From NCBI RefSeq assembly GCF_937873615.1, contig NZ_CALMYP010000035.1, forward strand, positions 1 through 64,000: DNA of 64,000 nt, in the 5' to 3' direction. Position numbers and translations under genes: made by a program. This DNA is from an uncultured Paracoccus sp. Lineage in GTDB: Bacteria > Pseudomonadota > Alphaproteobacteria > Rhodobacterales > Rhodobacteraceae. Numbering within the stretch: position 1 is the first letter of the stretch; the number at the start of each line of letters is the position of its first letter. Below, in pieces: positions 1 through 64,000 of the stretch. The notes beneath the pieces are model-generated. The model saw nothing but the letters and a program-made list of their open reading frames with translations, did no database searches and was not told the origin of the DNA.

Positions 1-2
1 AT

Positions 3-605
3 TGCGGACCGGCGGTGAAGCCCATCGCGCTGAACATGGTGGCCGAGATCGCGCGTTCCGCCGAAACCCGGGGCCTGCCGATCAGCGGCATCGGCGGCGT
101 GACGACATGGCGCGACGCGGCCGAGTTCATGGCGCTCGGCGCCGGCAATGTGCAGGTCTGCACGGCAGCGATGACCTATGGCTTCAAGGTCGTGCAGGAA
201 ATGATCTCGGGCCTGTCGCAATATCTGGACGACAAGGGGATCGGGCTGTCCGACCTGATCGGGCGGGCGGTGCCCAATGTCACCGACTGGCAATATCTGA
301 ACCTGAACTACACCACCAAGGCGCAGATCGACCAGGACCTGTGCATCAAATGCGGGCGCTGCTTCGCCGCCTGCGAGGATACCAGCCATCAGGCCATCGC
401 CATGCTGCCGGGCCGCGTCTTCGAGGTGAAGGACGACGAATGCGTCGCCTGCAACCTCTGCGTCGATGTCTGCCCGGTCGAGGATTGCATCACCATGCGC
501 GAATTGCCGGTGGGCGAAACCGACCCCCGCACCGGCCGCAAGGTCGGGGATTTCGGCAACTGGACCACGCATCCCAACAACCCGATGGCCAAGGCCGCCG
601 AATGA
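3..605 (+). CDS. preA: NAD-dependent dihydropyrimidine dehydrogenase subunit PreA (3' part only)
   Basis: This is the C-terminal part of the pyrimidine-reducing subunit, which with PreT reduces uracil or thymine to the dihydro form in the cytosol. The gene starts before the window; about 200 residues are visible. The visible part begins with the end of the FMN-binding barrel (a GIGGVTTWRDAAEF stretch and an LGAGNVQVCTA loop). It ends with a ferredoxin-like module carrying two Cys clusters, CIKCGRC and CVACNLCVDVC, which bind two [4Fe-4S] clusters in this family. The next genes on the same strand encode the second and third steps of the reductive pathway, so the assignment is firm. The short tail after the clusters ends at a TGA nine bases before the end of the convergent regulator gene. 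Confidence 0.95.
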   Translation, partial: CGPAVKPIALNMVAEIARSAETRGLPISGIGGVTTWRDAAEFMALGAGNVQVCTAAMTYGFKVVQEMISGLSQYLDDKGIGLSDLIGRAVPNVTDWQYLNLNYTTKAQIDQDLCIKCGRCFAACEDTSHQAIAMLPGRVFEVKDDECVACNLCVDVCPVEDCITMRELPVGETDPRTGRKVGDFGNWTTHPNNPMAKAAE

Positions 606-613
606 GGCAGGGG

Positions 614-1231
614 TCAGGCCTTGGGGGTCAGCATCCGCCGATACATGGTCTCGGCAAAGGCCAGCCCCTCCGGGACCGGGTCGCGATCCGGGCCAAGCAC
701 CGCCGCCACCTGACAGGAGAAATCGGCATAATGCTGGGTCAGCGCCCAGATCGAGAAGATCAGGTGATGCGGGTCGGACGCGGCCAGCCGCCCCGCCTCC
801 ATCCAGCCCCGGATCAGCGCCGCCTTTTCATCGACCAGGGCGCGCAGGGGGCCTTGAAGGGTCTCGCCGATATGTTCGGCGCCGCGCAGCACCTCGCCCG
901 CGAACAGCCGGCTTTCGCGGGCATGGCTGCGGCTCATCTCCAGCTTGGCGCGGATATAGGTCAGCATCTCCTCGACCGGCTCGCCCTGCGGGTCGATGGC
1001 ACGAAGCGGGTCCAGCCAGTCCTCCAGCGCCTCGTCCAGAAGCGCCAGGTAAACCGCCTCTTTCGAGGGGAAGTAATACAGAAGATTTGGCTTCGACAGG
1101 CCCGACGCCTCGGCGATCTGATCGAGCGTCGCACCGCGAAACCCCTGGGCCGAGAACACATCCAGCGCCGCATCCATGATTGCCTGCATATTGCGCTTTC
1201 GGATGCGGCTGGCGGGGGCAGGGGGGCTCAT
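614..1231 (-). CDS. rutR: TetR-family regulator, RutR-like
   Basis: This 205-residue TetR-family repressor has an N-terminal helix-turn-helix (about residues 15-60, with the GATLDQIAEASGLSKPNLLYYF signature of RutR relatives) and a larger ligand-binding domain. RutR of E. coli senses uracil/thymine and controls pyrimidine use. Here the gene sits between preA and the divergent ureidopropionase/dihydropyrimidinase operon, so control of reductive pyrimidine breakdown is the likely job. A near-perfect palindrome 14 bases upstream of its start, inside the divergent promoter region, is the probable operator and would also give autoregulation. The family call is strong; the ligand is inferred. Confidence 0.9.
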   Translation of the reverse strand: MSPPAPASRIRKRNMQAIMDAALDVFSAQGFRGATLDQIAEASGLSKPNLLYYFPSKEAVYLALLDEALEDWLDPLRAIDPQGEPVEEMLTYIRAKLEMSRSHARESRLFAGEVLRGAEHIGETLQGPLRALVDEKAALIRGWMEAGRLAASDPHHLIFSIWALTQHYADFSCQVAAVLGPDRDPVPEGLAFAETMYRRMLTPKA

Positions 1232-1244
1232 GCGGGCGATCCTC

Positions 1245-1266
1245 TTGACAGGTGCTCACCTGCCAA
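1245..1266. promoter_or_regulatory. Probable RutR operator, 22-base palindrome overlapping a -35-like element
   Basis: Arms TTGACAGGTG and CACCTGCCAA flank a CT centre; nine of ten arm positions are complementary. It begins 14 bases upstream of the rutR start and 66 bases before the preferred start of the divergent amidohydrolase. TTGACA at its left edge is a good -35 hexamer for the rightward operon, so a bound repressor would block it. The E. coli RutR site (TTGACCA-NN-TGGTCAA) shares the outer TTGAC/CAA pattern. The palindrome is directly visible; the assignment to RutR is inference. Confidence 0.7.
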
Positions 1267-1331
1267 TAGCCTGAGATACGGGGCCGGGTCAAAGCCCGGG
1301 CCTTATGGAACGACAAACGGGGATGGCAGCC

Positions 1332-2576
1332 ATGGACGGTGACAATATCAGGATCGACGGCGCGCGGCTGTGGGACAGCCTGATGGAAATGGCGAAGATC
1401 GGCCCCGGCGTCGCGGGCGGCAACAACCGCCAGACCCTGACCGATGCCGATGCCGAAGGCCGCCGCCTGTTCCAGAACTGGTGCGAAGCCGCCGGTATGA
1501 GCATGGAGGTCGACCGCATGGGCAATATGTTCATGCGCCACGAGGGCGAGGACCCGTCCGCCGATCCGGTCTATATCGGCAGCCATCTGGATACCCAGCC
1601 GACGGGCGGCAAATATGACGGCGTCCTCGGCGTGCTGTCGGGGCTGGAGGTCATCCGCGCCATTCGCGACATGGGTCTGAAGACCCGCCGGCCCATCGTC
1701 GTCACCAACTGGACGAACGAGGAAGGCACCCGCTTCGCGCCGGCGATGCTGGCCTCGGGCGTCTATGCCGGCGTGCATGACGAGGATTTCGCCAACAGCC
1801 GCGAGGATGCCGAGGGCAAGCGTTTCGGGGATGAGCTGGACCGGATCGGCTGGCGCGGGACCGCGCCGGTGGGCGGTCGGCCCATGCATGCGATGTTCGA
1901 ATATCACATCGAACAGGGCCCGATTCTGGAGGCTGAGGGCAAGCAGATCGGCGTCGTCACCCATGGTCAGGGCCTCTGGTGGTTGCAGGTGACGCTGACC
2001 GGGAAGGACGCGCATACCGGCTCGACCCCCATGAACATGCGGGTGAATGCCGGGCTTGGCATGGCCCGCATCATCGAGGCCGTGCACCGCATCGCCATGT
2101 CCCATCAGCCCGACGCCGTGGGCGCGGTCGGGCAGGCCAATGTCTATCCGAACAGCCGCAACGTGATCCCCGGTCGTGCCGTCTTCACCATCGACTTCCG
2201 CAGCCCCGAACTGGCCAAGCTGAACGCCATGCGCGCCGAGCTTGAGGCCGAGGCCCCGAAGATCGCCGCCGAACTAGGTTTGGGCATCGAGATCGAGCCG
2301 GTCGGCCATTTCGACCCGGTGACCTTCGACGAGGGGCTGGTCGGCATGGTGCGGGGCGCCGCCGAAAGCCTCGGCTACAGCCATATGAACATCGTCTCGG
2401 GCGCCGGCCACGATGCCTGCTGGATCAACCGCGTGGCACCCACGGTGATGATCATGTGCCCCTGCGTGGATGGGCTCTCGCATAACGAGGCCGAGGAAAT
2501 CAGCCCGGAATGGGCGAGCGCAGGGGCTGATGTGCTGCTGCATGCGGTGCTTGAGGCGGCGGAGGTGGTGCGGTGA
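1332..2576 (+). CDS. M20-family beta-ureidopropionase / N-carbamoyl amino acid amidohydrolase
   Basis: This cytosolic di-metal hydrolase probably performs the last step of reductive pyrimidine breakdown, converting N-carbamoyl-beta-alanine to beta-alanine, CO2 and ammonia. M20 motifs are visible: GSHLDTQPTGGKYDG with the first metal ligands, TNEEGTRFAP, EYHIEQGPILE, and GAGHDAC near the C-terminus. I prefer the ATG at 1332 (414 residues) because GGGGA lies at suitable spacing; ATGs at 1305 and 1323 are alternatives. It is followed 53 bases later by dihydropyrimidinase, so the two form an operon. Allantoate or hydantoin-derived carbamoyl amino acid hydrolysis is the main alternative within the family. 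Confidence 0.9.
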   Translation: MDGDNIRIDGARLWDSLMEMAKIGPGVAGGNNRQTLTDADAEGRRLFQNWCEAAGMSMEVDRMGNMFMRHEGEDPSADPVYIGSHLDTQPTGGKYDGVLGVLSGLEVIRAIRDMGLKTRRPIVVTNWTNEEGTRFAPAMLASGVYAGVHDEDFANSREDAEGKRFGDELDRIGWRGTAPVGGRPMHAMFEYHIEQGPILEAEGKQIGVVTHGQGLWWLQVTLTGKDAHTGSTPMNMRVNAGLGMARIIEAVHRIAMSHQPDAVGAVGQANVYPNSRNVIPGRAVFTIDFRSPELAKLNAMRAELEAEAPKIAAELGLGIEIEPVGHFDPVTFDEGLVGMVRGAAESLGYSHMNIVSGAGHDACWINRVAPTVMIMCPCVDGLSHNEAEEISPEWASAGADVLLHAVLEAAEVVR

Positions 2577-2629
2577 GGTATTGTCTTCCGAACGCCCGGG
2601 TAAGTTTGGCCTGAATGAAAGAGACGGAT

Positions 2630-4081
2630 ATGACCACAGTCATCAAGAACGGAACCATCGTCACCGCCGACCTGACCTACAAGGCCGATGTGCTGATCGA
2701 GGGCGGCAGGATCGCGGCGATTGGCGAGAACCTCTCGGGCGATGAGCAGTTGGACGCGACCGGATGTTACATCATGCCGGGCGGGATCGACCCGCATACG
2801 CATCTGGAAATGCCCTTCATGGGCACTTACTCCACCGACGACTTTGAGTCCGGCACCCGCGCGGCGCTGGCAGGCGGCACGACCATGGTGGTGGATTTCG
2901 CGCTGCCCTCGCCCGGGCAGGGGCTGCTCGATGCGCTCAAGATGTGGGACAACAAGTCGGGCCGCGCGCATTGCGATTACTCCTATCACATGGCCATCAC
3001 CTGGTGGGGCGAGCAGGTCTTCGACGAGATGGAGGCGGTGGTGAAGCGCGGCATCACCAGCTTCAAGCATTTCATGGCCTATAAGGGCTCGCTGATGGTG
3101 AACGATGACGAGATGTTCGCCAGCTTCCGCCGGGTCGGCGATCTGGGCGGGATCGCGCTCGTCCATGCCGAAAACGGCGATGTGGTGGCGGAACTTTCGT
3201 CGCGGCTGCTGGCCGAAGGAAATACCGGCCCCGAGGCCCATGCCTATTCCCGCCCGCCGCAGGTCGAGGGCGAAGCCACGAACCGCGCCATCATGGTGGC
3301 CGATATGGCGGGCGTGCCGCTTTATGTTGTCCATACCAGTTGCGAGGACAGCCACGAAGCCATCCGCCGCGCCCGCCAACAGGGCAAGCGCGTCTGGGGC
3401 GAGCCCTTGATCCAGCACCTGACGCTGGACGAAAGCGAATATTTCAACCCCGACTGGGACCATGCTGCGCGCCGAGTCATGTCGCCGCCGTTCCGCAACA
3501 AGCTGCATCAGGACAGTCTCTGGGCCGGGCTGCAATCGGGCAGCCTGTCCTGCGTCGCCACCGATCATTGCGCCTTCACCACCGATCAGAAGCGCCATGG
3601 CGTGGGCGATTTCACCAAGATTCCGAACGGGACCGGGGGGCTGGAAGACCGGATGCCGATGCTCTGGACCCATGGCGTCAATACCGGGCGGCTGACCCCG
3701 AATGAATTCGTCGCCGTCACCTCGACCAATATCGCCAAGATCCTGAACATGTATCCGAAGAAGGGCGCGGTGCTGGTCGGCTCGGATGCCGATCTGGTGG
3801 TCTGGGACCCCGAGGCGGAGAAGACCATTTCGGCGGGCAGCCAGCAATCCGCGATTGATTACAATGTCTTCGAGGGCCAGCATGTGAAGGGCCTGCCGCG
3901 CTATACGCTGACGCGCGGGGTCGTTGCGGTGCGTGAGGGCAAGGTGGACAGCCACGAGGGCCATGGCGAATTCGTCGCCCGCGAACCGCGCGGACAGGTG
4001 AACCGGGCGCTGAGCGCATGGAAAGAACTGACCGCGCCAAGGCCGGTGGAACGGTCGGGCATTCCGGCGAGTGGGGTTTGA
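2630..4081 (+). CDS. hydA: Dihydropyrimidinase (D-hydantoinase family)
   Basis: This amidohydrolase-superfamily enzyme opens the ring of dihydrouracil/dihydrothymine, and often of 5-substituted hydantoins. Numbered from the ATG at 2630 (483 residues, normal length), the di-zinc ligands are visible: His56 and His58 in DPHTHLE, Lys146 in TSFKHFMAYKG (carbamylated in the family), His179, His235 and Asp312 in ATDHCAF. An ATG at 2615 would add five residues, but GAGACGG sits just before 2630. It lies between the ureidopropionase and the ABC importer and overlaps the latter if that gene uses its GTG start. Confidence 0.95.
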   Translation: MTTVIKNGTIVTADLTYKADVLIEGGRIAAIGENLSGDEQLDATGCYIMPGGIDPHTHLEMPFMGTYSTDDFESGTRAALAGGTTMVVDFALPSPGQGLLDALKMWDNKSGRAHCDYSYHMAITWWGEQVFDEMEAVVKRGITSFKHFMAYKGSLMVNDDEMFASFRRVGDLGGIALVHAENGDVVAELSSRLLAEGNTGPEAHAYSRPPQVEGEATNRAIMVADMAGVPLYVVHTSCEDSHEAIRRARQQGKRVWGEPLIQHLTLDESEYFNPDWDHAARRVMSPPFRNKLHQDSLWAGLQSGSLSCVATDHCAFTTDQKRHGVGDFTKIPNGTGGLEDRMPMLWTHGVNTGRLTPNEFVAVTSTNIAKILNMYPKKGAVLVGSDADLVVWDPEAEKTISAGSQQSAIDYNVFEGQHVKGLPRYTLTRGVVAVREGKVDSHEGHGEFVAREPRGQVNRALSAWKELTAPRPVERSGIPASGV

Positions 4082-4862
4082 CTTGAACGAGCCTGTGATC
4101 GTCGCAGACGGCATCGACCTGACCTTCCAGACCGCCGACGGCCCGGTCCATGCGCTGAAAGGCGTGGATCTGACCATCAACCAGGGCGATTTCGTCAGCT
4201 TCATTGGGCCAAGCGGCTGCGGCAAGACCACGCTTCTGCGGACCATCGCGGCGCTGGAGACGCCGACCGGTGGCGCGCTGTCCGTGAACGGCATGACCCC
4301 GGACGAGGCGCGGCGTGCCCGTGCCTACGGTTATGTCTTTCAGGCGCCGGGCCTCTATCCCTGGCGGACGATTGCACAGAATATCGCCCTTCCGCTGGAG
4401 ATCATGGGCTTTGCCAAGGCGGACCGCATGGAACGCGTGGAACGCGTGCTGGAACTGGTCGATCTGGCCGGTTTCGGGGCGAAATATCCGTGGCAGCTTT
4501 CGGGCGGGATGCAGCAGCGCGCCTCCATCGCCCGCGCGCTCTCCTTCGATGCCGACATCCTGCTGATGGACGAACCCTTCGGTGCGCTTGACGAGATCGT
4601 CCGCGACCGGCTGAACGAGGCGCTGCTGGAACTCTGGGCGCGGACGGCCAAGACCATCGGTTTCGTCACCCATTCAATCCCCGAGGCGGTGTTTCTGTCG
4701 ACAAAGATCGTGGTCATGTCGCCGCGCCCCGGCCGGATCACCGATGTGATCGAAAGCACCCTGCCGCGCACCCGCCCGCTGGAGATCCGCGACACGCCCG
4801 AATTCCTTGCCATCGCCCATCGCGTCCGCGAGGGGCTGCGCGCCGGTCACGCCTATGACTAG
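4071..4862 (+). CDS. ABC transporter ATP-binding protein, SsuB/TauB type
   Basis: This 263-residue ATPase belongs to the nitrate/sulfonate/taurine/pyrimidine-precursor importer class. Visible motifs are Walker A GPSGCGKTT (around residues 45-53), Q-loop FQAPGLYPW, signature LSGGMQQR, Walker B ILLMDEPFGALD and the switch His in FVTHSIPEA. The start is uncertain: GTG at 4071 overlaps the end of hydA by 11 bases, while a TTG at 4083 would follow its stop by one base. The gene order ATPase, two permeases, NMT1-type binding protein directly downstream of hydA implies import of a pyrimidine, dihydropyrimidine or hydantoin; the substrate is inferred from context only. Confidence 0.9.
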   Translation: MGFDLNEPVIVADGIDLTFQTADGPVHALKGVDLTINQGDFVSFIGPSGCGKTTLLRTIAALETPTGGALSVNGMTPDEARRARAYGYVFQAPGLYPWRTIAQNIALPLEIMGFAKADRMERVERVLELVDLAGFGAKYPWQLSGGMQQRASIARALSFDADILLMDEPFGALDEIVRDRLNEALLELWARTAKTIGFVTHSIPEAVFLSTKIVVMSPRPGRITDVIESTLPRTRPLEIRDTPEFLAIAHRVREGLRAGHAYD

Positions 4863-5739
4863 GGCGCGCGGGGCCATGAATGCCGTGTTGCCGGTGCTGG
4901 TCGTGCTGCTGGCGATCATTGCCGTCTGGTATGTCGCGGCCTGGTTTCTGAATCTCAACTGGGCCGAGCAGCAATTGGCCCGCGAGGGGATAGAGCCGAC
5001 ATTTTCGGCGCTGTTTCACAACACCATGACCCAGGAACGCCCGGTCCTGCCGGCGCCGCATCAGGTCGCCGCAGGTCTTTACGAGGGGCTTTTCGGGCAG
5101 AAGATCACCTCGAAACGCAGCCTGGTCTGGCATGGCTGGATCACGCTTTCGGCGACGCTGGCGGGATTCGTCATGGGCACGCTGGCGGGGATCCTGCTGG
5201 CTGTGGGGATCGTGCATAACCGGGCCATGGACCAGTCGGTCATGCCCTGGGCGGTGGCCAGCCAGACCGTGCCGATCCTTGCCATCGCGCCGATGGTCAT
5301 CGTGGTTCTGGCCAGCATCGGCGTGACCGGGCTTCTGCCCAAGGCGGTGATCTCGGCCTGGCTCAGCTTCTTTCCGGTGCTGGTCGGCACGGTGAAGGGC
5401 TTGCGCACGCCCGATCAGATGCAGCTTGACCAGATGCGGTCCTGGAATGCCTCACCAAGCCAGGTGTTCTGGCGGCTCAGGTTGCCGTCCTCCATGCCCT
5501 ATCTGTTCGCCAGCCTGAAGGTCGCCATCGCCGCCAGCCTCGTCGGGGCCATCGTCGGCGAATTGCCGGCGGGGGCGAGTGCGGGGCTGGGGGCGCGGCT
5601 GCTCTCGGGCAGCTATTACGGGCAGACGGTGCAGATCTGGGCGGCGCTGTTCACCGCCGCCGCGCTGGCCGGGGTGCTGGTGCTGATCGTCGGCTGGATC
5701 GAGCGCATGACGCTTCGCCGCATGGGGCTGGCGCGATGA
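4855..5739 (+). CDS. ABC transporter permease, SsuC/TauC type (first)
   Basis: This inner-membrane permease of about 294 residues starts with an N-terminal hydrophobic segment and has the binding-protein-dependent transport domain in its C-terminal two thirds. The EAA-type cytoplasmic loop is visible as DQMRSWNASPSQVFWRLRLPSS. The chosen ATG at 4855 overlaps the end of the ATPase by 8 bases; an ATG at 4876 is an alternative. It overlaps the second permease by 4 bases, indicating translational coupling and a heterodimeric membrane channel. Confidence 0.88.
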   Translation: MTRARGAMNAVLPVLVVLLAIIAVWYVAAWFLNLNWAEQQLAREGIEPTFSALFHNTMTQERPVLPAPHQVAAGLYEGLFGQKITSKRSLVWHGWITLSATLAGFVMGTLAGILLAVGIVHNRAMDQSVMPWAVASQTVPILAIAPMVIVVLASIGVTGLLPKAVISAWLSFFPVLVGTVKGLRTPDQMQLDQMRSWNASPSQVFWRLRLPSSMPYLFASLKVAIAASLVGAIVGELPAGASAGLGARLLSGSYYGQTVQIWAALFTAAALAGVLVLIVGWIERMTLRRMGLAR

Positions 5740-6587
5740 TGGCGGCGCTGCCGATCATCGCCGTCTGGCTGGGGTCATGGGGCCTCAATGCCTGGCTGGC
5801 GCGATATGATACGCGGGTCACGCGGGTGCTGGTGGCGCTGATCTTCGGGGCCTCGGTGCTGATCCTGTGGGAGATGATCGTGCGGGCTTACGGCGTGCCC
5901 TCGGTCATCCTGCCTGCGCCCAGCCAGATCGCCCGCAGCTTCGCCGGCAATCTGCCGATCCTCTGGGGCGATTTCGTCCAGACCATCCTGAAGGGCGCGC
6001 TGTCGGGCTGGCTGATCGGGGCGGCGGCGGCCATCGGCACCGCCATCGCCATCGACCGCAGCCCCTTCCTGCAGCGCGGGTTGCTGCCCATCGGGAATTT
6101 CGTCGCCGCCCTGCCCATCGTCGGCATCGCGCCGATCCTGGTCATGTGGTTCGGCTTCGACTGGCAGTCCAAGGCCGCCGTGGTCGTGGTCATGGTCTTC
6201 TTCCCGATCCTCGTGAACACCATCGCCGGCCTTGCCGCTACCGATGCGCTGCAACGCGACCTGATCGCGACATGGAGCGCGGGTTACTGGCAATCCTTGT
6301 GGAAGCTGCGCCTGCCGGCGGCGCTGCCCTTCATCTTCAACGGGCTGAAAATCGCCACCACGCTTGCCCTGATCGGCGCCATCGTTGCCGAGTTCTTCGG
6401 CAGTCCGACCCGCGGCATGGGTTTTCGCATCTCGACCGCGGTCGGGCAGTTGGATCTGCCGCTTGTCTGGGCGGAAATCGTGGTGGCGGCACTGGCGGGA
6501 TCGGCCTTTTACGGCCTCGTCGCGCTGATCGAGAAACGGCTGACCTTCTGGCATCCAAGCCAGCGCAGCCGGGAAACCGGGGCATGA
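5736..6587 (+). CDS. ABC transporter permease, SsuC/TauC type (second)
   Basis: This second permease of the importer has 283 residues and about six membrane segments. Its EAA-type loop is seen in DLIATWSAGYWQSLWKLRLPAALP. The start ATG at 5736 shares ATGA with the stop of the first permease. The two permeases differ clearly in sequence, so they form a heterodimer rather than a duplication error. It is followed 21 bases later by the binding protein. Confidence 0.9.
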   Translation: MMAALPIIAVWLGSWGLNAWLARYDTRVTRVLVALIFGASVLILWEMIVRAYGVPSVILPAPSQIARSFAGNLPILWGDFVQTILKGALSGWLIGAAAAIGTAIAIDRSPFLQRGLLPIGNFVAALPIVGIAPILVMWFGFDWQSKAAVVVVMVFFPILVNTIAGLAATDALQRDLIATWSAGYWQSLWKLRLPAALPFIFNGLKIATTLALIGAIVAEFFGSPTRGMGFRISTAVGQLDLPLVWAEIVVAALAGSAFYGLVALIEKRLTFWHPSQRSRETGA

Positions 6588-6608
6588 CCCCATAACAGGG
6601 AGCTTGAG

Positions 6609-7592
6609 ATGAAAACCTATCTGACCGGCCTTATGGCCGCGCTGCTGCCGGCGGCGGCCTTCGCGGCGGATGACGTGACGCTGCAGTTGAAATGGGTGAC
6701 GCAGGCCCAGTTCGCGGGCTATTACGTGGCGCTCGACAAGGGGTTCTACGAGGCCCAGGACCTGAACGTCACCATCAAACCGGGCGGCCCCGACATCGCG
6801 CCGCCGCAGGTCATGGCCGGCGGCGGCGCCGATGTCATGGTCGACTGGATGCCATCCGCCTTGGCCGCGCGCGAAAAGGGGCTGGCACTGGTGAACATCG
6901 CCCAGCCGTTCAAGGCCTCGGGCATGATGCTGACCTGCCGCGCCGATAGCGGCGTGAAAACGCCCGAGGATTTCAAGGGCAAGGTTCTGGGCGTCTGGTT
7001 CGGCGGCAACGAATACCCGTTCCTGACCTGGATGGCGACGCTCGGCCTGCCGACGACCGGCGGCGCGGATGGGGTCGAGGTGCTGAAACAGGGCTTCAAC
7101 GTCGATCCGCTGCTGCAAAGCCAGGCCGCCTGCATCAGCACCATGACCTATAACGAATACTGGCAGCTGATCGAGGCGGGGATGACGCCGGAGGAGTTGG
7201 TGACCTTCAAATATGAAGATGAAGGCGTGGCCACGCTGGAGGACGGGCTTTATGTGATGGAGGACAAGCTTTCCGATCCGGCATTTGTCGACAAGATGGC
7301 CCGCTTCGTGAAGGCCAGCATGGAGGGCTGGAAATATGCCGAGGAAAACCCGGACGAGGCGGCGATGATCGTGCTCGACCATGACGAGACCGGCGCCCAG
7401 ACCGAGGAACACCAGAAGCGCATGATGTCCGAGGTCGCCAAGCTGACCGCCGGATCCGATGGCAGCCTCGACCCGGCGGATGCCGAGCGCACGGTGAAGA
7501 TCCTGATGGCCGGGGGTTCCGATCCGGTGATCTCGAAGGAGCCGGAAGGTGCATGGAGCCATGAGGTGACCGACAAGGCGCTTGCCCAGTAA
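6609..7592 (+). CDS. ABC transporter substrate-binding protein, NMT1/THI5-like
   Basis: This is the periplasmic receptor of the importer. Residues 1-19 form a signal peptide (MKTYLTGLMAALLPAAAFA, then ADD). The mature part has the NMT1-like pattern: LQLKWVTQAQFAGYYVALDKGFYE near the N-terminus, a GGP-DIAPPQVMAGGGADVMVDW ligand-loop region and a KVLGVWFGGNEY hinge. Family members bind pyrimidine precursors, riboflavin, nitrate or sulfonates. Because the four transporter genes share an operon with pyrimidine-degrading enzymes, a pyrimidine or hydantoin is the most likely ligand. Confidence 0.9.
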   Translation: MKTYLTGLMAALLPAAAFAADDVTLQLKWVTQAQFAGYYVALDKGFYEAQDLNVTIKPGGPDIAPPQVMAGGGADVMVDWMPSALAAREKGLALVNIAQPFKASGMMLTCRADSGVKTPEDFKGKVLGVWFGGNEYPFLTWMATLGLPTTGGADGVEVLKQGFNVDPLLQSQAACISTMTYNEYWQLIEAGMTPEELVTFKYEDEGVATLEDGLYVMEDKLSDPAFVDKMARFVKASMEGWKYAEENPDEAAMIVLDHDETGAQTEEHQKRMMSEVAKLTAGSDGSLDPADAERTVKILMAGGSDPVISKEPEGAWSHEVTDKALAQ

Positions 7593-7642
7593 ACTTCTGC
7601 GCCGAGCCTTCGGGTCCGGCGCATCCAGCGAAAGGAGGCACC

Positions 7643-7930
7643 ATGCCCAAGGCCTATTGGATCGCCCATGTGACCGTCACCGATCCCGAACCCTACAAGC
7701 TTTATGCCGAGGGCGCGTCCGAAGCCTTCCGCCAGTTCGGCGCCCGTGTGCTGGCGCGGGGTGGCGCTGCGCAGCAGATGGAGGGTGAGGGCCATCCGCG
7801 CAATGTGGTGATCGAGTTCGACAGCATGGAGGACGCGCTCGCCTGCTATCGCTCCGACGCCTATCAGCGGGCGAAGCAGCACCGCGAGGGTGCCGGCATC
7901 GCCCAGATCACCCTGGTCGAGGGCGTCTAG
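7643..7930 (+). CDS. DUF1330 family protein
   Basis: This small 95-residue soluble protein has the dimeric alpha/beta-barrel pattern of DUF1330: AYWIAHVTVTDPEPYKLYAEGA near the start, GEGHPRNVVIEFDSMEDALACY in the middle and SDAYQRAK. The molecular function of the family is not established. AAAGGAGG lies at good spacing before the ATG. It is the last rightward gene after the importer, 50 bases after the binding protein, and probably belongs to the same transcript. It converges on the next operon with only 14 bases between the two stops. Confidence 0.85.
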   Translation: MPKAYWIAHVTVTDPEPYKLYAEGASEAFRQFGARVLARGGAAQQMEGEGHPRNVVIEFDSMEDALACYRSDAYQRAKQHREGAGIAQITLVEGV

Positions 7931-7944
7931 CCCCGAGCTTCTGC

Positions 7945-9669
7945 CTATTCCGCCGCGACCAGATGGCCGCCGCCGGCATCCTGCAGGCTGACCCGCGCCG
8001 GGCCTTCGCCGACCGGCCAGACCGGGCTTGGCACCTCGGTTGCCATGCGCGGGGCCGGGGGGCGGAGATGCGCGGGGTCGGGCACCGGCACGGCCTCGAT
8101 CAGGCGGCGCGTATAGGGGTGGCGCGGATTGCCGAAGATCTGGGCGCGGCTGCCCATCTCCACGATCTGGCCCAGATACATGACCGCGATCCGGTCGCTG
8201 ATATTCTCGACCACCGCCATGTCGTGGCTGATGAACAGGTAACTGATGCCGAATTCCGATTTCAGTTCCGCCAGCAGGTCCAGCACCTTCGCCTGAACCG
8301 AGACATCCAGCGCAGACACGCTTTCATCGGCGACGATCAGCTTCGGTTGCAGGGCAAGCGCGCGGGCGATGCAGATACGCTGGCGCTGCCCGCCCGAGAA
8401 TTCATGCGGATAGCGGTCGATCTGCTCGCCCGACAGGCCGACCCGGTTGAACAGGTCGCGCACCCGCGCCCGCCGCTCGGCCGGGGTGCCGATGCGGTGG
8501 ATCACCAGCGGCTCGGCCACCAGATCGCCGACGCGCTTGCGCGGGTTCAGGGCGGCGGCGGGGTCCTGAAACACCATCTGCACGTCGCGCCGCAGGGCCG
8601 GGCTGGCGCTGAGCCCGTCCTCGGGGACCTTATGGCCCGCGACCTCGATCAGGCCGCGATGCGGGACCAGCCCGGTGATGGCGCGGGCGATGGTGGATTT
8701 GCCGCAGCCGGATTCGCCGACCAGCGAGAAGGTCTCGCCGGCGCGGATGTCGAAGCTGACATGCTCGACCGCATGGACGCGGTGGGTGGTGCGACCAAGC
8801 AGCCCGCCATGGATGTCGTAGCGCACGCGCAGATCCCGCAGCACCGCGATGGGGGCGGCGGCGACGGGCGCGGCACCGCTGCCATCGCCCATGCGCGGCA
8901 CGGCGGCCAGCAGGGCGCGGGTATAGGGTTGCTCGGGGGCGGAGAAAATGCGTTCGACCGGGGCGGCCTCGACCATGCGGCCGGATTGCATGACGATCAC
9001 CCGGTCGGCCATCTCGGCCACCACGCCCATGTCATGGGTGATCAGCACGATGGCGGTGCCGGTCTCGCGCTGCAGGTCGCGCAGCAGGTCCAGCACCTCG
9101 CGCTGCACGGTCACGTCAAGCGCGGTCGTCGGCTCATCGGCGATCAGCACATCGGGTTTCAGTGCCAGCGCCATGGCGATCATGACCCGCTGGCGCATCC
9201 CGCCGGAGAGTTCATGCGGATATTGGCCCATGCGGCGCTCGGGCTGCGACAGGCGCACGGCCCGCAGCGCTTCCAACGCCAGTGCCTTTGCATCGGCATC
9301 CGGATCATGGGCGCGTATCGCCTCGGCCAGCTGGTTGCCGATGGTCAGGACCGGGTTCAGCGAGGTCATCGGCTCCTGGAAGATCATGGCGATGCGGTCG
9401 CCGCGAATGGCGCGCATCCGGCGTTCGGGCAGGCGGGTCAGATCCTCGCCAGCAAGCTCGATCCGGCCCGAGTCCACCTTCACGCCGGGCGGCAGCAGCC
9501 CCATCACCGCCAGCGAGGTGATCGACTTGCCCGAGCCGGATTCCCCGGCGATGCACAGCGTTTCCCCCCGCGCCAGCTTGAAGGAGAGGTCCGAAACCAG
9601 CGGCTTCGGACCCGTTTCGGTATCGACCGCGACCGTCAGGTCGCGGACGGAGAGCACCGGCTCGCTCAT
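7945..9669 (-). CDS. Dipeptide/oligopeptide-type ABC transporter, fused DppD-DppF ATPase
   Basis: This 574-residue protein contains two complete ATP-binding domains in one chain, as in GsiA. The first has Walker A GESGSGKS near residue 43, signature LSGGMRQR and Walker [12 protein letters not shown]. The second has [16 protein letters not shown] and [13 protein letters not shown] peptide-transporter C-terminal extension ([20 protein letters not shown]) follows the second domain. It is the last gene of the leftward amide operon, and its start overlaps the end of the acetamidase gene by 4 bases. It powers the DppBC-type permeases encoded upstream in the same operon. Confidence 0.93.
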
Positions 9670-10625
9670 TCGAAGACCGCGCGCGGGAAGTAGAAGCTGA
9701 CCACCCAGTTCGGCATGTCGACGATTTCCGAGATGCGCAGGTCACCGCAGGTCGAGACCAGCATATAGGCATCGACCGCCGACATGCCGCGCGTGGCGCA
9801 AAGAAGGTCGACCATGCCCGCGACCGCGTCGCGCGCGCCCGACATCAGGTCGGGACCGATGCCGGTCGTCACCTCGTAGCCCTTGGCGTCCAGATGCCGC
9901 GTCACCGGCCCCGGCGTGGTGAAGCGCGGCATCTTCAGATTGGCCCCCTTCACCAGATCGAAGCGCAAGGCGACGTCCATCGGGCTTTCGATGGCGGTGC
10001 CGCAGACCTCGCCATCGCCCTGCGCGGCATGGGTGTCGCCGACGCTGAACAGCGCGCCCGCGACCTCGACCGGCAGGTAAAGCACCGTGCCCTCGGCAAG
10101 GTCGCGGATGTCCAGATTGCCGCCGACCCGGCGCGGCGGCACGATCGAATGCGGTCCGGCTTCGGCAAGCGCGCAGCCGATGGTGCCGGCGAAGGGTTTC
10201 AGCGGCACCCGGCCCTGGCTGCCGAACAGCGCCGGTTCTCGGGTGGCGCCGTCATATTTCCAGATCGTCAGCGCCGGGTCCGGGAACTGGTCGGCCAGCA
10301 GGCCGAAGCCGGGGATATTGGCGGTCCAGCCCCAGGCCGAGCCCTCGGCTTCCTGCGGGAAGAAGCGTTCGATGGTGATCTTCAGCGCATCGCCCGGCTC
10401 GGCCCCCTCGACCCGGACCGGGCCGGTGACCGGGTTGATCTTGCCGAAATCCAGCGCCTTCACATCTTCGACCGTGGAGGACGGGCCAAGCTGGCCCGCC
10501 GAAGAATCCATGCATTCGAAGAAGACCGACTGGCCCGGCTCGATCTGCTGCACCGGGGCCAGGGAATTGTCCCAGCCGAAATGGTGATGCGCCCGATGGA
10601 TCGTATAGTCGCAGTTTCCACACAT
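9666..10625 (-). CDS. Acetamidase/formamidase family amidohydrolase
   Basis: This cytosolic enzyme of the FmdA/AmdA family hydrolyses formamide, acetamide or related short amides to ammonia and the acid. The family pattern is visible: HHHFGWDNSLAPV near the N-terminus, PGQSVFFECMDSSAGQL, NPVTGPVRVEGAEPGD, and the GDTHAAQGDGEVCGTAIE block, which supplies metal-binding residues. I chose the ATG at 10625 (319 residues), one base after the stop of the binding-protein gene; a GTG at 10634 would overlap that stop. Its place in an operon with a peptide-type importer and an AmiC/AmiR pair suggests the imported ligand carries the amide it cleaves. Confidence 0.9.
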   Translation of the reverse strand: MCGNCDYTIHRAHHHFGWDNSLAPVQQIEPGQSVFFECMDSSAGQLGPSSTVEDVKALDFGKINPVTGPVRVEGAEPGDALKITIERFFPQEAEGSAWGWTANIPGFGLLADQFPDPALTIWKYDGATREPALFGSQGRVPLKPFAGTIGCALAEAGPHSIVPPRRVGGNLDIRDLAEGTVLYLPVEVAGALFSVGDTHAAQGDGEVCGTAIESPMDVALRFDLVKGANLKMPRFTTPGPVTRHLDAKGYEVTTGIGPDLMSGARDAVAGMVDLLCATRGMSAVDAYMLVSTCGDLRISEIVDMPNWVVSFYFPRAVFE

Positions 10626-10626
10626 C

Positions 10627-12243
10627 TCATTCACTCACATAGACGTAGTCGTAATTGATCGGGATCGAGACCGGATCGACGTAAAGCGCATCGGCCCCGC
10701 CCATGCGCGGCGATTTCATGGTGAAGCGCTGCTCGTTGAAGACCGGGGCCCAGGGCGCATCCTCCATCACCTTCATGTAGATGTCGGACCATGCGGAGAG
10801 CCGGGCATCGGCCTGATCGGCGGCGACCATGCCATCGGCGGCGGTGGCAGCGGCGTCGAGATCGGCATTGCAGTATTTCGCCCAGTTCCAGCCGCCCGGT
10901 TCGGCGCCGGCGCAGCCGAGGATCGGGCCATAGAAATTCGACGGATCGGGGAAATCCGCGATCCAGGCCATGCCGCCCGACCAGATCATCGGGGCGCTGC
11001 CATTGCCGCCGGCCTCGATCACATTGGCCTGGGCGAGGGCGCGGATCTCGGCGCGGATGCCGATCTGCGACAGGTCCTGCTGGATCGCCTGGGCGATGCG
11101 CGGGTTCGGATCGGTGTTCATCACGTAAAGCTCGGTCTCGACGCCATCGGCCAGCCCGGCATCGGCCATCAGCTTCTTCGCCGCCTCGACATCGAAGGCA
11201 TAGCCGGCGTAATCGGCAGTATAGCCGGGCATCGAGGGCGGCAGCGGCTGGTTGGCCGGCACCGCGCGATTGTTGATCATCTGGACGATGCGGTCCTTGT
11301 TCAGCGCCATGTTGACGGCGCGGCGCACCTCGGGCTTGTCGAAGGGCGGGGTGGTCACGTTCATGGTGACATAGCCGGTGTGCAGCTGCCCGCCCTCGAC
11401 CACGCGCGCGGCCTGTTCGGGATCGCTCATCACCTCCTGGAACTTGGCCGGCGGGATGCCGTCGCCGGGCACGTCGACCTCGCCATTCTGAAGGCGCAGC
11501 AGGGCCACGACGGGTTCCTGCCCGATCTCGACGGTGATGCTGTCCAGATAGGGGATGCCGGCGATCCAGTAATCGGGGTTCTTCCTGAAGACCAGCTTCT
11601 GGCCGATGCTCCATTCGCCCAGGCTATAGGCGCCGGTGCCGACCGGGTGCTTGCCGAAATCGGCGCCGAATTCCTCGACCGCTTCCTTCGGGACGACATA
11701 GCTGAAGTTCAGCGCCATGATGTGCAGGAAGGTGGCGTCAGGCCGGCTGAGTTCGATCTGCACGGTCGCGGGGTCGATCACCGTCACGCCCGACAGGCCC
11801 TTGGCCGCGCCCGAGGCGGCCTCGTCATAGCCCTTGATCGAGCCGAAGAAGCCCGCGCCCGGCGATTGGGTTTCCGGGTCGGTCACCCGGTCGAGCGAGT
11901 ATTTCACGTCCTCGGCCACCATTTCGCGGCCATTGTGGAACTTCACCCCGGGGCGCAGGTGGAAGGTATAGGTCAGCCCGTCCTCGCTCATCTCGTAGCT
12001 TTCGGCGAGGCCGGGGCGCAGCGTGGTGGTGCCGGGTTCGTAATCCATCAGCCCGTCGAAGACCGACTTGATCATCGACCAGTTCTGCCAGTCATAGCCG
12101 ATGGCCGGGTCCAGCGTCGCCACATCGTCCTTGTAGGTGATGATGATGTCACCGCCGGGCCGAGCATTGGGATCGGGGTCCTGTGCGGCCGCCGGCAGTG
12201 CCAGCGCCAGGCTCAGCGCGGTCGAGATCATGAGTTTTTTCAT
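10627..12243 (-). CDS. Peptide/amide ABC transporter substrate-binding protein, DppA-type
   Basis: This is a periplasmic SBP_bac_5 family receptor of 538 residues. The N-terminus is a signal peptide (MKKLMISTALSLALALPAAA, then QDPD). The family signature region is visible as LAESYEMSEDGLTYTFHLRPGVKFHNGREM. Members bind di- and oligopeptides, nickel, opines or other small molecules. The gene lies between the DppB permease and the acetamidase in the amide operon, so the ligand is probably an amide or amidated peptide; the sequence alone does not show which. Confidence 0.92.
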   Translation of the reverse strand: MKKLMISTALSLALALPAAAQDPDPNARPGGDIIITYKDDVATLDPAIGYDWQNWSMIKSVFDGLMDYEPGTTTLRPGLAESYEMSEDGLTYTFHLRPGVKFHNGREMVAEDVKYSLDRVTDPETQSPGAGFFGSIKGYDEAASGAAKGLSGVTVIDPATVQIELSRPDATFLHIMALNFSYVVPKEAVEEFGADFGKHPVGTGAYSLGEWSIGQKLVFRKNPDYWIAGIPYLDSITVEIGQEPVVALLRLQNGEVDVPGDGIPPAKFQEVMSDPEQAARVVEGGQLHTGYVTMNVTTPPFDKPEVRRAVNMALNKDRIVQMINNRAVPANQPLPPSMPGYTADYAGYAFDVEAAKKLMADAGLADGVETELYVMNTDPNPRIAQAIQQDLSQIGIRAEIRALAQANVIEAGGNGSAPMIWSGGMAWIADFPDPSNFYGPILGCAGAEPGGWNWAKYCNADLDAAATAADGMVAADQADARLSAWSDIYMKVMEDAPWAPVFNEQRFTMKSPRMGGADALYVDPVSIPINYDYVYVSE

Positions 12244-12261
12244 TGTCGTCCTCTCCTGTTG

Positions 12262-13182
12262 TCAGCGCAGCTTGATGCGCGGATCTATGAATGGGGTGAT
12301 GAGGTCGGCCAGCAGGTTGCCCAGCACGATGGCGCAGGCCGAGGTGATGGTGACCCCCATGATGATCGGGATGTCGACCCGCTGGATCGCCTGCCAGGCC
12401 AGTTGGCCGATGCCGGGCCAGCCGAAGACGCTTTCGACGACGACGACCCCGCCCATGAAGATGCCGATATCCATGCCGATCATGGCGATGATGGGCAGGA
12501 TCGCGTTGGGCAGGGCGTGGCGCAGCACGACGCGCATCCGGCCCAGGCCCTTGGCGCGGGCGGTGCGGATGTAATCGGCGCGCAGCACGTCCAGCATGGA
12601 AGAGCGCATCATCCGGCTGTACCAGCCCGCGCCCATGATCCCCATGGTGATCGAGGGCAGGATCAGATGCGACAGCGTCCCATAGCCGCCGATCGGGAAC
12701 CAGCCCAGCTTGACCGCGAAGACGTAAAGGAGCAGCAGCGCCACCACGAATTGCGGCGCCGAGACGGCGGCGAAGCTGGCGATCATCAGCCCGGTATCCA
12801 GCGGCTTGCCGCGGTTCAGCGCCGCGATCACGCCAAGCGTCAGCCCGATCAGCAATTCGGCCAGGATCGCGCCCAGCATCAGTTGCAGCGTCGCCGGCAG
12901 GCGGGCGGCGATCAGGGTCGCGACCTCGCTGCGCTGCAGATAGCTGCGGCCCATATCGCCATGCAAAAGCCCCCAGAGGTAATGGCCGTATTGCACCCAG
13001 ACCGGCTGGTCGAGGCCAAGCTGGCGGCGGATATTCTCGACCACCTCGGGCGTGGCCGAGCGGCCGGCGATCTGGCGCACCGGGTCGGCGGGCAGGATGT
13101 AAAGCAGCAGGAAGGTGATGACGCTGACGCCCAGAAGGATCAGCGCCGACTGGATCAGCCGCCGGATCAGGTAAGCCGCCAT
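12262..13182 (-). CDS. Peptide-type ABC transporter permease, DppB
   Basis: This 306-residue inner-membrane permease starts MAAYLIRRLIQSALILLGVS, the usual DppB N-terminus, and has about six membrane segments. The permease loop near the C-terminal third reads RADYIRTARAKGLGRMRVVLRHALPNA, the peptide-transporter EAA motif. The start ATG at 13182 shares ATGA with the stop of the DppC gene. It works with DppC and the fused DppDF ATPase. Confidence 0.93.
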   Translation of the reverse strand: MAAYLIRRLIQSALILLGVSVITFLLLYILPADPVRQIAGRSATPEVVENIRRQLGLDQPVWVQYGHYLWGLLHGDMGRSYLQRSEVATLIAARLPATLQLMLGAILAELLIGLTLGVIAALNRGKPLDTGLMIASFAAVSAPQFVVALLLLYVFAVKLGWFPIGGYGTLSHLILPSITMGIMGAGWYSRMMRSSMLDVLRADYIRTARAKGLGRMRVVLRHALPNAILPIIAMIGMDIGIFMGGVVVVESVFGWPGIGQLAWQAIQRVDIPIIMGVTITSACAIVLGNLLADLITPFIDPRIKLR

Positions 13183-14075
13183 CAGCGCTGCCCCCTTTGC
13201 GTCGGGTCGAGGACCTCGCGCAGCGCGTCCCCCACCAGGTTGAAGGCCAGGGCCAGAAGCAGGATCGCGGCGCCGGGGATGAAGACCAGCCAGGGCGCCG
13301 ACTGGAAATAGGTCTGGTTCTCGAAGATGATATTGCCCCAGCTTGGCGTCGGCGGCTGCACGCCCACGCCCAGATAGGACAGCGTCGCCTCCAGCAGCAC
13401 GGTGGTGGAAATCCCCAGCGTCGCCCAGACGATGATCGTCGGCCAAAGATGCGGCAGCAGGTGATGCCAGAGGATGCGCGCGCCCGACGCGCCAAGCGTG
13501 CGCTCGGCGGCGATGAAGTCGCGCTCGGTCAGGGCGGTGGTTTCGGTATAGACGACGCGGGCGGTCTGGACCCAGTTCACCATGGCGATGACCAGGGCCA
13601 CGATCCACAGCGAGGGCTTGAAGATCGCCGCCAGGCAGATCGCCAGCAGCAGGGCCGGGAAGGCCATCATCAGATCGGTGAAGCGCATCAGCAGATTACC
13701 GGTCCAGCCCCGCACCCAGCCCGCCGTCAGCCCGACCACGGTGCCAAGCCCCACGGCGATGCCATTGGCGAGAATGCCGATGATCAGCGAGGTCCGCGCC
13801 CCGTAGAGAAGCCGCGAGAACAGGTCGCGGCCCAGAAGGTCGGTGCCCATCAGCCACGGCCCGCCTGGCGGCAGCGGCGCGCCTTCCAGCGTCAACCCGT
13901 CGAAATTCTGCTGATCCGGTGGATAGCTGACCAGCCAGGGCGCGGCGATGGCCGAGCCGACGATCAGCAGGATCAGCGCCAGTCCCAGCAGGGCCAGCGG
14001 GCGGCGCAGCAGCCGCCCCAAAGCGCCGCGCTCGGTGCGGGCGGGCGGGGCGGTCTGGGTGGTGATGTCGGTCAT
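13182..14075 (-). CDS. Peptide-type ABC transporter permease, DppC
   Basis: This 297-residue permease has an N-terminal cytoplasmic stretch (about 30 residues), a first membrane segment (LALLGLALILLIVGSAIAAP), the FDGLTLEGAPLPPGGPWLMGTDLLGRDLFSRLLYGAR block typical of DppC, and the loop ERDFIAAERTLGASGARILWHHLLP. Both ends overlap neighbours by 4 bases, so synthesis is coupled to the regulator upstream and to DppB downstream. Confidence 0.93.
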   Translation of the reverse strand: MTDITTQTAPPARTERGALGRLLRRPLALLGLALILLIVGSAIAAPWLVSYPPDQQNFDGLTLEGAPLPPGGPWLMGTDLLGRDLFSRLLYGARTSLIIGILANGIAVGLGTVVGLTAGWVRGWTGNLLMRFTDLMMAFPALLLAICLAAIFKPSLWIVALVIAMVNWVQTARVVYTETTALTERDFIAAERTLGASGARILWHHLLPHLWPTIIVWATLGISTTVLLEATLSYLGVGVQPPTPSWGNIIFENQTYFQSAPWLVFIPGAAILLLALAFNLVGDALREVLDPTQRGQR

Positions 14076-14671
14076 TGACCGCCTCCGTTTCGTTGCGGGT
14101 CGTCATGGCGGGCGATGATGCGGGCGGCGGCGGCCTCGAAGCTCTCGCGCCGGTCGGTGGCCATGCGGCGCAGGCTGGCGAAGGCGTCCTCGTCGCTCAT
14201 CCCCTGGGCCATCAGCGCCATGACCGCGCGCACCACGGTTTCGCGCGCCGCCAGCCGGCCCTGCAGCTCCGAGATGCGGGCCGCCTGCCCGTGCAGGGCC
14301 GCGAAAGCTGCCCGCGCGATCAGCAGCGCCGAATAGACGCCATTATCGCCCACCGGCTTCAGCAATTGCGCATGGGCGGAATGCGACAGCGACCATTCGA
14401 TCCGGCCCGGCGCCTCGGACCCGATCAGCGCGATCATCGGCATCGGGCTTTGCCCCGGCGCCCAGGGGAATTGCGCATCGAAACCCATATCGACATCGAA
14501 GAACAGGAAATCCACCTCGCGCCCCGCCGCCGGCAGGTCGGGCCAGCCGCTTTCGACCGACAGGCCGATGGCGCGCAACTGGCGTTCCAGCGCCGTCACC
14601 GTCGCATGGGGGCGATGCAGGATCGCCGCCCGCGCCCCGGCGAGATCGAGGATGCGCAACCGCCGGGTCAT
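14072..14671 (-). CDS. AmiR-like ANTAR-domain antitermination regulator
   Basis: This 199-residue protein has an N-terminal pseudo-receiver domain (FLFFDVDMGFD where a phospho-Asp site would be) and a C-terminal ANTAR helical domain (about residues 130-190, REtVVRAVMALMAQGMSDEDAFASLRRMA, with the A-x-LM and DEDAF-x-LRR pattern). AmiR of Pseudomonas is held inactive by the amide sensor AmiC and, when released, binds leader RNA and prevents termination. Here the gene directly follows an AmiC-like gene with a 4-base overlap and precedes the transporter genes. A terminator-like hairpin lies in the leader of this same operon. The IEQAKG core of typical ANTAR domains is degenerate. Confidence 0.85.
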   Translation of the reverse strand: MTRRLRILDLAGARAAILHRPHATVTALERQLRAIGLSVESGWPDLPAAGREVDFLFFDVDMGFDAQFPWAPGQSPMPMIALIGSEAPGRIEWSLSHSAHAQLLKPVGDNGVYSALLIARAAFAALHGQAARISELQGRLAARETVVRAVMALMAQGMSDEDAFASLRRMATDRRESFEAAAARIIARHDDPQRNGGGQ

Positions 14672-15711
14672 GTCACCAGCCGCAGGCTGGGGCGGTTGCG
14701 TTCGGGCCGGGTCAGGTAGGGATCGCCCGGTCGCGCCGGCAGCCGGTGAAGGACCTTGAAGGCGCCGTCCCGAACCTGCGCGATCAGCACCGGCAACGAG
14801 ACGTGATGGGTCTGCGCATCGACCGGCCCGGCACCGGCATCGAGCGCCAGAAGCTCGGCCAGCGGCAGGTGCTCGCCACCCGGATGGGCATCGAACAGCC
14901 GCGCCATCTCGCGGATCGCGGCATGGGCGGCGGCCTCGTGCGAATTGGCGAAGGCGCTGCCGGGCGCGTGAAAATAGGGACCGGCCGCGATCAGCCCCTC
15001 GGCCGCGTCGCCCATCCGCGACAGCTCGCATTCAGTCAGGTTGCAGGACAGGATCGGGATATCGGGCAGGCGCGGCCGCATCGCCGCGACAAAGGCATAT
15101 TGCGACGGCCCGATCAGCGAGTTCAGCACGAAATCAGGGCGCAGGGCGGCGATTTCATCGACCATGCCGCGCACGTCGGTCTCGCCAAGCGCCAGGTGCC
15201 GTTCGCCGGTGACTTCGCCGCCGGCCGTGGTCACCACCTCGCGCGCGAGACGATTGACCTCCCATCCCCAGATGTAATTCGAGGCGACGAGATGCATCCG
15301 CTGCCCGAAGCGCGGCATCGCCCAGTCCAGCAGTGGCAGCAGATGCTGGTTCGGGCAGGCATGCATATAGGCGATGTGATCCGAGGCCTCGAACCCCTCA
15401 TAGGGGCTGGAATACCACAGCGTCGCAGCAGCGCGTTCCAGCACCGGCAGCACTTCCTTGCGGCTCCATGAGGTGATGGTGCCGATGATGTGGCGGGCGC
15501 TGCTATTGCGCAGGATTTCACGGCAAAGCGGCGCATATAGGTCGATCTGGCCGGCGGGATCGCGCGCGACCGGGATCAGTTCGACCCCGAGATTCGGGTC
15601 GGCATTGACCCCTGCGATGGCGGCGGCAACGCCAGCGTAGCTGGCGTTGGAAATCGCGCTATAGCCGCCTGAACGGGACAGGAGAATGCCGATTTCGACG
15701 GCGCGTTTCAT
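14668..15711 (-). CDS. AmiC-like amide sensor (periplasmic-binding-protein fold, cytosolic)
   Basis: This 347-residue protein has the type I periplasmic-binding fold of AmiC/UrtA-like amide and urea binders: EIGILLSRSGGYSAISNASYAGVAAAI at the N-terminus, then a hinge with HIIGTITSWSRKEVLPVLERA and NYIWGWEVNRLAREVV. There is no signal peptide (it begins MKRAVEIGILL), which fits a cytosolic sensor rather than a transporter receptor. AGGAAGGAAGACC before 15711 is a strong ribosome binding site. It is the first gene of the leftward amide operon and overlaps the AmiR-like gene by 4 bases, as expected for a sensor-regulator complex. Ligand identity is inferred to be a short amide. Confidence 0.85.
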   Translation of the reverse strand: MKRAVEIGILLSRSGGYSAISNASYAGVAAAIAGVNADPNLGVELIPVARDPAGQIDLYAPLCREILRNSSARHIIGTITSWSRKEVLPVLERAAATLWYSSPYEGFEASDHIAYMHACPNQHLLPLLDWAMPRFGQRMHLVASNYIWGWEVNRLAREVVTTAGGEVTGERHLALGETDVRGMVDEIAALRPDFVLNSLIGPSQYAFVAAMRPRLPDIPILSCNLTECELSRMGDAAEGLIAAGPYFHAPGSAFANSHEAAAHAAIREMARLFDAHPGGEHLPLAELLALDAGAGPVDAQTHHVSLPVLIAQVRDGAFKVLHRLPARPGDPYLTRPERNRPSLRLVT

Positions 15712-15732
15712 GGTCTTCCTTCCTGGCGCAAA

Positions 15733-15773
15733 CGCAAAAGGCCCCGCACCCGCAGGACGCGGGCAGGGGGCCT
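15733..15773 (-). terminator. Leader terminator/attenuator upstream of the AmiC-like gene
   Basis: On the minus strand AGGCCCC (15773-15767) pairs with GGGGCCT (15745-15739), enclosing an inner CCCGC/GCGGG stem, and is followed by TTTTGCGTTTG. The hairpin ends about 25 bases before the AmiC-like start codon, so it lies in the mRNA leader, not after a gene. The operon's second gene encodes an AmiR-type antiterminator, so this is a candidate attenuator. I could not find the canonical paired six-base-loop hairpins of ANTAR targets; a small ATGC-AGACG-GCAT hairpin lies just upstream. Confidence 0.7.
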
Positions 15774-16156
15774 GAATGCCGTCTGCATGTCGCAATTTCC
15801 CCAAGCATGCGGCCCGGCAGGCGGCTGGTCAAGAAGGATTTTTCGACAGGGTCGATGAAGTCCGCATCGCCGCGCGGCCTGTCTGAAAGCCGGGCAGATT
15901 CATGTGCATATCCTGTGCATACTGCGTCCATATGGCGTCGATACAGGGCGGTCCCGCCAGAGCGGGCCCCGGCGCGCCGTTCAGCCGTCGCCGCTTTCGG
16001 GTTTGCGCAAGCCTTGTCCATTCCTGCCCTGAGCGGGGCAGATTCGCGATTGACGATGAACCGGCCCGGAAAAAGCCCCGGCAAGCTTTGCGGGCGAACT
16101 TGTCGCGCGTCAAAACTCGAACGGTAAAGTTTCTTCATCGCGTAAAGGGCAGCATC
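15774..16156. other. Intergenic region between the amide operon leader and the purine/pyrimidine permease
   Basis: No gene is supported here. It must hold promoters for both divergent transcripts. The only clear pattern is a direct repeat TGTGCATA at 15903-15910 and 15914-15921, which could be an activator site. I found no sigma-54 promoter (GG-N10-GC with flanking consensus) on either strand. An open frame runs through it in phase with the permease, but it lacks a plausible start and membrane-protein character. Confidence 0.5.
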
Positions 16157-17551
16157 ATGGCAAATCAACTGGGAAACCTCGTCTATGGGCTGGACGATGT
16201 GCCGCCGCCGGACAAGGCAGCACTGGCGGCGATCCAGCATGTGCTCGCCTCCATCGTCGGGATTGCCACGCCGACGCTGATCATCGGCGGCGCGCTCGGG
16301 CTGGGGGAGCATGTGCCCTATCTGATCGCCATGGCCTTCTTCGTCTCGGGCGTTGCCACCTTCATCCAGTGCCGGCGGATCGGTCCGGTCGGCTCGGGAC
16401 TGCTGAGCCTGCAGGGCACCAGCTTCGCCTTTCTGGGCGCGATCATCGCAGCCGGCTTTTCGGTCAAGAATGCCGGCGGCACGCCTGAGGAAATTCTGGC
16501 GATGATCTTCGGGCTTTGCCTTGCCGGCTGCGTGATCGAGATCGTGCTGTCGCAATTCCTGGACAAGCTGAAGCGCATCATCACGCCCACCGTGACCGGG
16601 ATCGTCATCACCATCATCGGGCTGAGCCTGGTGCGCACCGGCTTCACCGATTTTGCCGGCGGGGCCGGCGCGGGCGAGGAGCTGGGCGCGCCGAGAAACC
16701 TGCTGATGGGCTTCATCGTGGTCACGATCATCCTGGTGCTGAGCTTTCTGGGCAAGCCGATGCTGCGGATCTCGGCGATCATGATCGGGCTGGTCATCGG
16801 CACGCTGATCGCCATTCCGCTGGGCATGGTGAATTTCGGCGCGGTGGCGAATGCGCAGATCTTTGCCGTGCCGGTGCCGTTCAAGTTCGGGTTGGACTTC
16901 GATCTTGGCCTGTTCATCCCGTTGGCCTTTCTTTACCTGGTGACAGCAATCGAAACGTCGGGCGATCTGACCGCCAATTCGATCATCTCGGGGCAGCCGG
17001 TGAGAGGGCCGCTTTACCTGAGCCGGATCAAGGGCGGGGTGCTGGGCGATGGCGTGAATTCGGCGATTGCGGCGGTCTTCAACACCTTTCCGAATACGAC
17101 CTTTTCGCAGAATAACGGTGTCATCCAGATGACCGGGGTGGCCAGCCGTCATGTCGGGCTGTGGATCGCAGGCTTTCTGGTCATCATGGGCCTGTTCCCC
17201 GTCATCGGCAGCCTGTTCCTGGTGGTGCCGAAGCCGGTTCTGGGCGGGGCCACGCTGGTTCTGTTCGGCACCATCGCGGTGGCCGGGATCCGCATTCTGG
17301 CCTCCGAGGAGATGGATCAGCGCCGCATCTATATCATCGCGGTCAGCTTCGGCCTTGCGCTCGGGGTGGTTCTGGTGCCCGAGGCGACGCAACATCTGCC
17401 GGTTTTCCTGAAGCAGGTGGTGGCGACGCCGATCACGCTGGCCGGGCTGTCTGCGATCATCCTGTCGCTGGTTCTGCCGGAAAGCATGGGTGCGAAGGCC
17501 GAGGTTGAGGGCGATGCAATTGGCGCCGAGGCCTCGCAGCAGCCGGCCTGA
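16157..17551 (+). CDS. NCS2-family xanthine/uracil permease
   Basis: This 464-residue inner-membrane carrier imports xanthine, uric acid or uracil by proton symport. NCS2 landmarks are visible: IQHVLASIVGIATP in the first membrane segment (the QH motif), LQGTSFAFLGAI in TM3, AIETSGDLTANS in TM8, and the signature QNNGVIQMTGVASRHVG. The ATG at 16157 has AAAGGG seven bases upstream. TM10 features resemble the purine branch, but xanthine and uracil cannot be told apart by eye. The nearby pyrimidine pathway and a xanthine phosphoribosyltransferase at 43.3 kb are consistent with either. Confidence 0.9.
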   Translation: MANQLGNLVYGLDDVPPPDKAALAAIQHVLASIVGIATPTLIIGGALGLGEHVPYLIAMAFFVSGVATFIQCRRIGPVGSGLLSLQGTSFAFLGAIIAAGFSVKNAGGTPEEILAMIFGLCLAGCVIEIVLSQFLDKLKRIITPTVTGIVITIIGLSLVRTGFTDFAGGAGAGEELGAPRNLLMGFIVVTIILVLSFLGKPMLRISAIMIGLVIGTLIAIPLGMVNFGAVANAQIFAVPVPFKFGLDFDLGLFIPLAFLYLVTAIETSGDLTANSIISGQPVRGPLYLSRIKGGVLGDGVNSAIAAVFNTFPNTTFSQNNGVIQMTGVASRHVGLWIAGFLVIMGLFPVIGSLFLVVPKPVLGGATLVLFGTIAVAGIRILASEEMDQRRIYIIAVSFGLALGVVLVPEATQHLPVFLKQVVATPITLAGLSAIILSLVLPESMGAKAEVEGDAIGAEASQQPA

Positions 17552-17575
17552 TCGGGCAGCAACCGAGAGCCTGCG

Positions 17576-17609
17576 GGCCGGGTCGATCGGGGGATCGGCC
17601 CGGCCTTTT
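17576..17609 (+). terminator. Rho-independent terminator after the permease
   Basis: Arms GGCCGGG (17576-17582) and CCCGGCC (17599-17605), with an inner CGATC/GATCG stem, are followed by TTTT. The position 25 bases after the permease stop and just before the convergent oppF stop fits termination of the permease transcript. Confidence 0.85.
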
Positions 17610-18639
17610 CATGCCGGTTGCGGTTCGGCCACGGCACGGGCGATTTCCTGCGGTGTCAGCGGGCCGGGGAAATGGCAGGCGGTCAGGTGCTGCGCCTCGC
17701 CCAGAAGCGCGGGCGGGGTGGCGGCGCAGGCCTCCTGCGCGCGGGGGCAGCGGGTGCGGAAGACGCAGCCCGAGGGCGGCGCCATGGGCGAGGGAAGCTC
17801 TCCGGCCAGCGGGATGATGGTTTTCGCGCGCTCAAGCTCCGGGTCGGGGACCGGAACGGCGGAGAGCAGCGCCTGCGTATAGGGGTGCTGGGGCGTGGCA
17901 TAGAGGGAATTCGCCTGCGCGATTTCCATCACCCGGCCCAGATACATGACCAGCACCCGGTCCGAGATATGCTTCACCACCGACAGGTCATGGGCGATGA
18001 AGATCAGCGCAAGGCCGAGATCGCGCTGGAGATCGGCCAGCAGGTTGATGACCTGCGCCTGAATCGACACGTCGAGCGCCGAGACCGGCTCGTCGCAGAT
18101 GATCAGCTTCGGCTCCACGATCAGGGCGCGGGCGATGCCGATGCGCTGGCACTGTCCGCCGGAAAACTCATGCGGATAGCGGTTGATCTGGTTCGGCAGC
18201 AGGCCGACGCGTTCCATCATCTGCTTGACGCGGGTCTTGACCTGATCGCGCGAAAGGCCGGGATGATGGGTGGTCAGCGGCTCGGCGATGATCTGGCCGA
18301 CGGTCATGCGCGGGTTCAGCGAGGCGAGCGGGTCCTGAAACACCATCTGGATATCGGCGCGGTATTTCAGCATCTGCCGGGCCGACAGGCCGATCAGCTC
18401 GGTTCCGTCCTGCCAGATGGCGCGACCGGTGGCGGGGGCCAGCCCGATCAGCGCGCGGGCCAGCGTCGACTTGCCGGAACCTGATTCGCCGACGATCCCC
18501 AGCGTCTCGCCGGGGTTCAGGGTGAAATCGACGCCGCCCACGGCGTGAAGCAGGCGGGGCGGTGTCCAGGGCATGTCGCCCTCGCGCCGGATCGGGAAGG
18601 TGACGCGCAGGTCGGAGACATCGAGAAGCGGTTTCGCGG

Positions 18640-18643
<4 letters not shown>
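17609..18643 (-). CDS. Oligopeptide ABC transporter ATP-binding protein, OppF-type
   Basis: This 344-residue ATPase has Walker [10 protein letters not shown], signature FSGGQCQRIGIARAL, Walker B LIICDEPVSALD and the peptide-transporter C-terminal extension with PLAGELPSPMAPPSGCVFRTRCP. The start is a GTG at 18643 that shares GTGA with the stop of oppD; upstream in-frame ATGs lie inside oppD and are unlikely. It is the last gene of the five-gene opp operon. Confidence 0.92.
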
Positions 18644-19644
<1,001 letters not shown>

Positions 19645-19645
19645 C

Positions 19646-20575
19646 TCAGCGGTCCTTCGGGTCGAGGGCGTCGCGCAATCCGTCGCCGATGAAGAAGAAG
19701 GCGAAGAGCGTCACGCAGAAGAAACCGAGCGGAAAGGCCAGTTGCCAGATGGTGCCGTAGCGCATGGTGCCCGCGCCTTCCGAGATCAGCGCCCCCCAGC
19801 TTGTCAGCGGCTCCTGCACGCCGAGGCCGAGGAAGCTGATGAAGCTTTCGGTCAGGATCATCAGCGGCACCAGCAGCGTCGCATAGACCGCGACCACGCC
19901 CAGCAGGTTCGGGACGATATGGCGGATGATGATGCGCCATGAGGGGACGCCGATGGCGCGGGCGGCCTCGATGAATTCGCGGTTCTTGAGCGTCAGGGTC
20001 TGGCCACGCACGATGCGCGACATTTCCAGCCATGAAATCAAGCCGATGCCGAGAAACAGCATCTCGATCCGGCGGCCGAAGATGACCAGCAGCAGGATCA
20101 GCACGAACATGTAGGGGATCGACATCAGGATATCGACAAGGCGCATCATCACCTGATCGGTGCGCCCGCCGACATAGCCCGAGGTGGCGCCGTAAAGCGT
20201 GCCCACGATCACCGCCACGCCTGCGCCGACGATGCCCACCATCAGCGAGATCTGGGTGCCCTGCACGGTGCGCGCGAAGATGTCGCGGCCGAGATCGTCG
20301 GTGCCGAAGTAATGGCCGTTGGCCATCGAGGGCGCGCCCTGCGTGGCGGCGGATCCCATGACCGAGAAGTCGATGGAATCGTAGCTCCATGCGGCGAAAT
20401 GGCTGCCGAAAAGGGCGAAAAGGATCACGCCGGCCAGCACGAACAGCGCCACCATGGCGGCGCGGTTGCGCAGGAAGCGCCTGCGGGCATCGGCCCAAGG
20501 GCTGCGGCCCCTGACTTCAGCAGCCGCCATGCGGTCCGACATGCCTTTTATTTTATCGTGTTCTATCATGGTCAT
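19646..20575 (-). CDS. Oligopeptide ABC transporter permease, OppC-type
   Basis: This permease has 309 residues from the ATG at 20575. An N-terminal cytoplasmic tail (about 40 residues) precedes the first membrane segment AAMVALFVLAGVILFALFG. The block YFGTDDLGRDIFARTVQGTQISLMVG and the loop NREFIEAARAIGVPSWRIIIRHIVPN mark the family. It starts four bases after the OppB stop. The tail sequence is not well conserved in such proteins, so a slightly later ATG is possible. Confidence 0.92.
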   Translation of the reverse strand: MTMIEHDKIKGMSDRMAAAEVRGRSPWADARRRFLRNRAAMVALFVLAGVILFALFGSHFAAWSYDSIDFSVMGSAATQGAPSMANGHYFGTDDLGRDIFARTVQGTQISLMVGIVGAGVAVIVGTLYGATSGYVGGRTDQVMMRLVDILMSIPYMFVLILLLVIFGRRIEMLFLGIGLISWLEMSRIVRGQTLTLKNREFIEAARAIGVPSWRIIIRHIVPNLLGVVAVYATLLVPLMILTESFISFLGLGVQEPLTSWGALISEGAGTMRYGTIWQLAFPLGFFCVTLFAFFFIGDGLRDALDPKDR

Positions 20576-20579
20576 GGCA

Positions 20580-21503
20580 TCAATACCTGATCTTCGGGTC
20601 GATCCACGCATACAGGATATCGACCAGCAGGCTGAACAGGATGGTCAGCGCGCCGACAAGGATGGTGATCCCCATCATCACCGCGTAATCGCGGTTCAGC
20701 GCCGAATCGACGAAGCTTTTCCCGATCCCCCCGGTCGAGAAATACATGTCGATCACCACCGAGCCGGTGATCATCGACACGAAGCACGGCCCGAGGAAGG
20801 AAATCACCGGCAGAAGCGCGGGTTTCAGCGCGTGGCGCATGATGATCTTGCGCGGGGGCAGGCCCTTGGCGCGGGCGGTGCGGATGTGGTTGGAGCCGAG
20901 GACTTCCAGCATCGAGGAGCGGGTGATCCGGGCGATCGAGGCCATGTAGGAGGTGCCGAGCGCGATCACCGGCATGATCCAGAAACTCGGGTCCGAAAAG
21001 CTCCACCCGCCGCCGGGCAGCCAGCCGAGGATCAGCGTGAAGACCAGCACCAGGATCGGCGCCATGACGAAATTCGGCAGCACCTGCGCGCCGATGGAAA
21101 TGCCGACGGCGAGGTAATCGAGCCAGCTGTTCTGGCGGATCGCGGCGGCGGCACCAAGGGTGACGCCGACCAGCACCGCCAGCAGGAAGGACAGAAGCCC
21201 ATAGGTCAGCGTCACCGGGAAGCCGGCGGCGATGATCTGGTTCACCGTGCGGTCGGGATAGACGAAGCTGGGGCCGAAATCAAAATCGGTGACGATGCGC
21301 CAGACGTAATCGAAGATCTGCCGCCAGAGCGGATCGTCGAGCCCGTATTTCGCCTCCAGATTGGCCAGCACCTGCGGGGGCAGGGCGCGTTCCTGGGTGA
21401 AGGGGCCGCCGGGGGCGGCATGCATCAGCAGGAATGAAAAGACGATCAGCAGAAGCAGGGTCGGGATCGCCACCGCCAGCCGTCGCAGAATGTAACCGAA
21501 CAT
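20580..21503 (-). CDS. Oligopeptide ABC transporter permease, OppB-type
   Basis: This 307-residue permease begins MFGYILRRLAVAIPTLLLLI, the usual OppB N-terminus. GGGGGG lies eight bases before the ATG at 21503; an ATG at 21509 would add two residues but is too close to that site. The family loop reads NHIRTARAKGLPPRKIIMRHALKPALLP. It forms the heterodimeric channel with OppC. Confidence 0.92.
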   Translation of the reverse strand: MFGYILRRLAVAIPTLLLLIVFSFLLMHAAPGGPFTQERALPPQVLANLEAKYGLDDPLWRQIFDYVWRIVTDFDFGPSFVYPDRTVNQIIAAGFPVTLTYGLLSFLLAVLVGVTLGAAAAIRQNSWLDYLAVGISIGAQVLPNFVMAPILVLVFTLILGWLPGGGWSFSDPSFWIMPVIALGTSYMASIARITRSSMLEVLGSNHIRTARAKGLPPRKIIMRHALKPALLPVISFLGPCFVSMITGSVVIDMYFSTGGIGKSFVDSALNRDYAVMMGITILVGALTILFSLLVDILYAWIDPKIRY

Positions 21504-21608
21504 TGTCATGTCCCCCCAAAGCGCCGCGCGGGCGGGAAAGCCGGCGAGGGTGCAGATCGGCCGGGGCGCGGTCAAGCCCGCCCCGGCCGGAACGTCGCGG
21601 CACGAGGC

Positions 21609-23213
21609 CTAGTGCTTGGTGATATACATGTCCTTGGCGTACCAGCTCTGCATCACGTTCTCCAGGGGCAGGCCCTTCACATAGGGCTTGATCATGTCGA
21701 CCTTGGCATAGTGGTAGATCGGGATCAGCGGCTGTTCCGCGGCCAGGATCGCCTCGGCAGCCTTGTACTGGTCGTTCGGGTTTTCCGAGGTCACCGCCTC
21801 GTCCAGCAGCTTGTCGTAATCGGCATTATTGAACTTGCCTTCGTTCTTGCCGGTCGAGCGGAAATAGTCTGTGAAGGTCGAGGCCTCGTTATAATCGGCG
21901 CACCAGGCATAGCGGGCCAGTTCGAAATCCTGGTTCTGCATGCGGTCGGTATGGACCTTCCATTCCATGTTGTTCAGCGTCAGGTTCACGCCGAGCGGCT
22001 TCCACATCTGCTGGGCCACCACGGCGATCTTCTTGTGATCTTCCGAGGTGTTGTAGTTCAGCGTCAGGTTCAGTGGGGTGTCCGGGGTGTAACCGGCGGC
22101 TTCCAGCAGTTGCTTGGCTTCCGCCGTGCGGTCGGCCTGGCTCATCGAGGCCATGGCGATATCGGGCATCTCGAAGCCCTCCATCGCCCAATGGGTCCAG
22201 TTATAGGCCGGCTTCTGGCCACCCTGCAGGACCTGGTTCACGATGATGTCGCGGTCGAGGCCCAATGCCAGCGCGCGGCGGATATTGACGTCCTTCAACT
22301 CCTCGCGGCCCTTGTCGGAGACGTTGATGAGATAGGTATAGGAGCAGCTATAGGGCAGCGAGATGGCCTGATCGGGATATTGCTCTTTCAGGCGCGGATA
22401 CTGGCCGGCGGGGATCTGGAAGCGGTCGAGCTCTCCGGCCTCGTAGCGGGTCAGGGCGATGTTCTGGTCGTTCACGGTGATGCCGGTCAGCTTGTCCAGC
22501 ACGACATTGGCGGCGTCCCAGTATTCGGGGTTCTTTTCCATCGTGATGTCGACGCCGAGATTGTGGCCGGTCAGCACATAGGCGCCGTTGCCGACCAGAT
22601 TGCCGGGCTGGGTCCAGGCGTCGCCTTTTTCGTCGATCACCGATTTCAGCACCGGGAAGGTGGTCGGATGCGAGACCATCTTGACGAAATAGGGCGTGGG
22701 CTTGGTCAGGGTGACTTCCAGTGTGTGATCGTCCACGGCCTTCACCCCCAGCGTATCGGGCGCGGCATTGCCGGCGACGATCTCGGAGGCGTTGGTGATG
22801 TTCATCAGCTCCATGAACCAGGCATATTCCGAGGCGGTCGCCGGATCGACGGCGCGCTGCCAGCCATCGACGAAGTTCTGCGCCGTCACCGGCTCGCCAT
22901 TCGACCATTTGGCCTCGGGGCGGAGCTTGAACGTATAGGTCAGCCCGTCATCGGATTCGGTGTATTCGGTGGCCACGCCGGGCACCATGGCGCCCTTCTG
23001 GTCTTCGTTCATCAGCCCTTCGAAAAGCTGGCGCAGGATGTCGGATCCTTCGACATCGGTGTTCTTCTGCGGGTCGGTGGTCTTGATCGCGTCGAGCAGC
23101 CAGAAGTTGTACTGCTGCGTCTCGGCCAGTTCGTCGCCTGCCGCGACGGTCGCGGCGGCGGCGGGCAGGGCCAAGAGACAGGTCAGGGCCGTGCTGATCA
23201 TGAAACGGGTCAT
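21609..23213 (-). CDS. Oligopeptide-binding protein, OppA-type
   Basis: This 534-residue periplasmic receptor is the first gene of the opp operon. A signal peptide ends in LLALPAAAATVAAG. The SBP_bac_5 pattern is clear: LRQLFEGLMNEDQKGAMVPGVATEYTESDDGLTYTFKLRPEAKWSNGEPVT-type spacing near the N-terminus, later FELARYAWCADYNEASTF, which resembles enterobacterial OppA (WCADYNEP). That similarity supports true oligopeptide uptake. A 105-base gap separates it from oppB. Confidence 0.93.
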   Translation of the reverse strand: MTRFMISTALTCLLALPAAAATVAAGDELAETQQYNFWLLDAIKTTDPQKNTDVEGSDILRQLFEGLMNEDQKGAMVPGVATEYTESDDGLTYTFKLRPEAKWSNGEPVTAQNFVDGWQRAVDPATASEYAWFMELMNITNASEIVAGNAAPDTLGVKAVDDHTLEVTLTKPTPYFVKMVSHPTTFPVLKSVIDEKGDAWTQPGNLVGNGAYVLTGHNLGVDITMEKNPEYWDAANVVLDKLTGITVNDQNIALTRYEAGELDRFQIPAGQYPRLKEQYPDQAISLPYSCSYTYLINVSDKGREELKDVNIRRALALGLDRDIIVNQVLQGGQKPAYNWTHWAMEGFEMPDIAMASMSQADRTAEAKQLLEAAGYTPDTPLNLTLNYNTSEDHKKIAVVAQQMWKPLGVNLTLNNMEWKVHTDRMQNQDFELARYAWCADYNEASTFTDYFRSTGKNEGKFNNADYDKLLDEAVTSENPNDQYKAAEAILAAEQPLIPIYHYAKVDMIKPYVKGLPLENVMQSWYAKDMYITKH

Positions 23214-23474
23214 GTTATTCTCCCAATTGGTATGGCGCCTGTTTCTGCGCCGGAATGGAGCAAGGTTAGGCGAAATGCGCCGTCACACAAGATGTGATCC
23301 GATGGGTTAACGGGACGTAACGTAACCGTGGGTTGTGGTGGCGGGGTCAGGGGCCGCCATTGAAACTGTAACAAGTTTTGGGTATCGCGCCTGCTTGCGT
23401 CGGGATATGACGGAACAATCGAAAGACACCGCGCGCCCGACGAACGAGGCGCGTTGGAAAAGGGAGGATTTCAG

Positions 23475-24098
23475 ATGGGTGGCCTATTGGGCCTGGCTCG
23501 CGGCATCGACCGCTTCAATACCGTGGTTGGCAGGGCGGTGTCCTGGCTGATCCTGCTGGCGGTGGTGGTCAGCGCCGGCAATGCGATCGTGCGCAAGATC
23601 TTCAACACATCCTCGAACATGTGGCTGGAACTGCAGTGGTATCTTTACGGCGCCGCCTTCATGGGGGCGGCGGCCTATACGCTGCTGGAAAACGAACATA
23701 TCCGAATCGACCTGGTCTATGGCGCCTGGTCGCGGAAGGTGCAGCACTGGATCGACCTGATCGGGCATGTGCTGTTCCTGATGCCCTTCACCATACTGAT
23801 GGTCTATTACCTTTATCCCTATGCGCTGCGCTCCTATGAGCGGGGCGAGGGCTCGGCCAGCTTCGGGGGTCTGCTGCTCTGGCCGGCGAAGACGATCCTG
23901 CTGGTCGGTTTCGTGCTGCTGTTCTTTCAGGGCATTTCCGAGATCATCAAGAAGATCGCGGTGATGCGGGGCCTGATCGAGGACAAGCATGCCGTATCCG
24001 GCCATCACGTCCCGCCCGAGATCGACGAGGCCTTGCGCGCCGAATCGGGATTCCTTGCCGCTGAAAAAGACGATGACAGCCGGGGGACCCGCGCATGA
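23475..24098 (+). CDS. TRAP transporter small permease, DctQ-type
   Basis: This 207-residue protein has four predicted membrane segments and the DctQ pattern WLELQWYLYGAAFMGAAAYTLLENEHIRIDL. AGGGAGGA lies six bases before the ATG at 23475, which decides the start over a TTG at 23454. Its stop overlaps the start of the large permease by 4 bases. No binding protein gene precedes or follows it here, so the receptor must be encoded elsewhere. Confidence 0.92.
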   Translation: MGGLLGLARGIDRFNTVVGRAVSWLILLAVVVSAGNAIVRKIFNTSSNMWLELQWYLYGAAFMGAAAYTLLENEHIRIDLVYGAWSRKVQHWIDLIGHVLFLMPFTILMVYYLYPYALRSYERGEGSASFGGLLLWPAKTILLVGFVLLFFQGISEIIKKIAVMRGLIEDKHAVSGHHVPPEIDEALRAESGFLAAEKDDDSRGTRA

Positions 24099-26200
24099 TG
24101 GAACTTATTGCGCAGAACATGGCGCCGATCATGTTCGCCTCGCTGATCCTGTTTCTGCTGTTCGGCTATCCGGTGGCCTTCGCACTGGCGGCAAACGGGT
24201 TGCTGTTCTTCGTCATCGGCGTGGAGCTGGCGCCGCTGTCGGGCGGCACCATCTATCTGGACTGGAACCTTCTGGGCACCATGCCGGACCGCTTATGGGG
24301 GGTGTTGTCGAACGAGACATTATTGGCCATCCCCTTCTTCACCTTCATGGGCATCCTGCTGGAGAAATCCGGCATGGCCGAGGATCTGCTGGACACGATC
24401 GGCCAGCTGTTCGGGCCGGTGCGCGGCGGGCTTGCCTATGCGGTGGTTATCGTCGGCGCGCTGCTGGCGGCGACGACCGGCGTGGTTGCGGCCTCGGTCA
24501 TCGCCATGGGGCTGATCTCGTTGCCGATCATGCTGCGCTATGGCTATGACCGGCGGCTGGCCTCGGGCGTGATCGCGGCCTCGGGGACGCTGGCGCAGAT
24601 CATTCCGCCCAGCCTCGTGCTGATCGTCATGGCCGACCAGCTGGGCCGGTCGGTGGGCGACATGTACAAGGGCGCGCTGATCCCGGGCCTGGTGCTGACG
24701 ATCATCTATCTCGGCTATATTTTCGTGATGTCGATCATCCGCCCGAGCGCGGTGCCAGCCCTGCCGAAAGAGGCGCGCACGCTGGGTTCGGGGGTGATGT
24801 CGCTGTTCGTGCTGCTGATCATCGGCGGGGCGATCTTCTATGGCGCGCATCACTATCTGCGCCCGGTGCATGGAAATAACGCCGACATCCTTGGCGCGGC
24901 TGCCGCCGTGGCGGCGATGTTCCTGATGGCCATGGCCGACAAGGAGGGCTGGCGCTTCCTCCTGAAGGTCGCAGCCGGCGCGGTCGGCGCGGTCCTGGGC
25001 TGGTGGCTGCTGCATTTCGTCAACGGACTCGATTCGGTCCAGGCGCTGAGCACCAACACCCGCACCGGCGTGCTGATCGCCGCCGTCTTCGGCGGCGCCA
25101 TTCTGGCCTTCATCGTCTATGAGGCGATCATGAAGGTCCTGTCCGGCATGATCGACTTCACCTGGCATGACGGGCAGGGCTTTGGCCTGACCAGCCGGCT
25201 GGCGCAACAGGTGGTCATCGTGCTGGTGCCGCCGCTGGCGCTTGTCTTCTTCGTGCTGGGCACCATCTTCCTCGGCTGGGCCACGCCCACCGAAGGCGGG
25301 GCCATGGGTGCGGTCGGGGCGCTCGTGCTCTCGGCGATGAAGGGGCGGCTGAACCTCGAAGTGATCCGCTCGGCGCTGGCATCGACCACGCGGCTGGCCA
25401 GCTTCGTGATGTTCATCCTCGTGGGCGCGCGGGTCTTCTCGCTGACCTTCTATGGGGTGAACGGCCATATCTGGGTCGAGCATCTGCTGACCTCGCTGCC
25501 GGGGGGCGAATACGGCTTCCTGATCGTGGTCTCGATCATGGTGTTCTTCCTGGCCTTCTTCCTCGACTTCTTCGAACTGGCCTTCATCATCGTGCCACTT
25601 CTGGCCCCGGCGGCCGAGGCGCTCGGCATCGACCTGATCTGGTTCGGGGTGATCCTCGGGGTGAACATGCAGACCTCGTTCATGCATCCGCCCTTCGGCT
25701 TCGCGCTGTTCTATCTGCGATCCGTCGCCCCGCGCGAGGCCTATGCCGACCGTGTCACCGGCAAGATGACCGAGGGCATCAAGTCGAGCCAGATCTACTG
25801 GGGTGCGGTGCCCTTCGTCTTCATCCAGATCGCGATGATCGCGGTGGTGATCATGTTCCCGGGTCTGGTGATGCACTACAAGGGCGCGCCGGTGGATATG
25901 GAGAATGTCGAGATCAGCATCCCGATGGGCGGTGCGGATGGCGGCTTCGGCTCGCTTGGCGGCTTGGGCGGCCTTGGCGCGCCCTTCGGCGGCGGTGCCG
26001 CGCCGGGGACAGCCGGGGGCGATGCCCCGGCCAATGCTGGCGGCGGTCTGGGCGATCTCGGTGGTCCGCCGAATTTCGGCACCCCGACCGAAGCACCGGC
26101 CCCGACCGAGGCCCCTGCGGATGGCGCAGCGGCCCCGGCCTCGGGCGGGCTCGACCCGCTGGCAGGTCCGCCGCCGGGTCTGGCGGCGCCTGCGAACTGA
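24095..26200 (+). CDS. TRAP transporter large permease, DctM-type, with Gly/Ala/Pro-rich C-terminal tail
   Basis: This 701-residue membrane protein is much longer than a standard DctM (about 430 residues). The DctM core is split by an insertion of about 170 residues (roughly residues 230-400) with extra hydrophobic segments (for example ADILGAAAAVAAMFLMAMAD). Core motifs include GFFTFMGILLEKSGMAEDLLDTIG-like residues near the start and WATPTEGGAMGAVGALVLSAMKGRL. The last 100 residues, from about 602, are hydrophilic low complexity rich in Gly, Ala and Pro (GGFGSLGGLGGLGAP, then PTEAPAPTEAP). It exchanges solute with an unidentified receptor. A terminator follows the gene. Confidence 0.9.
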   Translation: MMELIAQNMAPIMFASLILFLLFGYPVAFALAANGLLFFVIGVELAPLSGGTIYLDWNLLGTMPDRLWGVLSNETLLAIPFFTFMGILLEKSGMAEDLLDTIGQLFGPVRGGLAYAVVIVGALLAATTGVVAASVIAMGLISLPIMLRYGYDRRLASGVIAASGTLAQIIPPSLVLIVMADQLGRSVGDMYKGALIPGLVLTIIYLGYIFVMSIIRPSAVPALPKEARTLGSGVMSLFVLLIIGGAIFYGAHHYLRPVHGNNADILGAAAAVAAMFLMAMADKEGWRFLLKVAAGAVGAVLGWWLLHFVNGLDSVQALSTNTRTGVLIAAVFGGAILAFIVYEAIMKVLSGMIDFTWHDGQGFGLTSRLAQQVVIVLVPPLALVFFVLGTIFLGWATPTEGGAMGAVGALVLSAMKGRLNLEVIRSALASTTRLASFVMFILVGARVFSLTFYGVNGHIWVEHLLTSLPGGEYGFLIVVSIMVFFLAFFLDFFELAFIIVPLLAPAAEALGIDLIWFGVILGVNMQTSFMHPPFGFALFYLRSVAPREAYADRVTGKMTEGIKSSQIYWGAVPFVFIQIAMIAVVIMFPGLVMHYKGAPVDMENVEISIPMGGADGGFGSLGGLGGLGAPFGGGAAPGTAGGDAPANAGGGLGDLGGPPNFGTPTEAPAPTEAPADGAAAPASGGLDPLAGPPPGLAAPAN

Positions 26201-26207
26201 ACCGGAA

Positions 26208-26237
26208 ACAGGGGCCCGCGCGGCCCCTGTTTTCTTT
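26208..26237 (+). terminator. Rho-independent terminator after the TRAP permease genes
   Basis: ACAGGGGCC (26208-26216) pairs with GGCCCCTGT (26222-26230) around a CGCGC loop, followed by TTTTCTTT. It lies eight bases after the dctM stop. Confidence 0.9.
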
Positions 26238-26286
26238 CCGGCCCCCGGCAGGCATGATCGCCCCGTTTTCAGGTTCGAGGCATGTC

Positions 26287-26784
26287 ATGACTGCTTTTAT
26301 CCGTTCCTTTCTTCTGGCCACCCTGCTCGCCGCCCCGGCCCCGGCGCGAGAGGCATGTTATGGTCGGAGTTATACGCCAGAGCATCTCTCGGCCAATCCG
26401 GCGCAGCAGGTCGCCGATATGCGCGCCGTCTTCCACATGCCGCCGAAGGTCGATGCAGTCACGCTGGATATCCGCGTCCGCTTCCGGGACGATCCGCGCG
26501 AATTTTTCGCCTATCTCGCCTGCTGGGACGAGGGCGAGGCGATGTCTTGCGTATCCGACGATTGCGAAGCGGGCGGGCTGATATCCCGGCTCGGTCAGGA
26601 TGGCCGGTTGCGGCTGTCGACCCCCGGCCTGCGTGCCGACCCGGTCGAGGGCATCGCGCGCGACGATGGCAGTTGCGACAAACCCGGCCGCCGCGACATC
26701 GCAGACCGCGTGCCGGGCGGACAGACCACCTTCCTGCTGAATGCGCGCGACAGCCGCGAATGCGACTGGAAGGCGCCGTGGTAA
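26287..26784 (+). CDS. Small exported protein of unknown function
   Basis: I do not recognise a family. The 165-residue product begins with a signal peptide (MTAFIRSFLLATLLAAPAPA, then REACYG). The mature part has six Cys residues (in EACYGR, LACWDE, MSCVSDDC, GSCDKP and RECDW), an even number that would fit three disulfides in the periplasm. GAGG at 26277-26280 supports the ATG at 26287; an ATG at 26254 is less likely. The gene follows the TRAP terminator and has its own 80-base upstream region. It converges on the lipoprotein gene. Confidence 0.7.
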   Translation: MTAFIRSFLLATLLAAPAPAREACYGRSYTPEHLSANPAQQVADMRAVFHMPPKVDAVTLDIRVRFRDDPREFFAYLACWDEGEAMSCVSDDCEAGGLISRLGQDGRLRLSTPGLRADPVEGIARDDGSCDKPGRRDIADRVPGGQTTFLLNARDSRECDWKAPW

Positions 26785-26797
26785 ACGGGCGGCGCGC

Positions 26798-27139
26798 CTA
26801 GCACCCCGCCGGATTCAGCGGATCCTCGCAGGACAGATCGGTATTGGAGAGCGTGTCGGCACGCCGGCGCAGGGTGGCGGCGCGGTCGGCAAGGGCGGGA
26901 TCGACGGGCGCTTCGGCGGTGACCTGCGCGGATGAGACGTTCAGGGCGGCACCCGCCGCAGCGAGATCCGAGGCAACCTGGTCGGGACTGCCGGTCGCGA
27001 TCCCGGCATGGCCGGGAATGGCGGGCTCTGCCAGAAGCTGGTCGGTGGGGATCAGGGCCGGATAATCGCGACTGTCATCGCCGCAGCCGGCAAGCAGCAG
27101 GGTGCCCAGAAGAAGGCCCCAAAGGGCACCATGCGACAT
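26798..27139 (-). CDS. Small lipoprotein of unknown function
   Basis: This 113-residue product has a lipoprotein signal with the lipobox LLAGC (MSHGALWGLLLGTLLLAGCG), so it should be lipid-anchored to the inner or outer membrane. The mature part is acidic, with Ala-rich helices, an SSAQVTAEAPVDPALADRAATLRRRAD stretch and two further Cys at LSCEDPLNPAGC. The LSCEDPLNPAGC ending recurs in small Rhodobacteraceae lipoproteins as far as I recall. No enzymatic motif is visible. Confidence 0.75.
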   Translation of the reverse strand: MSHGALWGLLLGTLLLAGCGDDSRDYPALIPTDQLLAEPAIPGHAGIATGSPDQVASDLAAAGAALNVSSAQVTAEAPVDPALADRAATLRRRADTLSNTDLSCEDPLNPAGC

Positions 27140-27336
27140 GATCTTTCCTTTGCGTGACTGGACTGTTTTGCCACATGCGCCACTTGTGTCAAGTCAGGGT
27201 GGATGCCGCCAGTCGCCCCTGCACAGCGTCCTGCGATGGCTTGCGATCCTTGTCGTGTCGCGGCCCGTTTTGCCTGGCGAGGCACGGGCCAGCCGGATTG
27301 ACGGGCATGGTGATCTCCTCTAGTTAATGCGCCAGT

Positions 27337-27420
27337 GCGCGGTTGGCGGAATGGTAGACGCAGCGGTCTCAAACACCGCCGCCTAACGGCGTGAGGGTTC
27401 GACTCCCTCACCGCGCACCA
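27337..27420 (+). tRNA. tRNA-Leu (anticodon CAA)
   Basis: The acceptor arms GCGCGGT and ACCGCGC pair over seven bases; the 3' CCA is encoded. The anticodon stem GCGGT/ACCGC encloses loop CTCAAAC, giving CAA. A long variable arm (CGCCTAACGGCG) and the T-arm GGGTTCGACTCCC are class II features, as expected for leucine. Confidence 0.95.
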
Positions 27421-27666
27421 GAAACCCCCTCGGGTGAGAGATCCGCAGAGTTTGCGTCGACCGCCTTCGGTTCGACGGCTGCGGCGAATGACGGCGGTGC
27501 CGCGCCGGGTGCGCGGCGTCAACCCGAGGCCGGTAGGTTTGAGAAACGAATGACAGGTCAGAGAAAGGCGCGTTCGTCCGTTCCAGCCGACCCGACCCGA
27601 GCGCGGGCAGGGCGCAGATACTTGACCGCCGCACCGGCTGTCACTAGTCAGGGCGTGATCATCGGC

Positions 27667-27742
27667 GGGCCTGTAGCTCAATGGTCAGAGCAGGGCGCTC
27701 ATAACGCCTTGGTTGGGGGTTCAAGTCCCTCCGGGCCTACCA
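27667..27742 (+). tRNA. tRNA with CAT anticodon, probably tRNA-Ile2 (or elongator tRNA-Met)
   Basis: This is a 76-base tRNA with encoded CCA. The acceptor stem GGGCCTG/CGGGCCT has G-T at the first pair. The anticodon loop CTCATAA gives CAT. The variable region CTTGGTT and T-arm GGGGGTTCAAGTCCC resemble the isoleucine-2 tRNA, in which C34 is modified to lysidine. Elongator Met remains possible; a TilS-determinant comparison would settle it. Confidence 0.85.
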
Positions 27743-27818
27743 CAGCATGTCTTTCGTTGATCTGACGAGCCTTTTGAGGCCTGCGGCGCAATATCGGTTC
27801 CGGTGCCGCAGAGTTGCG

Positions 27819-28949
27819 TCAGCCCTGACCAGTCTCATGCCGCGCGATGCGACCGCCAGTTTGCGGGGCGGGGACGCCCGTGGTCAGCGGGAAGCTGATC
27901 GGCAACCCGCGCATCGCGCGCATGGCCAGGAAGGCAAAGCATTCCGCCTCGACCGCGTCGCCGCGCAGGCCGGCCGCTTCGGCAAGCGTGATCTCGGTGC
28001 CGGTGCGGCGGGCCAGTTCGGCCATCATATGCGGGTTCTTGCGTCCGCCGCCGCAGACCACCAGCCGCCGGGCACGAACAGGCAGCAGATCCAGCGCCTT
28101 GCCGACCGCGCCGGCGGTGAAAGCGGTCAGGGTGGCGGCGCCGTCTTCCAGCCCCAGCCCGTCGGCCATGTTGGCAGGAAAATCGAAACGGTCGAGCGAT
28201 TTCGGGAAGGGTGCCGACAGGAAGGGATGTTCCAGAAGCTGCGCCAGCCGCGCCTCGTCGACGCATCCTCTGGCGGCGATCCTGCCGTCGAAATCCATCT
28301 CGGCCCCGGTGCGGGCGCGGATCCAGTCATTGACCGGGGCATTGGCCGGGCCGGTATCGAAGGCCATCATCTCCTGCCCGTCGAAACAGGTGATATTGGC
28401 CACCCCGCCGAGATTGAGCATCACCGTATCGGGGCCGGCGCCGATACGCGCCAGCATCGCCCGGTGATAGATCGCCGAGAGCGGCGCGCCCTGGCCGCCT
28501 GCCTCGACATCGGCGGAACGGAAGTCATGGACCACGTCGATGCCGGTTCGTTCGGCCATGATGGCGCCATCGCCCAATTGCCGGGTATGGCCGCGCCTGC
28601 CGTGCTTTGGTGCGACATGCAGCACGGTCTGGCCGTGGAAGCCGACCGCTGCGATATCCCGCGCGGCAAATCCATGGGCGGCGACGAAGCGGTTGACGGC
28701 CTCGGACTGGGCCTCGGTCAGGGCGATCTCGGCCTCACGGAAGATCGCGGGTTCGAGGCCGGTGAAGTTCCAGTCCCGCGCGGCGTCGAAGGTCCGGCGC
28801 AGCAGGTCGCGGATATCGGTCGGATAGGGCGCAAGCTCCCATGGACCGAATTCGGCGATGGTCTCGCCATCGGTGCGCAGCATGGCGATATCGATGAACC
28901 CATCCAGAACGGTTCCGGTCATCAGGCCGATGGCCCAGGCTGGTTGCAT
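27819..28949 (-). CDS. anmK: Anhydro-N-acetylmuramic acid kinase
   Basis: This 376-residue cytosolic kinase phosphorylates and opens 1,6-anhydro-MurNAc during cell-wall recycling. Motifs of the ASKHA fold are visible: [16 protein letters not shown] (phosphate loop; many family members have MSGTS here), [36 protein letters not shown] and [19 protein letters not shown] precedes the ATG at 28949; upstream in-frame ATGs lack a site. The MTGT variant occurs in other alphaproteobacterial AnmK proteins, so it is not a sign of inactivity. Confidence 0.93.
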
Positions 28950-29259
28950 GGCGTCTGTCCTTCTTCGTCTTGCCGGCGTTTTACCGTCAATGCGCATAGC
29001 GCGCCGTGTGCCTTGCGGCAATCGCCGGGCGCGGGACAGGTGACGATCACAGCTGTCCCCGACGCGACCGCCTCGCCGTCATCTGTGCGGTCAAATGCGG
29101 GCAGATGAGATCATCGTGACCAGGACCTTGGCCAATCAGGCGTCGCACCGGCCGCGCCAACCGCATTTTCCGCGCGTGGCGGAGCGGAAACAGAAGTGAT
29201 GGCCATATTCTCATGCGACCATAAAAGGTCGTGGCTCATGGGGTTACCCAAGCCGCCGA
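28950..29259. other. Intergenic region between anmK and lexA
   Basis: No gene is supported in these 310 bases. They should contain the anmK promoter and the end of the lexA transcript. An inverted repeat TTTCCGC/GCGGAAA (29167-29173 and 29184-29190) is present but has no T-run on either strand. A short CGACC/GGTCG repeat lies at about 29218-29233. Confidence 0.5.
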
Positions 29260-29958
29260 TCAGTAGCTGCGGATCAGCCCGACCAGGCGGCCCTGAACGC
29301 GCACCTTGTCCTGGGGCAGGATGCGGGTCTCATAGGCTGGGTTGGCGGCTTCGAGCGCGATCATCGCGCCCTTGCGGCGGTAATATTTCAGCGTCGCCTC
29401 ACTTCCTTCGATCAGGGCCACGACGATATCGCCGTTCTCTGCCAGGTCCTGTTCGCGGATCACCACGATATCGCCGTCATTGATGCCGGCATTGATCATG
29501 GAATCGCCCTTCACCTCCAGCGCGTAGTGGTTTTCGCGGCCAGAGATCATGCTGCCCGGCACCGCCACGTTATGGGAAACTTCCGAGATCGCCTCGATCG
29601 GGACGCCCGCCGCGATCCGGCCCATGACCGGCAGTTGAAAGGCATCCGCCGTCACCTCGAACGCGCCGGAGGGTTGCGGGGCGGCGGTCTTCTTGTCGCC
29701 GTCGATCAGGCGCGGCGAGAAACCGGGGGCGGATTTCGCCAGCGCGTCCGGCAGGCGCAGGATTTCCAGCGCCCGCGCCCGATGCGGCAGCCGGCGGATG
29801 AAACCGCGTTCCTCAAGCGCCGTGACCAGCCGGTGAATGCCGGATTTCGACCTGAGATCGAGCGCCACCTTCATTTCGTCGAAGGAGGGCGGAACGCCGT
29901 CCCGCGCCATGCGTTTCTGGATGAATTCCAGCAGCTCGATCTGTTTCTTGGTCAGCAT
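29260..29958 (-). CDS. lexA: LexA repressor
   Basis: This is the SOS response repressor, 232 residues. An N-terminal winged helix-turn-helix (1-65, [23 protein letters not shown]) is followed by a linker and an S24 protease domain. The autocleavage site is Ala117-Gly118 (RIAAGVP), and the catalytic pair is Ser153 (KGDSM) and Lys191 (ATLKYY). A GTTC-N7-GTTC box 23 bases upstream of the start indicates autoregulation. It follows moeA on the same strand but is separated from it by 92 bases with its own operator. Confidence 0.97.
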
Positions 29959-29980
29959 GTTCCGGCCCCGTTGCTTCGGC

Positions 29981-29995
29981 GTTCAGGTAATGTTC
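29981..29995. promoter_or_regulatory. SOS box (LexA operator) of lexA
   Basis: GTTC-AGGTAAT-GTTC matches exactly the GTTC-N7-GTTC direct repeat that alphaproteobacterial (Rhodobacter, Rhizobium) LexA binds, unlike the palindromic E. coli site. It lies 23-37 bases upstream of the lexA start codon. No second copy was noticed before other genes in the window, including ung. Confidence 0.9.
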
Positions 29996-30050
29996 TGGCA
30001 TGACATCCCGATTCCGTCAACAGTCTGACGCATTGATGCTGAAGAAACGG

Positions 30051-31226
30051 TTAATCGAGGCGAATGAACCGCACCTTCTCGCCAGCCTGCTTCGCGGCAT
30101 CGCCGGCAGGGCGGACGATTAGCGCATCGGCCTCGGCCAGAAGGCCGAGCCGGGCGGAATCCTGGCTGGTGACCGGGGTGACGATGGTATCGGCCCCGTC
30201 CCGCGCCAGCCTTGCGCGCAGGTAATGCTGGCGGTCCCCCTCGGGTGGCAGATCGGCACCGAGACGGCCTTCGCGCAGCCGGTCTTCGGGGGGCAGGCCC
30301 TGCATCGCGCGCAGCAGCGGACGGATAAAAAGTTCCGCGCAAGTAATTGCCGATACAGGATTTCCCGGCAGGCCGATCATGGCGCTATCGCCGATATGGC
30401 CGGCGATCAGCGGCTTTCCCGGCCGCATGGCGATCTTGTAGAAGGCGCGCTCCATCCCGATCTGTTCGGTGATCTTCGCGATCAGGTCGTGGTCCCCGAC
30501 CGAGGCGCCACCGATGGTCACGATCAGATCGGCATCCGCGGCGCGGGAAAAACGGTCGAGCAGGCTTTCCATCGTATCGGCGGCCAGCGGCAGGCTTTCG
30601 GCCCGGGCGCCGGCTTGTTCGGCGATGGCCGCAATAGCGATATCGTTGGAACTGACGATCTGGCCGGGGCCGGGCTCGGTTCCGGGGGGGACAAGCTCAT
30701 CCCCGCCGGCGATGATGGCGACGCGGGGGCGGCGGGCGACATTGATCCGGTCCACGTTCATCGCCGCGATCAGGGCGAGATCGCGCGGGGTCAGCGGGCG
30801 ACGGGGGTTGAATTCGGAATTTGTCCTGAAATCAGCGCCTTCCGGGCGGATATTGTCGTTGCTGTTGCGGGTCTCGATGCGGATCACGTCGCCCTCGCGG
30901 CGGATATGTTCCTGCATGACCACCATGTCATAGCCATCCGGCACCGGTGCGCCGGTGAAGATGCGTATCGCCGTGCCGGGCGCGGCCTGTCCCTGCCAGG
31001 GGCGACCGGCGGCGGCCTCTCCGATCACCGGCAGGGCCAGATCGAGATCGGCGCGCCGGATCGCATAGCCATCCATGGCGGCGGCGTTGAAAGGCGGTTG
31101 CGTCAGCCGGGCGCGGACCGGGGCGGTCAGGACGCGGTTCAGCCCTTCGGTCAGCGGAATTTCCTCGCTGCGGACCGGGCCGGCGAGTGCCAGCACCCGC
31201 GCCAATGCCTCGTCAACCGTGATCAT
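30051..31226 (-). CDS. moeA: Molybdopterin molybdenumtransferase MoeA
   Basis: This 391-residue enzyme inserts molybdate into adenylylated molybdopterin. Visible motifs: [12 protein letters not shown] (domain I), [29 protein letters not shown], and in the MogA-like domain [13 protein letters not shown] and [10 protein letters not shown] with [10 protein letters not shown]. Its start overlaps the stop of moaC by 4 bases, consistent with one transcript for molybdenum cofactor genes downstream of trpC. Confidence 0.95.
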
Positions 31227-31693
31227 TTCGCGTTGTAATCCCCTGATTTTCCGCCGGATTTCTGCAACAGGCGGATGCCCTCGATACGCATGGATTTCTC
31301 GGCTGCCTTCAGCATGTCATAGACGGTCAGGCAGGCGACCGAGACGGCGGTCAGCGCCTCCATCTCGACCCCGGTCTGGCCGGTGGTGCGCACCGTCGCG
31401 GTGATGCGGATGCCCGGCAGCGTTGCGTCGGGCACCAGATCCAGCGCGACCTTGCTGAGCGGCAAGGGATGGCATAGCGGGATCAGATCGGCAGTGCGCT
31501 TGGCGGCCATGATCCCCGCGAGCCGGGCCACGCCCATCACGTCGCCCTTGGCCGCGCCGCCCTGTGCAAGCGCCAGCGTATCGGGGCGCATGATGACAAG
31601 CCCTTCGGCAATGGCGGTGCGGCTGCTGCTCGGCTTTTCCGAGACATCGACCATATGTGCCTGACCTTGCTTGTCAAAATGCGTCAGGCTCAT
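31223..31693 (-). CDS. moaC: Cyclic pyranopterin monophosphate synthase MoaC
   Basis: This 156-residue enzyme acts with MoaA in the first step of molybdenum cofactor synthesis. The family pattern is complete: [73 protein letters not shown] and KSGGKSG at the end. The start shares ATGA with the trpC stop, and the end overlaps moeA. Confidence 0.96.
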
Positions 31694-32478
31694 GCGATGC
31701 CCAGCAGTTCTTGGGTGGCGGCGGTCACATCGGCCTGCCGCATCAGGCTTTCGCCGATCAGGAAGCGCCTTGCCCCGACGCGGGCCATGCGGTCAAGATC
31801 GGCGCGGCTGAACAGCCCGCTTTCGCAGACAAGTTGCAGATCGGTTGGCAGGCCGTCGGCCAGGCTTTCGGTGACGGCAAGATCGAGTTCGAAGGTCTTG
31901 AGATTCCTGTTATTCACGCCGATCAGTGGGGATTTCAGCCGCAGCGCACGGTCGAGCTCACTGCGGTCATGGACCTCGATCAGCGCATCCATGCCCCAAT
32001 GACGGGCGGCGTCTTCCAACTCGGCGGCGAGCGTATCCTCGACCGAGGCCATGATGATCAGGATCGCATCGGCGCCCCAGCTGCGCGCCTCGGCGACCTG
32101 ATAGGTATCATAGAGGAAATCCTTGCGCAGAACCGGCAGATCGGTGGCGTCTCGGGCGGCGCTGAGGTATTCCGGCGCGCCCTGAAAACTGGGCGCATCG
32201 GTCAGGACCGACAGGCAGGCGGCCCCGCCGGCCTGATAGGCGCGGGCCAGGGCGGGTGGGTCGAAGTCCTTTCGGATCAACCCCTTGGAGGGGCTTGCTT
32301 TCTTGATTTCGGCGATCAGCCCATAGCCGGTTTCGGCCTTCGCCGTCAGCGCGGCGGCAAAGCCGCGCGGGGCGGATGCGGCGCGGGCCGCAGCCTCGAT
32401 CCCGGCCAGCGGGCGGGCGGCTTTGGCGGCGGCGATTTCGTCGAGCTTGTAGCTCTTGATCTTGTCGAGGATATCCAT
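31690..32478 (-). CDS. trpC: Indole-3-glycerol phosphate synthase TrpC
   Basis: This 262-residue TIM-barrel enzyme makes indole-3-glycerol phosphate in tryptophan synthesis. Motifs seen: [14 protein letters not shown] near residue 55, [50 protein letters not shown] and [12 protein letters not shown]. In relatives trpC usually follows trpD directly; here three genes (ung, a TetR gene and a DUF1772 gene) lie between, and the 57-base gap upstream must contain a promoter or allow readthrough from the DUF1772 gene. Confidence 0.96.
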
Positions 32479-32535
32479 GCGCCAGAGATTAATCCGCGCG
32501 GCAGGGCGTGGAAAGCCCCGCCGCGACAGAATGCC

Positions 32536-33036
32536 TCAGAGCGCGTTGCGGTCGATCAGGAAGGTGCCATAGGCGGCCAGCAGGAAGGCGGCACCGGAGG
32601 CCACGGTCCGGGTGATGTTCCAGACCTGCCAGCGCTCCGAATAGGTGCGCCAGATTTCGCCTGCGGCCTCGGGGTCGTCGGGGATGGTCACAAGCGCCAG
32701 GGCTTCGTTCATGGGCACGTTGACGGCCATGGTCAGGATCAGCCCGCCCAACAGATAGACAAGCGCCGCAGCACCGAAGGCGAGCGCCGGGGCGCGTTGC
32801 GGGCCGTAAAGCAGGCCGCAGGTGATCGCCAGGGCCAAGGGCGTCAGGAAGAAGGCGGGGAAGAAGACGGCATTGCGCACCGAGGCATTCATCGCCTGCA
32901 TCGCCGCGATGGCCACGCGTGGTTCTGCGCTGTCGAGGCCCCACATGGTCGAGCAGACCCAGGCATAAAAGAAACCGAAGATCGCGGCGCTGAGCAGCAG
33001 CGAGATGAAGATCATGGGAATGGTGAGTTTAAGCAT
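32536..33036 (-). CDS. DUF1772 (anthrone-oxygenase-like) integral membrane protein
   Basis: This 166-residue protein has four predicted membrane segments (about 2-25, 55-80, 85-110 and 140-160) and the DUF1772 pattern: an early GFFYAWVCSTMWGL, then IAAMQAMNASVRNAVFFPAFF, NVPMNEALA and the late W-x-x-W-N-x-x-R-T segment. Fungal relatives are called anthrone oxygenases; bacterial ones are uncharacterised. AGAGGA precedes the ATG at 33036. A divergent TetR gene 89 bases away probably represses it; this regulator-target pairing is common for the family. Confidence 0.85.
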   Translation of the reverse strand: MLKLTIPMIFISLLLSAAIFGFFYAWVCSTMWGLDSAEPRVAIAAMQAMNASVRNAVFFPAFFLTPLALAITCGLLYGPQRAPALAFGAAALVYLLGGLILTMAVNVPMNEALALVTIPDDPEAAGEIWRTYSERWQVWNITRTVASGAAFLLAAYGTFLIDRNAL

Positions 33037-33046
33037 GTCGTCCTCT

Positions 33047-33094
33047 AATGTGTAATAATGTGTACGCTTGTAGCTTTGCGTATAAAAAGATACG
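33047..33094. promoter_or_regulatory. Candidate TetR operators in an AT-rich divergent promoter
   Basis: The gap between the DUF1772 and TetR genes is unusually AT-rich for this genome. It holds a direct repeat AATGTGTA (33047-33054, 33057-33064), an inverted repeat TACGC/GCGTA (33063-33067, 33078-33082) and an inverted repeat CGTAT-N6-ATACG (33079-33094). Which of these is bound cannot be decided from sequence alone. Confidence 0.5.
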
Positions 33095-33125
33095 GTTTTA
33101 ATCAAGGCAAAAAAGCGAGGGCAGG

Positions 33126-33716
33126 ATGCGCGACGAGAAGCGGCAGAAACGACACGAGGAAATTGCGGCGGCTGCCTATGCGCTGCTCGACTCGCATGGC
33201 TATTCGGGCACGACGATGCTGCGGGTGGCGCAGCGGGCGAAGGCCTCGAACGAGACGCTTTATCGCTGGTATGGCGACAAGGACGGGCTGTTTCTGGCCA
33301 TGGTGCGCGACAATGCCGCCGCGATCCGCGATCAGCTGGAACGGGCGCTTGCGAGCGATGCGCCGCCGTTGGAGGCGCTGTCGCAGCTTGGCCCGGTCTT
33401 CCTGCGCATGTTGCTGGGCGAGCGTGCGATCCTGCTGAACCGGGCGGCGGCGGCGGACCCGAGCGGGCAGCTCGGTGCCGCGATCTCCAGCGGCGGGCGG
33501 GGTGAAATCCAGCCTCTGCTGGCGCGGGTGATGGCGGGGCTGTGCCGTGACACGGGTCACGATCCGGCGCAGGCGGTCGAGGAATATCTGGGCCTGCTGA
33601 TCGGCGATCAGCAGATCCGCCGGGTCATCGGCGAGGTTCCGGTGCCTTCGGAAGCCGAGATCGCCCGGCGCAGCAGCCATGCGTTGACGGCGCTTGTCCG
33701 TTTGATCGGTGGCTAG
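33126..33716 (+). CDS. TetR-family regulator
   Basis: This 196-residue repressor has an N-terminal helix-turn-helix (about 10-55: AAAAYALLDSHGYSGTTMLRVAQRAKASNETLYRWYGDKDGLF, the TetR_N pattern) and a ligand-binding domain like the AefR-type C-terminal domain. AGGGCAGG precedes the ATG. It is divergent from the DUF1772 gene and its end overlaps the end of ung by 4 bases. The ligand is unknown. Confidence 0.88.
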   Translation: MRDEKRQKRHEEIAAAAYALLDSHGYSGTTMLRVAQRAKASNETLYRWYGDKDGLFLAMVRDNAAAIRDQLERALASDAPPLEALSQLGPVFLRMLLGERAILLNRAAAADPSGQLGAAISSGGRGEIQPLLARVMAGLCRDTGHDPAQAVEEYLGLLIGDQQIRRVIGEVPVPSEAEIARRSSHALTALVRLIGG

Positions 33717-34351
33717 GTCCCGGCCCAGTCGATCGGGGCGGCGCCCTGTTTGCGCAGCCAGCCATTGACGCGCGAGAAGGGGCGGGATCCGAAAAAGCCG
33801 CGCCGGGCCGAAAGCGGCGACGGGTGGGCGGTCTCGATCAGCAGATCCTGCGGTCGCGCCAGCCCCGACAGGGCCTTTTGCGCGTGATTGCCCCAGAGGA
33901 TATAGGCCAGTGGCCGGTCGCGCTGCGCCGCCTCGACCGCCTGCCGGGCCAGCCGGTCCCAGCCCCATTTCGCATGGGCGCCCGCCGCGCCGGGCAGGAC
34001 CGACAGCGAGGTGTTCAGCAGCAGCACCCCCTGCCGGGCCCAGTGGCCGAGGTCGCCATTCGCCGGAATTTTTCCAAGATCGGAATGCATCTCCTTGAAA
34101 ATATTGTTCAAGGATCGGGGCAGGGCGGTCTTCGGCGTGACCGAGAAGGCCAGCCCGTCGGCATGGCCCGGCGTCGGATAGGGATCCTGACCGAGGATGA
34201 CCACGCGAACCTTTTCTGGCGGCGTCAGTTCCAGCGCCCGGAAGATCGCATCGGGGCCGGGCAGGAAATCGAGGCCGGTCAGGCGCGCGCGGATTGCGGG
34301 CCAGTCGGTTTGGAAAAACGGCAGATCGGCCCAGGGCGCGGGCGGGATCAC
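33713..34351 (-). CDS. ung: Uracil-DNA glycosylase
   Basis: This 212-residue family 1 enzyme removes uracil from DNA. The catalytic water-activating motif [17 protein letters not shown] contains Asp56. The substrate-pocket block [17 protein letters not shown], the ILWGNHAQ segment and the [19 protein letters not shown] block are intact. The start overlaps the trpD stop by 4 bases, so it is translated from the trp transcript. This position inside a tryptophan operon is unusual. Confidence 0.96.
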
Positions 34352-35361
34352 AGGGGCACGGCCTTGCCCAGGGCCTCCAGCCGGGCCTTGGCCGCGCCCG
34401 AATCGATGCTTTCGGCGGCCAGCCTTGCGCCCTCGCGCAGATCGCTTGCGCGGCCCGCGACCAGCAGGGCGGCGGCGGCGTTCAGCAGCACCGCGTCGCG
34501 ATAGCCGTTTTTCGCCCCGTCCAGAATGGCGCGGGCGGCGGCGGCATTATGGCTGGCATCGCCGCCCAGAATCTCGCTGAAATCGTGGCGCGGCAGGCCG
34601 GCATCCTCGGGCGTGACGGTGAATTCGCGGATTGCGCCACCCTTCAGCTCGACCACGAAACTGTCGCCCGAGATCGCCAACTCGTCGGTGCCGTCCGAGC
34701 CGTGGAGCAGCCAGGCATGTTCGGAGCCCAGTTCGCGCAGGGTCTCGGCCATGGGGCGGCACCAGGCGGCGTCGAACGTCCCGGTCAACTGGCGCAACAC
34801 GCCGGCCGGGTTGGTCAGCGGGCCAAGCAGGTTGAAGACGGTGCGCGTCCCCAGCTCGGCCCTTGCCGGGCCGACATGGCGCATGGCCGGGTGATGGACC
34901 GGCGCCATCATGAAGCAGATCCCGGCCCGATCCAGCGCCGCCTGCGACTGTTCGGGCGTGGCCATGATGTTGATGCCAAGCTCGGTCAGCGCATCGGCGG
35001 AACCGGATTTCGATGACAGCGCCTTGTTGCCATGCTTGGCGACCGGCACCCCGGCACCGGCCACGACAATGGCGGCGGCGGTCGAGATGTTCAGCGTCTT
35101 GCGCCCGTCGCCGCCGGTGCCGACGATATCCATCGCGCCCTTCGGTGCCGTAATCCGGTTCATCCGCGCCCGCATGGCCCGGGTGGCGGCAGCGATTTCA
35201 TCGACGGTTTCGCCCCGCACCCGCATCGCCATCAGCAGCCCGCCGATCTGGGCCGGCGTGGCCGCGCCCTCGAACAGCGCGGCGAATGCGGTGTCGGCCT
35301 CGTCCTGGGTCAGGGGGCGTTCGGCGGCGATCCCGATCAGCGGGCGGATATCGGCGGTCAT
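34348..35361 (-). CDS. trpD: Anthranilate phosphoribosyltransferase TrpD
   Basis: This 337-residue enzyme transfers phosphoribose to anthranilate. Motifs: [20 protein letters not shown] (PRPP loop), [58 protein letters not shown] and HGSDGTDEL. Its start overlaps trpG by 4 bases. The length and all conserved blocks are normal. Confidence 0.97.
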
Positions 35362-35948
35362 GCGGGTTCCGGGGCTCGGCAGCGTTTCAGGAAGTTGCGG
35401 ATCATGGCATGGCCGTGCTCCGAGGCGATGGATTCGGGATGGAACTGCACCCCTTCAATGGGCAGATCGTTATGGATCACCCCCATGATGGTGCCATCCG
35501 GCGCCCGCGCCGTGACGCGCAGCGCATTCGGCAGGCTGTCGGGGGCAATGGTCAGCGAATGATAGCGCGTGGCTTTCAATGGCGTCGGCAGGCCTTCGAA
35601 GACGCCGCTCTGATCATGGAGGATCTCATCGACCTTGCCATGCATGATGCGTTCGGCCCGGGTGATGCGGCCGCCAAAGGCCTCGCCAATGGCCTGATGG
35701 CCCAGGCAGACGCCGAAAAGCGGAAGATCGCCGCGCTTGGCCACCGCCCGGATCAGGTCCAGACAGATGCCGGCGCGGGCCGGATCGCAGGGGCCGGGAG
35801 AGATGACGATGCCCGAGGGCTGCATCGCCAACGCCTCCTCGACGGTGATACGGTCGTTGCGATGGACCTGGACGTCGGCACCCTCCTCGCCAAGGTAATG
35901 GACGAGGTTCCAGGTGAAGCTGTCGTAATTGTCGATAAGCAGGATCAT
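35358..35948 (-). CDS. trpG: Anthranilate synthase glutamine amidotransferase TrpG
   Basis: This 196-residue class I amidotransferase supplies ammonia to Trp[20 protein letters not shown] begins the protein. The oxyanion region [12 protein letters not shown], the catalytic Cys in [17 protein letters not shown] and the His-Glu pair in [14 protein letters not shown] are present. The ATG at 35948 is chosen because it gives the conserved N-terminus. It is the first leftward gene, 103 bases from the divergent gene at 36052, so a trp promoter should lie in that gap. PabA activity in folate synthesis is possible as a second role. Confidence 0.96.
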
Positions 35949-36051
35949 GTCACTTCGTCGCAAAATGGGGTGATCCCGGTGGGATCAGGTCTTATAGATG
36001 TGCGAAATGGCCGGGCGGGGCAAGCCGGGTGATGCGAGAAATGGGGCGGTA

Positions 36052-37221
36052 ATGGCAAGAACGGACGGAATCGGGCGTGGGGTCCTTCATGGCTCGCTCA
36101 TCGGCGTGGCCGTGCTGGCTGGCCTGTCGCTGGCTTTCCCGCTGCGCGAGACGGCCCCGGTCGAGGGTGGCGAGGCGCCGGTTGCAAGTGTCGACCCGCA
36201 GCCGACCGAGGCGCCGGTGCAGGAGGTGCAGGCCGCGGCGCCAGCCGAGGAAAATGCCGACACCCCCTTGTCAGAAATGCAGATGGGCCCGCCGACCGGA
36301 TCGGAATTCGCCCGGACCGAGGATCAGCCGCCATCGCTGCCCGCTTCCTCCAGTGCCCCATCGCTGGCCGGTCAGGTGGTCGAGGTCGCCTTGCCGCGCA
36401 CGGAAAGCCAGCCCCAACCGACCGGCCCGGCGACCCGCCCCGATACGCAGGATCAGACCGAAGCGCCGCAGCTGGGCGACGAATCGCCGCTTCAGGTGAC
36501 GGCGCCCGCGGTCGATGCCGCGCAGCCGGAAAGCCAGCCGAACCCGGCCCGCCCGACCGAGCCTGCCCGGGATGCAGGGCTGGCCGCCGCCTCGCGCGCC
36601 GCGCCCACGACCCCCGACGAGGCAGAGCGAACCGTGCTTCCGGGTGCCGAGACCTTGCCCGGGACGCGCCTTGCCGCACGGCCGGAAGCGCCTGTCGACA
36701 TCCGCTCGCCAGAGCCTGCGCATGCCGGTGTGACCGCCGGCGACATGCCTGCCGCCCAGACCGGGACCGAGGCGACGGCCAGCCCGGTCGAGGATGATAC
36801 TGCGATGGAAAGCGCCCCCCCGGTCGAGGCCAGCCCGCAAACGACCCGGCCTTCGGCCCCGGTGCTGGAAGCGCCGGACCCGGCGCGCGAAACCGTGCCG
36901 CCGCCGCCCGCCGCAGCAGATGTGGTCGAGGAGCTTCCGGCGGAAGCCGCCGAACCGGCAGCCAGCGCCGATACAGGGGAGGTTCTGCCCGAGGTCTCGG
37001 CGGCCGATCTGGTCGAGGCCGTGCCAGAGCCGGTGATGTTGCCCGCCGTCGTGCCGAAACCCGCCCCTGCGCCCGAACCCATTGTCGAACAGGTCGCGCA
37101 AGCGGTCGCGGAACCCGTGACCGAAGCCGATATGCCCCAATCAGCGCCTGCGCCCGAAGCTATGGGCTATCCGGCCCCCGATCTGGGCATTCCGTCGCTT
37201 TCGCTGTCGGGCCAGCCGTGA
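36052..37221 (+). CDS. Pro/Ala/Glu-rich membrane-anchored protein of unknown function
   Basis: The 389-residue product has one N-terminal hydrophobic segment (about residues 10-30, GVLHGSLIGVAVLAGLSLAFPL) and then about 350 residues of low-complexity sequence rich in Pro, Ala, Glu and Thr. No folded domain is visible. It resembles the linker half of the divergent polysaccharide deacetylase-type proteins found in Rhodobacteraceae, but the catalytic half is missing. The start at 36052 has GGGGCGG just upstream. The next gene, an aminotransferase, overlaps it by 4 bases. Third-position GC is similar to the neighbours, so it looks like a real gene. Confidence 0.6.
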   Translation: MARTDGIGRGVLHGSLIGVAVLAGLSLAFPLRETAPVEGGEAPVASVDPQPTEAPVQEVQAAAPAEENADTPLSEMQMGPPTGSEFARTEDQPPSLPASSSAPSLAGQVVEVALPRTESQPQPTGPATRPDTQDQTEAPQLGDESPLQVTAPAVDAAQPESQPNPARPTEPARDAGLAAASRAAPTTPDEAERTVLPGAETLPGTRLAARPEAPVDIRSPEPAHAGVTAGDMPAAQTGTEATASPVEDDTAMESAPPVEASPQTTRPSAPVLEAPDPARETVPPPPAAADVVEELPAEAAEPAASADTGEVLPEVSAADLVEAVPEPVMLPAVVPKPAPAPEPIVEQVAQAVAEPVTEADMPQSAPAPEAMGYPAPDLGIPSLSLSGQP

Positions 37222-38396
37222 CCCGCCCCGCGCCGGTCAACCCGGCCATCGCCGCGACCTTCGCGCCCCCGGTGATGGAGGCGCGGCGCTGGCTGGAAGG
37301 GGCAAGCTTCCCGCCCCATCGCCCGCTGATCAATGTCAGTCAGGCCGCCCCCGTCGATCCGCCGCCCGAAGGCCTGCGCCGGGTCATGGCCGAGGCGGCG
37401 CTGAACCGGCCCGAGGCGCATCTTTACGGGCCGGTGCTGGGCAATGCCGATCTGCGCGCGAGCTTGGCGGAAAGCTGGTCGCGTTTCTACGCCACGCCCC
37501 TGGGGCCCGAGCGGATCGCGATCACGCAGGGTTGCAATCAAGCCTTTTGCGCCACCGTCTCGACCCTGGCGGGCGCGGGGGACGAGATCATCCTGCCGGT
37601 GCCGTGGTATTTCAATCACAAGATGTGGCTCGACATGCAGGGCATCCGCGCGGTGCCGCTGGCCTGCGGTCCCGACATGGTCCCGCGCGCGCAGGATGCC
37701 GCCGCGCTGATCTCGGACCGGACCCGCGCCATTGTGCTGGTCAGCCCCAACAATCCGACCGGCGCCGAATATCCGGCCCAAACCCTTGCCGCCTTCTTCG
37801 ATCTCGCCCGCGAACGCGCGCTGGCGCTGATCGTCGACGAGACCTATCGCGATTTCGACAGCCGCGCGGGCGCGCCGCATGACCTGCTGTCGCGCGAGGG
37901 TGCCGGGGATACGCTGATCCAGCTCTACAGCTTCTCCAAGGCGTTCCGGCTGACCGGGCACCGGGTCGGCGCCGTGCTGACCGGGCCGGCGCGCATGGCA
38001 GAGCTGGAGAAGTTTCTCGATACCGTCGCCATCTCGACCAGCCAGATCGGCCAGATCGGGGCGGAATGGGGCCTGCGCAACCTGGGTGACTGGCTGGCCG
38101 GCGAACGGGCCGAGATCCTGTCGCGGCGGGCGGCCATGATCGCGGCCATGGACCAGATCGAGGGCTGGAACATCGTCTCGGCCGGGGCCTATTTCGCCTG
38201 GATCGAACATCCGCAGGATCTGCCCTCGGATCAACTGGCGCGGCGGCTGGTGGCCGAGGCCGGGGTGCTGATGCTGCCCGGCACCATGTTCATGCCCGAG
38301 GGGCAGGGGACGCGGCATCTGCGCATCGCCTTTGCCAATGTCGATGCCGCCGGCATTGCCGCGCTGGCGGGGCGGCTGGCCGAATGGCATGTCTGA
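37218..38396 (+). CDS. PLP-dependent aminotransferase, class I fold
   Basis: This 392-residue cytosolic aminotransferase starts at a GTG that shares GTGA with the preceding stop. Family features: LYGPVLGNADLRASLAE (substrate loop), the PLP-phosphate region GCNQAFCATVSTLAGAGDEI, SPNNPTG, DETYRDF, and the Schiff-base Lys in YSFSKAFRLTGHRVG. A terminal Arg for the carboxylate is in RHLRIAFANVD. The donor and acceptor cannot be named from sequence; an aspartate- or aromatic-type activity is likely. Confidence 0.9.
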   Translation: MTRPAPVNPAIAATFAPPVMEARRWLEGASFPPHRPLINVSQAAPVDPPPEGLRRVMAEAALNRPEAHLYGPVLGNADLRASLAESWSRFYATPLGPERIAITQGCNQAFCATVSTLAGAGDEIILPVPWYFNHKMWLDMQGIRAVPLACGPDMVPRAQDAAALISDRTRAIVLVSPNNPTGAEYPAQTLAAFFDLARERALALIVDETYRDFDSRAGAPHDLLSREGAGDTLIQLYSFSKAFRLTGHRVGAVLTGPARMAELEKFLDTVAISTSQIGQIGAEWGLRNLGDWLAGERAEILSRRAAMIAAMDQIEGWNIVSAGAYFAWIEHPQDLPSDQLARRLVAEAGVLMLPGTMFMPEGQGTRHLRIAFANVDAAGIAALAGRLAEWHV

Positions 38397-38478
38397 CGCC
38401 CCGGCCCGCGCCTTCCGCCCTTGAAGCGGGGGGCGGCGCGGCCTACAACCCTGCCGACATCACGAAGGAAGACCACCG

Positions 38479-40419
38479 ATGAGCAGCCTGCGCACCAAGG
38501 GAAAATCCACGATTGTCTGGATTCTGATGGGGATGCTGCTGCTCGGCCTCGGCGGCTTCGGGGTCACCTCGTTCACGGGCGGCTCGACCGAGGTCGGAAG
38601 CGTCGGCGAGACCGAGATCGACGCCCAGACCTATGGCCGCGCGTTGCAGAACCAGATGAACCAGTTCTCGGCACAGATCGGGCAGCGGATGACCATCGAA
38701 CAGGCGCGCGGGATCGGGCTGGTTCAGGCGGTGCAGGCGCAGCTTTTCACCCGCGCGGCCCTGCAAGAGGAGGCGCGCAAGATCGGTGTTTCGGTCGGCG
38801 ATCAGAATGTGGCCCAGGCGATCACGCAGGATCCCTCGTTCCAGGGGCCGGGCGGTTTCAACCGCGCCGCCTATACCGAGACCCTGCGCCGGCAGGGCCT
38901 GACCGAGGAAGGCTATGAAACCAATGTCCGTTCCGAGGTCGGCGCGCTGATCATTCAGGGCGGGGTCATGACCGGCGTTTCGGCCCCGGCGGCGCAGGTC
39001 GATCTGGGTGCCGGCTGGCTGTTGGAACGGCGCGACATCTCGTGGCAGGAACTGACCGCCGCCGATCTGGCCGCGCCGATCACCCCCGCCGACGAGGCGA
39101 CGCTGGAAGCCTGGCATCAGGCCAATGCCGACCGCTTTACTGCGCCCGAGATCCGCAGGATCACCTATGTCTGGCTGACGCCCGAAATGCTGGCCGATAC
39201 GGTCGAGCTGGACGAGGCCGCGCTGCGCGAGATCTACGATTCCAAGCTGGACGAATATGTCCAGCCCGAACGCCGCATGGTCGGCCGGCTGGTCTTTGAA
39301 AGCACCGAGGCCGCGCAGGCCGCCAGAACCCGGCTGGATGCCGGCGAGGTCAGCTTCGAAGGGCTGGCGCAGGAACGCGGGCTGACGCTTGCCGATACCG
39401 AATTGGGAGAGGTCAGCGCCAGCGATCTGGGGGCGGCGGGCGAAGCCGTCTTTGCCGCCGCAGATAATGGCGTGGTCGGGCCGGTGGAGAGCGATCTCGG
39501 CCCGGCGCTGTTTGCGGTCAATGCCATTCTCGACCCGATCAATGTCAGCTTCGAGGAGGCGCTGCCCGATCTGCGCGCCGAAGCCGCCGCCGACCGCGCC
39601 CGCCGGCTGATCGCCGACCGCGCCCCCGAGATCGAGGACCTGCTGGCGGGTGGCTCGACGCTGGAGGATGTGGCCAAGGAAACCGACATGGATCTGGGCC
39701 AGATCGACTGGCGTGCCGAAAGCGCGCCGACCCCCGGCGAAATCGGCGGCTACGAGGCCTTCCGCGAACATGCGGCGGCGGTCACCGACAGCGATTACCC
39801 CGAACTTTTCGAGCTGGACGATGGCGGCGTCTTCGCCCTGCGCCTCGACGAGGTGGTGCCGCCGGCGCTGATCCCCTTCGCCGATGTGCGCGAGGCCGTG
39901 GCCGCCGATTGGGCCGGTGCCGAAACCCATCGCCAGCTGGTCGCGCTTGGCGAGGAGATGAAGCTTCAGGCCGTCTCCGAGACCATGCCGCAGGTCGTCG
40001 CCCCGGCTGCCGATCCGGCTGCTGCCGCCGCCGCGACGGAAGCCGATGCCGCAACGGAGCTTGCCGCGCCGGAAGCCCCGGCGGCGCTTGCCTCGAAATG
40101 GCAGGTCGAGACCGGGCTTCTGCGCGATGGCTGGCTGGAAACGGCCCCGCCCGGCCTGATCGCCGAGGCGTTCACGCTGAAGGAAGGCGAGACCGAGGTG
40201 CTGGACGATGGCGGTCGCGTGGCGCTGATCCGGGTCGACCGGGTGGAGCCCGCCGCGCTCGACAGCGATGTCGCGGGCGAGGTGAAGACCTCGCTTGGCC
40301 AGAAGCTCGATACCTCGCTGTCGGCGGATCTTTTCGATTACTATTCCCGCGCGGTGCAGACCGAAAGCGGGGTGACGCTCAATCAGGCGGCCATGGCCGC
40401 CGTCGAATCGCGGATGTGA
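38479..40419 (+). CDS. Membrane-anchored peptidyl-prolyl isomerase, PpiD-like
   Basis: The 646-residue product has an N-terminal cytoplasmic stretch (about 12 residues), one membrane anchor (TIVWILMGMLLLGLGGFGVTSF), a SurA-N-like chaperone region (to about residue 160), and a parvulin-type PPIC domain near residues 240-350 (RRMVGRLVFESTEAAQAARTRL, LTLADTELGEVSASDLG). The C-terminal half resembles a second rotamase-like repeat. The role is folding of exported proteins at the outer side of the inner membrane. The PPIC catalytic residues look weakly conserved, as in PpiD. trpE follows two bases later. Confidence 0.9.
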   Translation: MSSLRTKGKSTIVWILMGMLLLGLGGFGVTSFTGGSTEVGSVGETEIDAQTYGRALQNQMNQFSAQIGQRMTIEQARGIGLVQAVQAQLFTRAALQEEARKIGVSVGDQNVAQAITQDPSFQGPGGFNRAAYTETLRRQGLTEEGYETNVRSEVGALIIQGGVMTGVSAPAAQVDLGAGWLLERRDISWQELTAADLAAPITPADEATLEAWHQANADRFTAPEIRRITYVWLTPEMLADTVELDEAALREIYDSKLDEYVQPERRMVGRLVFESTEAAQAARTRLDAGEVSFEGLAQERGLTLADTELGEVSASDLGAAGEAVFAAADNGVVGPVESDLGPALFAVNAILDPINVSFEEALPDLRAEAAADRARRLIADRAPEIEDLLAGGSTLEDVAKETDMDLGQIDWRAESAPTPGEIGGYEAFREHAAAVTDSDYPELFELDDGGVFALRLDEVVPPALIPFADVREAVAADWAGAETHRQLVALGEEMKLQAVSETMPQVVAPAADPAAAAAATEADAATELAAPEAPAALASKWQVETGLLRDGWLETAPPGLIAEAFTLKEGETEVLDDGGRVALIRVDRVEPAALDSDVAGEVKTSLGQKLDTSLSADLFDYYSRAVQTESGVTLNQAAMAAVESRM

Positions 40420-40421
40420 CC

Positions 40422-41936
40422 ATGCAGATCGCCCCGGATTTCGAGGCCTTCGCCCCCGGTTGGGCAGCGGGCCGCAACCAGCTTCTGACGCTGCGCCTTG
40501 CGGCGGATCTGGACACCCCGGTCAGCCTGATGCTGAAGCTGGCCGAGGCGGCGCCGAACAGCTTCGTGCTGGAAAGCGTCACCGGCGGAGAGGTGCGCGG
40601 GCGCTATTCCATCATCGGCATGAAGCCCGACCTGATCTGGGAATGCCGCGCCGGTCGCGCCCGGATCAACCGCGAGGCGCGCTATTCCGACGCTTTCACC
40701 GATGACGAACGCCCGGCGCTGGAAAGCCTGCGGGCGCTGATCGCGGAAACCCGGATCGAGATGCCTGACGATGTGCCGGCAGCAGCGGCGGGGCTGTTCG
40801 GCTATCTCGGCTATGACATGATCCGGCTGGTCGAGCATCTGCCGAACGTCAATCCCGACCCGATCGGGGTGCCCGATGCCATGCTGACGCGCCCCTCGGT
40901 GGTGGCGGTTCTGGACGGGGTGAAGGGCGAGGTCACGCTTTGCGCGCCGGTCTGGTTCGCTTCCGGTCTGCCGGCGCGGGCGGCTTATGCGCAGGCCGCC
41001 GAACGTCTGTCCGAGGCGCTGCGCAGCCTCGACCGGATGCCGCATGAACCGCGAGAGATGGGCGGGGCCGGCCAGATCGGCGCGCCGCGTTCGAATTTTT
41101 CCCATGCGGATTATCTGGCGGCGGTGGAAACCGCGAAGGATTACATCCGCGCCGGCGATATCTTTCAGGTCGTGCCGGCGCAGCGTTGGGCGATGGATTT
41201 CCCGCTGCCGCCCTTCGCGCTTTATCGCAGCCTGCGGCGCACCAACCCCTCGCCCTTCATGTTCTTCCTGAACCTCGCGCCCGAGGAAGGCGGCTTCCAG
41301 ATCGTCGGCGCCAGCCCGGAAATTCTGGTGCGGCTGCGCGATGGCGAGGTGACCATCCGCCCCATCGCCGGCACCCGCCCGCGCGGTGCCAACGTGGCCG
41401 AGGATCGGGCGCTGGAGGTCGACCTGCTGGCCGATCAGAAGGAACTGGCCGAACATCTGATGCTGCTCGATCTGGGCCGCAACGATGTCGGCCGGGTGGC
41501 GAAGATCGGCACCGTGCGCCCGACCGAGCAATTCGTGATCGAACGCTACAGCCATGTCATGCATATCGTCTCGAACGTGATCGGCGAATTGCGCGAGGGC
41601 GAGGATGCGCTTTCCGCCCTGCTGGCCGGCCTGCCGGCGGGCACCGTTTCGGGTGCGCCGAAGGTTCGCGCGATGGAGATCATCGACGAGCTGGAACCCG
41701 AAAAGCGCGGCGTCTATGGCGGTGCGGTCGGCTATTTCGCCGCCAATGGCGAGATGGACATGTGCATCGCGCTGCGCACCGGGGTCATCAAGGACGGCCA
41801 GCTTTACATTCAGGCCGGGGGCGGTGTCGTCTATGACAGCAACCCGGAAAGCGAGTTCCAGGAGACGGTGAACAAGTCCCGCGCCCTGCAACGCGCCGCC
41901 GAGGAGGCCTCGCGCTTCGTGCGCGGCAATGGTTGA
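40422..41936 (+). CDS. trpE: Anthranilate synthase component I TrpE
   Basis: This 504-residue enzyme makes anthranilate from chorismate. LLTLRLAADLDTPVSLMLKL starts the Trp-binding N-terminal region, with the LES motif (FVLESVTGGEVRGRYSIIG) for feedback control. Later blocks GDIFQVVPAQRW, RPIAGTRPRG, LLDLGRNDVGRVAK, SHVMHIVSNV, LPAGTVSGAPKVRAMEIIDELEPEKRGVYGGAVGY and IQAGGGVVYDSNPESEFQETVNK are intact. It starts two bases after the ppiD stop. trpG, D and C lie on the other strand, so trpE is uncoupled from them. Confidence 0.97.
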   Translation: MQIAPDFEAFAPGWAAGRNQLLTLRLAADLDTPVSLMLKLAEAAPNSFVLESVTGGEVRGRYSIIGMKPDLIWECRAGRARINREARYSDAFTDDERPALESLRALIAETRIEMPDDVPAAAAGLFGYLGYDMIRLVEHLPNVNPDPIGVPDAMLTRPSVVAVLDGVKGEVTLCAPVWFASGLPARAAYAQAAERLSEALRSLDRMPHEPREMGGAGQIGAPRSNFSHADYLAAVETAKDYIRAGDIFQVVPAQRWAMDFPLPPFALYRSLRRTNPSPFMFFLNLAPEEGGFQIVGASPEILVRLRDGEVTIRPIAGTRPRGANVAEDRALEVDLLADQKELAEHLMLLDLGRNDVGRVAKIGTVRPTEQFVIERYSHVMHIVSNVIGELREGEDALSALLAGLPAGTVSGAPKVRAMEIIDELEPEKRGVYGGAVGYFAANGEMDMCIALRTGVIKDGQLYIQAGGGVVYDSNPESEFQETVNKSRALQRAAEEASRFVRGNG

Positions 41937-42409
41937 GGGCTTCGCCGCCGGGGAGGGACAGACTGCTGGTCGCAGATCGAGCCGCACTCGGTGCCATCTG
42001 GGTCTATCAGCGCTTCCTGTCACGAAAGAAAGGCTATCGCTGCGCCTATAGCCTGCTGCATGGCGGCACCGGCTGTTCGGGCTATGTGAAATTCGCCATC
42101 CGCGATCACGGCGTTTTCGGCGCGATCCCGGCGATCCGGCGGCGGTTTGACGATTGCCGCGTTGCGGCGGCAGAGTTGAGCCGTCGGCGGCGCGCGGTCC
42201 GGATGCAGCAGACCGAGGATGAGTCCGAAAAGGACCAGAAGACGCGCAAGAGCGGTTGCATGGAGAAGGTCGGGAACGGGTTGGACTGCATAAGCTGCGA
42301 TTGCGGTAGCGGTGTGTTCAGGTTGTTCGGCAAGGCCAGCAAGGCGGATGCCGATCCCGGCTGCGACTGCACGCCGGATGGTTGCGACTGTACCCCGAGC
42401 TGTCACTGA
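41933..42409 (+). CDS. YidD-like membrane insertion factor with a Cys-rich C-terminal tail
   Basis: The N-terminal 80 residues resemble YidD (DUF37): IWVYQRFLSRKKGYRCAYSLLHGGTGCSGYVKFAIRDHG, with Cys37, Cys48 and Cys75. YidD proteins aid YidC-dependent membrane insertion, although this branch is uncharacterised. The last 50 residues are unusual: nine Cys (109, 119, 122, 124, 144, 146, 151, 153, 157), with a CDCTPDGCDCTPSC run suggesting metal or redox binding. The only start in reach is a TTG overlapping the trpE stop. Expression is therefore probably coupled to trpE. Confidence 0.7.
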   Translation: MRASPPGRDRLLVADRAALGAIWVYQRFLSRKKGYRCAYSLLHGGTGCSGYVKFAIRDHGVFGAIPAIRRRFDDCRVAAAELSRRRRAVRMQQTEDESEKDQKTRKSGCMEKVGNGLDCISCDCGSGVFRLFGKASKADADPGCDCTPDGCDCTPSCH

Positions 42410-42430
42410 TAACGGCTTTGCTGGAATGGA

Positions 42431-42455
42431 AAAGGGCGGCCCTATGGCCGCCTTT
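42431..42455. terminator. Bidirectional terminator-like hairpin
   Basis: GGCGGCC (42435-42441) and GGCCGCC (42446-42452) enclose a CTAT loop, with AAA on one flank and TTT on the other, so a T-run follows on both strands. It lies between the convergent YidD-like and PRC-barrel genes. Confidence 0.75.
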
Positions 42456-42475
42456 CACGCGTGGTTCGGGTTCCC

Positions 42476-43141
42476 TCAGTGTGCCGGCGCGGCCTTGCCG
42501 TCAGCCGGCGCAGCCGCCGCATCACTTGCGGCAGGCTCGGCGGCTGCCGGTGCCGGGGCGGTCTCGCGCTTGCGGAAGACATATTCCGGCGCGGCCTCGG
42601 CCTCCTGCTTGGTCAGTTCGGTGGTGACCTCCTGCGCATCGGAATTGATCGTCAACTGATCCCAGGGCACCGCGATCTGCTTTTCGCCAATGCCGAGAAG
42701 CCCGCCGACGCCGATGATCGCGGCGATCACCTGACCCGATTCGAGATCGACGATGACATCGCGCACCTCGCCGATGGCCTCGTCGTCGGGAGAGGTTACG
42801 CTGGCGCCAGTCACCCAGTCGATGCGCAATTCGTTGGCGGCCTGCTCGCGGGCGATTTTGTCGCTGATGGCCATCTCGGCTTCCAAGGTGGCCGCCTCGG
42901 CGGCCTCTGCCGATTCGCTCGCGGCCTCGGCATTTTCGGTCGCGGTTTCAGCGGCGGCCTCGGCTGCGTCCGCCGCGTCCTCGGCGGCTTCTGCCGCAGT
43001 GTCGGCGGTTGCCTCTGCCGCATCTGCCGTGGCCTCCATCGCCGTTTCGGCACCGGCGTCCGGCGCGGGGGCCTGGTTTTGCGCGAAGGCAAGGCCGGCA
43101 AGCGGCAGGACGAGGGCGGTGGTCAGAAGGATCTTACGCAT
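42476..43141 (-). CDS. Exported PRC-barrel domain protein
   Basis: This 221-residue product begins with a signal peptide (MRKILLTTALVLPLAGLAFA, then QNQAPAPDAG). Residues 25-90 form an Ala/Glu/Thr-rich region with a repeating A-E-A-A pattern, probably helical. A PRC-barrel follows (about 105-175: TGASVTSPDDEAIGEVRDVIVDLESGQVIAAIIGVGGLLGIGEKQIAVPWDQL). PRC-barrel proteins of this type are periplasmic and stress-related in alphaproteobacteria, with no clear activity. AGGAG precedes the ATG at 43141. Confidence 0.88.
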   Translation of the reverse strand: MRKILLTTALVLPLAGLAFAQNQAPAPDAGAETAMEATADAAEATADTAAEAAEDAADAAEAAAETATENAEAASESAEAAEAATLEAEMAISDKIAREQAANELRIDWVTGASVTSPDDEAIGEVRDVIVDLESGQVIAAIIGVGGLLGIGEKQIAVPWDQLTINSDAQEVTTELTKQEAEAAPEYVFRKRETAPAPAAAEPAASDAAAAPADGKAAPAH

Positions 43142-43300
43142 ATGGCTACTCCTTGATCGGTCGCGCAGGCGCCGCGCCGGCACCCGCTTCGACGGACCAA
43201 TCCGCAGGCACCGCCGCAGGTTCCGGATCATATTTTCGTCAGTGGTGAAATCCGGGGTGGCGGGCCGGGAATGCCCGCAAAACCCAGTGATTCGAACGGA

Positions 43301-43804
43301 TCAATCGTCGCCGCGATATGGGCGGACATATTGAAGGGCCATGTCCCAGGGGAAGAAAATCCAGGTGTCCTGGCTGACCTCGGTGACATAGGATTGCACC
43401 ATCGGCTTGCCCTTGGGCTTGGCATAGACGGTGGCGAAATGGGCCTTGGGATACATCTCGCGGATCAGTTCCAGCGTGCGGCCCGAATCGACCAGATCGT
43501 CGATAACGAGAATGCCGTCGCCATCGCCCATCAGCGCCGGATCGGGCTGTTTCAGAACCTGAAGATCGGCCTGATCCGAGGGGCCGTTGCCCTTGTAGGA
43601 CTTGATCGAGATCGTGTCGATGGCGCGGATATCAAGCTCGCGCGCCACGATCATCGCCGGCACCATGCCACCCCGCGTCACCGCGACGATGGCGCGCCAT
43701 TCGCGCCCGTCCAGCCGCCAGGCAAGGGCGCGCGCGTCCCGGTGAAGCTGGTCCCAGCTGACGTGGAACCCTTTTTCATGCGGCAGGCGGTCGGCATCGG
43801 TCAT
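43301..43804 (-). CDS. gpt: Xanthine phosphoribosyltransferase
   Basis: This 167-residue purine-salvage enzyme converts xanthine (and guanine) to the nucleotide with PRPP. The PRPP-binding motif [18 protein letters not shown] is intact. The hood region [19 protein letters not shown], the [20 protein letters not shown] block and the C-terminal TWIFFPWD stretch are typical. It fits with the NCS2 permease at 16.2 kb. Its start lies nine bases after the LysE stop, so the two share a transcript with fabI. Confidence 0.95.
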
Positions 43805-44423
43805 GTCATTCTCTCAGCTTTTGAAGATCAGCAGGATACCCAGTGCGAATAGCGCAATTGCGGCGGTCCGGTCGATCCAGAACTTGGCCCCGAAGTAATG
43901 CCGGCGCATGGTGGCCGTCGACATCGAGATGGTGACGGTCGCATACCAGAACAGTTCCGTCGACAGCGCGGTGGCATAGATCGAGGCATTGCCGGCCAGC
44001 GTCAGCGGGCCGGGAAACAGCCGCAGGATCAGCGCGGCATAGAACAGTGCCGGCTTGGGATTCGACAGGTTCAGCAATACCCCGCCCAGAAAACCGCGCC
44101 CGAAGCGCTTCTCGGCGGCCTCGGGCAGGGGCGAGGTCGCGGCCCGCCACATCCCCCAGGCGACCCAGATGATATAGAAGCCGCCAAGGATCTTCACCGA
44201 GTAATAAAGCGGCGGATAGGTCTTGAACAGCAGCGCCAGCCCGGCAAGCGCGAACAGGCACCAGAGCGAGGCCCCGACCGCAAGGCCGAGGCCGAAGGGC
44301 AAAGCCACTTCGCGACCGCGCGAAAAGCTGGTCTGAATCGCGGCCACAATCGCCGGGCCCGGCGACAGCAGGGCGATCGTGATCAGCCCGATCAGCGCCA
44401 GATAGGGTTCGAGGCCCGACAGA

Positions 44424-45260
<837 letters not shown>

Positions 45261-45318
45261 GTCCCTCTCCGTCTTACCTTTTGGGCAGGATTAGGCCAAA
45301 GCCCGGGGGGCATCAAGC

Positions 45319-45963
45319 ATGAGCACGCGAAACGGGATATTCGCAGGCGAAGATCCGTTCATCCTTGCCCGGAACTGGCTGGCCGAGGCCGAGGCGATCG
45401 AGCCCAACGATGCCAACGCCATCGCCCTTGCCACGGTCGATGCCGATGGTCTGCCGGATGTGCGCATGGTTCTGCTGAAAGAAATCGAGAGCCATGGGGC
45501 GGGCGAGGGCGCCTTCGTCTTCTATACAAATTATGAAAGTGCCAAGGGGAAGCAGATCGCGGCCAGCGGCAAGGCTGCCTTCGTGATGCACTGGAAATCC
45601 CTGCGCCGGCAGATTCGCGTCCGCGGCACGGTCACGCGCGAGGAGGGGCCGCAGGCGGATGCCTATTATGCCAGCCGGGCGCTGCAAAGCCGCATCGGTG
45701 CCTGGGCCTCGCAGCAAAGCCGCCCGTTGGCCTCGCGGGCGGCGCTGATGCAGGCGGCAGCCCGCGAGGGGCTGAGGCATGGCCCCAATCCGTCCCGGCC
45801 GCCGTTCTGGGGCGGGTTTCGGATCGCACCGGTGCAGATCGAGTTCTGGGCTGATGGCCAGTTCCGCCTGCACGACCGTTTTCGCTGGTCGCGCGCAGGC
45901 AGCGACGTGAAAAATAGCCAGCAAAAGCGAGGGGGATGGCAGGTCGCGCGGCTTGCGCCCTGA
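45319..45963 (+). CDS. pdxH: Pyridoxamine 5'-phosphate oxidase
   Basis: This 214-residue FMN enzyme makes pyridoxal 5'-phosphate. Motifs: [67 protein letters not shown] (FMN and substrate Arg), [34 protein letters not shown] and the C-terminal R-x-H region (LHDRFRWSR). The usual end R-L-x-P is retained as RLAP. It diverges from fabI. Confidence 0.96.
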
Positions 45964-46009
45964 TTGATCGCTCAATCTATATGCTTGAAATGTATGATGT
46001 TGCGTATGT

Positions 46010-46024
46010 TTGACGTTACGTCAA
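46010..46024. promoter_or_regulatory. Perfect palindrome in the promoter region of the double cold-shock gene
   Basis: TTGACGT-T-ACGTCAA is a 15-base palindrome with 7-base arms, within an AT-rich stretch after pdxH. Its left arm contains TTGACG, a good -35 hexamer, with TATTTT 15 bases further on. A regulator bound here would cover the promoter. The start codon at 46133 lies about 110 bases downstream, leaving a long leader. Confidence 0.5.
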
Positions 46025-46097
46025 CTTATGTATTTTGATGGGGACTATGGCCGAGAGTTATGTGACTATCGCCTCGGAAGCGTGAATCGATAGGTAT

Positions 46098-46111
46098 CGC
46101 GCGTAAGCGCG
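46098..46111 (+). promoter_or_regulatory. GNRA-type hairpin in the cold-shock gene leader
   Basis: CGCGC and GCGCG pair around a GTAA loop, a GNRA tetraloop in RNA. It lies 21 bases before the start codon of the double cold-shock gene and could shape translation. No function can be shown from sequence. Confidence 0.4.
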
Positions 46112-46132
46112 CTGCGAGTATGAAGCGGTAAG

Positions 46133-46711
46133 ATGACGATAGCCGATGATACAGTTGTTACCGAGGTCCATGGGGCGATCAAATGGTTCGACCCGGCAAG
46201 GGGGTTTGGCTTCATCATAAGCGATGATGAAGGTCCCGATATCCTTCTGCATACCAATGTCCTGAGGAATTTCGGCCAAAGCTCTGTTGCTGATCTTGCC
46301 CGGATCTCCGTTCTTGTCCAGCACACCTCGCGGGGGCTGCAAGCGGTCAAGATCCTGTCAATCGAACCGCCAGAACAGGTGGGCGGGCCGCCGATCAGCG
46401 ACCTTGCCGATACGCCGCCCGAAGTGCTGGCGGCGATTCCCTTCCAGCCGGCGCGGGTGAAGTGGTTCGACAAGACGAAGGGATTCGGCTTTGCCAACCT
46501 CTTCGGTCGCCCTGGCGACGTGTTCCTGCATTGCGAAGTGCTGCGCATGTCCGGCCTGTCCGACCTTGGCGTCGGCGAGGCGGTGGCGCTGCGTGTCGTC
46601 GATGGCCGGCGTGGTCTGATGGCCGCCCAGATCGCCGCATGGGATCGGGGCAGCATCGAGGCGGAGCATGACCGGACGGCCAATGCGCCCGCCGGATCTG
46701 CCGAGGAATGA
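46133..46711 (+). CDS. Protein with two cold-shock domains
   Basis: This 192-residue nucleic-acid-binding protein carries two cold-shock domains: the first about residues 12-78 ([27 protein letters not shown]) and the second about 105-170 ([27 protein letters not shown]). RNP1 is RGFGFI in the first and KGFGFA in the second; RNP2 is DILLH and DVFLH. Twin-domain proteins are common in alphaproteobacteria and may act as RNA chaperones. The long leader with a hairpin fits post-transcriptional control. It overlaps the next gene by 4 bases. Confidence 0.9.
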
Positions 46712-47232
46712 CTTCCTGTTTTCGGGGTTTGATGCGTAAACTGCCAGGGCCAGCCGGCGCGGTTTTTGCCTCGCTGACGATCTGCGCCGGTCCTGCTGTT
46801 GCTGGTCCGGCCATGTGCCAGCCCGATCTGGCACTGTTTCCCGATGCCGAGGCCGCGATTCGGGTCGAGATCGCCGACGATCCCGAGGAGCGGGCGCAGG
46901 GCCTCATGTATCGCAAGGAACTCGCGCCGCTCAGTGGCATGTTGTTCATCTATGAATCGCCGCGCCCGGTTGCGTTCTGGATGCGCAATACGCTGATCCC
47001 GCTGGACATGATCTTCATGGATGCGCAGGGCAGCATCCGTCATATCCGACATGCTGCCGTGCCCCTGGACGAGACCCCGATTCCCGGTCATGTCGATGGC
47101 GACCCCGAGCCGGAACGTCTGATGATCCTTGAAATCGCGGGGGGCGAGGCGGATCGTCTCGGCCTTCAGGAAGGCATGGCAATGGCGTTTCCCGGGCTCG
47201 ACCAATCCCGCGCCGCCGCACCTTGCCAATAG
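46708..47232 (+). CDS. Exported DUF192 family protein
   Basis: This 174-residue product has a signal-like N-terminus, either from [11 protein letters not shown] or from the second ATG at 46732 ([20 protein letters not shown]). The DUF192 core is clear: [55 protein letters not shown] and [20 protein letters not shown]. The family has a conserved MRNTLIPLD motif and no known activity. It shares ATGA with the cold-shock gene, suggesting one transcript. Confidence 0.9.
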
Positions 47233-47272
47233 GGCTTTCCCTGCACGGCAACTGCGGTTAGAAGCGATCCGT

Positions 47273-47349
47273 CGGGGCGTGGCGCAGCCTGGTAGCGCGA
47301 CGGTTTTGGGTACCGTAGGCCGGAGGTTCGAATCCTCTCGCCCCGACCA
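47273..47349 (+). tRNA. tRNA-Pro (anticodon TGG)
   Basis: The acceptor arms CGGGGCG and CGCCCCG pair fully and CCA is encoded. The anticodon stem ACGGT/ACCGT encloses loop TTTGGGT, giving TGG. The D-arm (GGCGCAGCCTGGTAGCGC) and T-arm (GGAGGTTCGAATCCTC) are normal. Confidence 0.97.
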
Positions 47350-47390
47350 GCACAGGCTGATCCCAGGCATTGGACTGCCCGCAACATGGC

Positions 47391-47747
47391 TTAATCGTTG
47401 TCGTCGCTGCCGGTCCAGTTGCGCGATTCCGGCGTTTTCATCAGGGATGTGCGGCCATCCGGCATGGTCACCAGGATATCGGCATAAGGTTCAGTCAGTC
47501 CGGTGGCCAGATGTGCTCTCGAAGCCATGCGCACATCGTAGCGCATCGGAATCGGGCAGTGATCGAATGTGCCTGCGGCAGAGCCGGCAATATTGTCGCT
47601 ATAGCATTGCTGCCCGTTCGACAGCGTGACCTTGAGGCGGTTTCCGACAAAGGTGACATGGTCGGGAACGGCCTGATCGTTCGGGATCGCACAACCGGCC
47701 AGCGTGGCGGTGACGAGACCGGCGGCAAGGAAGCGTTTGGTGGACAT
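47391..47747 (-). CDS. Small lipoprotein of unknown function
   Basis: This 118-residue product has a lipoprotein signal with lipobox TLAGC ([20 protein letters not shown]). The mature part has a [34 protein letters not shown] stretch with two Cys that may form a disulfide. No family is recognised by me. AAGGAG precedes the ATG at 47747. It lies 11 bases after the SLC13 gene on the same strand and may be co-transcribed. Confidence 0.75.
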
Positions 47748-47758
47748 GAGCTTACTCC

Positions 47759-49540
47759 TTACAGAGGCCAGAAGATGGGGATTACCGAGGCCGCCGTCAA
47801 CGCCAGAAGCAGGTTCAGCGGCAAACCGACGCGGATGAAATCGCTGAAGCGATAGCCGCCGGGGCCATAGACCAGCGTATTGGTCTGATAGCCAATCGGG
47901 GTGGCGAAACTGGCCGAGGCGCCCATCATCACCGCGATGATCAACGGTCGCGGATCGACGCCGAGCGAATGCGCAAGGCTGATCGCCACCGGGGTCACGA
48001 TGACGGCGACGGCATTGTTGGTCACCGTCTCGGTCAGCACCATGGCCAGCAGATAGACGGCAAGGATCAAGCCCCAGCTCGGCAGGCTCGCCAGCGTCGG
48101 CGAAATCCATTTCACCACCAGCTCGACCGAGCCGGAACGATCCAGCCCCGCCCCAACCGCCAGCATGGCGAAGATCAGCGCCATCAGGCGACCGTCGACA
48201 AAGCTCAGCGCCTCGTCGGCATCGATGCAGCGCGTGCCCAGCACCACGGCCACGCCGAGGAAGGCCAGCAGCAGGATCGGCGCCAGATCCAGCGCCGAAA
48301 GGATCACCACCGCCGCCAGCACGGCGACGACGATGGGGGCGTGACGACGGCGGAAGGCGCGCTCGGACGGGGCGCTGATCTCGACCATCTCCATATCGGC
48401 AGCAAGGCGCTGGATATCGGCGGGTGCCCCTTCCAGCAGCAGCGTATCGCCGACGCGCACCACCAGATCGTCAAGCTGACGACCGATATTCTGGTTCTTG
48501 CGATGCGCGGCCAGCACATAGACGCCATAACGCCGGCGCAGGCGCATCGAGCCGAGCGAGCGGCCGATCATGTGGCAACCCGGCGTAATCAGCACCTCGA
48601 CCGTATTGGTCTGGACCGAGCTCAGCTTGTCGACCATGCGCAGGTCCTTGTTGCCCTGCAGGCCCAGCACCTCGGTCATCGGCGTGCGCAGAACCACCCG
48701 GTCGCCGGGTTCCAGCACCACCGCCGCCAGATCGCGCCGCAGCGAGGCATCGCCGCGCAGCACGTCGATGACGCGGGCATTCTCGCGCGTGAAGATATCG
48801 ACCTCGTCCAGCTTCTTGCCGATCAGCGTGCTGTCCTCGGGCACGGCGACCTCGGTGAAGAACTTCATCTTCGAGCGCGTCGAGGACATCAGCGCCGACA
48901 TCGAATCGCGTTCCGGCAGAAGCTTCGGGGCCACGAAAAGCAGATAGACAAGCCCGACCGTGGCCATGGCGAGGCCGACCGGGGTGATTTCGAAGATGCC
49001 GAAGGCCGGCTCGCCTGCGGCGCGCGCCACGCCGTCGACCAGCAGGTTGGTCGAGGTGCCGATCATGGTGACCGTGCCGCCCAGGATCGACAGATAGGAC
49101 AGCGGCATCAGCAGTTTCGAGGGGGCTTGATTCAACTCTCGGGCCAATTGCATGAAGATCGGCATCATCACCACGACAAGCGGCGTATTGTTCACGAAGG
49201 CCGACATGGTCAGCACCGTTGCCGACAGCCCGGCAAGGGTGACGAAGGGCCTCTGCTTCGCATGGCGCGCCGCGTGCTGGCCGATCCAGTCGAGCGCCCC
49301 GGTCCGCACCAGCCCGCCCACGATGATGAACATGAAGGCGATGGTCCATGGCGCGGGGTTGGCCAGCACCTTGGGCACATCCTCGACCGAGAGGATGCCC
49401 AGCACCAGAAGCACCGAGGCCCCAAGGATTGCCGTGACCTCGGGCGGAAATTGTTCGCGGACGAACAGGGTCAGCATACCGGCGATGATAAGGATCGTCA
49501 CGATCGCCGAGGTCGTTCCTGCAAGCTCTATGCCGAACAT
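47759..49540 (-). CDS. SLC13-family anion permease with two regulatory RCK_C (TrkA-C) domains
   Basis: This 593-residue membrane carrier has two clusters of membrane segments separated by soluble domains (about residues 205-380). Each half carries a hairpin motif: AFVNNTPLVVVMMP in the first and TNNAVAVIVTPVA in the second, the SNT-like substrate sites. The middle part has two TrkA-C domains (VPEDSTLIGKKLDEVDIFTRENARVIDVLRGDA, then ITPGCHMIGRSLGSMRLRRRYGVYVLAAHR). Related proteins carry sulfate or dicarboxylates. The substrate is not clear. Confidence 0.9.
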   Translation of the reverse strand: MFGIELAGTTSAIVTILIIAGMLTLFVREQFPPEVTAILGASVLLVLGILSVEDVPKVLANPAPWTIAFMFIIVGGLVRTGALDWIGQHAARHAKQRPFVTLAGLSATVLTMSAFVNNTPLVVVMMPIFMQLARELNQAPSKLLMPLSYLSILGGTVTMIGTSTNLLVDGVARAAGEPAFGIFEITPVGLAMATVGLVYLLFVAPKLLPERDSMSALMSSTRSKMKFFTEVAVPEDSTLIGKKLDEVDIFTRENARVIDVLRGDASLRRDLAAVVLEPGDRVVLRTPMTEVLGLQGNKDLRMVDKLSSVQTNTVEVLITPGCHMIGRSLGSMRLRRRYGVYVLAAHRKNQNIGRQLDDLVVRVGDTLLLEGAPADIQRLAADMEMVEISAPSERAFRRRHAPIVVAVLAAVVILSALDLAPILLLAFLGVAVVLGTRCIDADEALSFVDGRLMALIFAMLAVGAGLDRSGSVELVVKWISPTLASLPSWGLILAVYLLAMVLTETVTNNAVAVIVTPVAISLAHSLGVDPRPLIIAVMMGASASFATPIGYQTNTLVYGPGGYRFSDFIRVGLPLNLLLALTAASVIPIFWPL

Positions 49541-49557
49541 CGATACCTCAAAACTCC

Positions 49558-49574
49558 GACCGGCCAGGCCGGTC
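49558..49574 (-). terminator. Possible terminator hairpin between the phosphodiesterase and SLC13 genes
   Basis: GACCGGCC and GGCCGGTC form an inverted repeat with one central base. On the minus strand it is followed by GGAGTTTTG. It could end the phosphodiesterase transcript just before the SLC13 start. Confidence 0.4.
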
Positions 49575-49621
49575 TATCGAGGCATGTTTGGCCGATCCGC
49601 GCGTGCTGTGCAAGGCGGCGC

Positions 49622-50458
49622 TTACGCCTCGGGCCCTGTCGGCGGCAGCGCGGGGGCAAGCCGCCCGCCATCGCGGATCGGCCAGATCGCCGTGGCAAGG
49701 CCGCTGCGGTCGTCGGTCTCGACCAGCACGCCCGAAAGGGTGACATCGCCCTGCGCGGGGGTGAAACGCTCGCGGCTCATGCCGGTCACGAAGCGCCGCA
49801 TCGGCTCGGCCTTGTCCATGCCGATGACGCTGTCGTAATCGCCGCACATGCCGGCATCGGTCAGATAGCCGGTGCCGCGCGACAGGATCTGCGCGTCCCC
49901 AGTCGGCACATGGGTATGGGTGCCGACAACCAGGCTGGCGCGCCCGTCGCAGAAATGCCCCGCCGCCATCTTTTCCGAGGTCGCCTCGGCATGAAAATCG
50001 ATCATCGCCGCCTGAATGCCGGCCATCGCCCCCATCGGATGCGCCCTGAGCACCCCGTCGAGCGCCGAGAACGGGTCATCGAAGGCGCGCTTCATGAAGA
50101 CATTGCCCAGCACCTGCGCGACCATGACCTTGCGGCCCCGGCTGGCTTCGAAGATGCCGGCACCGCGACCCGGCGCATCCTTGGCGAAATTCAGCGGGCG
50201 CAGAACGCGCGGTTCCTTCTGGATGAAACCCAGCATGTCCTTCTGGTCGAAGGCGTGATCGCCGAGCGTGACCACATCGGCGCCCGCCTCCAGCAGAAGC
50301 TGGGCATGTCCGCCGGTCAGCCCCATCCCGCCCGAGGCGTTTTCGCCGTTCACGACGCAGAAATCGGCCCGCAGCGCGGCGCGCAGCCCGGCCAGCCGTT
50401 CGGCCACCGCAGCCCGGCCAGCGCGGCCCATCACATCGCCCAGAAACAGCAAACGCAT
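49622..50458 (-). CDS. YmdB-type metallophosphoesterase (TIGR00282)
   Basis: This 278-residue protein is a binuclear metal phosphodiesterase; YmdB of Bacillus hydrolyses 2',3'-cyclic nucleotides. Visible metal motifs: FLGDVMGRAG at the start, FCVVNGENASGG, VVTLGDHAFDQKD, AMIDFHAEATSEK and VVGTHTHVPTGD. The protein is intracellular, with no signal peptide. Its own substrate is unknown. Confidence 0.93.
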   Translation of the reverse strand: MRLLFLGDVMGRAGRAAVAERLAGLRAALRADFCVVNGENASGGMGLTGGHAQLLLEAGADVVTLGDHAFDQKDMLGFIQKEPRVLRPLNFAKDAPGRGAGIFEASRGRKVMVAQVLGNVFMKRAFDDPFSALDGVLRAHPMGAMAGIQAAMIDFHAEATSEKMAAGHFCDGRASLVVGTHTHVPTGDAQILSRGTGYLTDAGMCGDYDSVIGMDKAEPMRRFVTGMSRERFTPAQGDVTLSGVLVETDDRSGLATAIWPIRDGGRLAPALPPTGPEA

Positions 50459-50662
50459 GATGCGAACCCCCGTTTAAATCCAAGCCGTTCTAGCGAAAAT
50501 CGCGCGGTAAAGTCCATGCCGCGGCAGAGACATCCTCAGCATGAGCGCGGCAGATCGCGGGCTTTCAGAGATTGGAAGGCGCCTGAACAGCGGTTGAGGT
50601 AACGATGCGCGACCCGGATGTCATGGTCGGGACCACTGCGTCTGCCACCATGTTCCGACCGC

Positions 50663-51688
50663 TCAGCGGGTCTGACGAATCGTCTCGCCGGGCAGGATAT
50701 GGGGGGCAAGCGCCAGCCGGCCATCGTCAGGCCGCGCCTCCTTGCCGGCCACGATCCGGGCCGCGCGCCGCCCGATCTCGACCCGGCGGGCATCGGTGGT
50801 GGTCAGCCGGATCGGCAGCCCTTCCAGCAGGTCGACGCCGTTGAACCCGGCCAGGCCCAGCCTGCCGGGAATGTCATAGCCCTTCTCGGCGCACCAGATC
50901 AGCCCACCGGCCCCGATCATGTCGTTCGAGTAATAGAGAAAATCGAGATCCGGCTCGCGCTGCATCAACCGCTCGGTCAATTCGCGCCCCTTGGCCAGCG
51001 ACGAGCCGCCCTGATAGAACTCGCGCGCCGCAAGTTGTACCCCTGCCGCGTTCAGCGCGGATTCGAAACCTTCCAGACGCTTCTTGGCCCGGTGGTCCTC
51101 GGGCATATGGGTGCCGATGAAGCCGATGCGGCGATAGCCGGCAGCAAGGATTTCTTGGGCCATCTGCTGACCGGCCAGGCGATGGCTGATGCCGACGGCG
51201 GTGTCGATCACCTGATCGCCGTCGACATCCATGATCTCGACCACCGGCACCGAGACCGCCTCCAGCATCGCCCGCGAGGCGCGGTTATGTTCCAGCCCGG
51301 CAAGGATCACGCCCGAGGGCCGCCAGGACAGCATGTCGTAAAGCACCGATTCCTCGCGCGAGAGCGAGTAATTCGTCACCCCGATCACCGGCTGGTAGGG
51401 GGTGTCGTCCAGTTCAGCCGAGACGCCGGTCAGCACATCGGGAAAGACCAGATTCGAAAGTGAGGGAATGACCACCGCGATCAGGTTGACCCGCTGGCTG
51501 GCCAGCCCGCCCGCGATCTTGTTGGGCACATAGCCGAGCGCCTTGGCGGCGGTCAGCACCTTCTCTCGCGTCACCGCCGAAACGTCGCCACGATTGCGCA
51601 GCACGCGGCTGACGGTCATCTCTGACACGCCCGAGGCTTCAGAGACATCACGCAGCGTCAACGGCCGGCGTTTCTTGGCATGGGGCAT
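50663..51688 (-). CDS. LacI-family transcriptional regulator, GntR-like
   Basis: This 341-residue repressor has an N-terminal helix-turn-helix and hinge (TLRDVSEASGVSEMTVSRVLRNRGDVSAVTREKVLTAAKALGYVPN) and a periplasmic-binding-fold sensor. The sensor sequence resembles gluconate regulators (FPDVLTGVSAELDDTPYQPVIGVTNY). No sugar gene is adjacent, so the target lies elsewhere. The 205 bases downstream, before the phosphodiesterase, hold no gene. Confidence 0.9.
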   Translation of the reverse strand: MPHAKKRRPLTLRDVSEASGVSEMTVSRVLRNRGDVSAVTREKVLTAAKALGYVPNKIAGGLASQRVNLIAVVIPSLSNLVFPDVLTGVSAELDDTPYQPVIGVTNYSLSREESVLYDMLSWRPSGVILAGLEHNRASRAMLEAVSVPVVEIMDVDGDQVIDTAVGISHRLAGQQMAQEILAAGYRRIGFIGTHMPEDHRAKKRLEGFESALNAAGVQLAAREFYQGGSSLAKGRELTERLMQREPDLDFLYYSNDMIGAGGLIWCAEKGYDIPGRLGLAGFNGVDLLEGLPIRLTTTDARRVEIGRRAARIVAGKEARPDDGRLALAPHILPGETIRQTR

Positions 51689-51784
51689 AAAACTGATCCA
51701 GACTGTTTTCTTGAGTTAGCGCATGACAGGCAGGCAGAGCAAGACCTTGCCAAACTCTGCCTGTCCCGGCACAAGGGACGCGGC

Positions 51785-51861
51785 GGCCCCGTGGCTCAAC
51801 TGGATAGAGCAGCCCCCTCCTAAGGGGCAGGTTACAGGTTCAAGTCCTGTCGGGGTCACCA
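51785..51861 (+). tRNA. tRNA-Arg (anticodon CCT)
   Basis: The acceptor arms GGCCCCG and CGGGGTC pair with one G-T; CCA is encoded. The anticodon stem GCCCC/GGGGC encloses CTCCTAA, giving CCT, which reads the rare AGG codon. The 3' end is followed by a gene-free stretch of about 140 bases. Confidence 0.97.
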
Positions 51862-52002
51862 AACATGCCAAGAGAACACAGGCTGTTCTGGACAAAAGCC
51901 GTTGCTGCGATTCCCCTGGAAATCGGCAGATCAGTGAATCGCCCCTGATTCAGCGTCTCGAACAACAGATCGCCAATCGCATCGACGTCAGTTGTTCGGC
52001 GT

Positions 52003-54474
52003 TCAGTCAGATGCTGTCTGAACTGCCCGGTCCAGCGGCAGAATCCGGGTGATTCCTGCCGGGGCCGCGCGGGCCAGATCAGGGTCGAGCGACATGGTCA
52101 GATACTCGCCGCGCCGCCAACGCACCGCAAGGTCGTCGTAATGGCTGGAGAAGGGATGGCCGGACTGGCCCGAGGCGATGATGAAGACCGAGCTGTTGGG
52201 GTCGGCCAGATCATAGACGCCGCGATAGGCCGAGCCGGTTGCCGGCCTGAAACGCTGATCCTGCGTTGCCAGTTGTGGCGCGCGCGCCAGCGTGGTGTCG
52301 CCGCCCGACAGCGACTGGCGCAGGTTGGCGATCCAGCCGAGGCGCGGGATCGGGCCGAGCGCCGGATGGGTCTGCACCGCCTCATGCGCATCGCCCCATC
52401 GCCAGCTGGTGACATCGGGGCCGTAACGTTCGGTCAGGTCGTAGATGGCCTGATCGAGCGCCTGTCGGGCGATGGTTGGGCAGCTTTCGATGGCGGCGGA
52501 TTGGCGGATGTCGCACCAGGCGGCAGCGCCGCCGCGGTTGCGATAGACCCGCTCGATGAAGCCGGGACGCAGCGCGGTGACGCGGTCGGCCAGCGGCCCC
52601 AGATCGTCGCGGATCAGGCGTTCCTGAAGCGCGCCCAGCCAGGCGGCATAGATCAGCGGCTCGGGCAGGTGCTCGCTCATGGCGCCGTCCCATTCGGCCA
52701 GCAGGCGAAGCGCGTCCTGACGCTGGCGTTCGGGGGTGCCGGGGGCGGCGGGCTCGCCCGTGAACCACAGATCGGCGCCGATCAGCGGCAGCAGCGCGCG
52801 TGCGGCGGGGCTGACCACATCCAGCTGGGTGTCGATGAAACTGTCGCGGCTATGGACCTCGCGGCCCTCCAGCAGATGGCGCAGCCGGTCCTGGCGCAGG
52901 GCGGTGTCGCCATCGAAGCCGAGGGGCATCTGGCCTTGCAGGGGCGGCAATACCCCGGCCGCAAAGTCCAGCCCGTTTTCCGTCGCATCGACGCTGTCGG
53001 CCTGGGCGAGACCCTGCCAGCGATTGGCGGGCACCCAGCCCGGCGTCGGCATCCGGCCAAGCGTCGCATGTTCGACCAGGCGCTGCGGCACCAGCCCGAC
53101 CAGGTTTTCCGAGATGCCGTCGTGATCGGCCAGCGTCAGCCGGACCGCCGGCGCGCCCCAGATCGCCCCGGCGGCGCGGGCGGCGGCGCGGTCGGGGGCC
53201 ATCATGATCCCGATCAGCGCGCTCATGGTGCGATCCTCGGGCGAGAGCCCGGTCCAGGACAGCGAAGCCGCGTGACCCGGGGGCGTGATGCTGGCCAGAT
53301 CGAAACTGTGGCCTGAAAGCAGCGGCCCGTTCTCGGTCATGCGCAGGGTGATCGCGCGCTCGGGGCCGCCGCGCACGCGGATGACCTCTTGCCGGGTGGT
53401 GAAATCCTGCCAGCCGCCGGCACCGCGATAGCGATTCTTGTCGCCGGGCTGGACCTCTTCGATATGAATATCGGCATCGTCGATCTGGGCCGGCACGATC
53501 CCCCAGGCCAGCCCGGCCGAGCGGCCGGTAAGGATCGCCGGCACACCCGGGATGGTGGCGCCGATGACATCGCCCGATTGCAGCTGCAGCCGCGCCAGAT
53601 ACCACAGCGACGGCATGGTCAGCGCCGCCTGCGGGTCATTGGCCAGAAGCGCCTGACCCGCCGTTGTCCGCTGCGCCTCGGCGGCGAAGCTGCTGGCGCC
53701 CAGCCCGCTGAAGGGCGACAGATAGCCGGCCAGATCGAGCGGCCATTCCATATCTGCACCGGGGGCCGCCCCACCCAGCCGGCCACCGGGATAGAGGCTG
53801 GCATAGGCGGGCAGGCCGGGCTCGCCCAGACCCGCGACGATCTCCTGCCCGCGTTCGGGGGCGGCCAGCGAAAGCTGGGCGCGCAGCACCTCGGCGGGGA
53901 TCTGACGGCTGGTCGCGGCGGCATAAAGCTTCAGGATCGCCAGCGAATCGGCGGGCTCCCAATAGGAAATGTCGTCGGGCAGCAGGAAGAATTCCGGTGC
54001 CCCGCGACCGAGCGCCTGTTCGTTGACGATGGCGATCCATTGATTGACGCCCTCGGCATAGGCGCGCAGCGCCGCCTTGGTCTGCTCGTTCTGGGCATCG
54101 AAGGTCTGCCGGGCGATCCCGGCCAGACCCAGCCGGCGCACCAGATCGTCGGCGGCAACCGTGCGTTCGCCATAGATCTCGGCCAGCCGCCCGGTGGCGG
54201 CGCGGCGCAGCACCGTCATCTGGAACAGCCGGTCCTGGGCATGGGCAAGGCCGAGCGCGAAAAAGGCGTCATGATCGTTTGCGGCGAAGATATGCGGCAC
54301 GTTCTCGGTCGAGCGCACGATCTCGACCTCGGCGCCAATACCTGCCGCCCGATAGCTGGCGTTGTAATCGGGCAGCGAGCGCATGGCGAAATACCAGGCC
54401 AGCACTGCGGCCACCGCCAGCAGGATGATCAGACCGATGGTCAGCCGCAATGTCCAGCGGAACAGGGTCAGCAT
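52003..54474 (-). CDS. Penicillin-acylase family (Ntn hydrolase) protein with altered nucleophile region
   Basis: The 823-residue product has an N-terminal hydrophobic segment (residues about 10-30) that may be an anchor or an uncleaved signal. The alpha-chain part includes VEIVRSTENVPHIFAANDHDAFFALGLAHAQDRLFQM, the family's usual N-terminal block. The beta-chain would begin at Ser261 (GLGA-SSF) by family analogy; the next residues read SSF where relatives have S-N-x-W, and the ANDPH motif is ANDPQ. MTENGPLLSG, with the oxyanion Asn, is retained. Members cleave beta-lactam side chains, homoserine lactones or lipid amides. Substrate unknown. Confidence 0.88.
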   Translation of the reverse strand: MLTLFRWTLRLTIGLIILLAVAAVLAWYFAMRSLPDYNASYRAAGIGAEVEIVRSTENVPHIFAANDHDAFFALGLAHAQDRLFQMTVLRRAATGRLAEIYGERTVAADDLVRRLGLAGIARQTFDAQNEQTKAALRAYAEGVNQWIAIVNEQALGRGAPEFFLLPDDISYWEPADSLAILKLYAAATSRQIPAEVLRAQLSLAAPERGQEIVAGLGEPGLPAYASLYPGGRLGGAAPGADMEWPLDLAGYLSPFSGLGASSFAAEAQRTTAGQALLANDPQAALTMPSLWYLARLQLQSGDVIGATIPGVPAILTGRSAGLAWGIVPAQIDDADIHIEEVQPGDKNRYRGAGGWQDFTTRQEVIRVRGGPERAITLRMTENGPLLSGHSFDLASITPPGHAASLSWTGLSPEDRTMSALIGIMMAPDRAAARAAGAIWGAPAVRLTLADHDGISENLVGLVPQRLVEHATLGRMPTPGWVPANRWQGLAQADSVDATENGLDFAAGVLPPLQGQMPLGFDGDTALRQDRLRHLLEGREVHSRDSFIDTQLDVVSPAARALLPLIGADLWFTGEPAAPGTPERQRQDALRLLAEWDGAMSEHLPEPLIYAAWLGALQERLIRDDLGPLADRVTALRPGFIERVYRNRGGAAAWCDIRQSAAIESCPTIARQALDQAIYDLTERYGPDVTSWRWGDAHEAVQTHPALGPIPRLGWIANLRQSLSGGDTTLARAPQLATQDQRFRPATGSAYRGVYDLADPNSSVFIIASGQSGHPFSSHYDDLAVRWRRGEYLTMSLDPDLARAAPAGITRILPLDRAVQTASD

Positions 54475-54605
54475 CTGGGGGGAGGTTCCTTACGAAAGCA
54501 GCGCTTGCTTGACCCGAGGGCCGGGGGGTGGTGTCTTGCGCGCTGTGTAGGCCAAGCGCAAATGGCTTTCAACTTGGATCGGGACGGAAAAGGAAGGGAA
54601 CTCCG

Positions 54606-55472
54606 ATGGCAAAGCTGGCATTTCTGGGACTGGGCGTGATGGGTTACCCGATGGCGGGCCATCTGGCCAAGGCGGGGCACGAGGTCACCGTCTATAACCG
54701 CACTGCCGCCAAGGCGCAGAAATGGGCCACCGAGCATGGCGGCAAGGCGGCCATCACCCCGCGAGAGGCGGCTGAGGGGGCCGAGATCGTTCTGGCCTGC
54801 GTCGGCAATGACGACGATCTGCGCAGCGTCTGTCTGGGCGATGACGGCGCTTTCGCCGGCATGGGCAAGGGCACGATCTTCGCCGATCACACCACGGTTT
54901 CCGCCCGCGTGACCCGCGAACTGGCCGAGGCCGGCGCGGCCCTGGGCATCGGTTTTGTCGATGCGCCGGTCTCGGGCGGGCAGGCGGGGGCCGAGAATGG
55001 GCAGCTCTCGATCATGTGCGGCGGCGGCCAGCGGGATTTCGACCGGGTTCAGCCGATCGTCGACAGCTATGCCAAGATCTGCCGGCTGATGGGGCCGGTG
55101 GGTGCCGGCCAGACCACCAAGATGTGCAACCAGATCGCCATTGCCGGGCTGGTGCAGGCGCTTTCGGAATCGCTGCGTTTCGCCGAGGCCTCGGGCCTCG
55201 ATATCGAGAAGGTGGTCGAGGTGATCAGCCAGGGCGCCGCCGGAAGCTGGCAGATGGCGAACCGCCACAAGACCATGGCGGCGGGCGCGTTCGAGCACGG
55301 TTTCGCCGTCGACTGGATGCGCAAGGATCTGGGCATCTGCCTGTCGACCGCCGACGATCTGGAGGTCAGCCTGCCGGTCACGGCGCTTGTCGATCAGTTC
55401 TACAAGGATGTGCAGATGATGGGTGGGGGCCGCTGGGATACCTCGTCGCTGATCGCGCGGCTGCGGCGATAA
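54606..55472 (+). CDS. NAD(P)-dependent beta-hydroxyacid dehydrogenase
   Basis: This 288-residue enzyme has the 3-hydroxyisobutyrate/tartronate-semialdehyde/sulfolactaldehyde reductase fold. Seen are GLGVMGYPMAGHLAKAG (cofactor), the substrate loop DAPVSGGQAGAENGQLSIM and the catalytic Lys in GAGQTTKMCNQIAI. The ATG at 54606 gives the conserved N-terminus and follows GGAAGGGAA. It converges on the TRAP binding-protein gene with a hairpin between. Relatives include YihU, which reduces sulfolactaldehyde, but nothing here proves that substrate. Confidence 0.9.
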   Translation: MAKLAFLGLGVMGYPMAGHLAKAGHEVTVYNRTAAKAQKWATEHGGKAAITPREAAEGAEIVLACVGNDDDLRSVCLGDDGAFAGMGKGTIFADHTTVSARVTRELAEAGAALGIGFVDAPVSGGQAGAENGQLSIMCGGGQRDFDRVQPIVDSYAKICRLMGPVGAGQTTKMCNQIAIAGLVQALSESLRFAEASGLDIEKVVEVISQGAAGSWQMANRHKTMAAGAFEHGFAVDWMRKDLGICLSTADDLEVSLPVTALVDQFYKDVQMMGGGRWDTSSLIARLRR

Positions 55473-55482
55473 GCGGGCCGGT

Positions 55483-55507
55483 AAGGGGGCGGCGGCACCG
55501 CCCCCTT
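55483..55507. terminator. Bidirectional terminator-like hairpin
   Basis: AAGGGGGCGG (55483-55492) pairs with CCGCCCCCTT (55498-55507) around a CGGCA loop. The 10-base stem lies between the convergent dehydrogenase and TRAP receptor genes. The T-runs are short. Confidence 0.75.
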
Positions 55508-55517
55508 CTGTCGGGCG

Positions 55518-56576
55518 TCAGTTCATTTCCGACTGGCGCTCGGCATCGAGTTCGGCGGTTGCTGCCGCCACCGATGCGTTCAGGGCCTCAAGCGCCTCGG
55601 GCCCGCCTTCGACATTGGCGTTGAACCAGTCATAGACCGGCTGGGCGGCGTCGAAGAAGGCCTGCTTCTCCTCGGGCGTCGGCACATAAAGATCGCCGCC
55701 TGCGGCCACGAAATCCTCGTAAGCCTGGATCGACTTGCGCTTGGGGCTGGCGAAGGTCGCCTGCTGCAACTGATAGAAGCCGTCGACGACGACGCGGCGC
55801 AGGTCCTCGGGCATTTCCATGAAGCGGTCGTTCGACATGAACCAGAAGGCGCCCATATAGCCGTGGCCGTCCAGCGTCATGTATTTCACCCCGGCATCGG
55901 GGAATTTCATGTTCATGACATCGGTGATGCCGTTCTTGGTGCCCTCGACCACGCCGGTCTGCAACGAGGTGAACAGTTCCGGCCACGGGATCGGCGTGGG
56001 CGAGGCGCCAAGCGCCTTGACCAGTTCCTGTGGCAGTTCCGCATCGACCGTGCGCAGCTTCATCCCGGCCAGATCGGCGGGGGTCTGCACGCGCTGTTTG
56101 GTATTGGCGAAGTTGCGCCAGCCGCCGGTATTGCCGATGGTCATCAGCCGGATACGCCCGCCGCTGCTGTCCAGCATCATCTGGCGCAGCTTGGGGGTGA
56201 ACTTGTCATCCATCAGCACCCGCTCGGCCAGGCGGTCGTCGGTCAGCAGATAGGGCAGGTCCATGACCTGGATATAGGGGAAGATCCCCGCCGCGCCGCC
56301 CGAGGTCGAGATGAAAATGTCGATGGAGCCGTCGGCGATGCCCTGAAGGCATTCGGCACCGTTGCCGCAAAGCTGGGTGCCGATGAACAGCTCGACCGCG
56401 ATGGCGCCGTTCGAGGCGCTTTCGACATAGTTCTTGAAGACGACGAGACCGTCGTAATCCTCGTCCTGGTCGTTGGAATTGGCGGTGGCGCGCAGGGTGA
56501 ATTCCTGTGCCGCAGCCATCCCGGCCAGCCCCAGCGAGGCGCCAAGCGCCAATACGGCAAGCGTTTTCTTCAACAT
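55518..56576 (-). CDS. TRAP transporter substrate-binding protein, DctP-type
   Basis: This 352-residue periplasmic receptor has a signal peptide (MLKKTLAVLALGASLGLAGMAAA, then QEFTL). DctP landmarks: GTQLCGNGAECLQGIADGSIDIFIS near residue 70, PADLAGMKLRTVDAELPQELVKALGASPTPIPWPELFTSLQTGVVEGTKN and the conserved Arg in KLRTV, which binds a carboxylate (or here perhaps a sulfonate). It heads the list of the smo-like operon's transport genes, although it lies last in transcription. A GTG at 56579 precedes the ATG. The ligand is inferred to be sulfoquinovose or its glycerol glycoside. Confidence 0.92.
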   Translation of the reverse strand: MLKKTLAVLALGASLGLAGMAAAQEFTLRATANSNDQDEDYDGLVVFKNYVESASNGAIAVELFIGTQLCGNGAECLQGIADGSIDIFISTSGGAAGIFPYIQVMDLPYLLTDDRLAERVLMDDKFTPKLRQMMLDSSGGRIRLMTIGNTGGWRNFANTKQRVQTPADLAGMKLRTVDAELPQELVKALGASPTPIPWPELFTSLQTGVVEGTKNGITDVMNMKFPDAGVKYMTLDGHGYMGAFWFMSNDRFMEMPEDLRRVVVDGFYQLQQATFASPKRKSIQAYEDFVAAGGDLYVPTPEEKQAFFDAAQPVYDWFNANVEGGPEALEALNASVAAATAELDAERQSEMN

Positions 56577-56608
56577 CACTCTCTCCCTTGTTCAAACGGT
56601 GACATGGT

Positions 56609-57901
56609 TCAGTCGGCAAAGCCGGTCAGGCGCGGGATCGCCATGGACAGGGCCGGAATATAGGTGATCAGGAAGATTACCGCGACCTCGACCGCGAGGA
56701 ATGGCAGGATCGCGCGCGAAATCGTCGAGATCCGCTCCCCCGAGACCGAGGAGGCGACGAAAAGCACCAGCCCCATCGGCGGCGTGATCAGGCCCACGGT
56801 CAGGTTCACACTCATGATGATAGCGAAATGGATCGGGTCGACGCCGAGGCTGGTGAAGACCGGGCCAAGCACCGGCCCGAGGATGATGATCGCCGGCCCG
56901 GCATCGAGGAACATGCCGACGATGAACAGCAGGATATTGATGAGAAACAGCAGGATCAGTGGGTTTTCCGACAGGCTCAGGATCACATCGGCCAGGATTT
57001 CCGGCGCGTGCGACAGGCTGACCACGGTCTTGAAGGCCATGGCCGCGCCGACCAGCAACAGCACCACTGCCGAGGTCGCGGCAGAGCGCTGGAAGATGCC
57101 GCCCAGCTCGCGGAATTTCAGCGTGCGCATGACGAAAAGCCCGATCACCAGCCCGTAAGCGGCGGCGACGGCGGCGGCCTCGGTCGGGGTGAAGATGCCG
57201 CCCAGAATGCCGCCCATGATGATGACCGGGGTCATCAACGGGAAAAAGGCCTTCAGGCTGGCGCGGCCCTTCTCGGCCCAGTTGGTGCGGCGGCTGGCGA
57301 TGGGGAAATCGTAGCGGTCGGCCATGACCTTGACCATCAGCATCAGCGACAGCCCGACAAGTGCGCCGGGCACGATCCCCGCCAGAAACAGCGCCGCCAC
57401 GCTTTCGCCCATGACATAGGCATAGATGATCATGATCCCCGAAGGCGGGATGATCGGGCCGATCACGCTCGAAGCTGCCGTGATCGCGGCCGAGAAGCGG
57501 CGGGTATAGCCCTGCTTTTCCATTGCCGGGATCAGCATCGAGCCAAGCGCCGAGGTATCGGCCACGGCGGACCCGGACAGCCCGGCAAACAGCATCGAGG
57601 ACAGGATGTTCACATGCGCCAGCCCGCCGCGCAGATGGCCCATCAGCGCCTGACTGAATTCGACCAGTCGCTCGGTGATGCCGCCCCGGTTCATCAACTC
57701 GCCGGCCAGCATGAAGAAGGGGATGGCCATCAGCGGAAAGCTGTCCATGCCATTGTAGACATTGCGATAAAGCAGCGCGACATCGCGTTCCTGCCCGTTC
57801 AGCCAGAGCAGGATGCCCGGGGCGGCCAGAAGCGCGAAGAAGACCGGCAGGCCGATCATCAGGAAGATCAGGAAGACCGGCAGGAACCAGATCAGCATCA
57901 C
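56609..57901 (-). CDS. TRAP transporter large permease, DctM-type
   Basis: This 430-residue permease has about twelve membrane segments and normal length, unlike the one at 24-26 kb. Motifs: PLMAIPFFMLAGELMNRGGITERLVEFSQALMGH, GSAVADTSALGSMLIPAMEKQGY, GPIIPPSGIMIIYAY, TPTEAAAVAAAYG and NLTVGLITPPMGLVLF. Its start overlaps the DctQ stop by 4 bases. With the DctQ and DctP it forms a complete importer. Confidence 0.93.
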   Translation of the reverse strand: MMLIWFLPVFLIFLMIGLPVFFALLAAPGILLWLNGQERDVALLYRNVYNGMDSFPLMAIPFFMLAGELMNRGGITERLVEFSQALMGHLRGGLAHVNILSSMLFAGLSGSAVADTSALGSMLIPAMEKQGYTRRFSAAITAASSVIGPIIPPSGIMIIYAYVMGESVAALFLAGIVPGALVGLSLMLMVKVMADRYDFPIASRRTNWAEKGRASLKAFFPLMTPVIIMGGILGGIFTPTEAAAVAAAYGLVIGLFVMRTLKFRELGGIFQRSAATSAVVLLLVGAAMAFKTVVSLSHAPEILADVILSLSENPLILLFLINILLFIVGMFLDAGPAIIILGPVLGPVFTSLGVDPIHFAIIMSVNLTVGLITPPMGLVLFVASSVSGERISTISRAILPFLAVEVAVIFLITYIPALSMAIPRLTGFAD

Positions 57902-58488
57902 TCGGCCTCCGTCGCGGCAAGGGGGGTGATCGGGATCAGCCTTGCCTCATTGCCCAGAAGCGAGACGAAGCTGCGCAGGATCAGCTCGATATTGGCGAGC
58001 GCGATCAGCAGGAAGCCGATGAAGATCGACAGATACATCCAGGCCAGCTTGACCCGCACCACGCCAAGCCCGAAAGCCTCCAGGTGCAGTTTCAGCGAGG
58101 CCGAGTTGAAGAGCCAGCCGGAATCGACATGCTTCCAGCCGTATTTCAGCGCGAAGGCCAGCACGAGCGCCGAGATCAGCAGCAGGATCAGGTGAAGGAA
58201 ACTCGCCGCGCGCCGGGGCAGGGCCACGTCCAGCATGTCGATGGCGACAAAGCCGCCCCGGCGATAGATGGCCGGTGCGGCCAGCCCGGTCATCCACAGC
58301 ATCAGGAACCGCGCGGCTTCCTCGGGCCAGGGCAGGGCATTGTTCAGCACATAGCGGAAGAAGACCTGGATCAGGATCACCGCCACCATCAGCGCCAGCA
58401 GCACCGCCGCCAGAACCGAGCCCGCCGGCAGCAGGCGCGTGTTGAGCCATTGCAGCGGCGCAAGCACCGCAAGCAGGATCGTCGTCAT
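57898..58488 (-). CDS. TRAP transporter small permease, DctQ-type
   Basis: This 196-residue protein has four membrane segments and the DctQ block FRYVLNNALPWPEEAARFLMLWMTGLAAPAIYRRGGFVAIDML. GGGGAAGG precedes the ATG at 58488. It is 25 bases after the flavin reductase stop, so transport and catabolic genes share the transcript. Confidence 0.92.
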   Translation of the reverse strand: MTTILLAVLAPLQWLNTRLLPAGSVLAAVLLALMVAVILIQVFFRYVLNNALPWPEEAARFLMLWMTGLAAPAIYRRGGFVAIDMLDVALPRRAASFLHLILLLISALVLAFALKYGWKHVDSGWLFNSASLKLHLEAFGLGVVRVKLAWMYLSIFIGFLLIALANIELILRSFVSLLGNEARLIPITPLAATEAE

Positions 58489-58513
58489 CTGCCTTCCCCC
58501 CCGTGCGGTCCTG

Positions 58514-59017
58514 TCAGCCGCGATGTGCGAATCCGCCGATCCGTCCCTTGTAGAACAGAAGCGGCGCACCGTCAGTCATGGTCGCCCTCTCGACCGCGCC
58601 GACGACGATGGCATGATCGCCGGCGTCATGGATTGCCGACATCCGGCATTCGAAACGGGCCAGACAGCCCTCGATCAGCGGCGTGCCGGCGGTGCCGATC
58701 GACCAGTCCAGCCCGTCGAAACTGTCCTGCGCGCGGGCGAAGCCGTGGCAGATCGCATCCTGTTCATGCGACAGCACATGGATGGCGAAATGCCTGGCAT
58801 TGGCGAAATGGGTGAAGCGGCGCGAGGATTTGGCTGGCGACCAGAGAACAAGCGCCGGCTCCATCGAGACCGAGGCGAAGCTGTTCGCGGTGATCCCGAC
58901 CGGCCCGGCGGCAGAGCCCGTGGTGACGACCGTGACCCCGGTGCCGAAACGGCCGAGCGCGTCGCGATAGGCGCGCGAATTCTCGGGCGAGGGGGTGAAG
59001 CTGTGGTGATGCTGCAT
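58514..59017 (-). CDS. Flavin reductase (FMN-binding split barrel), partner of the monooxygenase
   Basis: This 167-residue NAD(P)H:flavin reductase has the family pattern: YRDALGRFGTGVTVVTT, VGITANSFASVSMEPALVLWSPAKSSRRFTHFANARHFAIHVLS, and the C-terminal GDHAIVVGAVERATMTDGAPLLFYKGRIGGF. Such enzymes deliver FMNH2 to a partner oxygenase. The monooxygenase is two genes upstream in the same operon, so the pairing is likely, comparable to SmoA with SmoC in sulfoquinovose breakdown. Confidence 0.9.
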   Translation of the reverse strand: MQHHHSFTPSPENSRAYRDALGRFGTGVTVVTTGSAAGPVGITANSFASVSMEPALVLWSPAKSSRRFTHFANARHFAIHVLSHEQDAICHGFARAQDSFDGLDWSIGTAGTPLIEGCLARFECRMSAIHDAGDHAIVVGAVERATMTDGAPLLFYKGRIGGFAHRG

Positions 59018-59028
59018 GGCGATCCCCC

Positions 59029-59922
59029 TCAGGGCACTTCGAAACCGTTGCCAAGCTCGTAAAGCTCGAACCAGGTTTCGCGGTCCAGGGTGACGCGCAG
59101 CGCATCCGACATCGAGCGGATGCGGTTCAGGTTATTGGTGCCCAGAACCGGGATGATCCGTGCCGGATGGCGCAGCAGCCAGGCGATGGCGATGGCGGTG
59201 GCATCGGTGCCGTGATCGGCGCCGATCTCGGACAGGCGCGCCAGCAGCTCCGGGTGCGATCCGTCGAAAAGCGCACCGCCCGCCAGCGGCGACCAGGCCA
59301 TGGGCGGGACGCCGCGTTCCTGCAAGAAGGCCAGATCGCCATTACGGAAGGGCTCGCTGCTCAGCAGGCTCAGCTCGATCTGGTTGGTCACCAGCGGCGT
59401 CTTCATCGCCGATTGCAGCAGCGTCCAGTCGAACAGCCGGAAGTTCGACACACCGACCGCGCGCACCTTGCCGGTGGTGACCAGTTCGTCCAGCACGGCG
59501 CCGGTTTCATGCGCGTCCATCAGCGGATCGGGGCGATGGATCAGCAGCAGGTCCAGATAGTCCAGCCCCATCTCGGCCAGCGACCGCTCGACCGAGGCCA
59601 GGATATGCGCCCGCCCGGTGTCGTAATGCTTGATCCGCCGGTCGGGAAATTTCTCGGACAGCAGCGCGATATCGGCCTTGGAGACGATCTCGATCCGCTC
59701 GCGCAACTCGGGCGCGGATTTCAGCGCCTGACCCAGCACAAGCTGGCTTTCGTAATTGCCGTAGATGTCGGCCTGATCGAAGCTGGTGATGCCCTGTTCC
59801 AGACAGGCGTCGATCTTGGCGCGGACATGGGCCGCGCCGGTATCGGCATCCTCGGCCAGCCGCCACATGCCATAGACGATGCGGCTCAGTTCGAGGTCGC
59901 CGTTCAATGCGATCCGTTCCAT
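59029..59922 (-). CDS. Aldo/keto reductase, SmoB-like by context
   Basis: This 297-residue reductase has the full aldo/keto tetrad: Asp49 and Tyr54 in TSFDQADIYGNYE, Lys82 in EIVSKADI and His129 in DLLLIHRPDPL. NADPH-binding residues of the barrel C-terminus are visible in RIIPVLGTNNLNRIRS. In the sulfoquinovose monooxygenase route the 6-oxo-glucose released by desulfonation is reduced to glucose by such an enzyme. The start shares one base with the monooxygenase stop. The YdhF-type general reductase is the alternative. Confidence 0.9.
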   Translation of the reverse strand: MERIALNGDLELSRIVYGMWRLAEDADTGAAHVRAKIDACLEQGITSFDQADIYGNYESQLVLGQALKSAPELRERIEIVSKADIALLSEKFPDRRIKHYDTGRAHILASVERSLAEMGLDYLDLLLIHRPDPLMDAHETGAVLDELVTTGKVRAVGVSNFRLFDWTLLQSAMKTPLVTNQIELSLLSSEPFRNGDLAFLQERGVPPMAWSPLAGGALFDGSHPELLARLSEIGADHGTDATAIAIAWLLRHPARIIPVLGTNNLNRIRSMSDALRVTLDRETWFELYELGNGFEVP

Positions 59923-61079
59923 CAGCGGCGTTCTCCGTTGCCAAGGGGGGTGGCGGGGGTGCTGGCCGGGACGCGGCCATATTCCTGCGGCAGAGAGCAG
60001 GTCTTCAGATGCGGCATGACCAGCCGGCCGAAATGCTCTGCCTCCTCGATATGCGGATAGCCCGAGAAGATGAAGGCGCGGATGCCCATCTTCCTGTAAT
60101 CCTCGATGGCCGACAGCACCTGATCGGCGGAGCCGACAAGCGCCGCCCCACAGCCCGAACGCGCGCGCCCGACACCGGTCCAGAGGTTCGGCTCGATGAA
60201 GCCGTCCATATCCGCCAATTCGCGGTTCCTGGCTTGGTGCGACACGCCCAGGGATCCCGCATCCAGTGCCCGTTCCCGGATGGCGCGGCCCTGTTCGTCA
60301 TCCAGTTTCGAGACCAGCTCGCGTGCATATTCCCGCGCCTCGGCCTCGGTCTCGCGCACGATCATATGCACGCGCAGCCCGTAATCCAGCGTCCTTCCAT
60401 GGCGTTCGGCAACCGCGTTTACCGCCTTCATGCGCCCGGCCAACTCGTCCTTCGTTTCCGGCCACATCAGATAGACATCGCAATGCTGGCCGCAAAGCTC
60501 CAGCGCGTCGGGGCTGTAGCCGCCGAAATAAAGCAGCGGCCCGCCATTCTGCTGATAGGGTTTTGCCGGCTCGGTGGTCACGCCGTGGAACTGGTAGACT
60601 TGGCCGTCATGGTTGATCTCGTCCTGTGTCCAGGCCTGTTTCAGGATTTCGACCACCTCGCGCGAGCGTTGATAGCGAAAGGCGCTGTCGGCCTTCTCGC
60701 CGGGAAAATCGCTGCTGATGATATTCACGGTCAGCCGGCCCCGCAGCATGTGATCCAGCGTCGCGATGGTGCGCGCAAGCATGATCGGCTGCATCTCGCC
60801 GCAGCGGACGGCGGCCAGCAGGTTGATCTTGTCGGTGATCGGCGCGCAGCCGGCGACGAAGCTCAGCGTATCCTGCCCGACCTGATAGGAGGAGGGGCAC
60901 AGGATATTGCGGAACCCCTGCGCTTCGGCCGTCTTCACGATGTCGGAACAATGTTCCCAGCTTGAGCGCAACCCGCCCTCGGGCACACCGAGATAGCGGT
61001 AATCGTCCGAACAGAGCGCGGAGAACCACGACACTTCGGCGGCGTCCAGCCCTGCGGAGGTGATCGGAACGATGCTCAT
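59922..61079 (-). CDS. FMNH2-dependent sulfonate monooxygenase (luciferase-like), SmoC-like by context
   Basis: This 385-residue LLM-class oxygenase is related to alkanesulfonate monooxygenase SsuD. Features: [65 protein letters not shown], and [34 protein letters not shown], as in SsuD. GCGAGGA supports the ATG at 61079 over the ATG at 61097. It is the first gene of the leftward operon that includes a flavin reductase, an aldo/keto reductase and a TRAP importer, so oxidative desulfonation of an imported sulfonate is likely. The exact substrate is inferred. Confidence 0.9.
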
Positions 61080-61165
61080 AACATGTATCCTCGCCATTGA
61101 ATTTGGACTTGCATAGCAGCGTCTTTAATGTAGATCAATAGTGTATCAATTCTTGCGAACGAGCC
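61080..61165. promoter_or_regulatory. Divergent promoter region of the sulfosugar-type locus
   Basis: This 86-base AT-rich gap separates the monooxygenase from the GntR regulator. It holds a direct repeat ATCAAT (61134-61139 and 61145-61150) and an ATTGA (61096-61100) that is its complement. The GntR protein probably binds here to control both arms. Confidence 0.5.
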
Positions 61166-61867
61166 ATGCCGAACCATCACGCCCTGCCGATCTACCTGCA
61201 ACTCAGCGAACTTGTAGCGCGAGAAATCGCCGCCGGGCTGCTTCTGGACGGCGAGCGTCTGCCGCCGGAACGCGAGATGGCGGCGCGGCTTGGCACCTCG
61301 GTCGGGACGCTGCGCAAGGCGCTTGCCGAACTGACGGAACGCGGGCTTCTGGAACGCCGGCAGGGCTCGGGCAATTATGTGCGCGCCCGGCCCGATGCGC
61401 AGAATGTCTATGCCTTCTTCCGGATCGAGCTTCTGGGCGGCGGCGGCCTGCCGCAGGCAAGGCTGCTGTCGCTCGATCGGGTGGCGAAGCCCGCCGATCT
61501 GCCGGATTTCGGCACCTCGCCCGAGGCCTTCCGCATCCGCCGGTTGCGCAGCCTGAACGGCAAGCCCTGCGTGCTGGAGGAGATCTGGCTCGATGGCAGC
61601 TATGCCCCCGAGATCGCCGAGCGCGACCTGTCGGAATCGCTTTACCTTTTCTATCGCAAGCGGCTGAACCTCTGGATCGCGCGGGCCGAGGATCGCGTCG
61701 GGCAGGGCATCGTCCCGGTCTGGGCGCCCGGCGAATACGAACCGCCCACCGGCTGCACGACCGGCTATTTCGAGCGGATCAGCTTCGATCAGGACAACCG
61801 GCGCGCCGAATATTCGCGCAACTGGTTCGACACCACAATTGCCACCTATGTGGCGCGTATCAGGTAG
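61166..61867 (+). CDS. GntR-family regulator with UTRA ligand domain
   Basis: This 233-residue repressor has an N-terminal winged helix-turn-helix (residues 8-75: IYLQLSELVAREIAAGLLLDGERLPPEREMAARLGTSVGTLRKALAELTERGLLERRQGSGNYV) and a C-terminal UTRA domain that usually binds a sugar phosphate or related ligand. It lies between the two arms of the sulfosugar-type locus and is probably its specific regulator, responding to sulfoquinovose or a product. The start codon at 61166 follows GCGAACGAGCC. Confidence 0.9.
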   Translation: MPNHHALPIYLQLSELVAREIAAGLLLDGERLPPEREMAARLGTSVGTLRKALAELTERGLLERRQGSGNYVRARPDAQNVYAFFRIELLGGGGLPQARLLSLDRVAKPADLPDFGTSPEAFRIRRLRSLNGKPCVLEEIWLDGSYAPEIAERDLSESLYLFYRKRLNLWIARAEDRVGQGIVPVWAPGEYEPPTGCTTGYFERISFDQDNRRAEYSRNWFDTTIATYVARIR

Positions 61868-61877
61868 GGCTTCGGGT

Positions 61878-63011
61878 ATGGCGACGGACGCAATCAGCTA
61901 TGGCATCATCGGCTGCGGGATGATGGGGCAGGAACATCTGCGCAATATCCGCCTGCTGCCCGGCGCGCGGATCGCCGCGATCCATGAACCCGATGCCGGG
62001 ATGCGCCAGGCGGCGGCGCAGATCGCGCCCGAGGCGGGGTTCTTTGATACGCTCGATGACCTGCTGGCGCGGAGCGATCTGGATTGCCTGGTCATCGCCT
62101 CGCCCAATGCCGCGCATATCGGCCAGTTGGAACGCATCGCCGAAGGCCGGGCGCTGCCGGTGCTGGTGGAAAAGCCGATCTTCACCCGCGCCGAGGATCG
62201 CGCCCGGCTGGAGGCGCTGCGCGCGGGCTATCCGGCGCCGGTCTGGGTGGCGATGGAATATCGCTATATGCCGCCGATCGCTGCCTTCCTGAACCGGCTC
62301 AATGCCGCGACCGGCGGAATGCAGATGCTCTCGATCCGCGAACATCGCTTTCCCTTCCTGCCCAAGGTCGGGGCCTGGAACCGCTTCAACCGCAATTCCG
62401 GCGGCACCATGGTCGAGAAATGCTGCCATTTCTTCGATCTCATGCGGCTGGCCACCGGGGCCGAGCCCGTGCGGATCATGGCCAGTGCCGGGCAGGCCAT
62501 CAATCACCGCGACGAGCGTTACGGCGATGAGACACCCGATATCTGGGACAACGGCTATGTCATCGTCGATTTCGACAATGGCGCGCGCGCCATGCTGGAT
62601 CTGTGCATGTTCGCCGAAGGCGCCCGCTATCAGGAGGAAATCACCGCCACCGGCGCGCATGGTCGCATCGACGCGCTCGTGCCCGGGCCGGGGCGGTTCT
62701 GGCCGGCGCATCTGGGCGCGGCCCCGGTGCCGCAGCTGATCGAAAGCCCGCGCGCGCCGAAAGGCCCGGTTGCCATCGACATCCCGGTCGATCCGGCGCT
62801 TCTGGCCGCCGGCGACCATAATGGCGCGACCTTCTTCCAGCACCAGAAATTCGCCGCCGTCGTGCGCGGCGAGGCAGAGCCCGAGGTCGGGCTGGAGGAT
62901 GGCATGAAAGCGGTGCTCATGGGCCTCGCGGCACAGGAATCGGCGCTGAGCGGTCAGGCTGTGATGCTGGACCTTGCCGCCGAACCCGCGCCCGCCAAGG
63001 TGTCGGCGTGA
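61878..63011 (+). CDS. Gfo/Idh/MocA-family oxidoreductase, possible NAD+-dependent sulfoquinovosidase
   Basis: The 377-residue product has an N-terminal Rossmann domain (GxGxxG at residues 12-17, IIGCGMMGQEH; EKP at 98-100) and a C-terminal alpha/beta domain. The conserved catalytic-region motif is GGTMVEKCCHFFDLMR (E180 to D187), with His184. Some members of this fold are not dehydrogenases but NAD+-using glycosidases; a Roseobacter-group family (GH188) releases sulfoquinovose from its glycosides. The locus has a monooxygenase route for sulfoquinovose but no GH31 enzyme in view, so this is a plausible sulfoquinovosidase. A dehydrogenase role remains possible. It overlaps the next gene by 4 bases. 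Confidence 0.85.
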   Translation: MATDAISYGIIGCGMMGQEHLRNIRLLPGARIAAIHEPDAGMRQAAAQIAPEAGFFDTLDDLLARSDLDCLVIASPNAAHIGQLERIAEGRALPVLVEKPIFTRAEDRARLEALRAGYPAPVWVAMEYRYMPPIAAFLNRLNAATGGMQMLSIREHRFPFLPKVGAWNRFNRNSGGTMVEKCCHFFDLMRLATGAEPVRIMASAGQAINHRDERYGDETPDIWDNGYVIVDFDNGARAMLDLCMFAEGARYQEEITATGAHGRIDALVPGPGRFWPAHLGAAPVPQLIESPRAPKGPVAIDIPVDPALLAAGDHNGATFFQHQKFAAVVRGEAEPEVGLEDGMKAVLMGLAAQESALSGQAVMLDLAAEPAPAKVSA

Positions 63012-64000
63012 ACCTTCGCACTTCCGCCTTCAAGCGCGCCGATGCCTTCCTGAGACCGCTGCTGCCGGGTCTGCTGGTCGCCACGCTGGTGGCCATTGCC
63101 GCGCAATTCGTGGCCGAGCATTACGGCGCACCGGCAATGCTGATGGCGCTGCTGTTCGGAATCGCGCTGAACTTTCTGGGGTCCGAGCCGCGCTCCGCCC
63201 CCGGTATTGCCTTTGCGTCCCGCGGCGTGTTGCGGATCGGGGTGGCGCTGCTGGGCGCGCGCATCACCGCCTCGCTCCTGTCGGATCTGGGCTGGACGGT
63301 GGTGCTGCTTCTGGTGCTCTCGACCATCGTAACGATCCTGTTCGGCATGGCGCTTGGCCGGGTGCTGGGGCAGGGGCCGCGCTTTTCGATCCTGACGGCG
63401 GGGGCGGTGGCGATCTGCGGGGTTTCCGCCGCCATGGCCATCGCCGCCGTCCAGCCGCAAAGCGACCGTTCCGAGCGCAACCTGACCTTTACCGTTCTGG
63501 GCGTCACCCTGCTGTCGACCATGGCGATGATCCTTTATCCCGCCATCGTCGCCTGGCTGGGCCTGTCCGATCACCGGGCCGGGATCTTCATCGGCGGCAC
63601 CGTGCATGACGTGGCGCAGGTGATCGGTGCCGGCTTCTCGATCTCGCCCGAGGCGGGCGAGACGGCGACACTGGTCAAGCTGATCCGGGTCAGCCTGCTG
63701 GCGCCGGTGGTGCTGGTCCTGTCGCTGGCCTATCGCAACAGCCCGCGCCCCGAGGGCCGCGCTACGGTCCCGATCCTGCCCGGTTTCGTGATCGGCTTCG
63801 CGGCACTGGCGGCCCTGTCCGCGTTTGGCCTGATCCCCGAGGCGCTTCGCGACCTGCTGGCGCATCTGTCGGGTTGGGCGCTGCTGGTGGCGATTGCCGG
63901 GGTGGGGCTGCGCACCCGGCTCGATTCCATGCTGGAGGTGGGGCCGCGCCCCATCGCGCTGCTGTTCGGGCAGACCGCCTTCCTTGGCGTCTTCATTCTG
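63008..64000 (+). CDS. YeiH-family putative sulfite/sulfate exporter (5' part, runs off the window)
   Basis: This gene starts at a GTG sharing GTGA with the preceding stop, and 331 codons are visible. The protein is hydrophobic throughout, with about nine or ten membrane segments. Family pattern: AEHYGAPAMLMALLFGIALNFLG, RGVLRIGVALLGARITASLL, ILTAGAVAICGVSAAMAIAAV, IFIGGTVHDVAQVIGAGFSISPEAGETATLVKLIRVSLLAPVVLVLSLAYR. Members are annotated as putative sulfate exporters. In a sulfonate-degrading locus, export of the sulfite made by the monooxygenase is the logical role. The end of the gene lies beyond the window. Confidence 0.9.
   Translation, partial: MNLRTSAFKRADAFLRPLLPGLLVATLVAIAAQFVAEHYGAPAMLMALLFGIALNFLGSEPRSAPGIAFASRGVLRIGVALLGARITASLLSDLGWTVVLLLVLSTIVTILFGMALGRVLGQGPRFSILTAGAVAICGVSAAMAIAAVQPQSDRSERNLTFTVLGVTLLSTMAMILYPAIVAWLGLSDHRAGIFIGGTVHDVAQVIGAGFSISPEAGETATLVKLIRVSLLAPVVLVLSLAYRNSPRPEGRATVPILPGFVIGFAALAALSAFGLIPEALRDLLAHLSGWALLVAIAGVGLRTRLDSMLEVGPRPIALLFGQTAFLGVFIL

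Follow-up and report, generated by a model that had tools for sequence, protein, structure and literature searches.

Sulfoquinovose is the sugar of the plant sulfolipid. The sulfoquinovosidase of Agrobacterium is a GH31 enzyme. The sulfo-SMO (sulfo-ASMO) pathway of Agrobacterium tumefaciens and Novosphingobium aromaticivorans, with sulfite and glucose as its products, is described in parts of PMC12890257, and an ABC importer for sulfoquinovosyl glycerol (SQGro) is assigned to the pathway in a passage of PMC9594981. SMO clusters with GH188 have also been published from marine Roseobacter clade bacteria, and in the relevant part of that work they combine the common SMO core with GH188 and lack GH31, with no mention of an importer there (PMC10755693); the present locus is of that type. 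The pathway is already known, and the useful addition made here is evidence on the importer, which is good but indirect.

The locus shares its core of SmoC, SmoB and flavin reductase with the systems of Agrobacterium and Novosphingobium. It differs from them in its transporter, since ABC importer genes are absent from the cluster and TRAP genes are found instead of the SQGro ABC importer described there. It further differs from Agrobacterium in encoding a GH188 enzyme where the latter has GH31, and no GH31 domain (PF01055) was found in this genome.

Organisation and conservation of the locus

The window is the whole 64,000-nucleotide stretch that was analysed, and the locus lies at its right-hand end (Table 1). 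The nine-gene layout described in the sequence-only reading was borne out, with open frames where they had been placed and Pfam families as named. The yeiH frame is cut by the window edge and ends at about position 64027 of the contig (3009-4028 in L084). Because the next genes scanned encode SURF1 and cytochrome/quinol oxidase subunits, the cluster apparently ends with yeiH.

Table 1. Genes and predicted regulatory elements of the locus
Feature	Position	Strand	Evidence and remarks
DctP	55518-56579	minus	TRAP solute-binding protein with sulfoquinovosyl glycerol and/or sulfoquinovose as predicted ligand; PF03480, 185 bits
DctM	56609-57901	minus	TRAP large membrane subunit; PF06808, 393 bits; TIGR00786 above cut-off
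DctQ	57898-58488	minus	TRAP small membrane subunit; PF04290, 88.6 bits
smoA-like flavin reductase	58514-59017	minus	PF01613, 137 bits; predicted FMNH2 supply
smoB, aldo/keto reductase	59029-59922	minus	PF00248; 64.5% identity to 7bby
smoC, LLM monooxygenase	59922-61079 (or 61097)	minus	80.2% identity to 7olf
Predicted smoC -10, TATGCA	61110-61115	minus	Predicted from conservation
Predicted GntR operator, AATTGATACACTATTGATCTAC	61130-61151	minus	TTGAT-N6-TTGAT between smoC and gntR
Predicted smoC -35, TTGATC	61133-61138	minus	Predicted; inside the predicted operator
GntR/UTRA (HutC-type) regulator	61166-61867	plus	PF00392 and PF07702; divergent from smoC
sqgA, GH188 (Gfo/Idh/MocA)	61878-63011	plus	65.0% identity to 8zn9
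YeiH-family membrane protein, putative sulfite/sulfate exporter	63008-64000, past window edge	plus	PF03601, 235 bits

Comparison was made with 248 sampled genomes of the same family, with genes treated as linked when no more than 12 kb apart. The order GH188-GntR|SmoC-AKR-FlvR was seen in 66 of 80 SmoC loci and so is not due to chance. The rarity that the earlier reading had implied for this arrangement proved wrong, as it is common within the family: SmoC is present in 106 of the 248 genomes and GH188 in 128. Both occur together in 105 genomes, and in 99 of these they are linked.

Catabolic enzymes and proposed pathway

Judged by its similarity to solved chains, the LLM monooxygenase is a SmoC orthologue that is distant from SsuD. 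It shares 80.2% identity over 384 aa with PDB 7olf (729 bits) and 78.1% with 7oh2 (703 bits), both of which we take to be SmoC, while the chains called alkanesulfonate monooxygenase that come next reach just 191 bits (1m41 and 1nqk) and 201 bits (7jv3). Against the SsuD equivalog TIGR03565 it scores 252 bits, well below the curated cut-off of 518.2. The cut-off and the structure bit scores together rule out an identity as SsuD/alkanesulfonate monooxygenase, and the earlier proposal of a SmoC-type enzyme stood up to this comparison. In the PDB, 7olf goes by the name of methanesulfonate sulfonatase and 7oh2 by that of alkanesulfonate monooxygenase. If smoC began instead at an ATG further upstream, at 61097, the protein would be six residues longer.

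The neighbouring aldo/keto reductase is, on the same kind of evidence, a SmoB orthologue, being 64.5% identical over 296 aa to PDB 7bby, presumably SmoB, with a score of 421 bits compared to 218 bits for the next distinct protein. The deposited name of 7bby is aryl-alcohol dehydrogenase. The smoA-like flavin reductase was matched at family level only (PF01613), and its score of 215 bits against the FerA model NF052639 lies under the cut-off of 260.

The Gfo/Idh/MocA protein is assigned as a GH188 NAD+-dependent sulfoquinovosidase, SqgA. In the search of solved chains it scored 526 bits to 8zn9, an entry deposited only as ‘Oxidoreductase, putative’, followed by 364 and 362 bits to the characterised SqgA structures 8qc2 and 8qc3 (48.5% identity to the latter) and 62 bits to the next best. 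It agrees with 8qc2 and 8qc3 in fold family, in the sulfonate triad and, as far as these could be mapped, in the catalytic residues. All eight of the ArSqgA residues K107, Y136, R166, L170, K172, E189, H193 and H321, whose active-site roles are taken from a section of PMC10755693, are kept, so that the triad R166/L170/K172 is intact. At ArSqgA E163 the aligned row of 8qc3 has V and that of the window R, with E one position later in both. The sequence-only reading thus gave the family name correctly and missed the GH188 sulfoquinovosidase identity, to which the 65.0% identity to 8zn9 and the eight kept residues point. A reading as inositol dehydrogenase (IolG) was rejected in favour of GH188, the score being 100.6 bits against a cut-off of 355.

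Since SmoC and SmoB orthologues and a GH188 sulfoquinovosidase are all present, the locus is very probably a complete sulfo-SMO cluster. Related LLM monooxygenases, albeit distant homologues, act on other sulfonates such as alkanesulfonates and dimethylsulfone, which would suit a locus that degrades a different sulfosugar or sulfonate (e.g., another 6-sulfo hexose or an alkanesulfonate) with sulfoquinovose (SQ) as a side substrate. Given the 80% identity of SmoC, the linkage of SmoC to GH188 across the family and the retained sulfonate triad of SqgA, we regard this as highly improbable.

For the sulfo-SMO cluster, the identities of SmoC, SmoB, SqgA and the TRAP subunits were read from the sequence, as were gene linkage and operator conservation, and the order of reactions follows the characterised homologues. 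DctPQM would import SQGro and/or SQ into the cytoplasm, where SqgA, with NAD+ as its cofactor in catalysis, would split the glycoside into SQ and glycerol. The flavin reductase would supply FMNH2, with which SmoC and O2 would convert SQ into 6-dehydroglucose and sulfite; SmoB would turn 6-dehydroglucose into glucose, and the sulfite would probably be expelled by YeiH. Because SqgA requires NAD+ and its N-terminus is directly the Rossmann domain, with no signal peptide seen by eye, the glycoside itself should be imported. A second route of the sulfo-EMP type is not indicated, as the only match in the genome to a sulfoquinovose-isomerase-like protein is partial and 29% identical.

Regulation

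A GntR/UTRA regulator was found in 79 of the 80 SmoC loci, and TTGAT-N6-TTGAT in 79 of the 80 intergenic regions, that of the window included. The operator-like site is a single occurrence in the genome with up to three mismatches allowed. TTGATN followed by TAyGCA was present in 61 of 80 intergenic sequences, with a spacing of 17 bases in all 61. As a sigma-70 consensus scan of the region found 0 promoters where 1.5 were expected, the smoC -35 and -10 elements are predicted solely from this conservation. We infer the direction of regulation: the GntR/UTRA protein would repress both arms through the repeat over the smoC -35, and a pathway ligand would relieve the repression.

Fate of sulfite

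YeiH may be a sulfite exporter, a guess made at the level of its family; its gene lies near SmoC in only 14 of 80 loci. The window-truncated copy scored 153 bits against TIGR00698, for which the cut-off is 233. It is somewhat doubtful that YeiH instead exports sulfate or another anion, or acts as an importer. The name of the family model goes no further than ‘putative sulfate export transporter’, no solved relative of YeiH was found and the position of the gene differs among loci, all of which would suit such a role; set against this, yeiH shares 4 bases with the end of sqgA, which is read in the same direction, and every sugar degraded yields one sulfite of which the pathway has to rid itself. 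A search of the genome for a Mo-co_dimer sulfite oxidase found none.

The TRAP transporter

All three TRAP subunits (PF03480, PF04290 and PF06808) are encoded in the cluster. No close relative that would give the substrate of DctP was found among solved structures, the nearest being 4p47 (125 bits), the sialic-acid binders (SiaP; ∼102–104 bits) and the isethionate binder 8t9t (100 bits); the last two share the DctP family and, at about 100 bits, are too distant for transfer of substrate. The best DctP paralogue in the same genome is only 30% identical. 

Across the family, DctP occurs in 89 of 248 genomes, 86 of which have it at 64% identity or above and three at 39–50%. In 77 of the 86, SmoC or GH188 is no more than 12 kb away from it, which backs the earlier idea of TRAP as the importer. 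Some culturable Ruegeria strains carry the TRAP-SMO cluster. DctP and SmoC co-occur in 63 of the 248 genomes and are no more than 12 kb apart in 59 of them. Another 26 genomes, including the three with 39–50% relatives, have DctP without SmoC, and in 19 of these GH188 adjoins DctP. A sulfoquinovose-isomerase-like gene is carried by 17 of the 19, together with a PfkB-type kinase in 15 and a LacD-type aldolase in 14; these sulfo-EMP-type families were scanned in one locus (L114) and followed in the remaining loci by sequence clustering. SMO-linked and EMP-linked DctPs are intermixed in the tree within one clade of 79 rows. A di-heme MauG-like protein is a partner in many TRAP clusters; it is not in the window, and what comes closest to it in the genome shares 39% identity over part of the protein.

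The TRAP transporter is not obligatory, as such a DctP is missing from 43 of the 106 genomes with SmoC. It is missing too from P. aurantiacus, which has a SmoC 91% identical to the one here and the same flanking reductase: no TRAP genes lie at that locus, and the genome contains no DctP above 29%. Of the genus itself the sample includes just one further genome (G407), and it lacks SmoC, DctP and GH188 alike. In an alternative cluster (L149), the solute-binding protein of the ABC type matched no solved chain above 41.5 bits and so was not given the SmoF label.

The absence of DctP from those 43 genomes, and the diversity of its nearest solved relatives, would be compatible with enzymes that handle SQ beside a TRAP system that was co-opted by the operon and whose substrate is some other compound encountered by the same cells (e.g., another sulfonate or a sugar acid). 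We consider this unlikely, because DctP keeps close to SmoC or GH188 in pathways of two unrelated kinds whose common substrate is SQ or its glycoside, and because the DctPs of both are intermixed on the tree. DctPQM is thus a well-supported but unproven candidate for the importer of SQ or its glycoside. It is probable that the DctPQM clade is a dedicated SQGro/SQ TRAP importer that has moved several times between oxidative desulfonation and sulfo-EMP. Among the matches listed in a literature search, none dealt with the uptake of sulfoquinovose by a TRAP transporter; two papers that contain both terms, PMC10507020 and PMC6386719, have taurine as their subject according to the opening lines of their abstracts.

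The comparison yields a single candidate importer, a single predicted operator and a marker by which SQ clusters without SmoC can be recognised. If the assignment is true, the DctPQM clade would be a sulfosugar gateway for many bacteria of the family, and a sulfonated sugar glycoside would join the known substrates of TRAP transporters.

Identity and layout of the locus

All nine genes that the sequence-only reading had placed in a sulfoquinovose (SQ) desulfurisation locus were confirmed as open frames at their positions, with concordant Pfam assignments. DctP (55518) stands at one end of the cluster and YeiH at the other; the end of YeiH, read from the same contig (60000-78000, fetched as L084), lies about 27 bases beyond the window; SURF1 and cytochrome/quinol oxidase genes follow. 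Judged by its predicted enzymes, the locus is a real and complete example of the sulfo-SMO type with GH188 and TRAP, and the earlier proposal was sound but incomplete, as it had not recognised the GH188 gene.

The LLM monooxygenase aligned over its full length with 7olf at 80.2% identity (729 bits) and with 7oh2 at 78.1% (703 bits), both of which we take to be SmoC and which the PDB names ‘Methanesulfonate sulfonatase’ and ‘Alkanesulfonate monooxygenase’; the chains after these were 7jv3 (201 bits) and 1nqk/1m41 (~191 bits). The comparison with SmoC and SsuD that had been suggested as a check, run here by bit scores, places the enzyme near 7olf and 7oh2, and an SsuD identity was rejected, the equivalog model scoring 252 bits, far below its cut-off of 518. 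The aldo/keto reductase (AKR) is 64.5% identical to 7bby, an aryl-alcohol dehydrogenase by its PDB name and presumably SmoB, and the flavin reductase beside these genes was assigned at family level.

The Gfo/Idh/MocA protein had been given the right family, but its GH188 identity was missed: it matches 8zn9 at 526 bits and 8qc2/8qc3 at 364/362 bits, with the next match at 62 bits. According to PMC10755693, 8qc2/8qc3 are SqgA, founders of GH188 and NAD+-dependent sulfoquinovosidases. Of the active-site residues named there, eight are conserved in the window SqgA, among them R166/L170/K172 of the sulfonate triad; E163 has no clean mapping, since the 8qc3 row of the alignment shows V there and E one place on. 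A genome-wide domain search found no GH31 domain (PF01055). The locus resembles the Roseobacter sulfo-SMO clusters, which, according to the same paper, likewise lack GH31 and near-universally carry GH188, so that the combination of SMO and GH188 is already published.

Coordinates of individual features in the window and in loci fetched from relatives (L-numbers)
Feature	Sequence	Position	Strand	Description
Predicted operator	Window	61130-61151	minus	TTGAT-N6-TTGAT, between smoC and gntR
Flanking reductase gene	Window	54528-55472		3-hydroxyisobutyrate/2-hydroxy-3-oxopropionate reductase-like; convergent with DctP
Flanking reductase gene	L005 (Paracoccus isoporae)	10001-12306		Range spans smoC and the reductase gene directly after it
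MauG-like di-heme gene	L114	7547-9295		PF03150, two CxxCH motifs
GntR and GH188, SMO-type	L125	6153-14076		Beside TRAP and MauG-like gene, which the range includes
AKR, flavin reductase, TRAP	L138	3010-9896		Up to contig end; SmoC absent; range includes the gene below
Rieske/ring-hydroxylating oxygenase gene	L138	3010-4173		On the far side of AKR from flavin reductase and TRAP; possible stand-in for SmoC

Distribution among relatives

The family sample comprised 248 genomes, own genome included (E cut-offs 1e-100 for SmoC, 1e-50 for DctP and 1e-60 for GH188). SmoC was found in 106, one match (G597) being partial with an internal stop, window-type DctP in 89 and GH188 in 128, some of these matches being fragments. 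G407, the sole further member of the genus in this sample, lacked all three. In a class-wide sample of 385 genomes, SmoC had matches in 21. Nine of these share 74-100% identity with it; the remaining 12, at 50-54%, are not counted as SmoC and form a separate group (G009, G018, G121, G123, G143, G225, G227, G249, G311, G329, G334 and G356).

Named genomes were scanned through the best 80 of 584 relatives by SmoC, a set biased to close relatives and with some short loci. At a 40% identity floor, these 80 loci held GntR in 79, GH188 in 75, flavin reductase and AKR in 74 each, DctP and DctM in 56 each, DctQ in 54 and YeiH in 14. The flanking reductase gene occurred in only two of them, which marks it as a gene that adjoins the pathway but does not belong to it. 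One is the P. isoporae locus, within which AKR, flavin reductase and TRAP were not found.

The other, from Paracoccus aurantiacus (L004), has a 91% identical SmoC in the order YeiH-GH188-GntR|SmoC-AKR-FlvR, with no TRAP genes; the reductase gene (85% identical) directly follows FlvR, and the long frame flanking it is, by eye, the same as in the window. A genome-wide search found no DctP above 29% in P. aurantiacus. This locus, and the 43 of 106 SmoC genomes in the family sample without window-type DctP, count against TRAP being essential for SMO loci. ABC genes replaced TRAP in four of 14 fetched loci from these 43 genomes (L143, L145, L149 and L150). The family scan covered the L149 binding protein only (PF01547); at 40% identity or more, it was matched in 2 and its permease in 8 of the best 80 of 584 relatives.

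The proposed TRAP importer for SQ or its glycoside

The window DctP stands apart from its paralogues: of 21 matches in its own genome, itself included, the next best is 30% identical. In 86 of the 89 family genomes the match reaches at least 64% identity (64-75% once its own genome is set aside), and in three it is 39-50%. SmoC and DctP co-occur in 63 genomes, within 12 kb in 59 and on different contigs in four. All 26 stretches from genomes with DctP and no SmoC were fetched, and 19 of them (L114-L132) have GH188 no more than 12 kb from DctP, the L130 DctP being a 50% relative; L134 and L135 have DctP relatives of 39-49% only. Counted over the 86, 77 have SmoC or GH188 within 12 kb; in four, SmoC and GH188 both sit on other contigs, and five remain (L133, L136-L139). 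Fisher tests that ignore relatedness gave p = 2.5e-11 for DctP with SmoC and p = 1e-26 for DctP with GH188.

Among L114-L132, a sulfoquinovose-isomerase-like gene is present in 17 of 19, joined in 15 by a PfkB-type kinase and in 14 by a LacD-type aldolase; gene families were scanned in L114 only, and genes of the remaining loci were assigned by clustering their sequences with those of L114. L114 scores 252 bits against NF048012 (sulfoquinovose isomerase), under its cut-off of 700, and also encodes a PfkB kinase, a tagatose-bisphosphate-type aldolase, an aldose epimerase, an aldehyde dehydrogenase, a 2-hydroxyacid dehydrogenase and both sulfopyruvate decarboxylase subunits, these over cut-off. 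We read these 17 loci, in which GH188 and TRAP are also present, as sulfo-EMP-type clusters. Some of them hold the decarboxylase subunits too, which suggests onward conversion of sulfolactate to sulfoacetaldehyde.

In a quick DctP tree (86 rows, no bootstrap, 35 of 82 inner branches open, rooted on four paralogues with very long branches), one clade (SH-aLRT 100) takes in every SMO-linked row (57, the window among them), together with 16 of 17 EMP-linked rows and six of eight others. SMO and EMP are intermixed within it, requiring a minimum of seven switches, at least four of them forced by starred branches under either label. Most simply, the TRAP would carry what the two routes have in common, SQ or its glycoside. 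SqgA uses NAD+ and starts directly with its Rossmann domain, so it should act in the cytoplasm, which makes import of sulfoquinovosyl glycerol (SQGro) likely: TRAP would import SQGro, and cytoplasmic SqgA would then cleave the glycoside. Among the papers listed in literature searches on TRAP transporters and sulfoquinovose, none concerned TRAP uptake of SQ.

Among the SmoC-less loci, TRAP adjoins an SMO-type flavin reductase in L133 and an SMO-type AKR in L136. L118 is of SMO type, with operator, GH188, AKR, DctM, DctP and, by eye, the gntR start, smoC being gone between AKR and gntR. The L125 stretch fetched holds neither SmoC nor EMP genes, and L137 and L139 have TRAP and a MauG-like gene on one stretch with GH188 on another contig.

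The MauG-like gene, absent from the window, is present in 47 of the 56 SMO loci that have window-type TRAP (L004-L083, within the best 80 of 584 relatives); in 41 of these it lies downstream of DctP at a distance of up to 600 bases. Of the 17 EMP-type TRAP loci, 14 carry it. By title, a literature search for sulfoquinovose and cytochrome c peroxidase returned nothing on SQ breakdown.

Predicted operator and possible sulfite export

The motif TTGAT-N6-TTGAT, with surrounding consensus AAAAATTGATACACtATTGATcTAC, is present in 79 of 80 smoC-gntR intergenic regions (79 loci from the best 80 of 584 relatives, plus the window), the lone exception, L042, having TTGAT-N6-TTGCT. Single-base shuffles of these regions contained none, and chance occurrence is not expected in the window. 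At up to three mismatches the window site is the only one in its genome, the pattern having been derived from that site. In 14 further SMO loci (L140-L153), a stricter pattern was found in 11 and was missing in L145, L146 and L151; L143 has smoC and gntR apart, each with its own copy, and L150 keeps the operator at smoC with gntR elsewhere. The 26 SmoC-less loci lack it, except for L118, which is a remnant of an SMO-type locus. In 61 of the 80 regions TTGATN is followed by TAyGCA, always at 17 bases, and this constant spacing suggests the -35 and -10 elements of a promoter; a strict sigma-70 scan found no promoter at the smoC-gntR region of the window.

The proposed role of YeiH as sulfite exporter is plausible, although the model for its family reads only ‘putative sulfate export’ and the gene accompanies SmoC in just 14 of the 80 loci. 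No Mo-co_dimer-type sulfite oxidase was found in the genome in a search limited to that type.

The GH188/TRAP type of sulfo-SMO locus is widespread in the family, and its novelty is modest; what is gained over the sequence-only reading is evidence favouring a TRAP importer common to both routes, together with a predicted operator.
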